Positions 1 through 64,000 of a stretch of 64,000 bases of DNA are shown in pieces (positions within the stretch are counted from its first letter, which is position 1; each line of letters starts with the position of its first letter). Made by a program: the position numbers and the translations under genes. Source of the DNA: Anaerolineae bacterium. GTDB lineage: Bacteria; Chloroflexota; Anaerolineae; Anaerolineales; Villigracilaceae. Location: positions 1 through 64,000 of the forward strand of contig QEXW01000034.1 of the NCBI GenBank assembly GCA_003130845.1. The letters run 5' to 3'. The notes below the pieces were generated by a model. The model saw only the letters and a program-made list of their open reading frames with translations, did not search any database and was not told where the DNA came from.

Positions 1-34
<34 letters not shown>

Positions 35-42
35 GAGGCATT

Positions 43-1233
43 ATGGATATTATCGGCATTGAAAACAAACATACATCCGGCCTTTACACCAAACAAAACT
101 TCGCGATTGTGCGCGGTCAGGGGGCTTTGCTGTTCGACAGCGAGGGCAATGAGTATATTGACTGTTCTTCAGGGCATGGGGTGGCGAATTTGGGCCACGC
201 CCATCCCAAGGTTGCGGCGGCGGTGGCGGAGCAGGCAACGAGACTGGTCACGTTGTTCGAGACCTTTCCCAATGACCAGCGTGCGGCGTTGATGGAAAAA
301 CTAACCGCGCTCACGCCGGGTCTCGACCGGGTGTTCTTCTGCAATTCCGGCACGGAGGCCAACGAGGCGGCGATTAAGTTTGCGCGGCTTTCCACCGGAA
401 GGCCTGGCATCGTGGCGGCCATGCGCGGTTTTCACGGGCGCACGCTGGGCGCGCTTTCGGCGACTTGGAATAAGAAGTACCGCGAAGCCTTTGAGCCGCT
501 TGTGCCGGAATATACTCATGCTGCTTTCAACAATGTCGGTGCGCTTGATAAGGCGGTGACGGAGCGGACGGCGGCGGTTTTGCTGGAGGCTGTGCAAGGG
601 GAGGGCGGCGTGTATCCGGCGGAGCCGACCTTCTTGCAGGCTGCGCGCCAGATTTGCGAGGAACGCGGTGCATTGCTGGTGATTGATGAAGTGCAGAGCG
701 GTTTTGGGCGCACGGGAAAAATGTTTGCCTATCAGCACTACGACATCGTTCCCGATATGGTGTGCGTGGCGAAATCGCTGGCGGGCGGGATTCCGATGGG
801 GGCGGTCTTGCTCGGCCCGGCGGTGCGTAATCTCGGCCCAGGCCTGCACGGCTCGACTTTTGGCGGTAATCCGCTCTCGTGCGCGGCAGCGGTGGCGGCG
901 CTGACTGCTATCGAAGAAGAAGATTTGCCCCGGCAGGCCGCCGAAAAGGGTGCGTATCTCATGGATAAACTGCGCGCACTCCATCTGCCGGTCATCCGCG
1001 AGGTGCGCGGATTGGGGTTGATGGTCGGGATTGAACTTAAGCAAAAGGTTGCGCCCTATATCAAGGCGTTGCAGGAACGGAGAGTTATCGCGCTCAACGC
1101 CGGACTGACGGTCATTCGTCTGCTACCGCCATTGGTGATTACTTATCAGCAGTTAGATGCTGTTGTGGCGGCATTGGCAGATGTGCTTGCAACGGATTTT
1201 GAAGCGGATAAACGGAACCAAGCGGATGAGTGA
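43..1233 (+). CDS. lysJ: [LysW]-aminoadipate semialdehyde/glutamate semialdehyde transaminase
   Basis: PLP-dependent class-III aminotransferase of 396 residues. It should transfer an amino group to LysW-bound aminoadipate semialdehyde (lysine) and possibly the glutamate version (ornithine/arginine). Visible marks are the NSGTEANEAAIKFAR block (about 101-115), the cofactor-binding Asp215-Glu216 in VIDEVQSGFGRTG, and the Schiff-base lysine Lys244 in AKSLAGGIPMGA. A GGAGG ribosome binding site sits 4 bases upstream. The next gene overlaps it by 8 bases and is the matching LysW hydrolase, which favours LysJ over plain ArgD. The rest of the LysW pathway would lie upstream of the window. The last 15 or so residues (ATDFEADKRNQADE) are encoded by the GCGGAT-type repeat found elsewhere here and look like an added tail. 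Confidence 0.88.
   Translation: MDIIGIENKHTSGLYTKQNFAIVRGQGALLFDSEGNEYIDCSSGHGVANLGHAHPKVAAAVAEQATRLVTLFETFPNDQRAALMEKLTALTPGLDRVFFCNSGTEANEAAIKFARLSTGRPGIVAAMRGFHGRTLGALSATWNKKYREAFEPLVPEYTHAAFNNVGALDKAVTERTAAVLLEAVQGEGGVYPAEPTFLQAARQICEERGALLVIDEVQSGFGRTGKMFAYQHYDIVPDMVCVAKSLAGGIPMGAVLLGPAVRNLGPGLHGSTFGGNPLSCAAAVAALTAIEEEDLPRQAAEKGAYLMDKLRALHLPVIREVRGLGLMVGIELKQKVAPYIKALQERRVIALNAGLTVIRLLPPLVITYQQLDAVVAALADVLATDFEADKRNQADE
1189..1232 (+). repeat. GCGGAT-family repeat at the lysJ 3' end
   Basis: Short copy of the dispersed repeat. It shares GCAACGGATTTT followed by GAAGCGGATAA with the 3' end of ilvD (4211 onward). Here it is read in frame as the C-terminal tail of LysJ and contains the start codon of lysK. 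One T fewer than in the ilvD copy keeps the frame open. Confidence 0.7.
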
Positions 1234-2269
1234 GACTCTGGTTGGCCTGGTTTCTCATTACAGCCCCTCCGGTCAGGAGCGCGGGGCGGTGGAGTGGTTG
1301 ATTCAGCGGATGAAGGCCCTCGGCTTCACGCAGGCGTTCATGGACGAAGCCGGGAATGCGGTCGGCGTGATGGGTGCGGGGCCTCGTCAGGTGGTTCTGC
1401 TGGGGCATATTGATACGGTGCCGGGGGAAATCAAGGTAGAGCAAGTCTCTGACTTGCTCTACGGGCGCGGCGCGGTGGATGCGAAAGGGCCGCTGGCCTG
1501 TTTTACCGATGCAGTGGCGCAGGTGGGCATGGTGGAAGGCTGGCAATTTGTGGTGATTGGCGCGGTGGAAGAGGAACGCGATTCGGATGGGGCGCGGTAT
1601 GTGGTGGAGAAATACCGCCCGGATTTCCTGATTGTCGGTGAACCCAACCGTTGGGACCGCGTGGCGTTGGGGTATAAAGGCTCTGCCTGGGCGGAAATCA
1701 GCGTGCGGCGGGCGCAAAGTCACACTGCCAGCGGTGAGCAGACGGCAGCAGAGGCGGCAGTGGAGGCTTGGCTGGCGGTTAAGGCGTTTGCTGATGTGTT
1801 TAATGCGGATAAACAGCGCGCTTTCGATAAAATCCTGCCGACTTTGCGCAATATCGAGGCCGGGCAGGATGGCTTTGAACAATGGGCACGCTTGAGCGTG
1901 GGAGTTCGTCTGCCGTTGGAGATGTCCCCAGAGCAGTGGTATGCCAAATTGCGTGAGATTGTCTCCGATGCCGAGGTGAAACAGGTGGGGTATGCTGTGC
2001 CGGCTTGGAGTTGCGAGAAGAATACTCCTTTGGTGCGTGCGCTGTTGAGTGGAATCCGGAGTCAGGGCGGGTCGCCATCTTTTGTTTATAAAACCGGAAC
2101 TGCCGACCTGAACATCGTCGCCCCGGTGTGGCAATGTCCAGCGGTCGTTTATGGGCCGGGTGATTCGGCGCTTGACCATACGCCGAACGAGTGTATCTCG
2201 TTAGATGAATATCAAAAATCGGTGGATGTGCTGAAGACAGCATTGAGCAGTTTGGTTAAAAAGTCGTAA
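1226..2269 (+). CDS. lysK: [LysW]-lysine/ornithine hydrolase
   Basis: M20-family metallopeptidase, 347 residues, expected to release lysine (or ornithine) from the C-terminal glutamate of the LysW carrier protein, the final step of the pathway. Metal-site motifs are visible: LLGHIDTVPGE (His61, Asp63), GAVDAKGPLA (Asp85), EEERDSDGARYV (general-base Glu near 116-117), VGEPNRWDRV, KTGTADLN and DHTPNE near the C-terminus. The start was set at the ATG that overlaps the lysJ stop by 8 bases, because the upstream in-frame residues are lysJ sequence in another frame. Translational coupling with lysJ is likely. ArgE or DapE would be alternatives, but the gene pair and motif set fit LysK best. Confidence 0.87.
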   Translation: MSETLVGLVSHYSPSGQERGAVEWLIQRMKALGFTQAFMDEAGNAVGVMGAGPRQVVLLGHIDTVPGEIKVEQVSDLLYGRGAVDAKGPLACFTDAVAQVGMVEGWQFVVIGAVEEERDSDGARYVVEKYRPDFLIVGEPNRWDRVALGYKGSAWAEISVRRAQSHTASGEQTAAEAAVEAWLAVKAFADVFNADKQRAFDKILPTLRNIEAGQDGFEQWARLSVGVRLPLEMSPEQWYAKLREIVSDAEVKQVGYAVPAWSCEKNTPLVRALLSGIRSQGGSPSFVYKTGTADLNIVAPVWQCPAVVYGPGDSALDHTPNECISLDEYQKSVDVLKTALSSLVKKS

Positions 2270-2296
2270 ATTCCCTCATTTTGTGTCATTTTGCCC

Positions 2297-2324
2297 TTGA
2301 CGTATTTTAGATTAAGCCTATAAT
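2297..2324 (+). promoter_or_regulatory. Promoter of the ilv-leu operon
   Basis: TTGACG (2297-2302), a 16-base spacer and a consensus TATAAT (2319-2324). Transcription would start near 2331, about 15 bases before the leader peptide start. The promoter lies in the only long spacer between lysK and ilvD. Confidence 0.8.
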
Positions 2325-2345
2325 CGGGCGAAATATCTAAAACCT

Positions 2346-2447
2346 ATGTCTACACAATTCTCGCTCTCCCTTATTGTCGTCCTGATTTCGGTCCTTATTA
2401 TCAAGGGCCTATTTGTGGTTGGGACGGCACGGGTGAGCGCGAGATAG
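2346..2447 (+). CDS. ilvL: Branched-chain leader peptide of the ilv operon
   Basis: A 33-codon ORF, shorter than a usual gene-calling cutoff. Fifteen residues are Leu, Ile or Val, concentrated in residues 7-19 (LSLIVVLISVLII) with Leu22 and Val24-25 following. In composition and layout it resembles the enterobacterial IlvL peptide, although no homology can be proven from sequence alone. It lies between a consensus promoter and an intrinsic terminator ahead of ilvD. Codons 26-28 (2421-2428, GGGACGGC) can pair with the left arm of the terminator (2476-2482) with one bulged A. A ribosome stalled on the Ile/Val/Leu codons would leave that antiterminator free. No clear Shine-Dalgarno sequence precedes it. 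Confidence 0.8.
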   Translation: MSTQFSLSLIVVLISVLIIKGLFVVGTARVSAR

Positions 2448-2472
2448 AAACGCACACCACACCTGAATGCAA

Positions 2473-2504
2473 AGAGCCGCCCAACCACATGGGGCGGCTT
2501 TTTT
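2473..2504 (+). terminator. Attenuator terminator upstream of ilvD
   Basis: An 8-bp GC-rich stem, AGCCGCCC (2475-2482) with GGGCGGCT (2492-2499), a 9-base loop and a run of six T. It lies between the leader peptide and ilvD, so it must be read through for the operon to be expressed. Its left arm can pair instead with 2421-2428 inside the leader ORF. Confidence 0.88.
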
Positions 2505-2553
2505 GTATCAATTCAACGATAAATCTGTAGAGACCAACTTTGGGAAGGAACTT

Positions 2554-4227
2554 ATGCGTTCAGATACTATCAAAAAAGGTTTCGATAAGGCTCCGCACCG
2601 TGCTTTGTTGCGTGCGACTGGGTTAAAAGATGATGATTTTGGCAAGCCGTTTGTGGCAATTGTCAATTCGTATGTGGATGTTGTGCCAGGGCATGTGCAT
2701 TTGCAGGAATTCGGCAAAATTGTCAAAGAAGCGGTGCGGGCGGCTGGGGCTGTGCCGTTTGAATTCAACACGATTGGCGTAGATGACGGAATTGCTATGG
2801 GGCATGTGGGGATGAAGTATTCTCTGCCTTCGCGCGAATTGATTGCCGACTGCGTGGAAACGATGATCGAGGCGCATCGTTTTGATGCGATGGTGTGTAT
2901 CCCTAATTGTGACAAAATCGTGCCGGGAATGCTGCTCGCTGCTATGCGGGTCAACATTCCCACGATTTTTATATCGGGTGGGCCGATGGCTGCCGGAAAG
3001 ACGCCCGAAGGTGAGACGATTGACTTGATTTCGGTGTTTGAGGGGGTCGGGGCATTTTCGGCAGGAAAAATTAACGAAGACCGCTTGACAACGTTGGAAC
3101 GGTTTGCTTGTCCTTCGTGTGGTTCTTGCTCTGGGATGTTTACTGCCAATTCCATGAATTGCTTGATGGAAGCCTTGGGGATTGCGCTGCCCTTTAATGG
3201 TTCGGCGCTGGCAAAGACGCCGGAACGCGAAGCGCTGGCGCGCAGGGCTGCGACACAAGTGCTGGATTTGCTGGCGCGCGATATTAAACCGCGTGATATT
3301 GTGACGCCAGAGGCAATTGATGATGCGTTTGCGCTCGATATGGCAATGGGTGGTTCGACTAATACCGTGTTGCACACGCTGGCTTTGGCGCACGAAGCCG
3401 GTGTGGATTATCCGCTCGAGCGCATCAATCTGGTGGCTGACCGCGTGCCGCATTTGACCAAAGTGAGTCCTTCAGGCAAGTGGCATATGGAAGATGTGCA
3501 TCGGGCAGGTGGTATCCCGGCGATTTTGAACGAAGTACAACGCGGGACCGGCATGTTGCATTTTGACCGGATTACTGTCTCTGGCACAACGCTGGGGGAA
3601 TCGATTCGCGGTTGTGAAATTAAGGACGATGAAGTGATTCGCCGCTATGAACACGCTCATTCCAAACATGGCGGTTTGGCAATTTTGTTTGGTAATCTGG
3701 CTCCCAAAGGTGCGGTGGTGAAGGTGGGCGGCGTGATGCCTGAAATGATGACGTTTACCGGCCCTGCACGTATTTATGAAAGCCAGGAAGATTGTATGCG
3801 CGGTATTTTGGCGCACGAGGTGCAGCCGGGGGATGTGGTGGTGGTGCGTTATGAAGGCCCCAAAGGCGGCCCCGGTATGCAGGAAATGCTCTCGCCCACT
3901 TCGGCCATTATGGGGCAGGGATTGGGAGATAAGGTAGCACTTGTCACCGATGGGCGCTTTAGTGGTGGTACGCGCGGGGCTTGTATTGGGCATGTCTCGC
4001 CAGAAGCAGCAGCTGGCGGTCCGATTGCGGCGTTGCGTAATGGTGACATTATTGAGATTGATTTGCACGCACGCACCCTCAATGTTCGCTTGAGTGAGCA
4101 GGAAATTCAGGCGCGTCTGTCTGCTTTGCCGCCTTTCCAAACCAGGGCGACGAGCAAATGGTTGAAGCGATACTCGCATTTCGTCACGAGCGCAGATACA
4201 GGCGCAGTTTTAGCAACGGATTTTTGA
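2554..4227 (+). CDS. ilvD: Dihydroxy-acid dehydratase
   Basis: Iron-sulfur dehydratase of 557 residues that makes the 2-oxo acid precursors of valine, leucine and isoleucine. Visible are the [11 protein letters not shown] block near residue 40, the cluster ligand Cys119 in CIPNCDK, the [15 protein letters not shown] block near residue 190, and the C-terminal GRFSGGTRG and [11 protein letters not shown] motifs. The start was placed at the ATG preceded by GGGAAGGAA rather than the longer upstream frame, which would begin inside the terminator. It is the first structural gene after the attenuator. The final residues ATDF fall in the GCGGAT repeat, and one extra T relative to lysJ creates the stop. 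Confidence 0.95.
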
Positions 4228-4501
4228 AGCGGATAAGCGGATAACTGGATAAGCGGATGAGCGGATAACTGGATAAGCGGATAACTGGATAAGCGGATGA
4301 GCGGATAACTGGATAAGCGGATAAGCGGATAAGCGGATAACTGGATAAGCGGATAAACGGATGACTGGATAAGCGGATAAGCGGAGAACTGGATAAGCGG
4401 ATAAACGGATGACTGGATAAGCGGACAACCGGATAACCGAATAACCGAATAACTGGATAACCGGATAACTGGATAACCGGATAACTGGATAACTGGATAA
4501 T
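4208..4501 (+). repeat. Octamer repeat array (GCGGATAA / ACTGGATAA)
   Basis: About 290 bases of near-perfect 8-base units of the form (G/A/C)(C/T)GGAT(A/G)A, more than thirty copies. The array begins in the last codons of ilvD and fills most of the spacer before ilvB. GCGGAT units dominate the left part, and CCGGATAA/CTGGATAA alternate on the right. An apparent reverse ORF across it is only the repeat read in frame. Units are not separated by spacers, so this is not a CRISPR array. Confidence 0.95.
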
Positions 4502-4543
4502 CCAATAAGCCCAAATTTTATGTAAGAACTGAGAGGAGAAATT

Positions 4544-6235
4544 ATGAAATTAAGTGGTGCAGAAATTTTGTGGGAATGCCTAATGCGTGAGGGGGTGGAG
4601 GTGGTCTTTGGCTACCCTGGTGGAGCCAATATGCCCATTTACGATGCCATGTTGAATTACCCCGTCCATCACGTGCTGGTGCGGCACGAACAGGGCGCGG
4701 CGCACATGGCCGATGGTTACGCCCGCGCTTCGGGTAAGGTTGGGGTGGCGATGGCGACTTCTGGTCCGGGTGCTACCAATTTGGTGACAGGGATTGCTAC
4801 GGCGATGATGGATTCCTCGCCGGTGGTCTTCATCACGGGGCAGGTGGCCGCGCATTTGATTGGGGGCGATGCGTTTCAGGAAACTGATGTAACCGGTATT
4901 ACGCAGCCAATTACCAAACACAATTACCTAATCACGCGCGCCGATGAGATTGCCCGTGTGGTGCGCGAGGCGTTTTATATTGCCCGCAGTGGACGGCCTG
5001 GCCCTGTCTTGATTGACATTTGCAAGAATGCACAAATTGAGAAAACGGAGTTCGTCTATCCAGAAGAAGTGCGCCTGCCTGGTTATAAACCACCATTGCG
5101 TGCACCCAAAGCCGATTTGGAAAAGGCTGTTCATCTTATCGAGAAGGCCAAGCGCCCTGTGATTTTGTTGGGGCATGGGGCAATTATTTCCGGGGCTGAG
5201 GAGGTGATTCAGCATTTTGCTATCAAGACGCATACCCCTGTCGCGATGACTCTGCTCGGTTTGGGTGCATTCCCGGCTTCGCATCCTCTCTCGTTGGGGA
5301 TGATGGGGATGCATGGCGAGGCGCATTGTAACTTGGCGATTCAGAATGCGGACTTGTTGTTGGCGTTTGGTATGCGCTTTGATGACCGCGTGACCGGTAC
5401 GCTCAAGACGTATGCTCCTCATGCTAAGAAAATCCATGTGGAGATTGACCCGTCCGAAGTGCATAAGAACGTGCGCGTGGATGTGCCTTTGGTAGGTGAT
5501 TTGAAAACGATTGTGAGTGACCTAATCCCAATGGTGGATGAGTACGAGCATGATGAATGGCTGGAGCAAATTGCTGCGTGGAAATCCGAAGGAGATGCTC
5601 GCTCGATTATGTCGTGGCCGGATGATGGTAAGTTGTACGTTGCACATCTGATTCACGATTTGTGGGAGGCGACAGAAGGCGGCGCGATTGTGACGACGGA
5701 TGTTGGTCAGCATCAGATGTGGGCTGCACAGTATTACTTCTTGGAAAAACCCAAGCGCTGGATTACTTCAGGCGGTGCCGGGGCGATGGGCTTTGGCTTG
5801 CCTTCGGCCATTGGTGCTTGGTTTGCTCGTAAAAACGAAGAAATTTGGACGGTGGTGGGTGATGGCGGGTTCCAAATGACGGCGGCAGAATTGACCACTG
5901 CGGTTCAAGAAGGTGCTAACGTCAAAATTGCGATTATGAACAACAATTTCTTGGGTATGGTGCGGCAGTGGCAGGAATTTTTCTTTGAGAAGCGTTATTC
6001 AGCGGTCAATATGCTCAATCCCGATTTCGTCAAGTTGGCCGAGGCACATCGTGTGCCGGCACGGCGTGTCACCCGCCCTGAGGAAGTCAAAGAGGCGATT
6101 CAGTGGGCGCGTCAAATCCAAGGCCCGGCTTTGCTGGAGTTTATGGTTGAGCAAGAAGATGCAGTGTATCCAATGGTGCCGGCGGGCGCATCTCTGCACG
6201 AGATGCTGCGCAGGCCGGTTAGGCAGAGCAAATAA
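4544..6235 (+). CDS. ilvB: Acetolactate synthase, large (catalytic) subunit
   Basis: ThDP-dependent enzyme of 563 residues that joins pyruvate with pyruvate or 2-oxobutyrate, the first common step of valine/leucine and isoleucine synthesis. The ThDP-activating glutamate Glu49 lies in RHEQGAAHMADGYAR. The ThDP/Mg motif VGDGGFQMTAAEL and MNNNFLGMVRQWQ are in the C-terminal third, as is usual for the biosynthetic (FAD-containing) type. A GAGAGGAGAA ribosome binding site precedes the start, just after the octamer array. The small subunit gene follows. Confidence 0.95.
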   Translation: MKLSGAEILWECLMREGVEVVFGYPGGANMPIYDAMLNYPVHHVLVRHEQGAAHMADGYARASGKVGVAMATSGPGATNLVTGIATAMMDSSPVVFITGQVAAHLIGGDAFQETDVTGITQPITKHNYLITRADEIARVVREAFYIARSGRPGPVLIDICKNAQIEKTEFVYPEEVRLPGYKPPLRAPKADLEKAVHLIEKAKRPVILLGHGAIISGAEEVIQHFAIKTHTPVAMTLLGLGAFPASHPLSLGMMGMHGEAHCNLAIQNADLLLAFGMRFDDRVTGTLKTYAPHAKKIHVEIDPSEVHKNVRVDVPLVGDLKTIVSDLIPMVDEYEHDEWLEQIAAWKSEGDARSIMSWPDDGKLYVAHLIHDLWEATEGGAIVTTDVGQHQMWAAQYYFLEKPKRWITSGGAGAMGFGLPSAIGAWFARKNEEIWTVVGDGGFQMTAAELTTAVQEGANVKIAIMNNNFLGMVRQWQEFFFEKRYSAVNMLNPDFVKLAEAHRVPARRVTRPEEVKEAIQWARQIQGPALLEFMVEQEDAVYPMVPAGASLHEMLRRPVRQSK

Positions 6236-6254
6236 GATATTTCTTTTGTCTTCC

Positions 6255-6273
6255 TTTCCTTAGGTTAAGGAAA
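6255..6273 (+). other. Small hairpin between ilvB and ilvN
   Basis: TTTCCTTA and TAAGGAAA form an 8-bp stem with a 3-base loop. There is no T-run after it, so it is not a clear terminator. It might set the ratio of the two subunits by pausing or mRNA processing, but that is a guess. Confidence 0.4.
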
Positions 6274-6296
6274 AGAGAATAAGAAAGAGAGAGCGT

Positions 6297-6854
6297 ATGC
6301 AATATACCTTTGTAACCCTCGTAGAAAACAAACCTGGTGTGTTAAATCGCGTGGCTTCGCTGTTTCGCCGCCGTAATTTCAATATTGAGTCCTTGGCGGT
6401 GGGACGGACGGAGAATCCCGATATTTCACGCATGACGATTGTGGTTGATTGTGCCGATGATTGGGATGCACACAAAATTGAGGCCAATCTGTACAAACTG
6501 GTTAATGTGATTGATGTGCAAGATGTGACCCGGCAACCGGCAGTGTTCCGTGATTTGGCGCTGATTAAGGTGAAAGCCCGGCCAGAACAGCGTGCCGAAG
6601 TGAACAGCTTGGCGCAAATCTTTCGTGCGCGTATTGTGGATGTGGCTGCCGATTCGGTTATCGTAGAAGTCACCGGCACGGAAGAGAAAATTGAAGGCAT
6701 GATTGAACTGTTGCGCCCAATTGGCATATTGGAAATGGTGCGCACCGGTCAAATTGCTATGACGCGTGGAGCTTATGAGGGGACACGTCGTGCGCCCGGC
6801 GCGAATGGCAATGGCTGGCATGGTGAGGATGATACCGGTTTGGCAGAGTATTGA
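6297..6854 (+). CDS. ilvN: Acetolactate synthase, small (regulatory) subunit
   Basis: A 185-residue ACT-domain protein expected to bind IlvB, activate it and pass on feedback inhibition by valine. The N-terminal ACT domain shows VENKPGVLNRVASLFRRRNF and the IESLAVG segment. The second half carries the C-terminal domain (ELALIKVKA-like DLALIKVKARPEQRAEV). The last 25 or so residues (GTRRAPGANGNGWHGEDD) are a polar tail beyond the usual family end. Both IlvN and IlvH symbols are used for this protein. Confidence 0.93.
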   Translation: MQYTFVTLVENKPGVLNRVASLFRRRNFNIESLAVGRTENPDISRMTIVVDCADDWDAHKIEANLYKLVNVIDVQDVTRQPAVFRDLALIKVKARPEQRAEVNSLAQIFRARIVDVAADSVIVEVTGTEEKIEGMIELLRPIGILEMVRTGQIAMTRGAYEGTRRAPGANGNGWHGEDDTGLAEY

Positions 6855-6907
6855 ACCAAACCGCAGGTCTTTTCAAAATTTATCATTCATCATTACAAGG
6901 AGCGTAT

Positions 6908-7972
6908 ATGGCAAAAATCAATTTTGGCGGTGTGGAAGAGGAAGTTGTAACCCGCGAGGAATTTCCACTGGAACGCGCCCGCGAAGTGCTTAAGAACGAA
7001 GTCGTGGCTGTGCTAGGTTATGGTGTGCAAGGCCCTGCACAAGCCATGAATATGCGCGATAACGGTATTAAGGTTATTGTGGGCCAACGCCCCGGCACAA
7101 AGAATTGGGACAAGGCAATCGCCGATGGTTGGGTGCCAGGCGAAACGCTCTTCCCCTTGGAAGAAGCTGCTGAACGTGGCACGGTCATTCAATATTTGCT
7201 TTCGGATGCCGGTCAGCGCAGTCAGTGGCCGAAGATTGTGGAATGTCTCAACGAGGGCGATATGCTTTATTTTTCGCATGGATTTTCGGTCACCTATAAA
7301 GATGATACCGGTGTGGTGCCGCCTCCGCACGTAGATGTGGCTTTGGTTGCTCCGAAAGGCTCCGGCACCAGTGTGCGGCGCAACTTCTTGGCTGGTAGCG
7401 GAATCAATGCCAGCTTTGCGGTTCATCAAGATTACACCGGGCGGGCTTGGGAGCGGACAGTGGCGCTTGGAATTGCAATCGGCGCCGGCTATCTCTTCCC
7501 CACGACTTTTGAAAAAGAAGTGTTTAGTGACCTGACCGGGGAGCGTGGAATCTTGATGGGGGCGTTGGCCGGTGTGATGGAAGCGCAGTATAACGAGTTG
7601 CGTAAGCATGGTCATAGCCCCAGTGAGGCCTTCAACGAAACGGTGGAAGAACTCACCCAATCGCTTATCCGCTTGGTGGGTGAAAACGGCATGGATTGGA
7701 TGTATGCGAATTGTTCTACAACCGCACAGCGCGGTGCGCTGGATTGGAAGAATCGGTTTCGTGATGCGGTGGCGCCGGTTTTTCAGCAACTCTATGAAAG
7801 TGTTGCCAATGGCACCGAAGCGCGCATCACGCTCGAAGCCAATTCTCGCCCCGATTACCGCGAACAATTAGAGAAAGAATTGGCCGAAATGCGCAATTCC
7901 GAAATGTGGCAGGCCGGCGCTGCTGTACGAGCCTTGCGACCGGAAAATTGGCAGAAAAGTCAGTCGTCATGA
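6908..7972 (+). CDS. ilvC: Ketol-acid reductoisomerase, yeast/mitochondrial-like type
   Basis: NADPH- and Mg-dependent acetohydroxyacid isomeroreductase, 354 residues. The Rossmann motif reads [17 protein letters not shown], with Val and Pro where most bacterial class I enzymes have GYGSQGHAHA. Further segments ([72 protein letters not shown]) match fungal Ilv5-type proteins as I remember them. Metal ligands sit in [12 protein letters not shown]. The start is the ATG after ACAAGGAG, not the in-frame codon upstream, which lies in the ilvN tail. Confidence 0.93.
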
Positions 7973-8018
7973 AACAGCGCTCCGCAGAGTGAATGACTTG
8001 AAATCCTTTGGAGTAATT

Positions 8019-9653
8019 ATGAATAACTACGTCAAAATCTTTGATACGACCTTGCGTGATGGCGAGCAATCGCCTGGCGCAACGATGACCTCGGTCGAGA
8101 AACTGGAGGTGGCCCGCGCCCTGGCACGTTTGGGCGTGGATATTATCGAAGCGGGTTTCCCGGCTGCTTCTCCTGATGACTTGGAAGCCGTGCGCCGCAT
8201 TGCTCAGGAAGTTGGTAATCCGCCGGTGAGTGAGCCGAATGCACGAGTGCCTGTGATTGCCGGCTTAGCGCGTGCTAATAAAAACGATATTGATAAGGCC
8301 TGGCAGGCTGTGCGTGAGGCCGCTCGTCCGCGTATTCACACCTTTTTGGCAACTTCCGAAATTCACATGCAACATAAACTCAAGATGACGCGTGAGGAGG
8401 TCGTTCAGCGTGTGCGTGAAATGGTGGCCTATGCGAGTTCGTTGTGTGATGATGTCGAGTTTAGCCCTGAAGATGCCGGGCGTTCTGACCCGCAGTTCTT
8501 GTATTTTGTTTTAGGCGAGGCCATTAAGGCTGGGGCTACCACGCTCAATATCCCGGATACGGTCGGTTACACCACGCCGGATGAATTTGGCGCGTTGATT
8601 CGAGGCATTATCGAAAATACACCCGGGATGCACGAGGGCATTACCATTAGCGTTCACACGCATGATGACCTCGGATTGGCTACCGCCAATGCGCTGGCAG
8701 GTATCAAGGCCGGCGCCCGTCAGGCGGAAGTGACCATCAACGGCATTGGCGAGCGCGCCGGCAACTGCTCGCTGGAAGAAGTGGTGATGGCGCTCAAGAC
8801 ACGCCACCCCATTTTCGGCCTAGAAACCGGCATAGATACCACCCAACTGGCGCGCATTAGCAAACTGGTCAGCAACTATACCAGCATCCCTGTTCAACCC
8901 AATAAGGCGATTGTTGGTGCAAATGCGTTTGCTCACGAGGCAGGGATTCATCAGGATGGTATGCTCAAGCACAATCTGACCTATGAAATCATGCGCCCGG
9001 AAGATGTTGGTGTCAATCAGTCGCGATTGGTGCTGGGCAAACACTCTGGTCGCCATGCCTTGCGCATGAGACTGGCAGAAATGGGTCACTCTTTAGATGA
9101 TGCCGAATTGGATAAAGCCTTTGCCCGCTTTAAGGAATTGGCTGACCGCAAGAAAGTCATCACCGACTTGGATTTGGAAGCGCTGATTGCCGATGAATTC
9201 TATCGCCCGCGCGATATTTATGCACTGGATGGTTTACAAGTGGCTTGTGGCACCATGGGTATGCCCACTGCCACAGTGCGCCTGCGTGGCCCAGATGGCA
9301 AGATTCACACGCACGCTGCGATTGGCACCGGCCCGGTAGATGCTACATACAAGGCCATTGACCATATTGTCAAAGTGCCGAATACGTTACTGGAATTTAG
9401 CGTCCATGCGATTACTGAAGGTATTGACGCACTCGGTGAAGTTACCGTGCGGGTGCAGCCGAAAGATGGCCTGACCAAGTTTGATGCCCAATCGGAAGTC
9501 TCTTATGGGCGTGTCTTTGGTGGGCATGGCGCCGATACAGACATTATTGTCGCGAGTGCCAAAGCCTACCTGGCCGCCCTCAATAAAATGATTACTGCCC
9601 AAACCGAAGCCGCCGAAGCTCGACAACATGATTATGGCGTGATGTTAGGTTAG
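8019..9653 (+). CDS. leuA: 2-Isopropylmalate synthase
   Basis: Claisen-type synthase (544 residues) joining acetyl-CoA and 2-oxoisovalerate, the committed step of leucine synthesis. The DRE-TIM barrel begins with [16 protein letters not shown], and the second metal-binding segment is [34 protein letters not shown] follows in the linker region. The C-terminal LeuA dimer domain, the usual site of leucine feedback, is present (about 400-515). The start was set at the ATG after TTTGGAG. CimA downstream is a paralogue that uses pyruvate. Confidence 0.93.
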
Positions 9654-9693
9654 GCGGTTCTTTGCAATCTATGATTGATTTAAGGAGAATGCC

Positions 9694-9861
9694 ATGAACG
9701 CCCATTCATCCCCACATGAACAATACGAGGTTTTTCCCTCTCCGGTCTTTGACCCCTTCCCGGAACCACAAACCATGCCGAAAGGCTGGGATTTGAGCGA
9801 AATTCTTTCGTCCTCCAATGGGTTGACTGCCGAATCGGCAAATCCGTCTGTTGAAGCCTGA
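9694..9861 (+). CDS. Small protein of unknown function between leuA and leuC
   Basis: A 55-codon ORF too short for standard gene lists, with a strong TAAGGAG ribosome binding site 7 bases before its ATG. It contains the proline- and aromatic-rich segment FDPFPEPQTMPKGWDLSEIL (residues 19-38), has no membrane segment and is acidic. It fills the otherwise unexplained leuA-leuC spacer and is co-directional. I do not recognise a family. Good codon structure and a ribosome binding site support translation, but conservation has not been checked. Confidence 0.6.
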   Translation: MNAHSSPHEQYEVFPSPVFDPFPEPQTMPKGWDLSEILSSSNGLTAESANPSVEA

Positions 9862-9957
9862 GGCTGTATTCAGCAATCAGGGCGCTATGCTGGTTACCTG
9901 TGCTTGGCCTGGTAACGCTATTTGATATTCGTTTCATCCTGATTATTGGAAGTTTCT

Positions 9958-11364
9958 ATGCCAAAAACACTTTTTGAAAAACTCTGGGATTCACACGTTG
10001 TTACTCAACAGCCCGATTCCCCTGCGATTCTTTATATTGACCTTCATCTGGTCCATGAAGTGACCTCGCCGCAGGCCTTTACGGGTCTGCGGCAGCGGGG
10101 CCTGAAAGTGCGTCGTCCGGATAAAACCGTTGCTACAATGGACCATTCCATCCCAACGACTCCGCCCGATGTGCCGATTGCCGACCCCTTGGCCGCCGCG
10201 CAAATTAGACAAATGGAGACGAACGCTGCCGAGTTCGGGATTCCACTGTATGGGATGAACAGCCCTCATCGGGGTATTGTGCATGTCATCGGGCCAGAAC
10301 TTGGCCTTACTCAACCGGGCATGACCATTGTGTGTGGTGATAGCCACACAGCGACACACGGTGCGTTTGGCGCCTTGGCATTTGGGATTGGCACCAGCGA
10401 AGTTGAACACGTTTTGGCTACGCAATGTTTGCTTCAACGCAAGCCAAAGACCTACGAAGTCCGTGTAGATGGTACGCTCCCGCCTGGCGTGACGGCCAAG
10501 GATATTATCCTGGCGTTAATTGCCAAAATTGGCGTGGGGGGTGGTACAGGACACGTTTTTGAATATACCGGCTCGGCAATTCGCGCTCTGACGATGGAAC
10601 AGCGCATGACCATCTGTAACATGTCTATTGAAGGTGGCGCACGCGCTGGCATGGTCGCTCCTGATGACACGACTTTTGAATATCTATATGGGCGTGAATT
10701 TGCTCCCAAAGGCGCAGAATGGGATAAGGCGGTTGCCCGTTGGCGGCAATTGCCCACCGATGAAGGCGCAACCTACGACAAACGTGTTACCCTGGATGCG
10801 TCATCGCTTGAACCCATGATTACCTATGGCACCAATCCGGGCATGGGCATGAAAATCACAGACCGTGTACCAGACCCGGCCCATGTGGGTGATGCTAACC
10901 AAAAACTTGCTCTGGAAAAAGCCCTGACCTATATGGGTTTGCAGCCTGGTCAAACGCTACTTGGTCATAAAGTGGATGTCGTTTTCATTGGCTCTTGCAC
11001 CAACTCGCGCATTTCCGACTTGCGTCTGGCGGCCTCCCTGCTCAAAGGTCGCAAGGTTGCACCGCACACCCGTGTGATGGTTGTGCCTGGCTCTCAAGAT
11101 GTCAAGCGTCAGGCCGAAGCCGAAGGGCTGGATAAAATCTTCAAAGAATCGGGCGCCGAGTGGCGTGAAGCAGGCTGTTCGATGTGTATTGCCATGAACG
11201 GCGATCAGTTGCAGCCCGGCCAATATGCCGTCAGCACCAGTAACCGCAATTTTGAAGGCCGCCAGGGCAAGGGGGGGCGCACCTTTTTGGCCTCTCCCTT
11301 AACTGCCGCCGCAAGTGCGATTGCAGGCGCGATAGCCGACCCGCGCTTGCTTGTAACCCAATAG
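9958..11364 (+). CDS. leuC: 3-Isopropylmalate dehydratase, large subunit
   Basis: Aconitase-superfamily subunit of 468 residues that binds the [4Fe-4S] cluster and, with LeuD, isomerises isopropylmalate. The same complex usually also processes citramalate for isoleucine. Cluster ligands are the Cys in [13 protein letters not shown] and the two in [11 protein letters not shown]. The [20 protein letters not shown] and DHSIPT motifs are also intact. The start is the ATG after GGAAGTTTCT. Confidence 0.95.
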
Positions 11365-11391
11365 ACACATACTGCGACTTCAAAGAAACCT

Positions 11392-11979
11392 ATGGCTCAA
11401 TTTACCACTCTCACTTCCCGTGTCGTGCCATTGCCGATTAATGATATTGATACGGACCAGATTATTCCAGCGCAATTTCTCAAGGTGACCGACAAAAATG
11501 GCTTGGCGAGCGCACTTTTTTTCAACTGGCGCTATCTTGCAGATGGTTCTCCCAACCCGGATTTTGTTTTGAACAAACCAGAGTTTGCTGGGGCGCAGAT
11601 TTTGCTGGCCGGCGATAACTTTGGCTGCGGCTCCTCGCGCGAACACGCTCCCTGGGCGCTGACAGGGTATGGGTTCCGGGCCGTTATCAGCACCTCGTTT
11701 GCTGATATTTTCCGGAATAATGCCCTCAAAAACGGGTTGTTACCGGTCATTGTGGATGTTGCCACACATAAGGCTCTTTTTGAATTGGCCGAAGAAGCCC
11801 CTCGCGCCGAGCTGACGATTGACTTGGCTTCTCAAACTCTCTCTTTCCCTGGTACGACAGTGACTTTTCCGATTGACCCATTCAACAAAACCTGTTTGCT
11901 GAATGGGGTGGACGAGTTGGGATACATCATGGGCTTTGAGAATGAAATTACGAAGTATGAATTAGGGCTGCGAAATTAG
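11392..11979 (+). CDS. leuD: 3-Isopropylmalate dehydratase, small subunit
   Basis: Swivelling-domain partner of LeuC, 195 residues, a normal length. Signature motifs are [14 protein letters not shown] near the N-terminus and [17 protein letters not shown] at about residues 80-95, followed by [20 protein letters not shown]. It lies 27 bases behind leuC, as expected for a heteromeric complex. Confidence 0.95.
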
Positions 11980-12021
11980 AATTCAAGTGGCCTGATTCGC
12001 AATTCTTGACTAGGGAAGACC

Positions 12022-13581
12022 ATGAACGCTATCCAAATCTATGATACTACCCTGCGCGATGGCACACAGGCCGAGGGTTTTAACCTTTCGGCCAACGATA
12101 AAGTGCGCATTGCCCAAAAATTAGACGAGCTCGGTGTGGCTTTCATCGAAGGCGGCTGGCCTGGCTCGAACCCCAAAGATGCGGAATTTTTTGTTCGCGC
12201 CCATGATATGGATTGGAAGCATGCACTGATTGCCGCTTTCGGTTCTACGTGCCGTGTCAAAGCCGGGCCCGAAGACGATGCGAACATCAAAGCCTTGCTC
12301 GATTCGCGCGCACCGGTTTGCACCATCTTTGGCAAGAGCTGGACTTTGCACGTTAAAGAAGTTTTACTCACCACACTGGAAGACAATTTGCGTATCATTG
12401 AACAATCCGTGGCGTATTTGCGCTCTCAGAATCGGCGTGTTATTTATGATGCCGAGCACTTCTTCGATGGCTACAAAGCTGACCCCGTCTATGCCCTGGA
12501 AACACTGCGTGCGGCTATTCGTGGCGGGGCCGAAACAGTGGTTTTGTGCGATACCAACGGTGGCACGCTCCCGTGGGAAGTGGAACAAATCATTTCCGAG
12601 ATGAAAAATTCTCTTCAGCATCCCTTTGGTATTCATACGCATAATGACGGCGATTGCGCGGTGGTTAACTCGTTGGTAGCCGTGCGCCAAGGGGCAATTC
12701 AGGTGCAAGGGACGATTAACGGCGTGGGCGAACGCTGTGGTAATGCCAACCTGGTTTCCATCATGGCAGACTTGGAACTCAAGATGGGATACCAGTGCTT
12801 GCCGGCAGGTCACCTTGCCCGTTTGACCGAACTCTCACACTTTGTGGATGAAGTGGCCAACCGCACGCCCAACGACCATCAACCGTATGTGGGCAAGAGT
12901 GCCTTTGCGCATAAGGGCGGTGTGCATGTCGCCGCGATGCGTCGTTCGGCGCAGAGTTATCAGCATGTCCCACCCGAAGTGGTGGGCAACAAGATGCGCG
13001 TGGTTGTTTCAGACCTTTCGGGGCGCGGCAACTTGCTGAGTAAAGCCGAAGAGCATTTCTTAGAAGTTGACGTGGAAGAAGTCGTGCCGGTTCTTAACGA
13101 AATCAAAGAACTGGAAGCGCGCGGTTTTTCTTTCGAAGCTGCTGAAGCCTCTGTCGCCATGATGCTCAAACGCCAGGAAATGCATTATCAGCCACCGTTT
13201 GAGTTGATTGATTTTCTTGTTAATGTGGAACACCGCTCTGGACGGGGGATTTTCGCGGAGGCGATGGTTAAGGTGCGCGTGAAAGGGGAAGTTCTGCATA
13301 CCGCCGCTGAAGGCAATGGCCCGGTCAACGCGCTTGACCAGGCGTTGCGCAAAGCCCTTTTGCCGCATTACCCAATGCTTAACGACTTCCAACTGGCTGA
13401 TTACAAAGTCCGTATTTTGGATGGCAACAATGGTACGGCAGCGCTGACCCGTGTATTGATTGATACCCAAAACGGCACCAAGCGCTGGAGCACCGTGGGC
13501 GCTAGCACCAACATCATCGAAGCCTCTTGGCGCGCGCTGGTCGATTCAATTGAATACGGCCTGTTGATTGCTCATTCCTAA
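12022..13581 (+). CDS. cimA: (R)-Citramalate synthase
   Basis: DRE-TIM metallolyase of 519 residues, predicted to condense acetyl-CoA and pyruvate to citramalate. This gives 2-oxobutyrate without threonine and thus starts isoleucine synthesis. The N-terminus IYDTTLRDGTQAEGFNLS and FIEGGWPGSNPKD are typical of the long citramalate synthase family rather than LeuA. A C-terminal LeuA-type dimer domain is present (about 365-515). It sits between leuD and leuB, the enzymes it shares with the leucine route. Confidence 0.9.
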   Translation: MNAIQIYDTTLRDGTQAEGFNLSANDKVRIAQKLDELGVAFIEGGWPGSNPKDAEFFVRAHDMDWKHALIAAFGSTCRVKAGPEDDANIKALLDSRAPVCTIFGKSWTLHVKEVLLTTLEDNLRIIEQSVAYLRSQNRRVIYDAEHFFDGYKADPVYALETLRAAIRGGAETVVLCDTNGGTLPWEVEQIISEMKNSLQHPFGIHTHNDGDCAVVNSLVAVRQGAIQVQGTINGVGERCGNANLVSIMADLELKMGYQCLPAGHLARLTELSHFVDEVANRTPNDHQPYVGKSAFAHKGGVHVAAMRRSAQSYQHVPPEVVGNKMRVVVSDLSGRGNLLSKAEEHFLEVDVEEVVPVLNEIKELEARGFSFEAAEASVAMMLKRQEMHYQPPFELIDFLVNVEHRSGRGIFAEAMVKVRVKGEVLHTAAEGNGPVNALDQALRKALLPHYPMLNDFQLADYKVRILDGNNGTAALTRVLIDTQNGTKRWSTVGASTNIIEASWRALVDSIEYGLLIAHS

Positions 13582-13590
13582 GGAGAGTTC

Positions 13591-14664
13591 ATGCAAGCAA
13601 ACATCGTTTTACTCCCAGGTGATGGCATTGGCCCGGAAGTGGTGGCCGAGGCCGTGCGTGCATTAGAAGCGGTTGCCAGCCTATTTGGCCATTCTTTTGT
13701 CTTCACCGAGCGCCTTATGGGTGGGTGTTCCATTGATACATTCGGCACATCTCTCACAGATGAAACTCTGGCGGATTGCCAGGCTGCCGATGCTGTCTTG
13801 TTGGGCGCGGTGGGTGGCCCCAAGTGGGATGACCCTGCTGCCAAAGACCGCCCAGAGCGTGGCCTTTTGGCCTTGCGCAAAGGACTAGGTGTTTTTGCCA
13901 ATCTACGCCCTGTCAAAGTCCATCCGGCGCTGATTGATTCCTCCCCCCTCAAACCTGAAAAATTGCATGGCGTGGATATTCTCGTCATTCGCGAACTAAC
14001 CGGTGGGTTGTATTTCGGCTGGCCGAAAGGTCGTGATGTCAAAGATGGGCGGGAGCGTGCCGTAGACACCCTGGAATACTATGATTATGAAATTCGCCGC
14101 GTGTTAGAATTAGCGTTCCGACTGGCGGCCGGGCGCAAGAAAAAAGTGACCTCAGTAGACAAGGCCAACGTGCTAGAATCTTCTCGTCTATGGCGGCAGA
14201 TTGCTATCCAAGTTGGCGCGCAACATCCAGAGATCACTTTAGAACATGTGCTGGTAGATACAGCCGCCATGCGCTTAATTACCGGTCCTGCTTGGATGGA
14301 TGTGGTTGTGACCGAAAACATGTTTGGTGACATTCTGACCGATGAAGCCTCTGTGTTGGCGGGTTCGATGGGCATGCTGCCCTCGGCGAGCTTAGGCGCG
14401 AATGGGCCTGGCCTGTACGAGCCGATTCACGGCTCGGCTCCAGATATTGCCGGCAAGGGCATTGCCAATCCCATTGGCACGATTCTCTCTGCGGCTATGC
14501 TGCTGCGACATTCGCTGAGTTTGGAAACCGAAGCCGCTACCTTGGAGCAGGCTGTCGCACAAGCGATTCACGATGGCTGCCGCACTGCCGATTTAGGTGG
14601 TTCACTCACCACCCGTCAGATGACGGACGAAATTATTCACCACATGAGAAATGCAGAGCGATGA
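13591..14664 (+). CDS. leuB: 3-Isopropylmalate dehydrogenase
   Basis: NAD-dependent beta-decarboxylating dehydrogenase, 357 residues, oxidising isopropylmalate (and methylmalate in the citramalate route). Visible motifs are [11 protein letters not shown] at the N-terminus, [23 protein letters not shown], the metal-binding [16 protein letters not shown] and [25 protein letters not shown] lies just before the start, 9 bases after cimA. A 9-bp hairpin (14653-14661 with 14675-14683) overlaps its stop codon without a T-run. Confidence 0.95.
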
Positions 14665-14740
14665 ACTCTGCATCTCGCTCTGCTCTCCCTTGTTATCATT
14701 CATAACATTGTAATTTCTCATTCTGCATTCAGGAGCTTCT

Positions 14741-15661
14741 ATGGGCATGGAATCCAAGTTTGTTTGGATGGACGGCGAACTGTTACCATTTGAAAAAGCC
14801 ACCATCCATTTTCTTACCCCCGCCTTGCACTATGGCGCTGCGGTCTTTGAGGGGATTCGCGCTTACGATACAGAACGCGGCCCGGCTATCTTTCGTCTAC
14901 GCGACCATGCAGAGCGGCTGATAGAATCGGCGGAAGTTTTTGGCTTTCGCAATCTCAAAATCACTGTGCAAGACGTGATGGAAGGTTGTAAAGCGGTTGT
15001 CAAAGCCAATGGCTTTCGCAATTGTTACATCCGCCCGCTCATTTACCTGACCGATGGCGGCTGGAATCTCAACGTAGATGCCGGGCGTGCGGCGCTGGGT
15101 ATTGCTGCTTGGGAGTGGAACAATTACCTGGGTGAAGAAGCTCTCGCCAAAGGGATTCGCGCCAATATCTCGTCTTTTACGCGGCATCACGTCAATGTGA
15201 TGATGACCAAAGCGAAAGTGGCCGGTAACTATGCCAACTCTTTCTTAGCCAAGACCGAATCGGTGCGCCTGGGTTTTGAGGAAGCGATTATGCTCGATCC
15301 CGCTGGCTATGTGGCCGAATGCACCGGTGAAAATATCTTTATCGTCAAACGCGGCAAAATCTTCACGCCGGCCATCGCCCCCGTCTTGGAGGGAATCACC
15401 CGCCATACCATTCATACCATCGCCCAAGATTTGGGTTATCGTGTTAAAGAACGCCCGATTAGCCGTGACCAACTCTACACCGCCGATGAAGTCTTCGTGG
15501 TTGGCACAGCGGCTGAATGCATTGGTCTGAGCGAAATTGACTTTCGTAAAATTGGCAATGGCGTGACCGGCCCCATTACTCAAGCCATTCAACGCGTGTA
15601 TCACGATGTCATTCGCGGACGCCATGCGCGTTCTGCCGAATGGTGCGATTATGTCGAATAA
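14741..15661 (+). CDS. ilvE: Branched-chain amino acid aminotransferase
   Basis: Class-IV PLP aminotransferase of 306 residues performing the last step for Ile, Val and Leu. Motifs include FEGIRAYDTERGPAIFRL, YIRPLIYLTDGGW, the PLP-lysine region TKAKVAGNYANSFLAK, and YVAECTGENIFIVKRG. AGGAG precedes the ATG, and the third codon is also Met, so the start could be 6 bases later. It closes the branched-chain operon: the next promoter begins 6 bases after its stop. Confidence 0.94.
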   Translation: MGMESKFVWMDGELLPFEKATIHFLTPALHYGAAVFEGIRAYDTERGPAIFRLRDHAERLIESAEVFGFRNLKITVQDVMEGCKAVVKANGFRNCYIRPLIYLTDGGWNLNVDAGRAALGIAAWEWNNYLGEEALAKGIRANISSFTRHHVNVMMTKAKVAGNYANSFLAKTESVRLGFEEAIMLDPAGYVAECTGENIFIVKRGKIFTPAIAPVLEGITRHTIHTIAQDLGYRVKERPISRDQLYTADEVFVVGTAAECIGLSEIDFRKIGNGVTGPITQAIQRVYHDVIRGRHARSAEWCDYVE

Positions 15662-15667
15662 TGCCCC

Positions 15668-15696
15668 TTGACACATCGCGCTCTCTAGCATAGAAT
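15668..15696 (+). promoter_or_regulatory. Promoter of the shikimate operon
   Basis: Perfect -35 TTGACA (15668-15673), a 17-base spacer and -10 TAGAAT (15691-15696). Transcription should start near 15703, only about 5 bases before the leader ATG, so the leader peptide is probably translated from a leaderless or nearly leaderless mRNA. Confidence 0.85.
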
Positions 15697-15707
15697 ACCG
15701 CCCAATT

Positions 15708-15791
15708 ATGAACATGCCTGTCTTCACCCGCTGGTTTGCGTTTTACTTTTATTACGGCCTCCGATTTCCGGTTGCCGGCGGCGGCGCTTAA
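15708..15791 (+). CDS. Aromatic leader peptide of the shikimate operon
   Basis: A 27-codon ORF with nine aromatic residues: Phe6, Trp9, Phe10, Phe12, Tyr13, Phe14, Tyr15, Tyr16 and Phe20, including the run WFAFYFYY. It sits between a consensus promoter and an intrinsic terminator, ahead of chorismate mutase and the DAHP synthases. This is the arrangement of a ribosome-mediated attenuator that responds to charged Phe-, Tyr- and Trp-tRNA together. The end of the ORF (15780-15789) can pair partly with the left arm of the terminator (15822-15830), a possible antiterminator. No Shine-Dalgarno sequence is visible. Confidence 0.78.
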   Translation: MNMPVFTRWFAFYFYYGLRFPVAGGGA

Positions 15792-15816
15792 GAGCAGGTA
15801 GATTGAACCTGACCTG

Positions 15817-15848
15817 AAAAAGAGCGAGCCACACGGCGCGCTCTTTTT
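15817..15848 (+). terminator. Attenuator terminator upstream of aroH
   Basis: AAAAAGAGCG (15817-15826) pairs with CGCTCTTTTT (15839-15848). After one mismatch, GCC (15828-15830) pairs with GGC (15835-15837) around an ACAC loop, and the T-run is part of the right arm. It lies between the leader peptide and aroH, so it can both end ilvE-side transcripts and attenuate the shikimate operon. Confidence 0.87.
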
Positions 15849-15884
15849 GTTTACCCGCTCACTTTTTGCATTCAGGAGGTCTGT

Positions 15885-16256
15885 ATGACCACTCGTGGAA
15901 TTCGCGGCGCAATCACCGTGGAAGCCGACCAACCCGAACTGATTCTTGCTGCCACACGTGAGCTGCTCGAAGCCATCTTGCAGGCAAACGCTGGCATGAC
16001 CCCTGCGGATATTGCCAGTGCCTTCTTCACCGTCACGGCAGATTTATCATCCACCTTCCCGGCGCAGGCTGCGCGTGAGATGGGTTGGAGCCAAGTGCCG
16101 ATGATGTGCGCTCGTGAGATACCGGTTCCTGGCAGTTTACCGCGCGTCATTCGTGTGATGGTGCATTGGAACACCGACCGACATCAGAACGAAATTGTTC
16201 ATGTCTATTTACGTGAAGCCGTACGTTTGCGGCCCGATTTGGTCGCTGCGCAATAA
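15885..16256 (+). CDS. aroH: Chorismate mutase, AroH type
   Basis: Monofunctional trimeric chorismate mutase of the Bacillus AroH family, 123 residues, converting chorismate to prephenate. The N-terminus MTTRGIRGAITVEAD, the ATRELLEAIL helix, the AFFTVTADLSSTFPAQAAR segment, the PMMCAREIPVPGSLPRVIRV segment with the active-site Arg and Cys, and a late HVYLREA are all typical. A strong AGGAGG lies 7 bases upstream. As first gene of the operon it directs flux toward Tyr/Phe. No prephenate dehydratase (pheA) is in the window. Confidence 0.93.
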   Translation: MTTRGIRGAITVEADQPELILAATRELLEAILQANAGMTPADIASAFFTVTADLSSTFPAQAAREMGWSQVPMMCAREIPVPGSLPRVIRVMVHWNTDRHQNEIVHVYLREAVRLRPDLVAAQ

Positions 16257-16307
16257 ACGCCGCCTCTATCACTCATTTTATCCCTTTACCAAAGGAGGAA
16301 CTGTTCT

Positions 16308-17360
16308 ATGATGATTATCATGAAACCCAACGCCACCCCTCAGCAAGTCGAAAATGTGATTACTCACATCAAAGCGGCTGGATTGTCTGTTCATCTCTCT
16401 CAGGGGGTAGAGACTACCATTATCGGTGCCATTGGCGAAACCCACAACATCCCCACCGAGCGCTTTGAAGTGCTAGATGGTGTGCAGGAAGTGCAACGGA
16501 TTACCAAACCCTACAAACTCGCCTCGCGCCAATTTCACCCGGAAAATTCCGTTTTCCCACTGGATGGCTTTACGGTGGGCGGCGAAGAAATTGCCATCAT
16601 CGCCGGGCCGTGTTCGGTCGAAGGTCGTACCCAAATCATCGAGACTGCACATGCCGTTAAAGAAGCCGGCGCTTGCGCTTTGCGTGGTGGAGTCTTCAAG
16701 CCTCGCACCTCGCCCTATTCCTTCCAAGGCTTGGGTGAAGAAGGCCTCGAATATCTCGCCGAAGCGCGCGAACAAACGGGTTTGCCGATTGTCGTTGAAA
16801 TTATGTCTCAAACCCAACTTGACTTGATGGTGCGTTATGTGGATGTGTTGCAAATTGGCGCGCGCAACATGCAAAACTTCAACCTTTTGCGCGCTGTAGG
16901 GGAAACCCGCACCCCCGTCTTACTCAAACGCGGACTGAGCGCCACCATCGAAGAATTGCTGATGTCTGCCGAATATGTTCTTTCTGGGGGAAACAAACAA
17001 GTGATGCTCTGTGAACGCGGTATTCGCACCTTCGAAACGGCCACCCGCAACACCACCGACATCAACGCCATTCCTGTACTCAAATCTCTCACCCACCTTC
17101 CTGTTATTCTCGACCCCTCTCATGCTACCGGTCATGCCGATTATGTCGCTGCGATTGCCCGTGCGGCCATTGCCGCCGGCGCCGATGGCTTGATTGTGGA
17201 AGTGCACCCCGACCCGGCCAACGCTGCTTCGGATGGCAAGCAATCCCTCAAGCCCGAAGCCTTTGCCAACATGGTCAAGCAGGTCGGGCAGATTGCTCAA
17301 ATTATGGAGCGCCGTCTGGCCGTTGTGCATGGTGCATATACCCCGCACGGTTGGGCCTAA
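16308..17360 (+). CDS. aroF: DAHP synthase, type I-beta with regulatory domain (copy 1)
   Basis: 3-Deoxy-D-arabino-heptulosonate-7-phosphate synthase, 350 residues, the entry step of the shikimate pathway. An N-terminal ferredoxin-like domain (about 1-70) of the Thermotoga type precedes the barrel; in that family it mediates feedback inhibition by Tyr/Phe. Barrel motifs include [55 protein letters not shown] and [17 protein letters not shown] precedes the start. It is closely similar to the gene behind it, including an identical stretch of about 44 bases (from 16563 and from 17654). Confidence 0.94.
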
Positions 17361-17398
17361 ACACAACCGACATCTTGAAACGAACAGGAACAGACCCT

Positions 17399-18445
17399 AT
17401 GATGATTATCATGCAGCCTGGCGCAACGCGCGCACAAATCGAACATGTTCTGGAACACATTCGGCAAAATCACCTTTCTCCGCACGTGATTGAAGGCGTC
17501 GAACAAACGGTGATTGGTGCAATTGGAGAAAGTCATGCCGTTCCCACCAGCGTCTTCGAGGGCTTGCCTGGTGTGCAGGCCGTACAGCGCATCAGCAAGC
17601 CCTATAAATTGGCCTCGCGCCAATTCCACCCACACGATTCTGTCTTTCCCTTAGATGGCTTTACGGTGGGCGGCGAAGAAATTGCCATCATCGCCGGCCC
17701 GTGTTCGGTTGAAAGCCGTGCGCAAATCATCGAGATTGCACACGCCGTCAAAGAAGCCGGCGCATGCGCTTTGCGGGGCGGTGCGTTCAAACCGCGCACC
17801 TCGCCGTATTCCTTCCAAGGCTTGGGTGAAGAAGGCCTAGAATACTTGGCTGAAGCCCGTCAACAAACGGGCTTGCCAGTAGTGGCCGAAGTGATGGCTA
17901 TCTCCCAAATTGAAATAATGACGCGCTATGTAGATGTGCTGCAAGTGGGCGCGCGCAACATGCAAAACTTCAACCTTTTGCGCGCCGTAGGGGAAACCCG
18001 CACCCCTGTCTTGCTCAAACGCGGCCTCAGTGCTACGGTCGAAGAGCTGCTCATGTCTGCCGAATACATTCTGAGCGGTGGTAATCATCATGTCATGCTT
18101 TGTGAACGGGGCATCCGTACCTTTGAAACAGCCACGCGCAATACCACCGACATCAACGCCATTCCAGTGCTTAAGTCGCTTACCCATTTGCCCGTTTTTC
18201 TTGACCCATCCCATTCCACCGGTTATGCAGAATACGTGGCGGCCATTTCCAAAGCCGCTATCGCTGCGGGAGCCGATGGCCTGATAATTGAAGTTCACCA
18301 AGACCCCCCTCACGCTCTTTCGGATGGCAAGCAATCCCTAACGCCCGAAGCCTTTGCCCAACTTGTCCGTCAAGCGCGAGCGGTGGCCCAAGCCGTAGAC
18401 CGCCGTTTGGCTGTCGTTCCCCAAACTGAAATCCGCCAGGTCTGA
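17399..18445 (+). CDS. aroF: DAHP synthase, type I-beta with regulatory domain (copy 2)
   Basis: Second 348-residue DAHP synthase, in tandem 38 bases after the first and with the same two-domain layout and active-site motifs ([30 protein letters not shown]). Differences cluster in the N-terminal regulatory domain and at both ends, while the barrel is nearly the same. The pair could be isoenzymes with different feedback inhibitors. The start was set at the ATGATGATTATCATG also used by copy 1; an in-frame codon 48 bases upstream lacks a ribosome binding site. Confidence 0.93.
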
Positions 18446-18446
18446 T

Positions 18447-19301
18447 ATGGATGATGGCTTTTTTCTTAAGCAATCTACTATTGCTATTGTTGGGTTGGGC
18501 TTGATGGGTGGCTCGCTGGCCCTGGCCTTGCGTGGACAGTGTGCTTGTTTGCTGGGCATAGACTCTGACCCTTCTGTCTTGGAACTTGCTCTGCGACAAA
18601 ACATCGTAGACCAAGCCGCAAGTGACCCGGCCACCCTGCTGCCACAGGCTGATTTGGTTATCCTGGCAGCGCCTGTTCCGGCCATCCTCTCCCTGCTTGA
18701 AGACCTGCCCGATTTCACACCCAATCCATGTATTGTGCTAGACCTTGGTTCGACCAAGCGCGCCATTCTAGAAAAAATGGCTGCCCTCCCAGAGCGCTTC
18801 GACCCACTTGGCGGGCATCCCATTTGTGGTAAAGAAAAACTTTCGCTTGCCAATGCCGAGCGCACGCTCTACTACGCCGCACCTTTCATCCTTACTCCGC
18901 TCCCGCGCACTACCTCGCGTGCCCGCTCTGCTGCAGGACAGCTGCTCTCGGTGTTGGGCGCCAAACCCCTGTGGCTCGACCCCGTTGAACATGACCATAT
19001 CCTCGCGCGCACCAGCCATCTTCCTTTCTTACTGGCCTCGGTCTTGGCACTTGCTACCCCGCTAGAATGCGCTCCACTGATTGGCCCAGGCTTTCGCTCC
19101 ACAGCTCGCTTGGCCGGGACACCCTCCAGCATGATGATGGGCATCTTACAAACCAATCGCGAGAACCTTTTGGCTGCTCTTGAAGCCGTACAGGATGAAC
19201 TGGCGTTGCTCACTGCCGCCCTGGCCGATTATGACTATGAAACCGTTCAAGTTACCCTCGATGCAGCGCGCGAAAAATACACCCAATTGATAACCTCATA
19301 A
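18447..19301 (+). CDS. tyrA: Prephenate dehydrogenase
   Basis: NAD-dependent oxidative decarboxylase of 284 residues giving 4-hydroxyphenylpyruvate for tyrosine. The Rossmann motif IVGLGLMGGSLALALRG is near residue 13, followed by VILAAPVPAIL, DLGSTKRAILEKM, the GGHPICGKEK active-site segment and HDHILARTSHLPF-like EHDHILARTSHLPF. There is no ACT or chorismate mutase domain; the mutase is AroH upstream. Only one base separates it from the previous stop. Confidence 0.92.
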   Translation: MDDGFFLKQSTIAIVGLGLMGGSLALALRGQCACLLGIDSDPSVLELALRQNIVDQAASDPATLLPQADLVILAAPVPAILSLLEDLPDFTPNPCIVLDLGSTKRAILEKMAALPERFDPLGGHPICGKEKLSLANAERTLYYAAPFILTPLPRTTSRARSAAGQLLSVLGAKPLWLDPVEHDHILARTSHLPFLLASVLALATPLECAPLIGPGFRSTARLAGTPSSMMMGILQTNRENLLAALEAVQDELALLTAALADYDYETVQVTLDAAREKYTQLITS

Positions 19302-19331
19302 ACCAGATTCTTTGTACACCATCTTGCTCTC

Positions 19332-20618
19332 ATGCTTCCTATTCACCCTATCCTTCACCCTTTGTCTGCCACGGTGCGTGTGCCTGGCTCCAAATCACTC
19401 ACCAATCGCGCCTTGTTGATTGCTGCGCTGGCAAGAGGAACCACCCGCCTGACCAACGCGCTCTTTAGTGATGATTCACGTTACTTTGCCCGCGCTTTAC
19501 AAACGCTGGGATTTGATGTCAGCCTGGATGAAGCCAATGGCGCCATGACCGTCAAGGGGCGTGCAGGTGAAATTCCCGCTTCACAGGCTGAACTTTATAT
19601 TGGGAATGCCGGCACTGCTGCCCGTTTCCTCAGCGCGTTTCTCACCCTGGGGCATGGTGAATACCTTTTGGATGGCGATCCACGCATGAGAGAGCGCCCC
19701 ATCGGTGATTTGGTGGATGCCTTGCATCAACTGGGCGCGGAGGTTGTCTCGCTTAAGGCGCACACCTCGGCGGTGGTTGCGCCTCCGCTCAAAATCACGG
19801 CTCATGGCTTGCCCGGCGGCAAAACCACCCTGGCCGGAGATATTTCCAGTCAATTTCTCTCGGCCTTGTTGATGGTTGCGCCTTATGCTCACGCGCCCGT
19901 TGAGATTGAACTCACCACCCAATTGAACTCTAAACCGTATGTGGATATGACTCTGGCTGTCATGCGTGATTTTGGTGTATCGGTTGAGCGCCATGGTTAT
20001 CAATGGTTTAAGATTGTTCCCCAATGTTACAGAGCACTCCCAGAATACTCCATTGAATCAGATGCCTCGGCAGCCTCCTACTTCTTTGCTGCACCGGCGG
20101 TTTGTGGCGGCCAGGTGCGGGTTGAAAACATCTCCCGCCATTCCATGCAGGGCGATATTGCTTTTTTAGATGTCCTGGAAAAGATGGGCTGCCAAGTGAC
20201 CGCAACATCCAGCGCTATCACGGTGGCTTGTCACTCCTCGCTCGTTGGCATTGAGATTGACATGCGCGACATCCCCGATACAGCCCAAACCCTGGCTGCA
20301 ATTGCCCCGTTTGCCACCTCGCCCACCCACATTTGTGGAATTGCTTCGGCGCGCGTAAAGGAAACGGACCGCATCGCTGCTACATGCACCGAATTGGCGC
20401 GCCTGGGCGTAAAGGTAGAAGAACATGCCGATGGTATGACCATCTACCCTTGTGACCATTTCCAACCGACCACCGTTCAGACCTATAATGACCATCGCAT
20501 GGCAATGGCTTTCTCGTTGATAGGATTGCGCATCCCTGGCCTCACCATCGCCAATCCCGATTGTGTTTCCAAAACCTTTCCCAATTTCTTCACCGTCCTC
20601 AACGCTTTACGCTCATAG
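19332..20618 (+). CDS. aroA: 3-Phosphoshikimate 1-carboxyvinyltransferase (EPSP synthase)
   Basis: EPSP synthase of 428 residues, sixth step of the pathway. Motifs are PGSKSLTNRALLIAAL at the N-terminus, GNAGTAARFLSAFL (about 91-104), the DPRMRERPIGDLVDAL loop, SSQFLSALLM, SIESDASAASYF and the late KETDRIAATCTEL and NDHRMAMAFSL. All look intact. Residue 96 of the classical glyphosate loop region is in GNAGTAARF, the common sensitive (class I-like) form. Confidence 0.95.
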   Translation: MLPIHPILHPLSATVRVPGSKSLTNRALLIAALARGTTRLTNALFSDDSRYFARALQTLGFDVSLDEANGAMTVKGRAGEIPASQAELYIGNAGTAARFLSAFLTLGHGEYLLDGDPRMRERPIGDLVDALHQLGAEVVSLKAHTSAVVAPPLKITAHGLPGGKTTLAGDISSQFLSALLMVAPYAHAPVEIELTTQLNSKPYVDMTLAVMRDFGVSVERHGYQWFKIVPQCYRALPEYSIESDASAASYFFAAPAVCGGQVRVENISRHSMQGDIAFLDVLEKMGCQVTATSSAITVACHSSLVGIEIDMRDIPDTAQTLAAIAPFATSPTHICGIASARVKETDRIAATCTELARLGVKVEEHADGMTIYPCDHFQPTTVQTYNDHRMAMAFSLIGLRIPGLTIANPDCVSKTFPNFFTVLNALRS

Positions 20619-20628
20619 CCGTTTTTCT

Positions 20629-21468
20629 ATGTCATACACGCTTGGCTTGCTTGGCTATCCTCTGGGTCATTCGCTCTCCCCCGTCATTCACACGGCTGCT
20701 CTCAAGGCCTGTGGATTACACGGAACCTATTCGCTCTTCCCAATTCCTCCCGAACACCCCCAAGAACTGCTTGCTTTGCTGGCCCGTTTGCGCGCTGGCG
20801 AGCTGCATGGCCTGAATGTCACCATCCCGCACAAACAGACCGTTTTACCGTTACTGGATGCCCTGACCGAAACCGCTCAAGCGATCGGTGCCGTAAACAC
20901 GATTTTTGTACGGCAAGGGCATCTGATCGGTGATAACACCGATGCGCCAGGCTTCCTGGCAGATGTAACGCGTTTTCTTCAACCGCTTCAGATGCTGGCT
21001 GCAAAATCGGCTCTTGTATTAGGCGCCGGCGGTTCGGCTCGCGCGGTCGTCTATGCGTTGTGCCAGGCGGGTTGGCAAGTTGCTGTGAGCACCCGCCGCC
21101 TCGAGCAAGCCCAAGGTCTGGCAGATTCGCTAAAAACAGCGCATAACCAAATTGAAATCCTTCCCCTAGATGCCCTGCACACATGGACCGGTACTTTGCT
21201 GGTTAACACGACCCCGCTCGGGATGACCCCGCATCTGGAGACCTCCCCCTGGCCTGAGGGGGTTGCTTTGCCCAAAGGCGTAGCGGTGTACGACCTAGTC
21301 TACAACCCACCTGAAACGCGCTTTGTTCGTGAAGCGCGTGCGGCTGGGTCGCCTGCCACAAGCGGTTTGGGAATGCTCATTGAGCAGGCGGCTCTGGCGT
21401 TTGAAATTTGGACTGGACATTCCCCTGCGCGTGCGCTTTTATCCCAAGCGCTTTCACACTCTGCATAG
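20629..21468 (+). CDS. aroE: Shikimate dehydrogenase
   Basis: NADPH-dependent reduction of 3-dehydroshikimate, 279 residues. The substrate-binding motif is LGYPLGHSLSPVIH, catalytic Lys is in NVTIPHKQTVLP, and NTDAPGF, LGAGGSARAVVYAL and the late GLGMLIEQAALAFE are present. The start was chosen at the ATG giving MSYTLGLLGYP; a longer in-frame reading upstream overlaps the aroA end and is likely spurious. Confidence 0.94.
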   Translation: MSYTLGLLGYPLGHSLSPVIHTAALKACGLHGTYSLFPIPPEHPQELLALLARLRAGELHGLNVTIPHKQTVLPLLDALTETAQAIGAVNTIFVRQGHLIGDNTDAPGFLADVTRFLQPLQMLAAKSALVLGAGGSARAVVYALCQAGWQVAVSTRRLEQAQGLADSLKTAHNQIEILPLDALHTWTGTLLVNTTPLGMTPHLETSPWPEGVALPKGVAVYDLVYNPPETRFVREARAAGSPATSGLGMLIEQAALAFEIWTGHSPARALLSQALSHSA

Positions 21469-21529
21469 CCTATTGGTTGGCCTTTTGTTTAATGCCTGGT
21501 CAACCCATACCAAACCCTGGATGCTGATT

Positions 21530-22705
21530 ATGTTACGCTTTCTTACTGCTGGAGAGTCACACGGGCCTTCTCTGACCGCTATCCTTGATGGAATTCCGGC
21601 TGGATTACCGCTCACTCCTGAAATTATTAATCATCAACTTGCTCGCCGCCAACAAGGCTACGGTTCTGGCGGGCGGATGAAAATTGAAACCGACATCGTT
21701 CACATTTTAGGTGGTGTAATGGGCGGCGAAACCACCGGCGCGCCGATTGCTCTTTTGGTCGAAAATGCCGACCACGCAAAATGGAAAAATAAACCCATCC
21801 CACCCTTCACGGCCCCCCGTCCTGGTCATGCCGATTTGACGGGTGCCATCAAATATGGCTATCGTGACCTGCGCCCCGCCCTAGAGCGTGCCTCCGCCCG
21901 CGAAACCACCATGCGGGTAGCAGCTGGCGCAATTTGTAAACATTTGCTTGAACAGTTCGGCATCCTTATTGGCGGATATGTTCAAGCCATTGGTGAAATT
22001 CAAGCCAATTTACATGCTATGCCATACCTCGCACGTTTTGCCGCTGCCGAAGCCTCCGATGTACGCTGTCCTGACCTGAGCGCGGCGGAACGGATGAGAG
22101 CGCGGATTGAAGCAATCATTCACGGCAAAGATACGCTCGGCGGGGTGTTAGAAATTGTGGCCCTTAACGTCCCGCCTGGCTTGGGCAGTTATGCGCAATG
22201 GGACCGCCGGTTAGAAGCGCGTTTGGCACAAGCCGTGATGAGCGTTCAGGCCATTAAAGGCGTCGAAATTGGTGATGCCTTTGAAAATGCTCGCTTACCC
22301 GGCACGCAAGCCCACGATGCAGTTACTCTTCAGGCTCAGGCAGAAGATGCCTTGCTGCGTCCTACCAACCGCGCTGGCGGCACCGAAGGTGGCATTTCCA
22401 ATGGGCAGCCGATTGTCATTCGCGCCGCCATGAAGCCAATCGCTACCACACTCACGCCCCAAATGACAGTAGACCTGGCGACCGGCCAGCCAGGACCCAC
22501 CAAATACGAGCGCTCTGATTTTTGCCCTGTGCCGCGCGCCGTTCCCATTTTGGAAGCAATGGTAGCCTTCGTCCTGGCGGATTCTCTGCTTGAAAAATTA
22601 GGTGGCGACTCGCTGACCGAGATGAAACCTCGTTTCCAAGCCTTGCGCCAAGCCCGCCTAACAGATTTGCCGATGGATAACCAAGAACATGTGTGGTGGG
22701 ACTGA
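21530..22705 (+). CDS. aroC: Chorismate synthase
   Basis: FMN-dependent enzyme of 391 residues forming chorismate, last step of the pathway. Signatures are FLTAGESHGPSLTAILDG near the N-terminus, RRQQGYGSGGRMKIE, GHADLTGAIKYGYRDLRPALERASARETTMR and the late PVPRAVPILEAMVAFVLAD-type end. The in-frame upstream extension (from 21323) overlaps aroE and lacks family similarity. An ATG 9 bases upstream is an alternative start. Confidence 0.95.
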   Translation: MLRFLTAGESHGPSLTAILDGIPAGLPLTPEIINHQLARRQQGYGSGGRMKIETDIVHILGGVMGGETTGAPIALLVENADHAKWKNKPIPPFTAPRPGHADLTGAIKYGYRDLRPALERASARETTMRVAAGAICKHLLEQFGILIGGYVQAIGEIQANLHAMPYLARFAAAEASDVRCPDLSAAERMRARIEAIIHGKDTLGGVLEIVALNVPPGLGSYAQWDRRLEARLAQAVMSVQAIKGVEIGDAFENARLPGTQAHDAVTLQAQAEDALLRPTNRAGGTEGGISNGQPIVIRAAMKPIATTLTPQMTVDLATGQPGPTKYERSDFCPVPRAVPILEAMVAFVLADSLLEKLGGDSLTEMKPRFQALRQARLTDLPMDNQEHVWWD

Positions 22706-24327
22706 TGACAGCCAGCCCAAAACGTGATAAATTTATGCGCAAACCACCTCACTTTGTTGACCATCGCATGAATCATATCTTCCTCTATGGCCCCCCTGGT
22801 TCCGGTAAAAGTAGCGTTGGGCGCGTTCTGGCGTCTAACCTGGAGATGGAATTTGTAGACCTCGATGCAGAAATTGTGGCTTTCACCGGCCAAACCATTG
22901 CCCAAATCATGGCAGAATGGGGCGAATCAGGCTTTCGCGACATTGAAAGCACCGCTTTACGCCGTGTCACCAAAGGCCCGCCCCGCGTGATTGCCTTGGG
23001 TGGAGGCGCCTTGTTACGCGCCCAAAATCGCTCACACGCCGAATCAAAAGGCGTAGTGATTGCCTTGACGGCCCAAATGGAAACGCTCCAGGAACGCATC
23101 GCCCAAGACGTTGTGGAACGCCCCCTGCTGGCCGATGACCTGCCCGGCAAATTGGCTCGCTTACTCGAACGCCGCTCGGACCATTACCGTTCCTACGATT
23201 TGCGCGTAGCCACTGATGGGCTGACCCCGGAAGACGTGGCCTGGTACATCCAAACCATGATTGGGCGCTTCCGTGTACGTGGCATGGGGCAGCCCTACGA
23301 TGTTGTTGTCCAACCTGGCGGCTTTGATACCTTGCCAGATTGGTTACGCCGCTGCGGTTTGGATGATGGGCCGATGGTCATCGTCAGCGATGAAAACGTC
23401 GCCCCGCTCTACGCTGAACGATTGATGAAACTGCTGCGCCGTGCCGGCATTTATTCAACGTTGGTGACCATTCCTGCAGGAGAACAGTACAAAACGCTCG
23501 AAACTGTCACAGCCCTATGGCGTAAGTTTTTGACGATGGGTTTAGACCGAAAAAGCACCTTGCTCGCCTTGGGTGGGGGAGTGGTGGGTGACCTCGCCGG
23601 ATTCGCCGCCGCAACCTTTATGCGCGGCATGAATTGGGTCGTTTTGCCCAGCACCCTCTTGGCGATGGTAGATGCCTCTATGGGGGGCAAGACCGGCTTT
23701 GACTTGCCCGAAGGCAAGAACCTGGTCGGAGCGTTTTACCCCCCAAAACTGGTGTTTGCCAACCCGTTTATGCTTTCTACCCTCGCCGATGCCGAGCTGC
23801 GCTCTGGCCTAGCAGAAGTGGTCAAACATGGCGTCATTGCCGACCCTGCTCTCTTCACCCTCTGTTCCGGTGGGCTAGAAGCCGTAAAAGATGATGTGAC
23901 CCAAATTGTGCAACGTGCGATGGCCGTCAAAGTCCAAATCATCGAAGTCGACCCTTACGAAAAAGGCATTCGTGCCGCCCTCAACTTTGGACACACGGTT
24001 GGACATGCCATCGAAAAAGTCTCCGACTACCGCATTCGACATGGTGAAGCCGTTTCTATGGGCATGGTGGCAGAAGCCCGCCTGGCTGAACGTTTGTGGG
24101 TTTGCTCCAAAGGCTTGGCAAATCGCATTGCCGCCACACTCACTAGTTTGGGTTTACCCACCGAAATCCCACCCGATTTGCCGCGCGAGGCCCTGCTCGC
24201 CGCCATGAAGCATGACAAGAAGCGTAAAGGCGGCGTCGTTCACTTTGCCCTGCCTGAGGAGATTGGCAAAATGCAAGTAGGTGTGGCATTGGATGACCCA
24301 AGCCTGGTCTTTGAGGAGAGAAAATGA
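22705..24327 (+). CDS. aroKB: Shikimate kinase / 3-dehydroquinate synthase fusion
   Basis: A single 540-residue protein carrying two enzymes. The N-terminal part is shikimate kinase (about 22-180) with P-loop YGPPGSGKSSVGRVLA, LDAEIV, FRDIESTAL and GGGALLR. The C-terminal part is dehydroquinate synthase (about 195-535) with PAGEQYKTLE, GGGVVGDLAGFAAATFMRG, DASMGGKTGFDLPEGKNL, the metal ligands around EVVKHGVI and NFGHTVGHAIE. These are the fifth and second steps, so they are not consecutive. The start overlaps the aroC stop by one base (TGATG). A later ATG at 22768 would start directly at the kinase. Confidence 0.93.
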   Translation: MTASPKRDKFMRKPPHFVDHRMNHIFLYGPPGSGKSSVGRVLASNLEMEFVDLDAEIVAFTGQTIAQIMAEWGESGFRDIESTALRRVTKGPPRVIALGGGALLRAQNRSHAESKGVVIALTAQMETLQERIAQDVVERPLLADDLPGKLARLLERRSDHYRSYDLRVATDGLTPEDVAWYIQTMIGRFRVRGMGQPYDVVVQPGGFDTLPDWLRRCGLDDGPMVIVSDENVAPLYAERLMKLLRRAGIYSTLVTIPAGEQYKTLETVTALWRKFLTMGLDRKSTLLALGGGVVGDLAGFAAATFMRGMNWVVLPSTLLAMVDASMGGKTGFDLPEGKNLVGAFYPPKLVFANPFMLSTLADAELRSGLAEVVKHGVIADPALFTLCSGGLEAVKDDVTQIVQRAMAVKVQIIEVDPYEKGIRAALNFGHTVGHAIEKVSDYRIRHGEAVSMGMVAEARLAERLWVCSKGLANRIAATLTSLGLPTEIPPDLPREALLAAMKHDKKRKGGVVHFALPEEIGKMQVGVALDDPSLVFEERK

Positions 24328-24761
24328 CTGCGCTCCTGGTTTTGCATGGCCCAAACTTAAATCTGCTTGGCACACGTGAGCCGGATGTGTATGGCCGCTT
24401 GACCTTAGATGAAATCAATGCCCGCTGCATAGCCCTAGGGCAAGAATTAGGCGTTGAAGTGCGCTGTCTCCAATCCAACCACGAAGGCGCACTCATAGAC
24501 GCCCTGCACGAGGCCCGCACCTGGGCTGCCGGCGTGGTCTTCAACCCGGGCGGTTATACCCATACCTCGGTGGCTCTGCGCGATGCGATTGCTGCCATTG
24601 GCCTACCGGTCATCGAAGTCCACCTTTCCAATGTCTATGCCCGCGAGGACTTTCGACACAAATCGCTTATTTCGGCAGTGTGCCGAGGCAAAATTACCGG
24701 CTTGGGTTGGCGTTCGTACACACTTGCCATCCGATTTCTGTTCGAGATGTTAAACGAGTAA
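24324..24761 (+). CDS. aroQ: 3-Dehydroquinate dehydratase, type II
   Basis: Small dodecameric-type dehydroquinase of 145 residues, third step of the pathway. Motifs are VLHGPNLNLLGTREPDVYG with the catalytic Tyr, QSNHEGALIDALHEA, FNPGGYTHTSVALRDAI and IEVHLSNVYAREDFRHKS. It overlaps the aroKB stop by four bases (ATGA), so the two are likely translationally coupled. It completes the set of seven shikimate activities in this operon. Confidence 0.95.
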   Translation: MTALLVLHGPNLNLLGTREPDVYGRLTLDEINARCIALGQELGVEVRCLQSNHEGALIDALHEARTWAAGVVFNPGGYTHTSVALRDAIAAIGLPVIEVHLSNVYAREDFRHKSLISAVCRGKITGLGWRSYTLAIRFLFEMLNE

Positions 24762-24888
24762 GAAGGCTCCCTCATTTCCACCCGGCACACTTCGACCATT
24801 ATCTAAATAAGCGAGATGGGGTAAAATTCGTACACATCTAAATTCTTCTTTGTGCAAGCCGCACTGCAACAACCTTTCGGAGACCCTG

Positions 24889-26391
24889 ATGAACGAAACC
24901 TATCACCAACTTAAAGCCCGTTTGGCCGAAATCGCCGATTTGAATCATGCCGCTGCGCTCATCGGCTGGGACCAGCAAGTCTACATGCCGCCTGCGGCTG
25001 CCGAAGAGCACGGCAATATGCTTGGCACGCTTGGAAAAATTGCCCACGAAAAATTTACCTCCGACGAAATGGGCAAATTGCTTGAAGAACTCAAAAAAGA
25101 ACTGCCCAATCTCGACCCCGATTCCGAAGAGTATCGTCTGATTAAAGTGACTGCCAAAGACTACGACCGTGCGACCTGCGTTCCGGCTGATTTCGTTGTT
25201 GAACAGGCACAGGTCACTGCCTTGGCACACCAGGCCTGGGCCGAAGCCCGCGCCAAGAGCGAGTTTGGCATCTTTCAACCCCACTTGGAAAAAATCCTAG
25301 ACCTTGTTCGCCGGTACGTCACCTTCTTCCCGCCGGCAGACCACCCCTACGATACCTTGCTCGACAACTTCGAGCCTGGCATGAAAACTGCCGAAGTGCA
25401 GGCCATTTTTGACGCACTGCGTCCTCAACAGGTTGAACTGATTCGCGCCATTAGCGAGCGCCCACAAGTCGAAGATTCCTTCCTGCACCTGGAATATGAC
25501 GAAAAAAGCATGTGGGATTTCAGCGTTGAGATTGCCACCGCCTTTGGCTATGATTGGAAGCGCGGACGCCAAGACCCCACCGTTCACCCGTTCTGCACTT
25601 CTTTTGGCAGCAACGATGTGCGCATCACTTCTCGCTGGGTTCCAAACCTACCCTTTGCCCTGCTTTTTGGCACCATGCACGAGACAGGGCATGCTCTGTA
25701 TGAACAGGGCGTTGGCAGCGTGTGGAGCCGCACCCCGCTGGAAAGTGGCGCTTCACTCGGCATCCACGAATCGCAAAGCCGCATGTGGGAAAACCTGGTC
25801 GGTCGCTCCCTGCCCTTCTGGGAATACTTTTACCCCAAACTGCAAGCACGTTTCCCGGCGCAGCTTGGCAACGTTAGCCTACATCAATTCTATCGCGCCA
25901 TCAACAAGGTGCAACCTTCCCTCATTCGCGTCGAGGCCGACGAAGCCACCTATAACTTACACATTATGCTGCGCTTAGAAATCGAAATTGCCATGCTGGA
26001 AGGAAAGGTGACCGTCAAGGACTTGCCCGAATTGTGGAACACCAAAATGCAAGATTACCTCGGTCTGACCCCGCCCAATGATGCCCTAGGTGTTTTGCAA
26101 GATGTCCATTGGTCGGGCGGTATGATTGGCTACTTCTCCACGTATGCCTTAGGCAACATCATTTCTGCCCAGCTCTGGGACAAATTTAACGCCATCAACC
26201 CGCAACTGGAAGACCAAATGCGCTCTGGCGATTTTTCCGCGCTGCTCTCTTGGCTGCGCGTCAAAATTCACCAATACGGGCGCAAATACGAGCCGCAAGA
26301 ACTTGTTCAGCGTGTGACCGGCTCCAAAATTGACTCTGCGCCGTATGTCCGCTACTTGCGCAAAAAATACACCGAAATTTACGAACTGTAG
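24889..26391 (+). CDS. Carboxypeptidase Taq-type (M32) metallopeptidase
   Basis: Zinc carboxypeptidase of 500 residues that removes C-terminal amino acids in the cytoplasm. The zinc site HETGH (264-268) and the family motif HESQSRMWEN are present, with FRxxYNLH-like ATYNLHIMLRLEIE further on. It is full length for the family. The spacer before it holds TTATCT, 17 bases and TAAAAT (about 24802-24830), a weak promoter candidate, so it may be separately transcribed from the shikimate operon. Confidence 0.9.
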   Translation: MNETYHQLKARLAEIADLNHAAALIGWDQQVYMPPAAAEEHGNMLGTLGKIAHEKFTSDEMGKLLEELKKELPNLDPDSEEYRLIKVTAKDYDRATCVPADFVVEQAQVTALAHQAWAEARAKSEFGIFQPHLEKILDLVRRYVTFFPPADHPYDTLLDNFEPGMKTAEVQAIFDALRPQQVELIRAISERPQVEDSFLHLEYDEKSMWDFSVEIATAFGYDWKRGRQDPTVHPFCTSFGSNDVRITSRWVPNLPFALLFGTMHETGHALYEQGVGSVWSRTPLESGASLGIHESQSRMWENLVGRSLPFWEYFYPKLQARFPAQLGNVSLHQFYRAINKVQPSLIRVEADEATYNLHIMLRLEIEIAMLEGKVTVKDLPELWNTKMQDYLGLTPPNDALGVLQDVHWSGGMIGYFSTYALGNIISAQLWDKFNAINPQLEDQMRSGDFSALLSWLRVKIHQYGRKYEPQELVQRVTGSKIDSAPYVRYLRKKYTEIYEL

Positions 26392-26399
26392 TACACTCC

Positions 26400-26423
26400 C
26401 CTCCCGCAGCAAACTGCGGGAGG
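26400..26423 (+). promoter_or_regulatory. Hairpin covering the ribosome binding site of the next gene
   Basis: CCTCCCGCA (26400-26408) pairs perfectly with TGCGGGAGG (26415-26423) around a 6-base loop. The right arm contains the GGGAGG that serves as Shine-Dalgarno sequence for the ATG at 26434. It may hide the site, or act as a weak terminator for the peptidase gene, but no T-run follows. Confidence 0.6.
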
Positions 26424-26433
26424 TTCTCTAAAT

Positions 26434-27414
26434 ATGCGCAACGTACTTTTTCTCGTCCTGATTTTGGCTTTGCTTGGTTGTACCAGGCTAGAACAAGCAG
26501 CTCCCTTGGCAATTGAAACGCCCCAACCGGTTTTAGAACAAGAAACACTGTCCCCTGCCGGAGTAGAAATCTCTCCTACTGTAGCCGCGCTTCCGTTAAG
26601 TGGTCCAACACTCACTGCCACGTTTCCCACTATCCTTTCCGAACCGACCCTTACCCCCACCGTTGCCCTGCTCACCCCTTCTGCCACTTCCCCTTGGCGG
26701 CGCACCCGCACACCTTCCCCCACTCCCACCATCACGCTCACCCCCACCCTGGATGTGACCACACGCATCCCGCTGCGAATTGTCTCACCAGGACCGCTTT
26801 CCAAAGTGGTTTCGCCTATTCCATTTATTGTCCATATTACCCCTGATTACACCGGATTGACGCGCATTGAACTCATCGGCGAAGATGGACGTGAACTTTA
26901 CCGTAAAGTCTTCAAAACCTATTCAAACATTGGCTACTTTACCCGCGTAGATGAAAAAATCACTTTCCAAATTCCCGGCGCTGCAGAAATTGCGCGTTTG
27001 CAAATTAGCACCTATGACCCCAAGGGAAACATCCTTGCCTTCAACTCTGTTCGCCTTTTGCTTCTTTCAACTGGAGAAAACCAGTTTACCCCACCCTACC
27101 CTGCACAAGACCGCATCGGTTTGCGCCTAAAGCGCGAAGCCGAGATTGCAGGCGGCACCCTAAACTTAGAAGGTGAAATTAACCCGATTAACGACACCCC
27201 GTTGATTATTGAACTGTTTGACCCCGATGGTCGTATTGTTGGTTCACGCCTGGTACAACTGGCCCCCGCCGATGGGAAATTCCAACCTTTCCGTACCGAC
27301 ATTCCGTACCAAGTTTTAGAACGTACGCCCATTCGTCTGGTTCTACGGCAGTCTGACGACCGCATCAGTGGACTGGCGTACCTCTATAGCTTGCCCATTT
27401 TTCTTAGTCCGTAA
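26434..27414 (+). CDS. Lipoprotein with Thr/Pro-rich linker and beta-sandwich domains
   Basis: A 326-residue predicted lipoprotein: hydrophobic signal sequence ending in lipobox LLGC (Cys16), then a Thr/Pro-rich linker (about 20-105), then two beta-rich domains (about 112-215 and 225-322). The second domain has Ig-like phrases such as LNLEGEINPINDTPLIIELF. I do not recognise a specific family, and a Gmad2/Ig-like fold is only a guess. It should be anchored outside the cytoplasmic membrane. It converges on plsC, and the two stops overlap by 11 bases. Confidence 0.75.
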   Translation: MRNVLFLVLILALLGCTRLEQAAPLAIETPQPVLEQETLSPAGVEISPTVAALPLSGPTLTATFPTILSEPTLTPTVALLTPSATSPWRRTRTPSPTPTITLTPTLDVTTRIPLRIVSPGPLSKVVSPIPFIVHITPDYTGLTRIELIGEDGRELYRKVFKTYSNIGYFTRVDEKITFQIPGAAEIARLQISTYDPKGNILAFNSVRLLLLSTGENQFTPPYPAQDRIGLRLKREAEIAGGTLNLEGEINPINDTPLIIELFDPDGRIVGSRLVQLAPADGKFQPFRTDIPYQVLERTPIRLVLRQSDDRISGLAYLYSLPIFLSP

Positions 27415-28111
27415 TCTGATTTATATCACGAGCGGCTTTTGCATAATAGCCGTGATATTCATCGGGCAGCAATGCTGCAATGCGTGCCATGACCAAGTCG
27501 GTGTTGCGTTGACGGGCCAGGCGTCTTGCCTCGCCACGACCTTCTATCGGTGGCAAAAGAATGGGCTGTCCAATCGTCATGGTTAAGGGTGGACGCTGAC
27601 CGCGTATCGCCTTCTTGAAAAAATCATCGGTTGTGCCGGTAATCCCTACCGGCACAACTGGCACGTTCGTCATTTCCACCAAAAATGCCAGCCCTGCTTT
27701 GGCCTGCCGCATCGCAACCGTGTGCGTTCGTCCCCCTTCTGGTGACATGAGAAGGGGGTAACCGGACTTTAGAACATGAGCCACCCGTTCCAACGCCTGG
27801 CGGTCGTATTCCCCTCGCCGCACGGGTATGGCGCCAAACAGCCGCACCAACCAGTTTTGTCCAAACGCCGCACGTTCCCAAATATCTGAAGCGCCCAGCG
27901 CTTCTATTTCTTCTGGCCAGAACGTGAGCGCAAAAGGAGGGTCAAAGGTTGAGATATGGTTGATGACGGCGATATACGGCTGACCGTAAGGCACGTTGCT
28001 TATACCCTGCACCTTAACCTGCGCCAGCGCACGAAACAGACCGCGAAAGACCGGACGCAAGAGCGCCCGGCTTATTCTATTGTGAAGCGGTACACGATAG
28101 GCCCTGTTCAT
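27404..28111 (-). CDS. plsC: 1-Acyl-sn-glycerol-3-phosphate acyltransferase
   Basis: PlsC-family acyltransferase of 235 residues that makes phosphatidic acid at the membrane. The catalytic NHISTFDP (NHx4D) is near residue 50, and SPEGGRTH is the substrate-binding EGG/T block. GAIPVRRGEYDRQAL and VPVVPVGITGT are also typical. The ATG overlaps the stop of cmk by four bases (ATGA); a GTG three codons upstream is an alternative. The cmk-plsC pairing is common in bacteria. Confidence 0.88.
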   Translation of the reverse strand: MNRAYRVPLHNRISRALLRPVFRGLFRALAQVKVQGISNVPYGQPYIAVINHISTFDPPFALTFWPEEIEALGASDIWERAAFGQNWLVRLFGAIPVRRGEYDRQALERVAHVLKSGYPLLMSPEGGRTHTVAMRQAKAGLAFLVEMTNVPVVPVGITGTTDDFFKKAIRGQRPPLTMTIGQPILLPPIEGRGEARRLARQRNTDLVMARIAALLPDEYHGYYAKAARDINQITD

Positions 28112-28785
28112 CCCTTGCACAGTGCGTAAACACGCTCAAACACTTGGTCCGCATCGAGCGAATCCGAATCGAGAATGACCGCATCGGCAGCCGGTTTCAG
28201 TGGGGCAACGGCACGTGTTGAATCGATTCGGTCGCGGTCACGCACCTGTTCCAACACATCCTGATAACTGGCCTGACCGCCCCGTCCCAAGATTTCTCGG
28301 TGTCGCCGCTGTGCGCGCTCTTCTGGCGAGGCATCTAAATAAATTTTTAAGTCCGCTTCCGGCAACACCACGGTACCAATATCACGCCCAACCATAACCA
28401 CGCGTCCGCGCATTCCAATTCGTCGTTGTTGAATGGTCAGGGCTTGTCGCACGCCCGGATAAGCCGAAACAACCGAAACGTTTGCATCTACTTCGGGCTT
28501 ACGAATCTCCCATGTAATATCGTGGCCATCCACCACCACGTCACAGGCGCGCCCATCTTCTCGCGAAGGAGCCGTGACTTCAATCGGTACGTCCTCTGCC
28601 AGCCGTGTGACAGCTGATTCATCATACACATCAATCCCTCGATTCAACGCCAACCAAGTGACGGCGCGATACATCAAACCGGTATCGAAATACAGATAAC
28701 CAAGCGCTTCGGCCAGGCGAAACCCTAAAGTAGATTTTCCCGACGCGGCGGGTCCATCTATGGCAATAATGGATGGAACGGGCAT
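28108..28785 (-). CDS. cmk: Cytidylate kinase
   Basis: (d)CMP kinase of 225 residues. P-loop IAIDGPAASGKSTLGF at the N-terminus, YLYFDTGLMYRAVTWLAL, the CMP-binding VVVDGHDITWEIRKPEV, and the GRDIGTVVLPEADLKIYLDA segment are intact, as is the LID region ERAQRRHREI. The start was set at the Met directly before the P-loop domain. The longer in-frame extension runs into the upstream gene and has no family similarity. Confidence 0.93.
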   Translation of the reverse strand: MPVPSIIAIDGPAASGKSTLGFRLAEALGYLYFDTGLMYRAVTWLALNRGIDVYDESAVTRLAEDVPIEVTAPSREDGRACDVVVDGHDITWEIRKPEVDANVSVVSAYPGVRQALTIQQRRIGMRGRVVMVGRDIGTVVLPEADLKIYLDASPEERAQRRHREILGRGGQASYQDVLEQVRDRDRIDSTRAVAPLKPAADAVILDSDSLDADQVFERVYALCKG

Positions 28786-28807
28786 GGAGAGAAAAAACCT
28801 TTCTTCG

Positions 28808-30529
28808 TTATGGTGTTTGTTTTTCTGCATCAATAAACAAGTCGCTGCGAACCCACAAAATAAGCTCTTCCTGTCCTTCGATGGCTCGATGATGAAAGAG
28901 CCACCCCAACCAGTCACGGGTTTGAAACTCATCCCAATAAGCCTGCGTGCGCCAGATGAAATCCTGACCGCGGTAGTTTTCTTGCAACTCGGGGCTTTCG
29001 GTTTGGGCGGGGACAATCAGCACATCGGGCGTATCAGTCAGCGCGGTTGCAAACGTCACGTTTGGATTCCACGTGCGTAATGCCCAGCGCAGAGCAGGGG
29101 AATCTACCCCAGAGATAGTAACAGTCAACGGTTGCGCAGGATGCAGCTTCCAACGTTCAATTTCGCGCAATTGTTCCACCAATGCGCCGGCATAGCGTGC
29201 CGGCAGCCCAGGGGGCCACATCTCAGCGGTTTGATACGTGCGCAAGCCGCCTGCCGCCATCGCAGTCGAAAGATTCCACAGGGTTAACATGACCAACCCA
29301 CCCCAAATACTACCCTGCACGGCGACCGGGATAGACCAGCCAAACGCGACCAGCAAAATGCTAACCCCTAACAACGTTAGGGCAGCCAACATCAAACCGA
29401 ACCGAATTTGCATTTGCTCGGCCGGCAGAGTGTTAAGTGCCAAACCGCTTAAGTTTATACCCGCAAAAGCCAAAAGTGAAATCGTAAATGCAGTCATCGC
29501 CAGCGTTGACCAGAGATTGTCCTTAACCGGTTGTATGTATCGCGCTGCCTCGCTAGCTGCCAAAGCCAGAAGCGGCACAAGCGTCCAGGCCAAATCAAAG
29601 ACCTGACGAGCCGGATTGGCCACACTCAAAATGAGTGACACACCGAGCCAAATTCCTAACCCTAGCGTCAACGCATCCCGTCTCCAAGCTCCTCGTAACA
29701 GAGCAATTAGCGCTAGCAGAACAGAGGGAAGCTGATACACCAGCAACGCAATCCACAACCGCTGCGCGGGGACGAAATCTGAGAAGCCGACATCGCTAAA
29801 CGCAAGCCAGCCGCTCAAGTAACTGCTAAGAGATTGTACGATGCCGTTTAGCCCGTGGATTGCCCAAAAAAACAGCGTGCCAACGGTCAACACCGTTCCG
29901 CCAGCATACGCTAGAACGGGCAAAACCGTTTCGCGCACGGGCTGAGTTTCGCTCAATTCTGGCATCAGCCTGCGAGTCAGTCCAATGGTGATGGCTAATC
30001 CCAGCAACCCAGCCCAAACTTGTGGACCTCCTAGCAAAGCCAACCCGAGCAGGATACCGGCTGCAGGCAAATACCTATTGCGCCATGCACCCCATGCCAG
30101 CAGCAACGCGCTGACTGCCATCATGGGACTCCCGGCGAGCCGCGAAAGCGCCAAAAAGCCTGGGTCAAATGCCACCAGAAAAGCCAACACAAGCGCTGGT
30201 TTCTCGCCCAATTGGTCACGAAAAAAATAAGGAGCTATTACCAGTGCTGCACCAAAAATGGCCGGAACCAGGCGGGCGGTGAATTCGCTGGCTTGCAACA
30301 CAAAAAAGACCAATGCGGTAAGCAACGTGTAACCAGGTTGTGACCCAATCTCTGGGCGCAGCCCCGTTACTAACTCAAACGCTTGCATTGCCCAGCGCGC
30401 TTCTTCATCGGTTAACGGCCAGGCATCTAGCCGAACGAACCGTACCATCAGCGCCAACCCAACGGCCACAGCATATAGCCAAAACTGCCAGTGACGAGAA
30501 GATGTAAAAATATTCATGCGAACCTGCAT
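28808..30529 (-). CDS. GT-C fold glycosyltransferase-like membrane protein (GT39/PMT type)
   Basis: A 573-residue polytopic membrane protein with roughly a dozen hydrophobic segments. The first loop carries LDAWPLTDEEARWAM, matching the acidic (D/E) active-site loop of the dolichyl-phosphate-mannose mannosyltransferase/ArnT superfamily. The C-terminal part is a soluble extracellular-type domain. These enzymes use lipid-linked sugars on the outer face of the membrane; donor and acceptor here are unknown. It lies directly behind a DUF2298 gene, and the same two-part arrangement is fused in the 1727-residue gene further along. Confidence 0.72.
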   Translation of the reverse strand: MQVRMNIFTSSRHWQFWLYAVAVGLALMVRFVRLDAWPLTDEEARWAMQAFELVTGLRPEIGSQPGYTLLTALVFFVLQASEFTARLVPAIFGAALVIAPYFFRDQLGEKPALVLAFLVAFDPGFLALSRLAGSPMMAVSALLLAWGAWRNRYLPAAGILLGLALLGGPQVWAGLLGLAITIGLTRRLMPELSETQPVRETVLPVLAYAGGTVLTVGTLFFWAIHGLNGIVQSLSSYLSGWLAFSDVGFSDFVPAQRLWIALLVYQLPSVLLALIALLRGAWRRDALTLGLGIWLGVSLILSVANPARQVFDLAWTLVPLLALAASEAARYIQPVKDNLWSTLAMTAFTISLLAFAGINLSGLALNTLPAEQMQIRFGLMLAALTLLGVSILLVAFGWSIPVAVQGSIWGGLVMLTLWNLSTAMAAGGLRTYQTAEMWPPGLPARYAGALVEQLREIERWKLHPAQPLTVTISGVDSPALRWALRTWNPNVTFATALTDTPDVLIVPAQTESPELQENYRGQDFIWRTQAYWDEFQTRDWLGWLFHHRAIEGQEELILWVRSDLFIDAEKQTP

Positions 30530-30590
30530 TTTACCTTAAACCCAATATCTCCTGCTCGAATCAAACATCACACCTTGCCGAGAAACTGCT

Positions 30591-33089
30591 CTACGGCACT
30601 TCGTAAATCACCACTTCTCCTTGTCGGAAGATTTCACGCAGAAAGATGGCGAACTTTTCTTCATATACTGCATACGTGCGTCGTTCCAATGAGCCGATGT
30701 AAACATATCGGATGTTATATCGTTTAAGAATGGCCTGTGCGGTTTCCCAATCGGTTGTCTGATAGAGCGTTTCGATGTCAGGACCGCGATTCTCCTGCTC
30801 TTTATACCCGCCACGCCATTGCCCCTGATGCCCTGGCCAATTCAAGACATTCGGATGACCGGTGTGTGTAGCAACCCGTGCATACTCACTATAACTACCG
30901 CCGACTGCCTCCGCCACCACACCCAGTGGTAAAGTCTGCAGATACTGAATGGCCATATAATCATCTGGATAGTAATCCATCAAATAAGCAGCGCTATCCA
31001 GTGTGCGCTTTTCAGGGTTTTTAGCATTGAAATTATCCGTTTTATTCGGGAGAGCAAGCAGAGGATAGGTTAGCCCAATCACAAAGACAACCGCCAAAAA
31101 AACGCTACTTGCTACCAACCGCAACCCGCGCGCTTCATAGAGCAGCACAATCACCCCAAATGCCGCAGCGATAGACCACAACATCCAGGCTTGATAATAA
31201 AACTTGAAAATGGTGTTCATGCGTGTCCCAAAGTTATCGCGCAGATAAACAAACTCTGGCGCAAGCACAAGCAGACCGCCAAACAAAATCAACATCCAAA
31301 CAAATGGCAACGGATGTGCCCTCCATTCGGATGAAAGCTTGTTTGGCTGGGTTGCCAAATGGGCGATGGCTGCTCCAATCAGCAATACCAGCGTCAACCA
31401 TCCGCCGCTAAAAGCCAGCCGCCGCAGAAAAGCCTCGCGCAGCACATCTCCAAGCGAACTGACACCTTGTGAACTGATGAGCATCTGTCCGGCTTCAGTT
31501 TGGGCTGCAAAAATAGCGATGACCAGCGACAAGAAACTCAGCAACGCAGAACCGCCAATCGCCAAACCAAAACCGATTTTCCAGTTTGGCGCATAACTCC
31601 GCGCAGTGTGAGCCAGAAACAAGAAAATCGGCACAAACAGCGTCCCAAACATCACCCACAAATGCGCTCCGCGCGTTGGAAAAATAACGTTAGGCAAGAT
31701 ACCGCCTGCTTGGGATGAAAAAGTCACATAAAACGGTAGATACAGCGCAATGCTTGCCACCCCTAGCGGGATAGAAAACTTCAGAACCTCTTCTACAAGT
31801 TCCCATCTCCAACCGCGTTCTTGTTGCAAAGAGAGGATGAGTGCCCCCGAAGCGATTGCCAAGTATGTAGGAAAATCCCACGTGTTCAGAAAAGCCAACC
31901 CTCCGAGTGTTACGGCCAACAACGCAAACCCTTCTCTGCGAATAGGCAGGTCAAGCCCTGCCAGATTCATCTTTCCTCGCCAACCACCCAAGAACAAGTT
32001 GAGTGCCAGAGCAGCCGCCAACAAACCAAACGGCATGGCCAGAACATGCGGATGCAAATCGCCCAGCAGATACGAAAAGAAAGGAAACTCATCAATCACT
32101 TCGACAAAGTTACCCATCAAATCGTAATCTTGCACCACACGTGAGGCGCGCCACCAAAACCAGAAACGCGGCTCTCCACCGAGCGAGGGGACTTCGCGCA
32201 AGTCCTTAATATCTAACCATGTCCAGAAGTTGTAGGCTTGCAGGTTAGGGCGGACCAAGCGACCGAGCGTTGTCCAAATATTCACTTCTCCCGGCGTACC
32301 GCTCCACCCGATACCGCGTGCGTGAAGAAATTCCAAAAAACCCTCTACGTTGCTCAAAATCAGCAATGCCAGCGGACCAAATAGAGAAGCCAACGCCAGC
32401 CTAACTTCTGAAGGCCCGGCTTTTTTCCAATAAGCGGTCAACAAATTGTAAAGTACTCCAAATGCCCCGCTAGCGCTCAGCCCAAACACCAGCGCCAACA
32501 TCAAGTTAAAAGCCACGCTCCCGCTAGTAAAGGTGAACTTTGCCAACATGGCAGCCATGACATAGCCGAAGTAATAATATGAAATCGCATATCCTGAAAG
32601 CCAGGGGTCATTGGGTGGAAAAAATGGCGAACGCAAGATGGCATTAATAAATGCCAGCTCCATTGGTTTTTCTGTCCCAACGTTTTCAGGATTATTGGCG
32701 CGCACAAACGCCATGAAACCAAAGGCTGCCAAAAACAAAATTTCAACCGCGAGAACCAAAACAACTTTCGATTTGAACCAGGCCAATAAACTAGAAAACG
32801 AGGAACGAACAGCGCTATTGTCCGCCTCGTTTTCCTCCTGTTTGCCACGCATTCCCCATACCGAAAGTGCAACGACAACAACCAATGCTACAAAAATACT
32901 GGCACCGTCATTCCGGAGTATCTTAAGAGAAGTGAGCAACCAGAATACAAACGTCCACAAAAGCAGGCCGAGCGCGCGGCTTAGACTATAGCCCCGGTCG
33001 GTCAGCGCTGGCAATAGGCGCCACGCCAAGGGAAAAGTCAGCAAACCGAGCATAGAGACAGTAATATACCAAGCGAAGAAAGCGAGCAT
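30591..33089 (-). CDS. DUF2298 (Chlor_Arch_YYY) membrane protein
   Basis: An 832-residue polytopic protein of the DUF2298 family, found mainly in Chloroflexi and archaea. Marks are EKPMELAFINAILRS, the tyrosine triplet in AISYYYFGYVM, DPWLSGY, a long loop with WWRASRVV and EFPFFSYLLGDLHPHVLAMP, and a C-terminal extracellular-type domain. The YYY, GDLHPH and WDFPTY-like motifs recall GT-C transferases, so a glycosyl transfer role is plausible but unproven. The start is the ATG 16 bases after the DUF952 gene. Confidence 0.82.
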   Translation of the reverse strand: MLAFFAWYITVSMLGLLTFPLAWRLLPALTDRGYSLSRALGLLLWTFVFWLLTSLKILRNDGASIFVALVVVVALSVWGMRGKQEENEADNSAVRSSFSSLLAWFKSKVVLVLAVEILFLAAFGFMAFVRANNPENVGTEKPMELAFINAILRSPFFPPNDPWLSGYAISYYYFGYVMAAMLAKFTFTSGSVAFNLMLALVFGLSASGAFGVLYNLLTAYWKKAGPSEVRLALASLFGPLALLILSNVEGFLEFLHARGIGWSGTPGEVNIWTTLGRLVRPNLQAYNFWTWLDIKDLREVPSLGGEPRFWFWWRASRVVQDYDLMGNFVEVIDEFPFFSYLLGDLHPHVLAMPFGLLAAALALNLFLGGWRGKMNLAGLDLPIRREGFALLAVTLGGLAFLNTWDFPTYLAIASGALILSLQQERGWRWELVEEVLKFSIPLGVASIALYLPFYVTFSSQAGGILPNVIFPTRGAHLWVMFGTLFVPIFLFLAHTARSYAPNWKIGFGLAIGGSALLSFLSLVIAIFAAQTEAGQMLISSQGVSSLGDVLREAFLRRLAFSGGWLTLVLLIGAAIAHLATQPNKLSSEWRAHPLPFVWMLILFGGLLVLAPEFVYLRDNFGTRMNTIFKFYYQAWMLWSIAAAFGVIVLLYEARGLRLVASSVFLAVVFVIGLTYPLLALPNKTDNFNAKNPEKRTLDSAAYLMDYYPDDYMAIQYLQTLPLGVVAEAVGGSYSEYARVATHTGHPNVLNWPGHQGQWRGGYKEQENRGPDIETLYQTTDWETAQAILKRYNIRYVYIGSLERRTYAVYEEKFAIFLREIFRQGEVVIYEVP

Positions 33090-33105
33090 GGCAACGTTTA
33101 TTCCT

Positions 33106-33471
33106 TCAAAAAGATGAAAAAGAGAACCAGCCGTTTTTATCTGGGATGAATTCTATCGTATCTATCACTGCATCCAAGTTTAATGCGCCGTACAAATGCG
33201 GAAATAAGGCAGTATTTGAAACAGGAAAATCTACATGCCTGGGATGGAGAGGCGGCTCATAGCATAATTCAGCCTTTAAGCGCTCTGTCTCAACAATCAA
33301 TACCACCAAATCACCCTGACCGCGATAAAATGCATTTGCCACGTTCAGCAGCTCATGGCGCTCTGAAAAGTGGATAAACCCCTCGCGTTCCAGGCTTTCT
33401 GGGCGGTATTCACTGTTTTCCAAGGCCTTTTGCCAAGCCGCGCGCGTACAAATATGATAGATATGGCTCAC
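33106..33471 (-). CDS. DUF952 family protein
   Basis: A 121-residue soluble protein with the DUF952 pattern: IYHICTRAAWQKAL at the start, EGFIHFSERHEL, and FPHLYGALNLDAV near the end. Members are uncharacterised, although the conserved His/Ser residues suggest a nucleotide-binding fold related to ADP-ribosyl/RNA 2'-phosphotransfer-like enzymes; that link is tentative. The ATG overlaps the stop of the giant membrane protein by four bases (ATGA), so it belongs to that operon, an unusual setting. Confidence 0.82.
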   Translation of the reverse strand: MSHIYHICTRAAWQKALENSEYRPESLEREGFIHFSERHELLNVANAFYRGQGDLVVLIVETERLKAELCYEPPLHPRHVDFPVSNTALFPHLYGALNLDAVIDTIEFIPDKNGWFSFSSF

Positions 33472-36400
33472 CGAATCACCTCATAAATAGCGGTCTGTCC
33501 ATTTTCATAGATTTTTTTCCACAAAACGCCGCTTAAGCGCTCGAACTTCTCTATCCCATTGGGGTGATATATACGCTCCAACTGTCCAACAACGATGTAT
33601 TCTACGTTGTACTTTGCCAGGAACTCACGCGCGTACTCCCCGCTCGTGGTTTCGTAAAAGAAACGAACGGCATCTACTCGGTCGGTCACCCAATTCGGTG
33701 GAAAGAGCGCTCTCTGTTGGCGCTGATGCCAATTCCACCCAATAACCCCCGGCAAACCTGTATAAATCGTATAGCGTGTGCCCCAACGATATTCTGGCGT
33801 GTTCGCTTCCACAATGACCGGTGTGCCTTTGATATTATCTTGCATCCAGCGGATAGCCTCATAATCTTCGCGCAGCGTCATCTCTTGCTGGTCCCAGTAT
33901 GTTGAGAACCGCATGAATTCCATGCTATCGAAAGTGAAAGGCGTTTCGGCACTCATTCGGTCTCGTAATTTATCCATCGTGCCTGTAAACAGATAAAGCA
34001 GCGCACCTGCAAACAAAAGCGTGAGCGTGGTGTACCAGAAGTTACGCCAGTTAACGCTCCATTCATCAATCTCCTGCAAAATCCAGCCAAAAGCGGCTGC
34101 TGCGCTAACTGCAAACAACACCCACACCTGCAGATAAAACTTGAAGACCGTATTCATCCGGCCAATATCGCCGACCAGTACAATCACTTCTACTGCCAGG
34201 GTTAACACCAGACCCGTACCCACCATAAAAAGTACCAGTCGCTTCACATCGGGTTGACCGGGGCGCAGCAACAACAAAAGTGCCCACGCCGCCACAGGGA
34301 ACGCCAGCCAGGCGACTTGCACCTTGAAGAAAAACTGCAACACCAGTGTCAGCAGTACCAAGAGAGCCAGGGCGATTTCAATCAACAGCGTGTAAGGCTT
34401 CAGTTTTGCCAGAGCCGAAACAGGCGTCTGGGCCATCCATTGTCGCGTTTCCCACGCCATCCAGGAGACAATTACAAACAAGAACAAGCCCCAATGGGTG
34501 AGATACGACCCGAGAGGCGTCTTCTCGTTTTTCCATTGCTCCAGGCTACTATAGCCAAGGCCATACCAGCGCGCAAAAGGCTGATAAAGCACAAAAGCAA
34601 AACCGGCCAGCACAACCATCACCCCCAGTGCCAACAAAACGCGCTGAACAAACGGAGAAAGCCCCAAACGGGGTTTCTCTCCCACATCTACGTGCAACAA
34701 AACAGAATACCCGGCTACTATCGCACCGAGTGCTAAGTAAGTGGGGAAATCCCAGGTATTCGTAGGGCGCAGCGCTCCAATCACCAACCCGCCAAAAGCG
34801 AGCGTTGCCAGCCATTGCCACCGGTTCAAATGGCGTGCCAACAGCGTCGAAAGCGCCCAAGAAACCGCCAACACTGTCAGAGGCAGGGCAATCATGTGCG
34901 CGTGCAAGTCACTATAAATAAACGTGAACAATGGAAACTCAGTGATAGCCAGGTCACCAACCGGCATCACACGGCTGGGTGCCCAATACCATTCACCCCA
35001 GCCGATGGGCAGGCCCTCACCGCTGAGCAGCTTCCCCAATCCTTGTATGGCCCATAGCAGGTGCTGGAATACCGAAACGGAAGGATCTTCCATCACAGCA
35101 TTTGGCACAACCATCTTCTGCAGCGCCTGATAAATTAATCGCACAGTACCCAAATTACCCACCAGCACCAAGCCAGCACCTGCCGCCAGCCCGGCCAGCA
35201 ACTGCACACTGAAAACATCTTTGCCTAACCCCTTCGTCTCCTGATACCTAACCCTTGATACCAAATTCCATGCCACAGAAAACCCACCCATCGCGAGCAT
35301 AGCAAACAAAGTGGGTAAGACAAAGTTATAAGCAATGGAAGGCACAATACCGAGCAACTTAATAGGCGTACCTACCAGAACAAATCCCCAGTAATAATAA
35401 TTAATATAACCGCCAGCATACCAAGGGTCGTAAGGTGGAAAAGCCACGCTCTTCAAAATAGCATTAAGATACGAAAAATCCATTGGACGTTCCCCGCCTC
35501 GTCCAGGATGCCACAGGTCGGGGTTACCCAAGCGAATACCGAAATCAATTACAAAGAACGCCAAAAACAAAATCTCTACCAGCAGGAAATACTGCCGATT
35601 TTCACGCCACTCGGCAATCAAGACATCCTTCTGCTTCCAGAATGCGGCTGCCCCAAGAGCTACTATCAACCCGTACCCTGCAGCAATTGTCTCTCGGCTA
35701 TACTCTCCACCGAGTGACCCTACCATCCAGGCAAACCAAGCCAACAACAGCAACCCGACCAACCGAGAAAGCGGATACCCCCTATCGGGCAACCCAGGCA
35801 GAAACAAGCGCAGAAGCGGCCAAGTAAACAGCCCCAACAGACCGATTGTCAAATACCATAACACAAGCCCGAGCAAAGGAAAAGCATTTTGCGGCCATTC
35901 GTAAGAAAACAAATCGCTCCACGTACCACCCTCTCGTTGTCGGGCGGCATGCCCAGGAGAGAGAGTTAAATCTCCAGGATACCGGCTCGCCTGGCGTGGC
36001 GTAATTCGCACCACCTTCGATAAATCCACCTTTTCCAGGATTGCGCGCACCGTAGCCGTATCGTAAGCCTCCGTCTTCTTGAAAATCAACACTTTAGGAG
36101 CGTCATACACCGTAAATGCTTCCTCGGCAAACTGTGTGTTGATTTGATAACCGAAAATTTCTGGATACGAAGTAAACGTTTTCACCAACTCGTACCCAAG
36201 CTGTCCTTGGAACATACCAGGCTCGGCCACGTTATAACACCAAATCACCTCCTGCTCTGGCGGACATCCAATCAGCGCCCGATAAAAAGCTGTGGTCAAC
36301 GGATACCGTTCTGGCACGCGTGTCGTCGTTGCCCACTGTCGGTTTGACGTGATAAAAATATAATCACCGCTCTCCAGATTACCAACGAACCGGTCAAGCT

Positions 36401-38651
36401 TTTCCTGATTATCGTCCCAATACATCTCAAAGTTCAATCCACCCTGATAAATGCCGCCATAAGCATCATAACCATCCATACGTAGAGGCAGGCCATCATC
36501 CCACGAAGTTTCGTGGACAGGGGAAGCCCCACTAATCGTAAGCAGCGTACTAGAAACCAGCCGCAGATAATACGTGCGGTTTTTATCGAGCGTAACAGGG
36601 CGATCGAAATTCAGCGTATACGATTCCCCTTTTGGATTGCGTCGCGGACCGAAATCCGCTGTTAACGTAGCCGTTCCCAGAATGGTCTCGGCCCCAAAAG
36701 AGAAATCCGATGCCACTTGGGCCGTCAAAGTTTGGATTCCGTTTTGCGTGAAATCCACTGCATAACCTAACACCATCTGCTTCATATCGCCTGAAGCAGC
36801 TGCCATAAAAGCCGTATCATACGGCTGCTGGGGCGAAAAAACATAGTTATAAGAAAGTGGCAAAGGCTGATTATATACACTCCCATCTGCCTGCGAGATT
36901 CGCAAATTAAGTGGCCCTGGCACATTCTGATAAATCCAGCGCGTTGCCTGCACGCGTGAATGCTCGCGGGTATAAATCCGTGTAAAAGCATACGTCCATG
37001 CTGCCGTGCCGCACAGAACCACAACTGTCAGAACCGCATAAACCAAATTACTGACACTGACCTTATGATTTGCAAGCTTAAACTCTTGATTACTGATACG
37101 CGGACCATAGAAAACAAACCAAGCCGCAAACAACGCCAGTAACGGATAAATTGGCAATTGGTAGCGCATCGTTGGATTCCATTGCAACGATTGCCAAACA
37201 AAATAAAACGCCACCCAACCCCACAAAAGCACATCCATCTTTCCTTGGCCACGCAAAATTTGCCAGCCCATATACAGAAAACCTGCTACTGCCAGCAAAC
37301 CGAGCGACCAGCCCAACCCCCAGGCCAAAATGTTATAACCCGAAAACCAAATTGGTCGCCGTGCCCATTGCAATGCTGGTGGAAAATCCACATCACCACT
37401 GGCCTGTGCCCGCTGATCGGCGATATTCTGCACCCATTGCGGATTGGGTGTTATGCCCAAAAAACCTGGCCCACTAAATGCGTAAGGCTGGAATATCCGA
37501 AATGCTAATACAGAAAAAAACGCACCGAGAATCAACAAAATAAGAGAGACTTCAAGCGATAAACGGGTATTGGTTCGTTTTATTCTATAACTTTCAAAAT
37601 TCACTACCATCATCCGCTTATCCGCTTCCTCATCCGTTGCCCTATCCGCTGCCCCATCCGTTACCAACATCCGCTTATCCGCTTCCTCATCCGTTGCCCC
37701 ATCCGTTACCAACATCCGCTTATCCGCTTTCTCATCCGTTGCCTCATCCGCTGCCCCATCCGCTACCAACATCCGCTTATCCGCTTCCTCATCCGTTGCC
37801 TCATCCGCCGTCATCCAATACCGCACCAACAGCGCCCCCGGCAGAAGAATGGCGAGTGGAGCCGCATTCAGCTTTGAAGCCACCGCTGCGCCCAGCGCGA
37901 TCCCAAATCCGGCCACCTGCAACACAAGGGGAGAAAACACCAGCCGGCCCAGCATCTTCCAATTTGTCAAATCCAAGCGCTCAGAAAGCGTAAAACGCAA
38001 AGGCACATCGTTTTTTCCCATCATCACTTGCACAGCAAAAAACGTTGCCATAAAAATAAAGAAATTGGCAAAACTATCCACCACATAAAAATGCGCCTGC
38101 TGAATCTGCATCACTGCCAGCGCCGAAAACGCTGCTGCCAAAACCCCCACCTTGCGCCCATAGAGTTGCGTGGCAATCAGATAGAGAAAAACAATCGAAC
38201 CCACGTCGGAAAGTGCAGCAAAGACACGTCCCACCAACGTAATCTCATCATAACCGGCCCAGTTTATCGTTGCTGCCAACACTTTCATTAACGGAGAAAA
38301 CAGCCCATCTTCGCCATACGTAACGAGATATTGTGCTGCCTGTACTGCGCCTTGCGACATCCACTCTGCTGCATACCGTACTATAAATACAGGCAGCGTC
38401 CCATAAACATAAAACCCATAACCTCGGTTATGTGGATTTAGCGTGGAATTGGCAGTATCAAAATACTCGGAAACACTACGAACAGGCTGTAACGCGGTTG
38501 AGACCATCGTGAGAAAGCGCTCATCGGGATGCAAATGCTGACTTTGGTCCCAATTCAAGCCCATCAAACGCAAATATGCTGCTCCAATCAGCACCAAAAC
38601 GAATAGTACATCGAAGATTATGCGGGAACGAAACGATTTCATCATCATCAC
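33468..38651 (-). CDS. Giant fused GT-C (PMT-type) + DUF2298 membrane protein
   Basis: A 1727-residue polytopic protein. The N-terminal half is a PMT/GT39-type module with NWDQSQHLHPDERFLTM in the first loop and an extracellular-type beta-rich domain (about 570-880). From about residue 900 it becomes a DUF2298 protein (RPMDFSYLNAILKS, YINYYYWGFVLVG, EFPLFTFIYSDLHAHMIALP) and ends in the family's soluble tail. It looks like a fusion of the two proteins encoded separately at 28808-33089. Residues about 279-347 are a hydrophilic insertion (TDEEADKRMLV repeats) encoded by the GCGGAT repeat, in a loop between membrane segments. It overlaps both neighbouring genes by ATGA. Confidence 0.82.
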   Translation of the reverse strand: MMMMKSFRSRIIFDVLFVLVLIGAAYLRLMGLNWDQSQHLHPDERFLTMVSTALQPVRSVSEYFDTANSTLNPHNRGYGFYVYGTLPVFIVRYAAEWMSQGAVQAAQYLVTYGEDGLFSPLMKVLAATINWAGYDEITLVGRVFAALSDVGSIVFLYLIATQLYGRKVGVLAAAFSALAVMQIQQAHFYVVDSFANFFIFMATFFAVQVMMGKNDVPLRFTLSERLDLTNWKMLGRLVFSPLVLQVAGFGIALGAAVASKLNAAPLAILLPGALLVRYWMTADEATDEEADKRMLVADGAADEATDEKADKRMLVTDGATDEEADKRMLVTDGAADRATDEEADKRMMVVNFESYRIKRTNTRLSLEVSLILLILGAFFSVLAFRIFQPYAFSGPGFLGITPNPQWVQNIADQRAQASGDVDFPPALQWARRPIWFSGYNILAWGLGWSLGLLAVAGFLYMGWQILRGQGKMDVLLWGWVAFYFVWQSLQWNPTMRYQLPIYPLLALFAAWFVFYGPRISNQEFKLANHKVSVSNLVYAVLTVVVLCGTAAWTYAFTRIYTREHSRVQATRWIYQNVPGPLNLRISQADGSVYNQPLPLSYNYVFSPQQPYDTAFMAAASGDMKQMVLGYAVDFTQNGIQTLTAQVASDFSFGAETILGTATLTADFGPRRNPKGESYTLNFDRPVTLDKNRTYYLRLVSSTLLTISGASPVHETSWDDGLPLRMDGYDAYGGIYQGGLNFEMYWDDNQEKLDRFVGNLESGDYIFITSNRQWATTTRVPERYPLTTAFYRALIGCPPEQEVIWCYNVAEPGMFQGQLGYELVKTFTSYPEIFGYQINTQFAEEAFTVYDAPKVLIFKKTEAYDTATVRAILEKVDLSKVVRITPRQASRYPGDLTLSPGHAARQREGGTWSDLFSYEWPQNAFPLLGLVLWYLTIGLLGLFTWPLLRLFLPGLPDRGYPLSRLVGLLLLAWFAWMVGSLGGEYSRETIAAGYGLIVALGAAAFWKQKDVLIAEWRENRQYFLLVEILFLAFFVIDFGIRLGNPDLWHPGRGGERPMDFSYLNAILKSVAFPPYDPWYAGGYINYYYWGFVLVGTPIKLLGIVPSIAYNFVLPTLFAMLAMGGFSVAWNLVSRVRYQETKGLGKDVFSVQLLAGLAAGAGLVLVGNLGTVRLIYQALQKMVVPNAVMEDPSVSVFQHLLWAIQGLGKLLSGEGLPIGWGEWYWAPSRVMPVGDLAITEFPLFTFIYSDLHAHMIALPLTVLAVSWALSTLLARHLNRWQWLATLAFGGLVIGALRPTNTWDFPTYLALGAIVAGYSVLLHVDVGEKPRLGLSPFVQRVLLALGVMVVLAGFAFVLYQPFARWYGLGYSSLEQWKNEKTPLGSYLTHWGLFLFVIVSWMAWETRQWMAQTPVSALAKLKPYTLLIEIALALLVLLTLVLQFFFKVQVAWLAFPVAAWALLLLLRPGQPDVKRLVLFMVGTGLVLTLAVEVIVLVGDIGRMNTVFKFYLQVWVLFAVSAAAAFGWILQEIDEWSVNWRNFWYTTLTLLFAGALLYLFTGTMDKLRDRMSAETPFTFDSMEFMRFSTYWDQQEMTLREDYEAIRWMQDNIKGTPVIVEANTPEYRWGTRYTIYTGLPGVIGWNWHQRQQRALFPPNWVTDRVDAVRFFYETTSGEYAREFLAKYNVEYIVVGQLERIYHPNGIEKFERLSGVLWKKIYENGQTAIYEVIR
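37611..37816 (-). repeat. GCGGAT-family repeat translated in frame inside the giant protein
   Basis: About 206 bases built from GCAACGGATGAG, GAAGCGGATAAG, CGGATG and GCAGCGGATGNN units on the minus strand, mostly 12 bases long, which keeps the reading frame. Four variants of ATDE-ADKRM(L/M)V are encoded. The orientation is the sense strand of the host gene, as at the other loci of the family. Confidence 0.93.
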
Positions 38652-40867
38652 TCGCCGGTTAGAGAATCAGAGACAGTATAAATCCAGAAATCCTTGCCTT
38701 CGATAGGAGAATCAAACCTACCGAGTGCGCCATTTGGGTACAAAGCGCGCAACATGCCGAGACTGTTTAGGTCTTCATCTTTCACAATAAACAACTTATT
38801 GCCTGGCAAATCCAGCGTGCGTTCGAATTCCTCCGGCCATAATGCCGCGTCTCGCGTTGGATAACCACTTTGAATGCCAACCAGACGCGTATCCACCCAA
38901 TACGGATAGGGCACGACCCACGCGTTTTCCACCGAATTGCCTGCTGCCACAAAAGCACGAATCACCCGCCCCATATCCGAAGTATTCCACGCCGCTGCGC
39001 GGAACTGTGTTGCAAAACGGTCGAACTCCAACGTGTAATTTTGCAATATCGAAATGAACAACAGCGCCAGCACAACCACGAACGCAAGCGTCTGATTCCT
39101 TGTGCTAGTCGTTTGCTGTTCTGCTTGCCGGCTTTTTAGGGCAGTATAAACACCATCTAGCATTTGTGCCGCGATGACAAACACCACCACTGCTGCTGCA
39201 CCGGTGCGATTAAGCGACGGATTTTCTCCTGGAAATGCCAGAGAAAGAATGGAGGGCATCATCAAAAGCGGAATGGAAAGCAGGAAAAACAAATCCAGCC
39301 AATTTCTCCTAACTACGTATCGCAGCAACAGAAAGGCACATCCAAGCGTATAAAGTGCTGCAGAAACAAAATCCAGCGCTGGGCGTCCTGGCACCGAATG
39401 TACCCAGATGCCTCCATTGTCATATTGGAACATGACGAGCGCCTTAAGCGTGTTATCGAAAAAGACCTTATAAACGGGGTCATCAGTTTCGGCGTTGACT
39501 GGATTAGTCAGACTTTTCCAAAATCGTTCCAGCGGTGTATCTGCATCAGGCAGCGTATCCCCTGCAATGCGGGTCAGAGCGCGATAAGCAAACATGTCCG
39601 GCCGATCAATCGCATAACGCCCCAGTGGCAGAAAAACCAGCACCGAGGCCAGCACCAGCATCACAAACATCATCACTGTTTGTTGGCGAAAACCCTTCGA
39701 GGTCGCATGAATTAAATATAATCCCACCCCCAGCATCACTACGAACGGCACAAAGCGGAAAGGACTATACCCATGCAACCCTAGCCCCAGGAAAAGCCCT
39801 GCCAGGAGAAAATCATTACGGCTTTGATGGCGCAACCCTCTGACAAGGTGATATAACACAGGCGCAGCAAAAGCCGGATAAAGCGGAAAGCGCAAACCAA
39901 TGCGACTAATCGTATTCAGCCAATATGCCGTGCCAGCCAACAGCAGCGCAAACAACGCCACACGCGGCCCCCCGACCTCCTTACCAAGCAAGTAAATATA
40001 GGGTAGTGCGAACAGACCAATCAAGACCGTACCGAGCTTGAGCGTAAAGAATGAAACTCCCGTTCCAAGCAACCAAGCCAAAAATGCCGTCCAGTAAAAC
40101 TGAATGAACTCGCGTCCGGTATTGCGCTCAAAAAAGACATGATACTGTCCCTGAGTAACATCGTACACATCCAATAGTTTTTCGGCCTGGTCACTAAATG
40201 GTTCAGCAATTACCCCCTCAAGGTTATACATCCGGAAGAAAACGACCAACACTGTCGCTGCTAAAACCAAAATACTCCATCTCGTCAGAGTAATTTGCCA
40301 GCGTTCCTGCTTCAGAAATATCAGCATCCGCCGCCAGAGAGAAGGCCGGTTAGGCTCTTCTAGCCACAAACTATAGACAAACAGCACAATTGACCCTAGC
40401 CATAGCGTCAAGTTCGTCGAAGTAAAGACATGCTGGTTTTGTGCATTCTTACCAAACTGCGTAAATGCCAACCCTGCTAAAACCACCGAAGCCAAAAACG
40501 CCAAACGGCGGAAAGTCTGTGGGTCGTTCTGCGGGATGGTCACTTCTGCTTCTGGGAGCGCAAATTCACCTTTCACCATTCCCCAAACCAACAGCACAAA
40601 AGAAAGGAGATACGCCCCAAGTCCAACCATCAACGGCTGGGTTTCAATAGGTTTAAGCGCGGTTTCAATTGTCCATTGTGCAAAAAGCGCTGCCCCAATG
40701 GCCAGAATCACACGCCAGGGACGATATGTTGGCAGAATGACCTGCGCTCCTACTTCTGCTTCGCTTACACCATCTGCTTGTGGAATTTCAATCTTCTCTC
40801 GCTGCCAGGGGTTTAGCTTCGACTTAACGTAATCGAGAACGCTGGGTTCTTTGATTGGTTCGGTCAT
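38648..40867 (-). CDS. GT-C fold glycosyltransferase-like membrane protein
   Basis: A 739-residue polytopic protein. After a soluble N-terminus (VLDYVKSKLNPWQREKIEIP) come several membrane segments, then a PMT/GT39-like module whose first loop reads YNLEGVIAEPFSDQAEKLLD and a second loop with FFERNTGREFIQFYW. TISRIGLRFPLYP and LHGYSPFRF follow. It should act at the outer face of the cytoplasmic membrane; substrates are unknown. The start was set at the ATG eight bases after GGAG. The stop overlaps the start of the giant gene by ATGA. Confidence 0.7.
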   Translation of the reverse strand: MTEPIKEPSVLDYVKSKLNPWQREKIEIPQADGVSEAEVGAQVILPTYRPWRVILAIGAALFAQWTIETALKPIETQPLMVGLGAYLLSFVLLVWGMVKGEFALPEAEVTIPQNDPQTFRRLAFLASVVLAGLAFTQFGKNAQNQHVFTSTNLTLWLGSIVLFVYSLWLEEPNRPSLWRRMLIFLKQERWQITLTRWSILVLAATVLVVFFRMYNLEGVIAEPFSDQAEKLLDVYDVTQGQYHVFFERNTGREFIQFYWTAFLAWLLGTGVSFFTLKLGTVLIGLFALPYIYLLGKEVGGPRVALFALLLAGTAYWLNTISRIGLRFPLYPAFAAPVLYHLVRGLRHQSRNDFLLAGLFLGLGLHGYSPFRFVPFVVMLGVGLYLIHATSKGFRQQTVMMFVMLVLASVLVFLPLGRYAIDRPDMFAYRALTRIAGDTLPDADTPLERFWKSLTNPVNAETDDPVYKVFFDNTLKALVMFQYDNGGIWVHSVPGRPALDFVSAALYTLGCAFLLLRYVVRRNWLDLFFLLSIPLLMMPSILSLAFPGENPSLNRTGAAAVVVFVIAAQMLDGVYTALKSRQAEQQTTSTRNQTLAFVVVLALLFISILQNYTLEFDRFATQFRAAAWNTSDMGRVIRAFVAAGNSVENAWVVPYPYWVDTRLVGIQSGYPTRDAALWPEEFERTLDLPGNKLFIVKDEDLNSLGMLRALYPNGALGRFDSPIEGKDFWIYTVSDSLTGE

Positions 40868-40880
40868 GCGTTCCATCTCC

Positions 40881-41714
40881 TTAAATCCGCCGGGCAACAT
40901 AAAACGTATATGCTCCCTGCGGTTGTGGCACAGGTTCGTTGTAATACTTGCGTAACAACGCCAAAATGAGTACAAAATTCCAGCGGGCGTTCGTCACATG
41001 CCATTTGCGGGTTAGGAAATGCACAATCAACGAGGGCAGACCAAAATAATGCCCCCATTCCAACACAGCCAGCGCCGAAGGAGAGAAATAATCCCAATAC
41101 TGCTCTAATTTGAACCCGGCCTTCTCCAACCGCGCTGCCCAGGCCAGGGCATCTTCACACGTAACATGCCGTGAAATCTTATTAAAAAACGCACGATACA
41201 AGCGCGCCAGTGGCTTCAGCCCGATTCGATCCAAAAATCGCGCCACCGAAAGATTAGGCAGAAAATTGTGATTTGGCACACAGAACACAAACGGCGCGCC
41301 AGGTTTCAGTACACGCGCTGTTTCCGCCAAAACGGCATCGAGTTGTGGGATATGTTCCAGCACCGAATTACTGATAGCACTTGCAAAATACCCATCCGGA
41401 TACGGCATCGCAGCCCCATCTGCCTCTGTTAAAAGTTGGTATACACCTCGCGTTCCCGCCTCACGGATAGGACCTGTCCAGGGATCAAGACCGACCTCCA
41501 GCTTCCGCTCAAAAGTCACCTGAGCAAAATGCCCATCGCCGCAGCCCACATCCAGCGTAGGCGAAGGCAAGTCCAAGTCCTGATAAAAACGCGATTCAAC
41601 CGCCCGTAGCAAAGCACGGAAATAGGGTAAATCGCGCACGTGCAGAAACAGAAAATCCTTACCATTGCTGAGATGCAACCTAGGATGGCGAATTTCCGAT
41701 TGTGGAGTGACCAT
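40881..41714 (-). CDS. Class I SAM-dependent methyltransferase
   Basis: A 277-residue protein with SAM motif I LDVGCGDGHFAQ near residue 54, an acidic motif around GLDPWTG, and the Methyltransf_11-like ISNSVLEHIPQLDAVLAETARVLKPGAPFVF. The C-terminal half is partly hydrophobic with YFGLPSLIVHFL and may touch the membrane. Its place at the head of the GT-C operon suggests modification of a glycan or lipid intermediate, which is an inference. It is 13 bases ahead of the next gene. Confidence 0.82.
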   Translation of the reverse strand: MVTPQSEIRHPRLHLSNGKDFLFLHVRDLPYFRALLRAVESRFYQDLDLPSPTLDVGCGDGHFAQVTFERKLEVGLDPWTGPIREAGTRGVYQLLTEADGAAMPYPDGYFASAISNSVLEHIPQLDAVLAETARVLKPGAPFVFCVPNHNFLPNLSVARFLDRIGLKPLARLYRAFFNKISRHVTCEDALAWAARLEKAGFKLEQYWDYFSPSALAVLEWGHYFGLPSLIVHFLTRKWHVTNARWNFVLILALLRKYYNEPVPQPQGAYTFYVARRI

Positions 41715-42012
41715 GATTTCACCAGAAAATACAAAAACTTTTAGCGTGTGGCAGCCACCGCTACCGTATCAGATTCAACTTGGGTCTTTTTTGCAAAAAA
41801 TGGATTTGCAGCAAAAATCGAGACCGAAGATAGCGTTCTCTTAACACCAGCGCATCGTCCTTGCGACGATTTTGTCTTAATTTTGACCAGAATTCATTTG
41901 AAAAATGGTACAAAATCTGATACTGGCTTATCCAGTTAAGTACCAGGCCATATTCGTAGCCTAGTCAAAGCGAATTTTTTCTCCTAATCTAACCAAGAAA
42001 CAACCTTACCAA
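41715..42012. other. Spacer without a gene
   Basis: About 300 AT-rich bases between the methyltransferase start and the glycosyltransferase stop. I find no ORF with a ribosome binding site. A hairpin ATCGTC(41854-41859)-GACGAT(41865-41870) followed by TTTTGTCTT on the plus strand looks like a weak terminator with no plus-strand gene to serve. The promoter of the minus-strand operon must lie here, but I see no convincing -35/-10 pair. Confidence 0.5.
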
Positions 42013-43170
42013 CTACTTTTTGGTTAGCCGAGCAAACAACTTCTCATACTCTGCCGCCACAGAATCAGGGTCGTAGGTGCGCTTAATTTCTGCAGCATTA
42101 CCGGCGTACCTTTCCGGTGCGCCCAAAATCTCCAAAATCGCCTCGGCAAGCTTGCCCGAATCACCAATTGGCGTCACCTTACCCATGCCGGTCATCTGCA
42201 CCGGACGCCGCACCCCCGGTAGAGCCGAAGCCACACAAGGCACGTTATTCATCATGGCTTCAATTTGCACTAATCCGAACGCTTCGGTCGAATTCAGGCT
42301 TGGCACCACCAGCACGTCCAGATTGGGATAATAAGCGGCCATCTGCGCCGGATTCAGCACGCCCAGAAACGTCCAGCGCCCTTGCGCTTCGTATTCCCGA
42401 ATGCGCGGATACAACCGACGGAAGTAATCTTCCTCACCCATCACGTTCAAATGCTGCCCGGCAAACAACACCTGCGCATTGGGATAGCGCGCAAACACCG
42501 TCGGCAAAGCATCGAGCAGAATTTCCACGCCCTTTTCGCTGGCAAAGCGGGTCGCCATGCCAATCACCGGACGCTTCTGGCTAGTGTTGTGTTCCCGTCC
42601 AAACGCTTCGATAGCCTCGCGCTGGACAGCGGGCAGTTCCACCGGCGGCAGGATGGGCGTCAGTTTGTGCTTGTAACGCGAGAGAAACGGGGAATGGTCA
42701 GCATAGTCTTGCGTGTAGGTAACAATATGACTTGACAAAATCGCTGCCAAATGATTTTGAAAATGAACAACAGCATTCACCACACGGTTAAATAAACCAT
42801 CCGGCAACTGCAAATCACAATGATATGTGAGAATCGCCAACTTACCCATCAGCCGAGCGCGTGCGGCAAAGCCGGGAGCATCAAACTGTGGCAAATGCAG
42901 TTGCACCACGTCATTTTGCGCCACATACTTCCAGGCATACAGCCCAAAAGTCGGCATAATTACACCCTTACTGATGCGGAACCACACCGGCGCGCGCACA
43001 ATCTTCACCCCGTTGCGGATTTCTTCAGCAGGCGTGGATTTGTCGAAATGCGAAGTCAGCACGGTCACTTCATGGCCGCGCCGTGCAAAGGCTTCGGCCA
43101 ACCGCTCGGCATAAATCGTCAACCCGCTGGTGTGCGGGCGGTAGTAGGTGAGTACGGTGAGAATTTTCAT
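42013..43170 (-). CDS. GT4 family glycosyltransferase
   Basis: A 385-residue cytosolic retaining glycosyltransferase. The N-terminal domain begins KILTVLTYYRPHTSGLTIYAERLAEAF, the C-terminal nucleotide-sugar domain has GMATRFASEKGVEILLDAL, and the E-x7-E motif is in STEAFGLVQIEAM. It should move a sugar from a nucleotide donor to a lipid or glycan acceptor. The start was set at MKILTVL; it overlaps the SH3 gene upstream by ATGA. The upstream in-frame extension is the SH3 gene in another frame. Confidence 0.9.
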   Translation of the reverse strand: MKILTVLTYYRPHTSGLTIYAERLAEAFARRGHEVTVLTSHFDKSTPAEEIRNGVKIVRAPVWFRISKGVIMPTFGLYAWKYVAQNDVVQLHLPQFDAPGFAARARLMGKLAILTYHCDLQLPDGLFNRVVNAVVHFQNHLAAILSSHIVTYTQDYADHSPFLSRYKHKLTPILPPVELPAVQREAIEAFGREHNTSQKRPVIGMATRFASEKGVEILLDALPTVFARYPNAQVLFAGQHLNVMGEEDYFRRLYPRIREYEAQGRWTFLGVLNPAQMAAYYPNLDVLVVPSLNSTEAFGLVQIEAMMNNVPCVASALPGVRRPVQMTGMGKVTPIGDSGKLAEAILEILGAPERYAGNAAEIKRTYDPDSVAAEYEKLFARLTKK

Positions 43171-43586
43171 TCGACCGCCGTCACACTGAAGAAGTAGATA
43201 GGAGTCCAGCCGGTTTTTTCGCCAAAGCGCACGTACAGCCACTCACCGCCCAGGTCTTGCCCCAGCAGTTCGCCGCGCTCTCCTGGCTGCAGCTCGGCAA
43301 TTTTTTCCGCTTGCGGGTTCGGTTCGGCAAACAAATACACGCTGCGAACATCAGGCATCTGAATCACTTCCACAAAGCCTGCCTGCTCGATGGTGTTGGC
43401 TGGCAGCCCGCCTTGCAGGGTGGGCGTGGGCGCGGGGCGGAAAACCGCCGCAATCGAATCCCGAAATGCGAAGCCAGCGGCCAGCAGCAACAACCCGATG
43501 AGGGCCACTATCATCCATCGCTGCATGGCCGGCTGCGCTTGTTTTTGCGTCTGGAAATCTTTCTTCTTCGTTTTCGTTTCGCTCAT
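43167..43586 (-). CDS. Membrane-anchored SH3-domain protein
   Basis: A 139-residue protein with a charged cytoplasmic N-terminus, one membrane segment (about 25-45), a Pro/Thr linker and a C-terminal bacterial SH3-like domain (about 68-138) ending GEWLYVRFGEKTGWTPIYFF. Such domains often bind peptidoglycan or cell-wall polymers. Gene order and ATGA overlap tie it to the glycosyltransferase. Confidence 0.8.
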   Translation of the reverse strand: MSETKTKKKDFQTQKQAQPAMQRWMIVALIGLLLLAAGFAFRDSIAAVFRPAPTPTLQGGLPANTIEQAGFVEVIQMPDVRSVYLFAEPNPQAEKIAELQPGERGELLGQDLGGEWLYVRFGEKTGWTPIYFFSVTAVE

Positions 43587-43601
43587 TGTGCAAAATACCT
43601 C

Positions 43602-44630
43602 TTACTCGAAAAGATGACGATTGGCGCTGACCCAATCGAACAATTGTCTAACGCCACTATCCACATCGAACTTGGGCTTCCAACCCAGCATCTGCTCGGC
43701 TTTGCGGATATCGGCCACGAAAACCTTCTGGTCCCCTGGCCGCCAATCGCCCCACGCGACGGGAATTCGCCTGCCGAGTAGTTTTTCCAGCTTTGGCCCG
43801 AACTCCGTCCAGATAGACATCGTGTTTTCCGGCCCGCCGCCCAGGTTGAAGACCTCACCCTTCACCGTCTCGATGCGTTCGATGGCGGCATCGTAGGCAT
43901 CGCAGAGGTCGTACACATGCAACAAATCGCGGATTTGCTTGCCATCGCCATAAATGGTGATAGGCCGTTTCATCACCGCCGCAATCACGAACCAGGCCAC
44001 CCAACCCTGGTCTTCCACGCCGAACTGACGTGGGCCATAGATACACGATTGGCGCAAAACCACGCTGTTGATGCCGTAAATGCGGTAGTAATCGCGCACA
44101 TACTGGTCGCCGGTTCCCTTGCTACACCCGTAGGGACTGTGGAAATCCAGCGGTTGAGTTTCGGGCGCGCCAAAGGGCAGGTTCTTGTATTCCCAGCGGG
44201 TTTCACGCTCCACAACTTCCACATCTTCCATCCCGCCATAGACTTTATTAGTAGACGAATACAAGAAAATGGGCTTACGCTCGTTTAGTCGCGCGGCTTC
44301 CAGCACATTGAACGTGCCGAGCGCATTGATTTCGAAGTCCTCGCGCGGCTTAAGCACCGAAGTTGTCACTGCCACCTGACCTGCCAAGTGGACGATGACA
44401 TCCGCCTCCCGCGCCGAAGCCGTCACCAGCGCGGCATCGCGCACATCGCCGATAACCAGCCGGAACGATTTTTCTCCGAACGTCTCTTGCAGCCATTTTA
44501 GGTTGCGCGGCGCACCCGCCCGCGAAAGATTATCGAAGACGGTCACCCTCTCACCGCGTTCTAACAACCGTGCTACATAATTTGAGCCAATAAACCCGGC
44601 TCCACCAGTGATGAAATAGTTAAGAGACAT
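43602..44630 (-). CDS. NAD-dependent sugar epimerase, CDP-paratose 2-epimerase-like
   Basis: Short-chain dehydrogenase-type sugar nucleotide enzyme of 342 residues. Rossmann motif ITGGAGFIGSNYVARLLERG at the N-terminus, Ser-rich YSSTNKVYGG, catalytic YGCSK in SPYGCSKGTGDQYVRDYY, and RQSCIYGPRQFG. The TNKVYG and GCSKGTGDQY wording is typical of CDP-paratose/tyvelose 2-epimerases, but other UDP-sugar epimerases cannot be excluded. GGAGG lies just before the ATG. It should feed a nucleotide sugar to the surface glycan locus. Confidence 0.82.
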   Translation of the reverse strand: MSLNYFITGGAGFIGSNYVARLLERGERVTVFDNLSRAGAPRNLKWLQETFGEKSFRLVIGDVRDAALVTASAREADVIVHLAGQVAVTTSVLKPREDFEINALGTFNVLEAARLNERKPIFLYSSTNKVYGGMEDVEVVERETRWEYKNLPFGAPETQPLDFHSPYGCSKGTGDQYVRDYYRIYGINSVVLRQSCIYGPRQFGVEDQGWVAWFVIAAVMKRPITIYGDGKQIRDLLHVYDLCDAYDAAIERIETVKGEVFNLGGGPENTMSIWTEFGPKLEKLLGRRIPVAWGDWRPGDQKVFVADIRKAEQMLGWKPKFDVDSGVRQLFDWVSANRHLFE

Positions 44631-44694
44631 GTGCCTCCGAAATGAATATCATGTAATCAGTAATCTAGTGACGAGTTCCAAACGTTTCAGTTTC

Positions 44695-44849
44695 GCATCC
44701 GCTTATCCGCTTCACACATCCGCTGCCTCATCCGCTTATCCGCTTCACAATCCGTTGCCTCATCCGCTTATCCGCTTCCCAATCCGTTGCCTCATCCGCT
44801 GCATCATCCGCTTCCCAATCCGTTGCCTCATCCGCTGCCTCATCCGTTT
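44695..44849 (-). repeat. GCGGAT-family 12-mer repeat between epimerase and flippase genes
   Basis: On the minus strand it reads GCAGCGGATGAG, GCAACGGATTGG, GAAGCGGATGAT and GAAGCGGATAAG units, mostly 12 bases, with a few 8-base CGGATGAG steps. It begins in the last codons of the flippase gene, whose TGA stop lies inside GGATGAGG, and fills most of the spacer to the epimerase gene. Confidence 0.93.
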
Positions 44850-45838
44850 TCCGTTTCGCGGTTTGCCAGCCGCAGCAGTTCGCGGTAGATGCCGCCAATC
44901 GTCTGCCCTTCGCGCGAGAGCGCATACAGGCCGAACAACCCGCTCTGGGTGTAGTTGAACACCCGCCAAGTGAGCGCAATCGCCAGCGCGGTGGATTGGT
45001 CACCGGAGAGCAGAGTCAGCGCCCCGCCGTAGGCACCTTCCAGCGTGCCGACCGCGCCTGGCAGCGAGGGAATTGCCCCGCCGAAAGCCGCCGCCCCCAA
45101 CGAAAACATCCCCCAAACGAGCTGCGCCTGCGGATAATAAGCCAGTGCGAGCAAATAATACTGCACGATAGCCATGCCCCAGTTCAGCGTCATCCAGCCA
45201 AAGAAGCGCGCCGAAAGCCAGGGGTCATTCAGCACACCCAGACCGGCAAGGAAGGATTCCAGAAAGCGACCTCCCAGCCGCTGCACCAGCGGCCAGCGGT
45301 GACTGGCGCGGTGAAAGACATCCAGCGCACCATCGCGGTTGCGTGCCAGGGCATACATTGCTGCCAACCCGGCTAGCATCACGCCGCCGATAACCAGCGC
45401 AAACCGTTCCGCCCCGCCGGCTCCCACCACGAACGGCACCGAAGCCGCAAAAATCGCCGCCGAAAACACCAAGTCGGTCACCCGCTCGATAACAATGGTT
45501 GGCAAAATTTCAACAAATCGGAGTTCCGACTTTCGGCTAAGCAAAAACGCCCGTCCGAGCTCACCCAACCGGAACGGCAGAAAATTATTCAAGAGATACC
45601 CTTCGGTCAACGTCAAAAACGTATCCTTATAAGAAGCGCGCTCGCGCAACAAAGTACGCCAAACAACCCCTCGAACCATCAGCCAGGCCACGCCCATCAC
45701 AAACACCACAGCGAGCAGCCCATAGTTGGCCTTGCGGAAGGCATCGGCTACCGCATGCAAATCAACGAAATACAAAATGACCGCTATCAGAGTCAGGCTG
45801 ATGAGCAGGCCGGGGAGCATTTTCTTGAGAGTCTGCAT
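44840..45838 (-). CDS. Flippase-like membrane protein (LPG synthase TM / UPF0104 family)
   Basis: A 332-residue polytopic protein of the lysylphosphatidylglycerol synthase transmembrane-domain family, related to AglD-type proteins. Marks are the GEGYLLNNFLPFRLGELGRAFLL-like TEGYLLNNFLPFRLGELGR, VIERVTDLVFSAAIFA, and GAIPSLPGAVGTLEGAYGG near the C-terminus. Members are thought to handle lipid-linked sugars or phospholipids; no aminoacyl-transfer domain is present. Two starts are possible, GTG at 45844 and ATG at 45838. The final residues NRETENG come from the repeat. Confidence 0.8.
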   Translation of the reverse strand: MQTLKKMLPGLLISLTLIAVILYFVDLHAVADAFRKANYGLLAVVFVMGVAWLMVRGVVWRTLLRERASYKDTFLTLTEGYLLNNFLPFRLGELGRAFLLSRKSELRFVEILPTIVIERVTDLVFSAAIFAASVPFVVGAGGAERFALVIGGVMLAGLAAMYALARNRDGALDVFHRASHRWPLVQRLGGRFLESFLAGLGVLNDPWLSARFFGWMTLNWGMAIVQYYLLALAYYPQAQLVWGMFSLGAAAFGGAIPSLPGAVGTLEGAYGGALTLLSGDQSTALAIALTWRVFNYTQSGLFGLYALSREGQTIGGIYRELLRLANRETENG

Positions 45839-45847
45839 GTTCACAGT

Positions 45848-46684
45848 TTACTGTCCAATGCGCTGAAACAAGGGCAGAGGCTGGCTGCCCTGTTCTTCCA
45901 TTTTTGCCCGCGTGATTAAGCGGTACTCGCTGCGTATTCTGCCCGCGTTTTCTAACCGGTCGAGAATCATCGCATGGTACTCCGGGTGAATTTCACAGGA
46001 GACGAAATTCCGTTTCATTTGCTGCGCCAGGACGATTTCTGACCCGGAGCCGCCGAACAAAATCAGCACGGTATCCCCTTCCTGCGTGGATGCTTTGATG
46101 AGCATCTCCACCAAACCAAGCGGAATCTGGCAGGCGTGAAACGTCTTGTCTTTCGAGACGTTCTTGACCAGGTCGAAGTAAAACCAGGAATACGGCATTC
46201 GTCCTTTGTGGCCTTCTGCAATCCTTTGCCGAATGCGCTTATCGGTTGGGTTTTGATAAGGCTGGGCAACGTTCTCCTTGTAAAAGTGATTATTCTTCGA
46301 TTTCGTGGCATGAAGGATGGAGCGGTGGGCGGTGGTGAAATGCCGGGGGCTGTGCCCAACGTTTGTGTTGTACACCCAAACGTACTCATGCACATCGAAG
46401 GCCGCTTCGTCCAGGTATCGCACGCGCAAGTGGGCATTTTGCTTGGGGTAATTGATGAAAAACAGGTTGCCGGTTGGCTTCAGCACCCGCAAACTTTCCT
46501 GTGCTAGCTCAATGTACCATTCGATGTATCGGCTCCATTCGGTCGTGAATTTCTTGCCTGCGTAACTGATTCCAACGTTGTAGTCTGGGTCGCCATACAC
46601 CATATCTACCGATTCGTCGGGCAATTCTTTCAGCACCGTCAGAACATCATCATTAAAAACTTTGTTCAGATAATCCTCTATCAT
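45848..46684 (-). CDS. DNA methyltransferase (type II, beta-class order)
   Basis: A 278-residue adenine-N6 or cytosine-N4 DNA methyltransferase. Catalytic motif IV reads DPDYNVG near residue 32, a variant of DPPY. The SAM-binding FxGxG motif (LFGGSGSEIVLA) lies near residue 208, so the order is catalytic, target-recognition, SAM binding, as in beta-class enzymes. NLFFINYPKQN and LKPTGN are typical surroundings. It overlaps the endonuclease gene by ATGA. The recognition sequence cannot be read from the protein. Confidence 0.88.
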   Translation of the reverse strand: MIEDYLNKVFNDDVLTVLKELPDESVDMVYGDPDYNVGISYAGKKFTTEWSRYIEWYIELAQESLRVLKPTGNLFFINYPKQNAHLRVRYLDEAAFDVHEYVWVYNTNVGHSPRHFTTAHRSILHATKSKNNHFYKENVAQPYQNPTDKRIRQRIAEGHKGRMPYSWFYFDLVKNVSKDKTFHACQIPLGLVEMLIKASTQEGDTVLILFGGSGSEIVLAQQMKRNFVSCEIHPEYHAMILDRLENAGRIRSEYRLITRAKMEEQGSQPLPLFQRIGQ

Positions 46685-47484
46685 CCTTCTCCCTCCAGTC
46701 GATATGAGTGAGACTTCAACAATCGAATACTGGTCATTTCAAGCGGGTCAGCAAATGTGTATGCCCAAAGACTTAAAACCGAAACATTTTGCACTTTCTG
46801 CCGCACTACATAGACCCCGATGATTTCTCGTATCCTCTCGCCTAGACCGAACTCGGTTTTCGCTTTGTAGTAGTACAGGAACGGATGGTAAATCTGATAT
46901 ATCGAGAAAGTTTCGGGGCGTCCGTTTTTGGCTTCGAAAATTCCAATCACGCCTTGATATTCTATCGTCAAGTCTATTTCGATTTGGACTTTGTCGAGAT
47001 AAATCTCCTCGCCGCCAAACCGGTATCGCAAATCCGCCTTGGTTCGATGAGGAAAATATGTCTTTGGCCGTTCGGAAATATCCAAACGCTCAAACTCTGA
47101 ATCCAGGCCGAACAAAAAATGATGCAGGATGCGCTGATTATTGGCAACAGAAAGCACATTCGATTCGCTGCTGTTATATTCGTTCAGCAGGCTTTTGCGA
47201 TACGACCAGCGTGTTTCTTCCCGAATTGGCTCGAAAGGGTGGTAAACTCGCTCAATTCCTTTCACGAATTGGTGTCTGCCGCGTCCTTTGTGGATAACTG
47301 CATAATTCTGTGCGCGCAACTCGGCAGGCAAAAGGCGGACGTTATCAAGTTTCGTTGCATCGAACTTGTTCTTGAAACCAACACGACGACAAACTGCTTC
47401 GACCCTATCGTTGTCGAAGCTCCAATCTCCGCGCTGCTGGCATTCGCGGAAGAGTTCTATTAGAACCTCCTGCTTTTTTCCCAA
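46681..47484 (-). CDS. Type II restriction endonuclease, PD-(D/E)xK type
   Basis: A 267-residue protein, predicted partner nuclease of the methyltransferase. The likely active site is the acidic residue in VQIEIDLTIEYQG followed by GIFEAKNGRPE, which fits D-x(n)-ExK. I do not recognise a named family. It starts with TTG, preceded by GAGGAG contributed by the last codons of lepA, only 4 bases from the lepA stop. That suggests translational coupling to lepA. Its AT content is visibly higher than its neighbours, consistent with transfer. Confidence 0.75.
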   Translation of the reverse strand: MGKKQEVLIELFRECQQRGDWSFDNDRVEAVCRRVGFKNKFDATKLDNVRLLPAELRAQNYAVIHKGRGRHQFVKGIERVYHPFEPIREETRWSYRKSLLNEYNSSESNVLSVANNQRILHHFLFGLDSEFERLDISERPKTYFPHRTKADLRYRFGGEEIYLDKVQIEIDLTIEYQGVIGIFEAKNGRPETFSIYQIYHPFLYYYKAKTEFGLGERIREIIGVYVVRQKVQNVSVLSLWAYTFADPLEMTSIRLLKSHSYRLEGEG

Positions 47485-47488
47485 TCGT

Positions 47489-49288
47489 TTACTCCTCGCC
47501 CAGTTTCAACACCGCCATGAAAGCTTCCTGGGGGATTTCTACACTCCCCACCATCTTCATCCGGCGCTTGCCTTTTTTCTGCTTCTCCAGCAGCTTCTTT
47601 TTACGAGTAATATCGCCGCCGTAGCACTTTGCCAGCACATCCTTGCGCAGTGCCTTGACATTCGCGCGGCTAATGACCCGTCCACCTGAAGCCGCCTGAA
47701 TGGCGACCTCGAACAACTGACGCGGAATCAAATCCTTCAGTTTGCTAATTAACGCCTGACCTTTATGATAAGCATCCTTCTTGTGGACAATCGAAGCCAG
47801 AGCATCCACCGGTTCACCGTTGACCAGAATTTCCAGCTTTTGCAGTTCATCGGGGCGATATTCCAGGAACTGATAATCCAGCGAAGCATAACCCCGCGTG
47901 CGGCTCTTCAGCTCATCGAAGAAATCCACAATCAGCTCGGCCAGCGGAATCTCGAAGTTTAGCTGCACGCGGTGCGGAGCGGGGTATTCCTGGCTCTTGA
48001 ACGTCCCGCGCCGCTTCGTCACCAAATCCATAATGGCGCCGTAAAACTCGGTCGGAGTGATGATTTCGATTTTCATCCACGGCTCACGGATTTCCACGAT
48101 TTTGCTCTCATCCGGCAACTGCGCGGGGGAGTCAATCAGGAGCGTCTCCCCGGTCACCGTCACCACCTGATACTCCACCGAAGGCGCGGTGAACAGAACG
48201 TCCAAGTCATACTCGCGCTCAATGCGCTCCTGGATGATTTCCATGTGGAACAAACCCAGAAAACCCGCCCGGAAGCCGAAACCAATCGCCTGCGAAGTCT
48301 CCGGCTCGAAGGTGAGCGAAGCATCATTCAATTGCAGTTTTTCCAGCGCATCGCGCAAGTCGCCGTAATCTTCTGCATCCACCGGATAGATACCGGCAAA
48401 CACCATCGGTTTAGGATGACGGTAACCGGGCAGGGGTTCTGATGCCGGGGCGTTGACCTTCGTAATCGTATCACCCACCCGGGCATCGTGGACGCTCTTC
48501 AAGCCGGTAGCGATATACCCTACCTCCCCGGCCTTCAACTGGCTGACGGGTTTCATCGTGGGTGCAAAGATGCCGATTTCGATGGGTTTCACTTCCGTCC
48601 CCACCGTCATCATGCGCAGGGTGTCATTCATGCTCACAGTCCCTTCTACTACACGGACATAACACACTACACCCTTGTACGAATCATAATGGGAATCGAA
48701 AATCAACGCTCTCAGGGGTTCTTCTTCGGCCCCCTTGGGCGGTGGCACCTTTTGAACCACAGCTTCTAACACCTGCTCAACGTTGATACCAGCCTTGGCG
48801 GATATGCGAATCACCTCTTCTGGGCGGCCACCCAAGAGCGAAGCCACATCCTCTGCCACGTCATCGGGGCGTGCAGAAGGCAAATCAATCTTGTTAATGA
48901 CCGGAATAATCTCTAGCCCGACATCCAACGCCTGATACAGATTGGCCAGCGTTTGGGCTTCAATCCCTTGGGTCGCATCTACCACCAATACGGCGCCCTC
49001 GCAGGCCTGCAGCGCACGCGAGACTTCGTAGCCGAAATCCACATGTCCGGGCGTGTCAATCAGGTTGAGTTCATATTCCCGGCCATTGCTGGCGCGGTAA
49101 TTCATGCGCACCGCCGAAGCCTTAATCGTTACACCCTTCTCGCGCTCCAGGTCCATCGAATCCAGAACTTGCTCGGTCATCTCCCGGTCAGAAATCGTAC
49201 CGGTCACTTGCAACAGGCGGTCGGCCAGCGTAGATTTCCCGTGGTCTACATGAGCGATAATACAGAAATTGCGAATATGGTCAGACAT
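47489..49288 (-). CDS. lepA: Elongation factor 4
   Basis: Ribosome back-translocase/biogenesis GTPase of 599 residues. G1 is [15 protein letters not shown], followed by [16 protein letters not shown] (G3) and NKIDLPSA (G4). The LepA-specific C-terminal domain ends in [18 protein letters not shown] and [13 protein letters not shown]. The start was set at [13 protein letters not shown]; the longer in-frame reading upstream has no family similarity. A restriction-modification pair follows without a gap. Confidence 0.96.
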
Positions 49289-49351
49289 AGGCTTAAGCGG
49301 GGAAAGTATAACCGATTTTTTCAGGCTCTCAAGCAGTTTGTGCGAATACAG

Positions 49352-49382
49352 AGCGCCTGTGGCAAAGCATACCACAGGCGCT
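49352..49382. other. 11-bp perfect hairpin between lepA and a lipoprotein gene
   Basis: AGCGCCTGTGG (49352-49362) pairs with CCACAGGCGCT (49372-49382) with a 9-base loop. It lies just behind the minus-strand lipoprotein gene and ahead of lepA. No T-run follows on the minus strand, so it is at best a weak terminator. Confidence 0.55.
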
Positions 49383-49404
49383 TAGAGTCAGAGATACTCA
49401 CACT

Positions 49405-50247
49405 TCATGGCTTATAGGGCGTTGGCGTCAACGGCACAGCGGTGGGCTGTGGCGGCGAGGTCGGCGCGGGGGTGGGTGGCGCCGCCAGCACCGGCACGCC
49501 GCTCCAATCCGTCCCCGGCGGGGCGGCGGAGGCCACAATCCAACATTCCACCCGAAACTTGGGCCAATACACAAACAGCCAAAAGCCGTCCTGACTCACG
49601 CCGCGTATCTCGGCGCTATCGCCCGTTGCCAGGGCGGTGATTTCGCGGTACACCTGTCCCGGCCCGGTGCGGCAGAACGAGTTGCGTACCAGCACAATGG
49701 TTAGCGGCCCGGCGGGGGTGGGAGTCCAGGTCGGTTCACGGGTAGGCAGGGCGGTCGGCGGTGGGGTAGAAGTGGGCTGCTCCAAGATGGTGATGGTGAT
49801 ACTGGCAGGCGCGCTCCATGCCCCTTGCGTATTTTGGGCGCGCACGCTCACCTGATACGTCCCCCCGGCAAAAGGCAGCCAAGTTTGGCGCGCCAGACTA
49901 AGCGTCTCGTTGACATTCGGGTTGGTATCGGTGCGCACAACCACCCCGTTGACGCTCAGCTCCACCTGGGCAATCCCATTCGGGCTGGCCGCGTGCGAGA
50001 CGATTTCCACCGCGCCCATAGCCAGAGTGGCTCCGTTCAGCGGGGCATCTATCCAGGCTTGGGGCGAGGAACTGCCTGGAACCTCCTGCTGCGCAACCGC
50101 CGCCTGAGCGGCGCTTGGCGCCGTATTTGGCGTACAAGCCGCAACCCAAAACAGCAGCATGGACAAAATACCGTGTCGCAAAACGCGAAGTTTCTCACGC
50201 ATCAGGAGAACGCCAAAACAGCGGAAAAAGGCCAAAGTTACTCTCAT
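49405..50247 (-). CDS. Lipoprotein with Ig-like and SH3 domains
   Basis: A 280-residue protein. A hydrophobic stretch ends in lipobox VAAC (Cys38 from this start), followed by an Ig-like beta domain (about 62-155, ITITILEQP), a Pro/Thr linker, an SH3-type domain (about 184-245, FCRTGPGQVYREI and FWLFVYWPKFRVECWI), and a Pro/Thr tail. The ATG at 50247 overlaps the previous stop (ATGA) and has GGAG eight bases upstream. However, the signal peptide would be more normal from the ATG at 50202. It may bind cell-wall material outside the cell. Confidence 0.75.
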   Translation of the reverse strand: MRVTLAFFRCFGVLLMREKLRVLRHGILSMLLFWVAACTPNTAPSAAQAAVAQQEVPGSSSPQAWIDAPLNGATLAMGAVEIVSHAASPNGIAQVELSVNGVVVRTDTNPNVNETLSLARQTWLPFAGGTYQVSVRAQNTQGAWSAPASITITILEQPTSTPPPTALPTREPTWTPTPAGPLTIVLVRNSFCRTGPGQVYREITALATGDSAEIRGVSQDGFWLFVYWPKFRVECWIVASAAPPGTDWSGVPVLAAPPTPAPTSPPQPTAVPLTPTPYKP

Positions 50248-53015
50248 GGTAATTTCTCCGTCGGAATTTGTTCCACCCAGGTATCACTGGCTGCACTGTT
50301 TGAAGGCGCCAAGTCCTGATTGCTGTTGGGGCGGGTCACGCACGCGGCAGCGGCGTTCACGCTCAGTTCCGCGCCCAGGTAGTAGTATTCCCAGTCGTCA
50401 TACGCGACGATGTTCGCCGATTGTCCGTTGCCATACCAGTATTCCTGCGCCAGGGCCAAGCGGCCGGGCAGCCAGAATTTGCTGCTACCTTGCGGGGGAA
50501 ACTTCTCCTGGTTGGGTTGCAGGGCCAGGCGAAACTCCCGGCTCTCACCCGGCGCCAGGGACGAGAGTTCAATGGGCAAACGTTCCGGCTTGAAAAGGTC
50601 ATACGCATTCAGCGTCGTGCCCTGCCAGTATTCCATTTTGCCGGTCTGAAAGCGCGTGCCGAGGAAAATACTTTGCCCAACCCAGGCATTGTTCACAGCG
50701 CTGGTCGAAACCGTCAGATTACAGGTTGTTTCAAAAAGCAGACTGTTTGGCAGCGATGAATCGGGCGCATCTGTACGGCGAGTCACTTGCACCAACACCT
50801 GGGCCGGCAGCAACAGGCCGCGTGGTTCGGGTTCGGTCTTAACGTTGCCAGGCAGGCAGAGCGGCTCAAAACCTAGGTTATGGGCTTCCTTCTCTCCGAT
50901 ACAACCGGGTTGCTGATTGCTGAGCAAATTTTCACCCGCCGCCCAAAGCTCATCCACCCGGTCACGGATGAAATCCTGACAAATTTCAACGCACGGCAGA
51001 CCGGTCTGCTCTTCCAATTGTTGCACGGCCAGGTCGGTCAATTTGCCCTTAGCGGTTTCTTTCAACTGCTCATAGTTGGGAATACTAGGCGGCAGACCAA
51101 CATAAGTCATGGCCGCCTGCACAATCACCTCTGCGGCTGTGTTGCAGACCGAGTCAATCTCCTCTTTATATGCCTCAATGAACTCTGACGCATAACAGTA
51201 AGGAGTGGCCTTGACCACCAACTTGACCGCCAATTGCTTGAGAATTTCATAGGCTTTGGAAATGTTGTTAAGCGCATCTATCAGGAATTGCCCCGCCTGC
51301 TCCAGAAAGGGCGGTTCTTTGTACTGATAGGGCTTGGGACACAGCGTGGTGCCAGGATGAATGTTCTGTAGGAGAGTTACTTGCCCGTTGACGTAATACG
51401 GTCCGCTCAGCCAACCACCTACGATGGCACTTTTCTTCTCATAAAACGGATTTTCCACAATCACGACGCAATGAGAAAATTTCCCATCGGGGAACTGAAT
51501 CGGCGTGAACTCGACAATTTTGACATCGAACACCACCGGCGGCGCGGGCGCAGTGGGCTGTGGGGTAGGGGCGACGATGGTCAACTCCTTCGTTCGCGGG
51601 TCCACCGTCAGCGTCACCGCGTTGGAGGGGACGCACTGCACCGCGCCGTTAAAGACCGGCAGGACGCGCACGTAGTACGTCTGTGGGAACCAGGCGCTGG
51701 AGAGAGAAACGTTACCCACCCCCGGCTGGACAATTGGAATGCTATAGGCATCTTGCCCTGGAGCGGGAAAATCCACCTTAAAGATGATTTGTGCCGCGTC
51801 GGCATTTACCCCGCCCGAACGGAAAACCCCCGCAGGGTCGGGTGCGCAGGCCGAATCGAAGGGATAGCGCGAAACCTGCCACACCCCACCCTCCGCGCCG
51901 GGCGGCGGCGACCAGCGCAATTCATGCTTGCCGCCTGTGTTATTGATGGCCTCCCCGCCGAACTGACCAAATCCCTGGGCGCAGTTGGGCGAGGGTAAGT
52001 CGCAAATTTCCAGTTGACCAGGCAGCAAGACGAACGGCTCACGACCGGCTTCGGCCACGAACACCTTCTCAAAACGGCCAATATACACCAACACGCCGCC
52101 ACTCCAGCCCCAGGCCTCCACCTCGGCGCGCAGTGTACCTTGCGCAGGGGGCGCAACCACACCCTTAAGAACTTCATCCAAATTGAAAAAGCCCTGCGCC
52201 GGGGTGATAAACGTATCCGGCAGGCGCGGCACGCGGCTCCATGGGCCGCCATCCAGCGAAAGATAGTAATAGACTTTCTCAAACGTGGGTGGCAGGTTCA
52301 AATCGAAGCTTGGCGCCGAGGGCTGCCCAAACGCGGAAGGCTCGCCTGGCAGTGTTGATAGCCCTCCGTTGAGCGGATTCGCCGCACCCGGCGCAAACTG
52401 CGCCAACACCTCGGGCGGGATATATGGCTCCACCGGCAAGCGCAACACCAGCCCGGCCGGCAGCGGCTCATCGAGCGCAGCAGCAATACCGGGGTTGTAA
52501 GCGGCCACGCTTTCAGGGTCCAAGCCAAATTGCCCGGCCAGGTTGGCGAACGTTTCTCCGCCCGTCGTTTGTTTCAGAATGTCGAACCCGACCGGTTCAG
52601 GGTTGATGTTGATTTCTATCGCTTCGGACGTGAGCGTTTGTCCATCCGAAAGTTGAAGCCGCGCCTGGAGTGTGTTTCGCCCTGGCACATTCGCCAGCCA
52701 ATGCATCACCGGCTGAATCGCTTCCCTCTCTTGCGTTACGGCCACTGTGCCATTCACCAGCAACTCCTGTCGGCTGATTTCGGCTTTGCCGCTGGCAGCC
52801 GAAACGAACACGGGCAGGCTAGAGAAAAACGGATACGTTTCGCCGCTGACCGGGCTGATGATTGTCACAGCGCGAATTTCGAACTCTGGCGGGGCCGCTG
52901 CCTCTGCCTGCGTGGGCGAGGCCGGCGCAGCAGGCGTCCCCGCTGCCGGGCGCGGCAGATTACAAGCGGATAGCACGATAGAAAAAAGAGCAAAAAGAAG
53001 AAAAACTCGTTTCAT
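50244..53015 (-). CDS. Large lipoprotein with LysM-like domain
   Basis: A 923-residue predicted lipoprotein with lipobox LSAC (Cys18). After an Ala/Pro linker comes an Ig-like region (about 52-145) and a LysM-like segment (about 150-205: TFANLAGQFGLDPESVAAYN and PLPAGLVLRLP). A fibronectin/Ig-like region with aromatic repeats (YYYLSLDGGPW) and a Cys-containing C-terminal half follow. Its function is unknown; cell-wall binding is likely from LysM. It forms an ATGA-overlapping pair with the SH3 lipoprotein downstream. Confidence 0.75.
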   Translation of the reverse strand: MKRVFLLFALFSIVLSACNLPRPAAGTPAAPASPTQAEAAAPPEFEIRAVTIISPVSGETYPFFSSLPVFVSAASGKAEISRQELLVNGTVAVTQEREAIQPVMHWLANVPGRNTLQARLQLSDGQTLTSEAIEININPEPVGFDILKQTTGGETFANLAGQFGLDPESVAAYNPGIAAALDEPLPAGLVLRLPVEPYIPPEVLAQFAPGAANPLNGGLSTLPGEPSAFGQPSAPSFDLNLPPTFEKVYYYLSLDGGPWSRVPRLPDTFITPAQGFFNLDEVLKGVVAPPAQGTLRAEVEAWGWSGGVLVYIGRFEKVFVAEAGREPFVLLPGQLEICDLPSPNCAQGFGQFGGEAINNTGGKHELRWSPPPGAEGGVWQVSRYPFDSACAPDPAGVFRSGGVNADAAQIIFKVDFPAPGQDAYSIPIVQPGVGNVSLSSAWFPQTYYVRVLPVFNGAVQCVPSNAVTLTVDPRTKELTIVAPTPQPTAPAPPVVFDVKIVEFTPIQFPDGKFSHCVVIVENPFYEKKSAIVGGWLSGPYYVNGQVTLLQNIHPGTTLCPKPYQYKEPPFLEQAGQFLIDALNNISKAYEILKQLAVKLVVKATPYCYASEFIEAYKEEIDSVCNTAAEVIVQAAMTYVGLPPSIPNYEQLKETAKGKLTDLAVQQLEEQTGLPCVEICQDFIRDRVDELWAAGENLLSNQQPGCIGEKEAHNLGFEPLCLPGNVKTEPEPRGLLLPAQVLVQVTRRTDAPDSSLPNSLLFETTCNLTVSTSAVNNAWVGQSIFLGTRFQTGKMEYWQGTTLNAYDLFKPERLPIELSSLAPGESREFRLALQPNQEKFPPQGSSKFWLPGRLALAQEYWYGNGQSANIVAYDDWEYYYLGAELSVNAAAACVTRPNSNQDLAPSNSAASDTWVEQIPTEKLP

Positions 53016-53135
53016 AACTTCACCTTGTTTGCACAGCGCAAACTCGATACTCGTGTCCGATTGCATTGATTTTATGGGACACCTATTTGGATTATCATTC
53101 CCCCATTTGTCATAATTTCGGCTTTGGCATTCGGG

Positions 53136-54383
53136 TCAAGGGGTTGGCGTTTTGTCGCTCACCCGTCTCCAGGCGAACCAGAGCAGAACGAGGGTTATCA
53201 GGTGGAACGGCCATTGCCACCACCACCGGACCATCGGCGGCAAATTGGTTTCCTGCCAGGTTACCAGCCAGGGACGGGCGGTTTTGCTCCACACCACAAA
53301 CGAATCGCCAATCGGCAGCACGCCGAACAGGTAGCGCTTGGTCTGCAATGTGGAAACCGGCAGCCCGACCGCTTCTGTGGCCTGGAAAAGCGCACTGGCG
53401 ACTTCGACATCTCCCTGGACTTGGGCCGCGCCCATCCCTACCACAGTCGCCGAAGCGCTGAACCCGAAGACCAGCGGCCCGGAATCGATGTCGCCCGGCC
53501 CCGATTTGCCAGCAGGATACTCCAGAACGCCGGGAACGCCCAACAACGGCCTGAAAAACTGTTGGCGGAACCGCGCATATTGTTCGCGGCCCCAGCGGGG
53601 GTCAATCTCAAGCGCGAAGCGGGCAATGATACTTTGCGATGTGCCGCGCGCGCCTTCCAGCGGCAGGCCGTTGAATGGGTCGGAGCGGTGAGGGAGCAGG
53701 CCGGTTTCTGGGTCCAGGCGCAGGTTGGCTCTTGTCAGCCAGTCTTCGATAGTGGTTGTGTATTGCGCCGGGAAGAGCGCATCGTGCAGGCGCAGGGCGG
53801 CGATGCCGACTACGCTATCCACCGGCCAGGCTTGACCCGGGTAGGAAGTCAGAAATGGGGTTGGGCTGCCCTGGAAGGCCTGGGCAATCTGCGCGCAGTC
53901 GTTTTGAAAGGCGCGCACCAAATCGGACTCGCCTATTTCCGGCCCTTCGAGCAACACAATCCCGCCGCGCAGCCAGTTGAGCCATCCAACGTAGAAAATG
54001 CCATACGGTGGTTGCAGGTTCGGGCTGAATGGCGCCCGTCCAGCCGGCGAATCCAGCTTTTCTAGCGCCCAGCGCGCTTCCTGGATGGCTTGCTGACGCA
54101 ACGGGTCGTTTGCCGGCAGGCGCATCCCCACCTCCACCCAGGCCAGGCCATAAAAAACATGGTGAAAAAAATAACCTTCTGGGAAGAGCATTTGGGCATC
54201 TTGGCCTGCTCCGTTTTCAAGCGCCGATTTGATAAAGCGCAACTGCGGCAACACATCGGCCCCCAAGGCTTGCGGGCCATACGCTGCGCTTCCAGGGGAA
54301 TACAGACGCAGGTTCAGCACAACCAGGAGCAGGGTGAGCAGGGTTTTGAAAACCAACCGAACGGCTTGTAGGGTTTTTCTCAT
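53136..54383 (-). CDS. Membrane-anchored protein with alpha/alpha-toroid-like domain, function unknown
   Basis: A 415-residue protein with an N-terminal membrane segment (about 10-28) and a second near the C-terminus (about 388-405). The central part has helical-hairpin phrases such as FFHHVFYGLAWVEVGMRL, SYPGQAWPVDSVVGIAALRL and LLPHRSDPFNG. These recall six-hairpin glycosidase-like or linalool dehydratase-like folds, but I cannot name a family. ATG was chosen over GTG two codons upstream because GAGG is better spaced. It is divergent from the TetR gene. Confidence 0.65.
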   Translation of the reverse strand: MRKTLQAVRLVFKTLLTLLLVVLNLRLYSPGSAAYGPQALGADVLPQLRFIKSALENGAGQDAQMLFPEGYFFHHVFYGLAWVEVGMRLPANDPLRQQAIQEARWALEKLDSPAGRAPFSPNLQPPYGIFYVGWLNWLRGGIVLLEGPEIGESDLVRAFQNDCAQIAQAFQGSPTPFLTSYPGQAWPVDSVVGIAALRLHDALFPAQYTTTIEDWLTRANLRLDPETGLLPHRSDPFNGLPLEGARGTSQSIIARFALEIDPRWGREQYARFRQQFFRPLLGVPGVLEYPAGKSGPGDIDSGPLVFGFSASATVVGMGAAQVQGDVEVASALFQATEAVGLPVSTLQTKRYLFGVLPIGDSFVVWSKTARPWLVTWQETNLPPMVRWWWQWPFHLITLVLLWFAWRRVSDKTPTP

Positions 54384-54462
54384 GAGCACCTCGAATAACG
54401 CGCTGTTTCGATTTTATCCCACGCCTGTAGCATTGGGCGTTCACATCTCTGTGCGTTGCCCC

Positions 54463-54491
54463 TTGACTTTGCCCCTCTCCTCTGTTATCCT
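54463..54491 (+). promoter_or_regulatory. Promoter of the fatty-acid oxidation operon
   Basis: TTGACT (54463-54468), 17 bases, TATCCT (54486-54491). The predicted start point falls inside the palindromic operator that follows. Confidence 0.72.
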
Positions 54492-54495
54492 TAAA

Positions 54496-54513
54496 CTACC
54501 GACCGTTCGGTAG
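54496..54513 (+). promoter_or_regulatory. TetR-type operator palindrome
   Basis: CTACCGACCGTTCGGTAG is an 18-base palindrome with perfect 7-base arms. It overlaps the transcription start region of the TetR gene, which points to autorepression and to control of the operon behind it. ACCGACCGNTCGGT-like sites are known for TetR regulators of fatty-acid and sterol breakdown. Confidence 0.8.
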
Positions 54514-54522
54514 GGAGAGCCG

Positions 54523-55095
54523 ATGACACGCGATGACATCCTACAATCCGCCGCGCAGGTGTTCCGCCAGAAGGGCTTTCACGGCGCTTCGATGGCCGAT
54601 ATTGCCGAGGCGGTGCAATTGCAAAAAGCCAGTCTCTACCACCACTTTGGCAGCAAGCAGGAAATCCTGCTTGAATTGCTCGACCGCGCCCTGGAAATGG
54701 TCACCGAGCGCATGGCCGAAGTGATGGCGCGCGAGCTTTCGACCGAGGAAAAACTGCGCCAGGCCATGCGCGTCTATCTCAAGACCCTCAGCGAGCAAGG
54801 CGACCTGGTTTCTGTTCTTCTGCTTGAATTTCGCTCGCTCGAGCCTGCCTTCTATTCCCGCCACATCCCCAACCGCGACCGGTTTGAGCGCATGTGGCGG
54901 GATTTGATTCAGCAAGGTGTGGACGAAGGCGCGTTTCGTTGCGAGAGCGTCTCGATGGCGGCGCGCGCCTTGCTGGGCGCCATGAACTGGACGGTCACCT
55001 GGTATCGCCGCGATGGGCCGATGACCATGGAGCAAATTGCGGATAGTTTTGCTGATTTATTTCTCAACGGACTCTTGGCCATTGGTCATTCGTAA
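54523..55095 (+). CDS. TetR family regulator of fatty-acid oxidation
   Basis: A 190-residue repressor. The N-terminal helix-turn-helix reads ILQSAAQVFRQKGFHGASMADIAEAVQLQKASLYHHFGSKQ in pieces (about 6-46). The C-terminal ligand domain resembles that of KstR2/FadR-type regulators (YSRHIPNRDRFERMWRDLI), whose ligands are acyl-CoAs. It is first in the beta-oxidation operon and has its own operator in the promoter. Induction by an acyl-CoA is the expected mechanism. Confidence 0.87.
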   Translation: MTRDDILQSAAQVFRQKGFHGASMADIAEAVQLQKASLYHHFGSKQEILLELLDRALEMVTERMAEVMARELSTEEKLRQAMRVYLKTLSEQGDLVSVLLLEFRSLEPAFYSRHIPNRDRFERMWRDLIQQGVDEGAFRCESVSMAARALLGAMNWTVTWYRRDGPMTMEQIADSFADLFLNGLLAIGHS

Positions 55096-55128
55096 TTGCC
55101 GGTCACCCATGGCCATTTATCACTTACA
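55083..55128 (+). repeat. Degenerate heptamer/inverted repeat in the tetR spacer
   Basis: CATTGGTCATTCGTAATTGCC repeats resemble those before fadN. TGGCCATTGG at the end of tetR is partly complementary to ACCCATGGCCA, giving an imperfect hairpin that includes the tetR stop. Confidence 0.5.
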
Positions 55129-55140
55129 TAAGGAGGAACA

Positions 55141-56220
55141 ATGTACGGTTTCACACCCACAGATGAACAGAAAATGCTCATTGACACGGTGGTGCGCTAT
55201 GCCAAGAATGACCTGCGCCCTGCCGGCCATGATGCCGACGAGGCGAAAGTGCTGCCGCCCAAACTCATCAGCAAAGGTTGGGAACTTGGCGTGCTGCAGG
55301 CCTCGGTGCCAGAAGCCTACGGCGGGTTTGGCGAGCGCTCGGCAGTCACGGGCGTCCTCGCCGCGGAGGAACTCGCCTTTGGCGACCTGGCGGGCGCGCT
55401 GGCGGTCATGACGCCCTCGCTGTTCGTCACCCCCATCCTGCTGGCTGGCTCGGAAGAGCAGAAACAGACCTGGATTCCCCCCGTCATCGAAGCCGATTGG
55501 ATGCCCTTTACTGCTGCGCTCATTGAACCCTCCTTCGATTTCGACCCGAATGCGCTGAAAACGACTGCCGTGCGCGAGGGCGATTCCTACCTGCTCAACG
55601 GATTGAAGACGTATGTCCCATACGCGGCCGAGGCCGAAGCCATGATTGTCTATGCCGCGTTGGACGGCGTGACCAAAGGCTTCATCGTCCAGAAAGGGGA
55701 CGGCCTGACCGTTTCTGAGCGTATCAAGCTGATGGGGTTGAACGCGCTGCCACTCTACCAGGTGCGGCTCGAAAATGTGCGCGTCCCTGCCGCCAACTTG
55801 CTGGAAGGCGACTTTGCGCCGGTGTTGGCCTCCATGCAGGTCGCCAATGCCGCCCTAGCGGTGGGCGTGGCGCGCGCTTCGTTTGAGTACGCCCGCGATT
55901 ACGCCAAAGAACGCGAAGCCTTCGGCGTGAAAATTGCCCAAAAGCAAGCCATCGCCTTCATGCTGGCCGAAATGGCGACCGAAATTGAAGCCATCCGTTT
56001 GCTCACCTGGCAGGCCGCCTGGAAACTGGATACCGGCAAGGAAGACGCTTTCATAGACGCCTACCTGGCCTCCACCGGCGCCGCCGATATGGTGATGATG
56101 GTGACCGACCGCGGCGTGCAAATCCTCGGCGGACACGGCTACATCCGCGACCATCCCGTCGAGAAGTTCATGCGCGAAGGGCGCGGGTTCGCGTCGTTTA
56201 CCGGTCTTGCGATTGTGTAG
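55141..56220 (+). CDS. Acyl-CoA dehydrogenase-like subunit lacking the usual catalytic Glu
   Basis: A 359-residue acyl-CoA dehydrogenase-fold protein. N-terminal helices (DEQKMLIDTVVRYAKNDLRP), a beta domain, and a C-terminal helical domain with YAKEREAFGVKIAQKQAIAFMLA and GGHGYIRDHPVEKFMREGR are present. The protein ends at RGFASFTGLAIV, where the catalytic YEGT segment is expected, so the general base seems missing. It is also shorter than the usual 380 or so residues. The partner gene 9 bases downstream has an intact EGT. A heteromeric dehydrogenase, as in actinobacterial FadE pairs, is likely. AAGGAGG precedes the start. Confidence 0.85.
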   Translation: MYGFTPTDEQKMLIDTVVRYAKNDLRPAGHDADEAKVLPPKLISKGWELGVLQASVPEAYGGFGERSAVTGVLAAEELAFGDLAGALAVMTPSLFVTPILLAGSEEQKQTWIPPVIEADWMPFTAALIEPSFDFDPNALKTTAVREGDSYLLNGLKTYVPYAAEAEAMIVYAALDGVTKGFIVQKGDGLTVSERIKLMGLNALPLYQVRLENVRVPAANLLEGDFAPVLASMQVANAALAVGVARASFEYARDYAKEREAFGVKIAQKQAIAFMLAEMATEIEAIRLLTWQAAWKLDTGKEDAFIDAYLASTGAADMVMMVTDRGVQILGGHGYIRDHPVEKFMREGRGFASFTGLAIV

Positions 56221-56229
56221 GAGGAGAAC

Positions 56230-57501
56230 ATGACCATCGAATTTGAAACCCCAAAACCAATTGAAAATGCGCGCTTCCTGCTGCAAACTGTCGCCGATAA
56301 CATGATGCGGCCGGTTTCGCGCCAATTTGATGAAGAAGAACACACCATTCCGTTTAGTTATATCGAGTTCATGCACTCCGCCATGCGCGCGATGGGTGGC
56401 GGCTCGGCTGGCTCCTTGGCGCCCGGGGAAGAAAAGAAACCGGAAGACCCCAATAAGCCGAAACGCGCTCCAATTGCGTACCAACTCTTGGCCAATCAGT
56501 TAGAGATGCTCTCGTGGGGCGACGTGGGCATGTACCTGGTCACGCCCGGTGGCGGGTTGGGTGCGGCAGCTGTCCAGGCGGCTGGCTCGCCTGAACAAAA
56601 GGCGAAGTTCCTGGCGCGCTTCAACGAGGAAAAACCAACCTTCGCTGCCATGTGCATGACCGAGCCGCACGCCGGTTCGGATACCTCCGCCATTCGCACC
56701 CGCGCTGTGCTGGATGAGAAAACGAACGAGTGGGTGATTAACGGCGAGAAGATTTTCGTCACCGCCGGTGATAAATCGTTTACCGAGCGCCCCGAATTTG
56801 GCAAAGGCTTTTTGGTCGTTTGGGCTTCCATTGACCCCTCGGCTGGTCGGGCTGGTATGCGCTCCTTTGTGGTTGAAGCGGGGACGCCGGGCGTCAAAAT
56901 CACCAAACTTGAACACAAAATGGGCATTCGCGTCAGCGATACGGCCTCGATCTCGTTTGATAATGTGCGCGTGCCGTTTGAGAACATTCTCGGTTCGCCG
57001 ACTGTCGAAAAAACCACCACCGGCTTCAAGGGTGCCATGGCGACCTTCGATGCCACCCGCCCGCTGGTGGCGGCGACCGGTGTGGGGGTGGCGCGCGCCG
57101 CGCTGGAAGAAGTCAAGAAAATGCTGGCTGAGCAGGGCGTCACCATCCGCTACGGCCTGCCGCGCCAGAAATTGACCGCCGTGGAGCGCGATGTGGTTGA
57201 CATGGAAATCATGCTCAAGAGTGCTTGGTTGATGGTGCTTAAGGCGGTTTGGATGGCCGATAACAAACAGCCCAACGCGCTCGAATCTTCGATGAGCAAG
57301 GTCAAGGCAGGCGATGTAGTCACCAAAATCACGCAGAAAGCCGTCGAACTGATGGGGCCGCTTGGCTACAGCCGCGAATACTTGCTCGAAAAGTGGATGC
57401 GCGACGCCAAAATCACCGACATCTACGAAGGCACCGGCCAAATTAACCGCCTGGTGGTGGCGCGGCAGGTGCTGGGGTATAGCGGGAGTGAGTTAAGGTA
57501 A
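56230..57501 (+). CDS. Acyl-CoA dehydrogenase, catalytic type
   Basis: A 423-residue FAD enzyme introducing the C2-C3 double bond in acyl-CoAs. FAD/substrate motifs CMTEPHAGSDTSAI and the C-terminal LGYSREYLLEKWMRDAKI are followed by YEGTGQINRLVVARQVL, with catalytic Glu near residue 400. There is an unusual Gly/Pro/Lys-rich insertion at about 57-80 (LAPGEEKKPEDPNKPKR). GGAGGAG precedes the ATG. It is probably the partner of the preceding Glu-lacking protein. Confidence 0.92.
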   Translation: MTIEFETPKPIENARFLLQTVADNMMRPVSRQFDEEEHTIPFSYIEFMHSAMRAMGGGSAGSLAPGEEKKPEDPNKPKRAPIAYQLLANQLEMLSWGDVGMYLVTPGGGLGAAAVQAAGSPEQKAKFLARFNEEKPTFAAMCMTEPHAGSDTSAIRTRAVLDEKTNEWVINGEKIFVTAGDKSFTERPEFGKGFLVVWASIDPSAGRAGMRSFVVEAGTPGVKITKLEHKMGIRVSDTASISFDNVRVPFENILGSPTVEKTTTGFKGAMATFDATRPLVAATGVGVARAALEEVKKMLAEQGVTIRYGLPRQKLTAVERDVVDMEIMLKSAWLMVLKAVWMADNKQPNALESSMSKVKAGDVVTKITQKAVELMGPLGYSREYLLEKWMRDAKITDIYEGTGQINRLVVARQVLGYSGSELR

Positions 57502-57515
57502 TGCGTAATTGGTCA

Positions 57516-57597
57516 TTGGTGATTGGAGAGGGCCTAGCGAAACCCTTTGTACCGAAGACGACATTCGCTTTCTCATGGCCTACTTACCAATCGCCAA
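57516..57597 (+). repeat. Palindromic intergenic element with heptamer repeats
   Basis: TTGGTGATTGG (57516-57526) pairs with CCAATCGCCAA (57587-57597), 10 of 11 positions. Inside, AGCGAA (57536-57541) can pair with TTCGCT (57564-57569). The outer arms are extended by further (T/G)(A/C)ATTGGT heptamers. It occupies the spacer before fadN and has no ORF of its own. Confidence 0.6.
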
Positions 57598-57621
57598 GTA
57601 CCGTTTACAACAGGAGATACC

Positions 57622-60006
57622 ATGAAATATAAAATCCACAACGCCGTCGTCATCGGCTCTGGCACGATGGGCGCAGCCATTGCCGCCCATCTGGCAAATG
57701 CCGGCGTGCCGGTGACGCTGCTTGATATTGTGCCGAAAGATGCCGGAACGGATAAGGCGTCCCGCAACAAAATTGTCAACAACGGCCTGGAGGCCGCCAA
57801 AAAGTCGCGCCCGGCTTCGTTTTTCTCATCAGACCAGTACGCGCTCGTCAGGACCGGCAACCTGGAAGATGATTTCGAGGCCGCTGTGAGCGGGGCCGAT
57901 TGGATTATCGAGGTGGTGGTCGAGAACCTGAACATCAAGCGCGGGCTAATGGAGCGCATCGAAGCGGCGCGCAAGCCGGGGAGCATTGTTTCTTCCAATA
58001 CATCCGGCATTCCGTTGCGCGAAATCGCTGCCGGACGGGGCGAAGACTTCCGCAAGCACTTCCTCGGCACGCACTTCTTTAACCCGCCGCGCTATCTCAA
58101 ACTGCTGGAAATTATCCCGACCGAAGATACGCTGCCCGAGGTGGTGGCGTTCATGGCGCATTTTGGCGAATATCGGCTGGGTAAGGGAATTGTCTTGTGC
58201 AAAGATACGCCCAATTTCATCGGCAACCGCGTGGCGTTTGGCACGGGCGCGTTTGCTTTGCATTACATTTTGGAAAACGGCTACACAGTGGATGAGGTGG
58301 ATGCCCTCACTGGTCCGCTGATAGGGCGCCCCAAGACGGCCACTTTTCGCTTGATTGACCTGGTCGGTATTGATGTTTGGGACCATGTGGGGCGCAACCT
58401 GGCACCTGCCATTCCACACGATACTTACGCCCAGCCGTACCTGACCGCCGAAAAGCCGAACGCGCTCATCAAGACGATGATTGAACGCGGTTGGCTCGGC
58501 AACAAGACCAAAGTGGGGTTCTACAAGGAGGTGCGCGGCGAGGACGGCAAGAAGGAATTCTGGTCGCTGAATTTGCAGACGCTCGAACATGAAGCCCCCA
58601 CCAAGCCACGCTTCGATTCGGTCAAAGCGGCCAAAGATGTCGAACATTTGGGCGAGCGCCTGAAGATTTTGCTGAACGCCGAAGATAAAGCCGCCAAACT
58701 GGTGCAGGCGCTGACTTACCAGGGATTCCAGTACGCTTCGGCGCTGTTGCCCGAAGTGGCCGATACCGGCAAGCCGATTGATGACGCCGTCCGCTGGGGT
58801 TTTGGTCATGACTATGGGCCGTTTGAGACCTGGGACATGCTCGGCGTGCGCGAAACGGTGGAGCGCATGAAGGCTGCCGGCTTCCCGCCTGCGCTTTGGG
58901 TGGAAGAGATGCTCCAGCGCGGTTTCGAGACCTTCTACCAGACCGACAACGGCAGTAAGGTGGGGGTGTACGATGTCGTTCGCGGGCAGTATGTTCCTAT
59001 TCCTCGCCCCAAAGGGATGATTTTGCTTAAAGAACAGAAGGTGGTCTCCCACAATGCGGGTGCCACGCTGTATGACATTGGTGACGGCGTGGGACTGGTG
59101 GAGTTCCACACCAAGATGAACGCGCTTGATGACGACATCTTCGAGATGGTCAACGAAGCCCTCCACCGCGCCGAAACGGAGTTTGATGGTCTGGTGGTGG
59201 GGTCGGAGGCCGAAAACTTTAGCGCTGGCGCCAATCTGTTTATGGTGGTCGTGGCCGCCCAGCAGGGCATGTGGGACATGCTCGATGCGGCAGTGCGCAA
59301 ACTGCAAGGGTTGAATATGCGGATGCGCTACTTCCCCAAGCCGGTGGTGATTGCGCCGGCTGGTCTGGCGTTGGGTGGTGGCTGCGAAGTGACCATGCAC
59401 GCCTCGCGCGTGGTGGCTGCCGCGGAGTTGTACATTGGCCTGGTGGAATTGGGCGCGGGCGTTATTCCGGCAGGTGGTGGCACCAAAGAAATGATGCGCC
59501 GCATCATCAATCCTGCCATGAAAACCGAAAACGCCGAGGTGCTGCCCTTCCTGCAACGGGCTTTCTTACAAATTGGGCAGGCCAAAGTGGCCACCAGCGC
59601 CGAGGAAGCGCGGCAGATGGGCATTTTGGGGCCAGCCGACCGGGTGGTGATGAACCGCAGTCACTTGCTGACCGAGGCGAAGAAAGAAGTGTTGCACATG
59701 GTCGCCACCGGCTATGCCCCGCCTCCGCCAGAGAAAATCTATGCTGCCGGGCGCGATATGCGCGGCGCGCTTCAGGTAGGCGCGTTCATGTTCCAGGCGG
59801 GCGGCTACATCACCGAATACGATGCCCACATCGCCCGCAAACTGGCGCACATCCTGACCGGCGGCGAGTTGAGCAGGCCGCAATGGGTGAGCGAGCAGTA
59901 CATCCTCGACTTGGAGCGCGAAGCCTTCCTGAGCCTGTGCGGCGAGGAGAAAACCCAGGCGCGGATGTGGAACCTGTTGCAAACGGGTAAGCCGTTGAGG
60001 AATTAG
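57622..60006 (+). CDS. fadN: 3-Hydroxyacyl-CoA dehydrogenase / enoyl-CoA hydratase, FadN type
   Basis: A 794-residue bifunctional beta-oxidation enzyme with the dehydrogenase domain first and the crotonase-like domain at the C-terminal side, the order seen in Bacillus FadN and opposite to FadB. NAD motif VIGSGTMGAAIAAHLANAG at residue 10, catalytic-His region GTHFFNPPRYLKLLEIIPT, then RPKTATFRLIDLVGID. The crotonase part shows the oxyanion-hole segments SEAENFSAGANLFM and PAGLALGGGCEVTMHASR and EEARQMGIL. CAGGAG precedes the ATG. Its stop TAG lies in the heptamer repeat behind it. Confidence 0.92.
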   Translation: MKYKIHNAVVIGSGTMGAAIAAHLANAGVPVTLLDIVPKDAGTDKASRNKIVNNGLEAAKKSRPASFFSSDQYALVRTGNLEDDFEAAVSGADWIIEVVVENLNIKRGLMERIEAARKPGSIVSSNTSGIPLREIAAGRGEDFRKHFLGTHFFNPPRYLKLLEIIPTEDTLPEVVAFMAHFGEYRLGKGIVLCKDTPNFIGNRVAFGTGAFALHYILENGYTVDEVDALTGPLIGRPKTATFRLIDLVGIDVWDHVGRNLAPAIPHDTYAQPYLTAEKPNALIKTMIERGWLGNKTKVGFYKEVRGEDGKKEFWSLNLQTLEHEAPTKPRFDSVKAAKDVEHLGERLKILLNAEDKAAKLVQALTYQGFQYASALLPEVADTGKPIDDAVRWGFGHDYGPFETWDMLGVRETVERMKAAGFPPALWVEEMLQRGFETFYQTDNGSKVGVYDVVRGQYVPIPRPKGMILLKEQKVVSHNAGATLYDIGDGVGLVEFHTKMNALDDDIFEMVNEALHRAETEFDGLVVGSEAENFSAGANLFMVVVAAQQGMWDMLDAAVRKLQGLNMRMRYFPKPVVIAPAGLALGGGCEVTMHASRVVAAAELYIGLVELGAGVIPAGGGTKEMMRRIINPAMKTENAEVLPFLQRAFLQIGQAKVATSAEEARQMGILGPADRVVMNRSHLLTEAKKEVLHMVATGYAPPPPEKIYAAGRDMRGALQVGAFMFQAGGYITEYDAHIARKLAHILTGGELSRPQWVSEQYILDLEREAFLSLCGEEKTQARMWNLLQTGKPLRN

Positions 60007-60051
60007 GAATTGTGAGTTAGGAATTGCGAATTAGGAATTAGGAATTAGGAG
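59998..60051 (+). repeat. GGAATTA heptamer repeats, left flank of the S23 gene
   Basis: Tandem copies of (G)GAATTAG and variants. They contain the fadN stop at their left end and supply the TTAGGAGG ribosome binding site of the S23 gene at their right end. The inverse of this sequence lies behind the S23 gene. Confidence 0.88.
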
Positions 60052-60056
60052 GCTTG

Positions 60057-60491
60057 ATGCAGAAAGAGTTGCCGATGGAAGAGTGGGTTGCGACTTTACC
60101 GAAGGAGTTGAAATCAGACCCTTTGTGGCAATCTGCATATTATCGCGTGGCGATGTATTTGTATGATTTGGTCTGGATGGATGCGGAAGTGTTGCACAAA
60201 GACTATCGCACGCGCGAGATTGTGTCGCAAATTGTTCGCTCTGCCGGAAGCGTATGCGCCAACATGGAAGAAGCCTATGGGCGTGGAATTGGCACTGCGG
60301 ACTATGTGCGAATCATGCGGATTTCTCTTGGGGAAGCGCGGGAAACGCAAGGTTGGTATTTTCGTGCCAGGCATGTTTTACCCCCAGAGTTGCTGGAGCG
60401 CCGCTCACAAGTGCTTGTCCAGGTCATTTCCCTGCTCGTAACCGCAATTGACGGAACCAAAAAATCCCTGCGCTCCGGACGTAATTCCTAA
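60057..60491 (+). CDS. Four-helix-bundle protein (S23 / rRNA intervening-sequence protein family)
   Basis: A 144-residue helical protein. Marks of the S23 four-helix-bundle family are [41 protein letters not shown] and a late LLVTAIDG. Relatives occur as ORFs in 23S rRNA intervening sequences, as the Avd partner of diversity-generating retroelements, and as stand-alone genes of unknown function. It breaks the fadN-fadA operon and is flanked by inverted heptamer repeats that also encode its stop. ATG at 60057 was chosen over an in-frame TTG one codon earlier. Confidence 0.85.
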
Positions 60492-60515
60492 TTTCCTAAT
60501 CCCTAATTCACAGAA
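60480..60515 (+). repeat. TAATTCC heptamer repeats, right flank of the S23 gene
   Basis: TAATTCC, TAATTTCC, TAATCCC and TAATTCA units in a row, the reverse complement of the repeats at 59998-60051. The last three codons and stop of the S23 gene lie inside them. Confidence 0.88.
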
Positions 60516-60528
60516 AGGGAATCGAACT

Positions 60529-61716
60529 ATGAGCTTAAAAGATGCCGTACTCGTTGCCGCGGCCCGCACGCCGGTTGGAAAGGCTAAACGTGGGTCGCTG
60601 GTCACTGTCCGCCCGGATGACATGATGGCGCTGGTCATTCAGGAATTGCTCAAACGCGCCCCCGGCCTGGACCCCGCCGAAATTGACGATGTCGTCATCG
60701 GCTGTGCTTTCCCCGAAGGGGAGCAGGGCATGAACATGGCGCGCATGATTGCCCTGCGGGCCGGGCTGCCCATCACCGTTCCCGGCGAGACGATTAACCG
60801 CTATTGCTCGTCGGGCGTGCAATCGATTGCCCATGCCGCCTATGCCATCATAGCGGGCGATATTGACGTGGCAATTGCCGGTGGCACCGAATCCATGACG
60901 ATGGTGCCGATGGCAGGCTACAAGTTCTCGCCCAATCCGTATTTTGCCCAGGATTTGCCGCACTACTACACCAACATGGGCCTGACCGCCGAAAACGTGG
61001 CCGCCAAATACGGAATCACGCGCGAAATGCAGGATGAGTTTGCCTTGCGCTCGAACTTGCTGGCCGCCAAAGCGGTCGATTCCGGCCTGTTCGACCCAGA
61101 ACTGGTGCCGGTGGAGGTCGAGATTCACGAACTGGATGAGCAGGAAAAACCCGTCACGCGCAAATTCACCTTCCGGCGCGATGAAGGTCCGCGCGGCGAT
61201 ACTTCCTTAGAAGCCTTGGCCAAACTCAAACCAGCCTTCAAGGAAGGCGGCACCGTCACCGCCGGCAACGCCTCGCAGATGTCGGACGGCGCGGCGGGCG
61301 TGGTGGTTATGTCAGCAGAAAAGGCTGGTAAACTTGGTCTCAAGCCGCTGGCGCGCTTCGTCACCTTTGCGGTGGGCGGCGTGGAGCCAGATTACATGGG
61401 AATCGGTCCGGTGGCGGCCATCCCTAAGGCGCTGGCCAAGGCCGGGTTGAAGTTATCTGATATTGACCTGATTGAGTTGAACGAAGCCTTTGCCGCCCAA
61501 GGCCTGGCCGTGATGAAGGAACTCGGCCTCGACGCCGAACGCACCAACGTCAACGGCGGCGCGATTGCCCTTGGTCATCCGCTCGGCTGCACCGGCGCGA
61601 AACTGACGACCCAGCTTGTGTACGAAATGGCGCGGCGCAAATCCCGTTATGGCATGGTCACCATGTGCATTGGCGGTGGCATGGGCGCAGCGGCCATCTT
61701 TGAAAACCTTCAATAA
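60529..61716 (+). CDS. fadA: Acetyl-CoA acyltransferase (3-ketoacyl-CoA thiolase)
   Basis: A 395-residue thiolase ending the beta-oxidation cycle. Nucleophile Cys93 is in [18 protein letters not shown]. The second active-site block [17 protein letters not shown] and the third [13 protein letters not shown] are near the C-terminus, and NEAFAAQ precedes them. The start is the ATG after AAAGGGAATCGAACT; the longer in-frame reading passes through the S23 gene and repeats. Confidence 0.94.
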
Positions 61717-61730
61717 ACAAGGAGAATCTT

Positions 61731-62060
61731 ATGCCCCTCACAATCGCAGACCTGATGTCTAAAATGCCTGGCGCGTTTATCCCTGAAAAGGCGCAAGGGT
61801 TGGATGTTGTGCTGCAATTCAAGTTCACCGGTAACGAGCCGGGCAACTGGTATGCAGTCATCAAAGACGGCAAAGTGGAAGTGCAGCAAGGCGAGCATCC
61901 CTCTCCCAAGATGACGCTCTCCGCTGATTCGGACGACTACATTGCCCTGTTCACCGGCAAACTCGACCCCATGCAAGCCTTCATGGCCGGCAAACTCAAA
62001 CTGAGCGGCGACCTGAACCTGGCCATGAAGATGACGCAGTTCTTCAAGATGCGTGGGTAG
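61731..62060 (+). CDS. SCP2 sterol-binding domain protein
   Basis: A 109-residue single-domain protein of the SCP2 family. LQFKFTGNEPGNWYAVIKDG, the PSPKMTLSADSDDYIALFTG segment and QAFMAGKLKLSGDL near the end are characteristic. Such proteins bind lipids or acyl-CoAs and are often placed in fatty-acid oxidation operons, as here, 14 bases behind the thiolase. It closes the operon. Confidence 0.9.
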   Translation: MPLTIADLMSKMPGAFIPEKAQGLDVVLQFKFTGNEPGNWYAVIKDGKVEVQQGEHPSPKMTLSADSDDYIALFTGKLDPMQAFMAGKLKLSGDLNLAMKMTQFFKMRG

Positions 62061-62098
62061 GTTAGTGCTTCAGTCCTCAGTGAACCAAAAGCAGCAAA

Positions 62099-62134
62099 CA
62101 AAAAAGACGCCTGCCCGCAGGGGTGGGCGTCTTG
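62099..62134. terminator. Bidirectional-type terminator between convergent genes
   Basis: AAGACGCC (62105-62112) and GGCGTCTT (62127-62134) form an 8-bp stem. The A-run on the left (62099-62106) gives a perfect T-run for the minus-strand gene at 62156-62584. On the plus strand only a short T stretch follows, so the fad operon may terminate less efficiently. Confidence 0.85.
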
Positions 62135-62155
62135 TGCGTTGACATTTGAGCGGGG

Positions 62156-62584
62156 TTATGCCTGGTTAATGAATACACCAATAATGGAGATTAACAGCCA
62201 ATTGACCAGGCAGAACGTAATGAATGCCGCTAATGTCGTGATAATGCCGGTCACTCGGGAACGCAGCCAGCCGGTCAGCCCTACACCGACCAAAAAGAGA
62301 TGCAAGCCAAACATGGCAATTATAAAGGCTATCCCGGCCCAGCCGGAAAGTTCTTTAACTTCTTGGTTGAGTTCAGCAACGGCGGATGCGCTTAAGACAA
62401 ACGCAAATAGTGTAAACAGGAACATCAGTGCTGTGACCGAAAAAATGATGATGACCGTTGTCATCAGCCGGCCGGGTTTATCTACGGAGAGCAATTGAAT
62501 CACCGCCGAAAAGGCAAAACCGGCCAAAATGCCTGCCAGGGTGGCTACCAGGTTGTATTCTTGCAAGAGATTTTCTACGGGCAT
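62156..62584 (-). CDS. Small four-span membrane protein of unknown function
   Basis: A 142-residue protein with four hydrophobic segments (about 12-32, 42-66, 82-102 and 112-138). I see no catalytic motif. The start was set at the ATG with AAAAGG eight or so bases upstream; a GTG two codons earlier is possible. It ends against the fad operon terminator. Confidence 0.7.
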   Translation of the reverse strand: MPVENLLQEYNLVATLAGILAGFAFSAVIQLLSVDKPGRLMTTVIIIFSVTALMFLFTLFAFVLSASAVAELNQEVKELSGWAGIAFIIAMFGLHLFLVGVGLTGWLRSRVTGIITTLAAFITFCLVNWLLISIIGVFINQA

Positions 62585-62635
62585 AGGCACCTTTTACAAA
62601 AGAGAGGGTCGGTCTAACCGGCCCTCTCCAGAATG

Positions 62636-63718
62636 TTAGCCTTTGAGAAATTCTTCCAGCGCGGCTTTGCTGATGCGGTAGGCATTGCCGATTTTCTTGG
62701 CTTTCAAATCGCCGGCCTGAATGGCGGCAATCACGTCCTCTTCGGAAACGCGCAAGACGGTGGCGGCTTCGGAGGGGGTCATCACTTCGGGCATGGCGCT
62801 CCCGGCGGCTGCCCCTGCCGCTGCTCCGGCTGCCACGGGGGACTGGGCGGTTGGCTGCTGGGCCTGGTTGGCCATGCCGCCGGCCAGGGCCTGGTTCATG
62901 AGGTTGCCAATGCCTATGCCTGCGCCAATGCCCGCCGTCAGTCCCGCTCCGCCGCTGGGGTTCTGGGCGGCATCGCGCATCGCGTCGGCGGCTTGCAGTT
63001 GGGTGTAGACGTTCATGTCCAGCATGCCCATATCGCGCAGTTCCTGGGCCGATTTTTCGGAAGGCTTCAGGTTGCCGATGTAGAAGGATTTGAGCGTTAG
63101 GCCCAACGCAGCGAAGTCATCTTGGGCTTTGGCGCGCACCCCGGCACCGAGTTCTTCCGTCAGGCCAATCAGTTCGACCACGCTCTTTTTTGCCCCGGTT
63201 TCGCCGAGCAAGTCTTGGAACTTGGAGAGCAAAATGGTGCGCAGACGTTCTTCAATTTCCGAGGTGTGGAATTTGGCTTGCTTGCCCACAATGTTGGTGA
63301 CAAACAGTTGTGGGTCAACTACCTGGAAAGAATAGGTGCCGAAGCCTTGTAAGAGTGCAACGCCTAAGCCCATGCCAGGGTTGCGGACGATAATCGGCTG
63401 CGGGGTGCCCCACTTTTTGTTGGCGAACTCTTTCATCGAGACAAAGTACACTTCTGCCGGGAAGGGGGTGCGGTCGTTGAAGGCTTTGCCGATGAAATCA
63501 ATCAGTTTGGGGATGTTGGCGGTGGTAATGATGTGGCGCCCTGGTCCAAAGACATCCAGCGCTAAACCATCGCGAAAAAAGACTGCCGCTTGTCCATCAC
63601 GGACAATGATATTGGACCCCAATCGGTAATCGCCAATGCTGCTGTCATCGGGGAAACGGTGAACAATTTCATCCACCATCTCGTTGCGATACTCAATGAC
63701 ATCAAAAATACGCGCCAT
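62636..63718 (-). CDS. SPFH-domain protein with C-terminal helix-turn-helix
   Basis: A 360-residue protein of the virion-core/YdjI-like SPFH group. The SPFH part (about 1-230) begins ARIFDVIEYRNEMVDEIVHRFP and contains GSNIIVRDGQAAVFFRDG and VVDPQLFVTNIVG. A Gly/Ala-rich linker (about 255-310) follows. The last 47 residues (MTPSEAATVLRVSEEDVIAA and KKIGNAYRISKAALEEFL) form an excisionase/MerR-type helix-turn-helix, where relatives usually carry a zinc ribbon. AAGGAGAG lies before the ATG. Function is unknown; YdjI-type proteins respond to membrane stress. Confidence 0.85.
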   Translation of the reverse strand: MARIFDVIEYRNEMVDEIVHRFPDDSSIGDYRLGSNIIVRDGQAAVFFRDGLALDVFGPGRHIITTANIPKLIDFIGKAFNDRTPFPAEVYFVSMKEFANKKWGTPQPIIVRNPGMGLGVALLQGFGTYSFQVVDPQLFVTNIVGKQAKFHTSEIEERLRTILLSKFQDLLGETGAKKSVVELIGLTEELGAGVRAKAQDDFAALGLTLKSFYIGNLKPSEKSAQELRDMGMLDMNVYTQLQAADAMRDAAQNPSGGAGLTAGIGAGIGIGNLMNQALAGGMANQAQQPTAQSPVAAGAAAGAAAGSAMPEVMTPSEAATVLRVSEEDVIAAIQAGDLKAKKIGNAYRISKAALEEFLKG

Positions 63719-63851
63719 AGTTCTCTCCTTTATGAGTTCGGCCAATCTACAGGTTCATTGTAGCCGATGAAATTACCAAATTCAAGGTGTTTCCTGGGGA
63801 ATATACGCTGCATTGGCTCTAAAGTTGCTCGTGGGTATGAACTGTGTTGGG

Positions 63852-64000
63852 TCAGGTTGCGTGTTTCATTGGTTTTCCATCTCCACCATGCTTAAGCATG
63901 ATGATTTCTGCCATCATGCTGACCGCGATTTCTTCCGGCGTCTCAGCGTGGAGTTCTAGTCCCATTGGGGAATGAACGCGCGCCAGAGCGGCTTCACTCA
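63852..64000 (-). CDS. XdhC/CoxI family protein, C-terminal fragment
   Basis: Partial gene, cut by the right edge of the window; 48 codons of the C-terminus are visible. RVHSPMGLELHAETPEEIAVSMMAEI in pieces matches the conserved end of XdhC/CoxI proteins (R-V-H-x-P-(I/M)-G-L, AETPEEIAVS(I/M)xAEI). These insert or protect the molybdenum cofactor of xanthine/CO dehydrogenase-type enzymes. The spacer to the SPFH gene is 133 bases and shows nothing clear. Confidence 0.8.
   Translation of the reverse strand, partial: SEAALARVHSPMGLELHAETPEEIAVSMMAEIIMLKHGGDGKPMKHAT

Follow-up and report, generated by a model that had tools for sequence, protein, structure and literature searches.

The window analyzed here, a 64,000-nucleotide stretch of a contig from an Anaerolineae bacterium of the family Villigracilaceae, contains in order an ilv-leu operon, a promoter, a 27-codon open reading frame (ORF), a terminator, and the genes aroH-aroF-aroF-tyrA-aroA-aroE-aroC-aroKB-aroQ. 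The last gene of the ilv-leu operon is ilvE, with its stop at 15661, 7 nt before the -35 box of the promoter. The features that follow it are these:

15668-15673, + strand: -35 box, TTGACA
15691-15696, + strand: -10 box, TAGAAT, with a 17-nt spacer to the -35 box
15708-15791, + strand: leader ORF MNMPVFTRWFAFYFYYGLRFPVAGGGA, 27 codons, ATG at 15708 and stop codon TAA at 15789-15791
15732-15755, + strand: aromatic run TGG TTT GCG TTT TAC TTT TAT TAC, codons 9-16 of the leader
15754-15777, + strand: hairpin 1:2 (ACGGC..CCG..CGG..GCCG), from the RNAalifold consensus, -12.0 kcal/mol in the window
15773-15790, + strand: segment 2, the 5' strand of the antiterminator, TGCCGGCGGCGGCGCTTA, which overlaps the end of the ORF with its stop codon
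15817-15838, + strand: segment 3, the terminator left arm and loop, partner of segment 2 (duplex -21.7 kcal/mol)
15817-15848, + strand: intrinsic terminator, hairpin 3:4 plus U run (-18.2 kcal/mol by folding)
15874-15880, + strand: aroH ribosome-binding site, AGGAGGT
15885-16256, + strand: aroH, monofunctional chorismate mutase (TIGR01796)
16308-18445, + strand: two tandem DAHP synthase genes of the aroF type (TIGR01361)
18447-19301, + strand: tyrA, prephenate dehydrogenase (best models under their curated cut-offs)
19332-20618, + strand: aroA, EPSP synthase (TIGR01356)
20563-21468, + strand: aroE, shikimate dehydrogenase (TIGR00507)
21521-22705, + strand: aroC, chorismate synthase (TIGR00033)
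22693-24327, + strand: aroK-aroB fusion, shikimate kinase plus 3-dehydroquinate synthase (NCBIfam check)
24324-24761, + strand: aroQ, type II 3-dehydroquinate dehydratase (TIGR01088)

Checks with NCBIfam models bore out an earlier note on this DNA, made from the sequence alone, which had placed aroH and all seven shikimate activities downstream of the leader. Beyond the shikimate steps, the nine genes also encode a chorismate mutase and a prephenate dehydrogenase. The genes pheA and trpE are on other contigs. The listed GTG start of aroE overlaps aroA, and a later true start is probable. The tandem DAHP synthase genes resemble each other, and several relatives have just one. Among named relatives the nearest is Anaerolineales bacterium SKYG2, with a 93% identical AroH and the nine genes in the identical order; in more distant Chloroflexota just aroH-aroF follow the leader within 8 kb. 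On the basis of gene order, the controlled transcript is predicted to comprise all nine genes.

The promoter matches the consensus at 11 of 12 positions, and promoters at the same place score 10 to 11 of 12 in 102 of 107 relatives. With the usual 7 nt assumed between a -10 box and the transcription start, transcription is predicted to begin at ~15702-15704. The leader ORF begins 11 nt behind this near-consensus promoter, has no Shine-Dalgarno sequence before it, and encodes nine aromatic residues (five Phe, three Tyr, and one Trp). Given the predicted transcription start, its 5' untranslated region would be ~4-5 nt, and translation would begin on a nearly leaderless RNA. Both the promoter and the nine-aromatic ORF agree with the earlier note, to within a base or two in coordinates, and its prediction of a near-leaderless start fits the distance from the -10 box to the leader ATG, which is 10 nt in 87 of 107 relatives.

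With AroH as the guide, we located the corresponding place in 152 family, 396 class, and 400 phylum genomes, most of those compared being metagenome assemblies, and read the upstream DNA for a short ORF in which a stretch of eight codons holds five or more aromatic residues. Such an ORF was present upstream of aroH in 105 of 108 family members; among the controls it turned up in 2% of the dinucleotide shuffles and in 2 of the 108 reverse complements. It was also found in 37 of 47 other class members (shuffles, 1.5%) and in 9 of 38 further Chloroflexota (shuffles, 0.3%), and was absent upstream of aroH in Bacillota with a similar AroH. The three family exceptions below the ORF threshold (G062, G029, and G066) were all matched by a family covariance model of 140 positions, by which the element is essentially single in each genome, before aroH. 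The conserved aromatic codon runs that the earlier note had proposed to look for are thus found in both family and class; relatives that lack the ORF, which the note had named as evidence against its reading, are the exception in the family.

This conservation bears on the simplest alternative, that the terminator marks the end of the upstream ilv/leu operon and the presence of an aromatic ORF before it is a coincidence. The short distance from the end of ilvE to the -35 box is compatible with such an arrangement, but the ORF, the terminator, and their spacing are conserved in 108 relatives, compared with 2% in shuffles, which refutes it, and we give it practically no credence. With Rfam covariance models, the window had no hit at gathering scores and 15600-15920 none up to E = 1, so that the element matched neither a T-box nor any other RNA family described there.

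The family leaders have a consensus near MLKSxRWFAFYFYYGFRxSVAVGGA and a conserved length of ~25 residues. When the aromatic codons in the relatives' leader DNA were counted by frame, 721 fell in the frame of the ATG, versus 187 and 120 in the other two. Within the aromatic run the two Tyr codons are used equally, and Phe is mostly TTT. The class leaders outside the family encode peptides that defy alignment (examples are MACGAFPFYYYFFFAWCPPAPG and MHPLLNEFWCGFYFAFYFTG), with the arrangement unchanged.

The terminator has the sequence AAAAAGAGCG-A-GCC-ACAC-GGC-G-CGCTCTTTTT. A simple pattern scan for terminators detected none, and the A/G mismatch within its stem is the presumed reason. By folding, a terminator was found in 105 of 108 relatives, and in the remaining three by eye, with a median of -22.5 kcal/mol; 10 of its 13 pairs are changed on both sides among relatives, none of 500 shuffles scored as high, and 95% of alignment cells are paired. 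The strong intrinsic terminator that the earlier note saw after the ORF is therefore both conserved and covarying. In hairpin 1:2, the last Tyr-Gly codons contribute ACGGC, which pairs with GCCGT of the 3' part of the ORF, with an inner CCG:CGG stem, so that the hairpin sequesters the 5' part of segment 2. Two-sided changes were seen at five of its eight pairs (0/500 shuffles; 88% paired).

The third helix, in which segment 2 pairs with segment 3, was marked by the earlier note as an imperfect antiterminator at 15780-15789. The pairing itself holds; "imperfect" does not, the duplex being longer (15773-15790) and stronger (-21.7 kcal/mol) than described. In the family, TGCCGTTGGYGGCGCTTA pairs with GAGCGAGRCC-loop-ACGGY, so that the terminator loop is used besides the arm. 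All 105 of 105 family sequences form a duplex of -15 to -26 kcal/mol, with a mean of -19.8 compared with -13.2 for shuffled partners. Native partners also beat permuted ones (P = 0.007 overall and 0.018 for a hand-picked divergent set, values that ignore relatedness and serve as guides), although by a modest ~0.3 to 1.3 kcal/mol over swapped partners. Covarying stems, which the earlier note had suggested as a check, are therefore found for the terminator and hairpin 1:2, with covariation of the antiterminator modest because sequence conservation is high and some lineages shift the register by one. The terminator loop also aligns differently between two terminator subtypes. RNAalifold, applied to the full MAFFT alignment, did not report the antiterminator, the terminator being the more stable structure; the antiterminator became partly visible only once the terminator right arm was removed, and per-sequence duplexes were therefore used. 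For 36 class leaders from outside the family that have a terminator but cannot be aligned, the mean duplex z score was -2.8, with 26 of the 36 below -2. In these class leaders the antiterminator begins a few codons past the aromatic run, and in some it is an uninterrupted helix of 11 to 13 bp.

Segment 2 coincides with the 3' end of the ORF, and its DNA is read in three different frames, by 92, 14, and 1 relatives plus a paralogue. The first two give peptides ending in VAVGGA and LPLVALK, and the third occurs in the one genome and the paralogue. The segment is therefore conserved as RNA. Judged from these alignments, the first half of the leader is conserved as codons and the second half as RNA, which matches the prediction of attenuation.

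Two readings in which the peptide itself matters can be weighed on this evidence. A nascent-peptide sensor like tnaC, in which the peptide would stall the ribosome on free aromatic amino acids, agrees with an aromatic-rich peptide of conserved length in the family. However, such a sensor would conserve residues, whereas the order of Phe, Tyr, and Trp changes freely, the frame that encodes the peptide varies beyond the run, and the peptides outside the family are unalignable, all of which makes it very unlikely. That the ORF encodes a small functional protein, for example a membrane protein, with the terminator an ordinary one, would account for the hydrophobic run and the conserved start, yet its C-terminal half is not conserved as protein, and three competing helices link the ORF to the terminator; we regard this as extremely improbable.

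Two variants of the element were seen among the relatives. In one genome, a second copy (L272, ~1035-1190; G035:C59:29634-29781) sits between pheA and a stand-alone aroF (DAHP synthase); its leader, MATANRFYFFAFFFRLPKHGCRWWRLSG, is dominated by Phe and uses the third frame for segment 2. The Phe-dominated sequence of this copy hints at isozyme-specific sensing. In another (L100; G066:C29:1493-1634), the usual stop of the leader is gone and the ORF apparently reads through the terminator toward aroH, a loss that may be real or may be an assembly error.

To relate ribosome position to the competing helices, we used a footprint model. The model takes the textbook footprint and assumes that coverage extends ~12 nt past the first base of the A-site codon. 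In this model, all 13 pairs of 2:3 are available only with the ribosome at codons 13-18, from where it prevents hairpin 1:2 without covering any of segment 2. The first four of these codons, 13-16, encode Tyr, Phe, Tyr, and Tyr. A ribosome at Trp codon 9 would leave hairpin 1:2 still able to form, and one anywhere from codon 23 to the stop would cover segment 2, so that 2:3 is lost and the terminator alone remains.

Across the relatives, the run closes with four codons that nearly always encode Phe or Tyr, the two being equally common. Among the 92 relatives with a clear run end, Trp is present in the leader of 62, leaving about one-third without it; where present, it mostly stands seven codons before the last Tyr, and it falls within the last five codons of the run in seven. 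Since in the footprint model it is a ribosome at the run end, which is Phe/Tyr, that frees the antiterminator, and Trp is mostly upstream or missing, we read the leader as a Phe/Tyr sensor.

The earlier note had proposed that all three aromatic amino acids are sensed. The same attenuator could be a true three-way sensor, since a Trp codon is present in the window's leader and in two-thirds of those relatives, and the operon yields chorismate, the precursor of Trp. This claim does not fit the position of Trp codon 9 outside the stalling window, nor the usual place of Trp in relatives, outside the stretch that blocks hairpin 1:2; Trp is rare near the run end and occurs in the runs of only 13 of the 36 class leaders. 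In addition, a quick scan of the 1.5-kb flanks of pheA and trpE in the same genome found no clear Trp- or aromatic-rich leader, trpE included. We therefore consider three-way sensing unlikely. As a separate observation, a Trp-containing ORF lies near pheA in this genome.

By computation, then, the locus holds a leader ORF and three competing helices that are conserved and covary, and these comprise the parts that define a trp-type attenuator: a leader rich in codons for the pathway's products, an intrinsic terminator, an antiterminator, and a hairpin 1:2 over the ORF. Of the earlier proposal that an aromatic leader attenuates a shikimate operon, the anatomy stands and the three-amino-acid sensing falls away. 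We put at roughly 90% the probability that this is a transcription attenuator of the ribosome-mediated kind, with charged tRNA-Phe and tRNA-Tyr as the signals read and the entire shikimate operon under its control.

For transcription initiation, leader translation, ribosome stalling, and the amino acid response, the prediction is as follows. Transcription would begin ~4-5 nt before the leader ATG, and ribosomes would initiate on the near-leaderless 5' end. When Phe-tRNA or Tyr-tRNA is short, the ribosome would stall at codons 13-16 and cover the 5' arm of hairpin 1:2; segment 2 would then be free to pair with the terminator left arm and loop, and polymerase would continue into aroH-aroQ. When both tRNAs are plentiful, the ribosome would move on to the stop codon, located at the 3' end of segment 2, and mask that segment, so that the terminator at 15817-15848 could form. 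If the leader is not translated, hairpin 1:2 would hold much of segment 2, and termination would be favored. Without a ribosome, and until the right arm has been synthesized, ~9 pairs of 2:3 are compatible with hairpin 1:2, and the off state is therefore not perfectly clean.

In the class leaders outside the family the terminator core differs, with a recurring GCGTGGAGC...GCTCCACGC (for example, in L167, L165, L146, and L184). This core is shared by Anaerolineae families and some other Chloroflexota lineages, probably Chloroflexia, which suggests an old common origin. With moderate confidence, we favor the broader view that old, phylum-specific dual Phe/Tyr attenuators govern the common aromatic pathway of the Anaerolineae and also of some other Chloroflexota lineages (probably Chloroflexia). 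They would act as a leaderless OR gate that either shortage opens, with an overprinted antiterminator that can be read in any frame, and duplicates could specialize, as with the Phe-rich copy at a stand-alone DAHP synthase gene in one relative.

A second attenuator-like leader lies in the window at 2346-2506, where a TTGACG/TATAAT promoter precedes an Ile/Leu/Val-rich ORF (2346-2447; MSTQFSLSLIVVLISVLIIKGLFVVGTARVSAR) and then, ahead of ilvD in the ilv-leu operon, a terminator hairpin (AAAGAGCCGCCC...GGGGCGGCTTTTTT, -19.5 kcal/mol). From its sequence, the neighboring branched-chain operon seems to be under the same kind of control.

If the proposed mechanism holds, it suggests a possible route by which one RNA regulates the shared trunk of a branched pathway. 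The order of Phe, Tyr, and Trp, reshuffled by evolution, offers a natural comparison of sensors. The 3' half of the ORF, kept as RNA while its frame shifts, would mislead searches for leader genes that rely on the peptide. In the openly readable literature we found no description of Chloroflexota attenuators, and none of this Chloroflexota family, of a dual Phe/Tyr run over the whole pathway, or of a frame-free antiterminator; a Phe/Tyr attenuator thus seems to be undescribed in Chloroflexota.

The classical ribosome-mediated attenuators trpL, pheL (of pheA), and pheM (of pheST) of Escherichia coli each respond to one amino acid. Like them, the Anaerolineae element has a leader ORF with codons for the product, three competing helices, a terminator before the first structural gene, and a segment 2 that would be masked by a ribosome at the stop codon. 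Unlike them, as regulators of a terminal branch or a synthetase, it has interleaved Phe and Tyr codons, stands before the common pathway, and is without a Shine-Dalgarno sequence. Leaders for several amino acids are known from branched-chain operons (ilvL and ivbL of E. coli and ilvBNC of Corynebacterium glutamicum), which ours resembles in reading more than one amino acid and from which it differs in being aromatic. The aroR-aroF attenuator of C. glutamicum, reportedly described by Neshat et al. in 2014, shares with ours an aromatic leader on the shikimate entry step. It is reported to have a Phe-Tyr-Phe leader before a DAHP synthase gene (PMC11802643, PMC4046766) and to respond to Phe, not Tyr (PMC11802643). 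The ilvBNC leader lacks a ribosome-binding site (cited in PMC4046766). Compared by description only, the Anaerolineae element differs from this three-codon run in another phylum by its run of seven to nine codons and its nine-gene operon from aroH. The uORFC-13-1 motif of Acholeplasma is a predicted upstream ORF with one or more Phe codons and a terminator directly before aroF; its 24 representatives come from Acholeplasma and unknown environmental sequences only, and it has a ribosome-binding site (PMC8632094). Its published description mentions no multi-aromatic run, such as our element has, and our leader is without a ribosome-binding site. With aroR-aroF and uORFC-13-1 published, the principle of aromatic leaders at the shikimate entry is not new, and the earlier note went too far in calling it unusual for a leader to respond to several aromatic amino acids or to control the common pathway. 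Beside these systems, the present element would extend classical attenuation to Chloroflexota, with a model-ready example in more than 100 family members and unalignable versions in the class.
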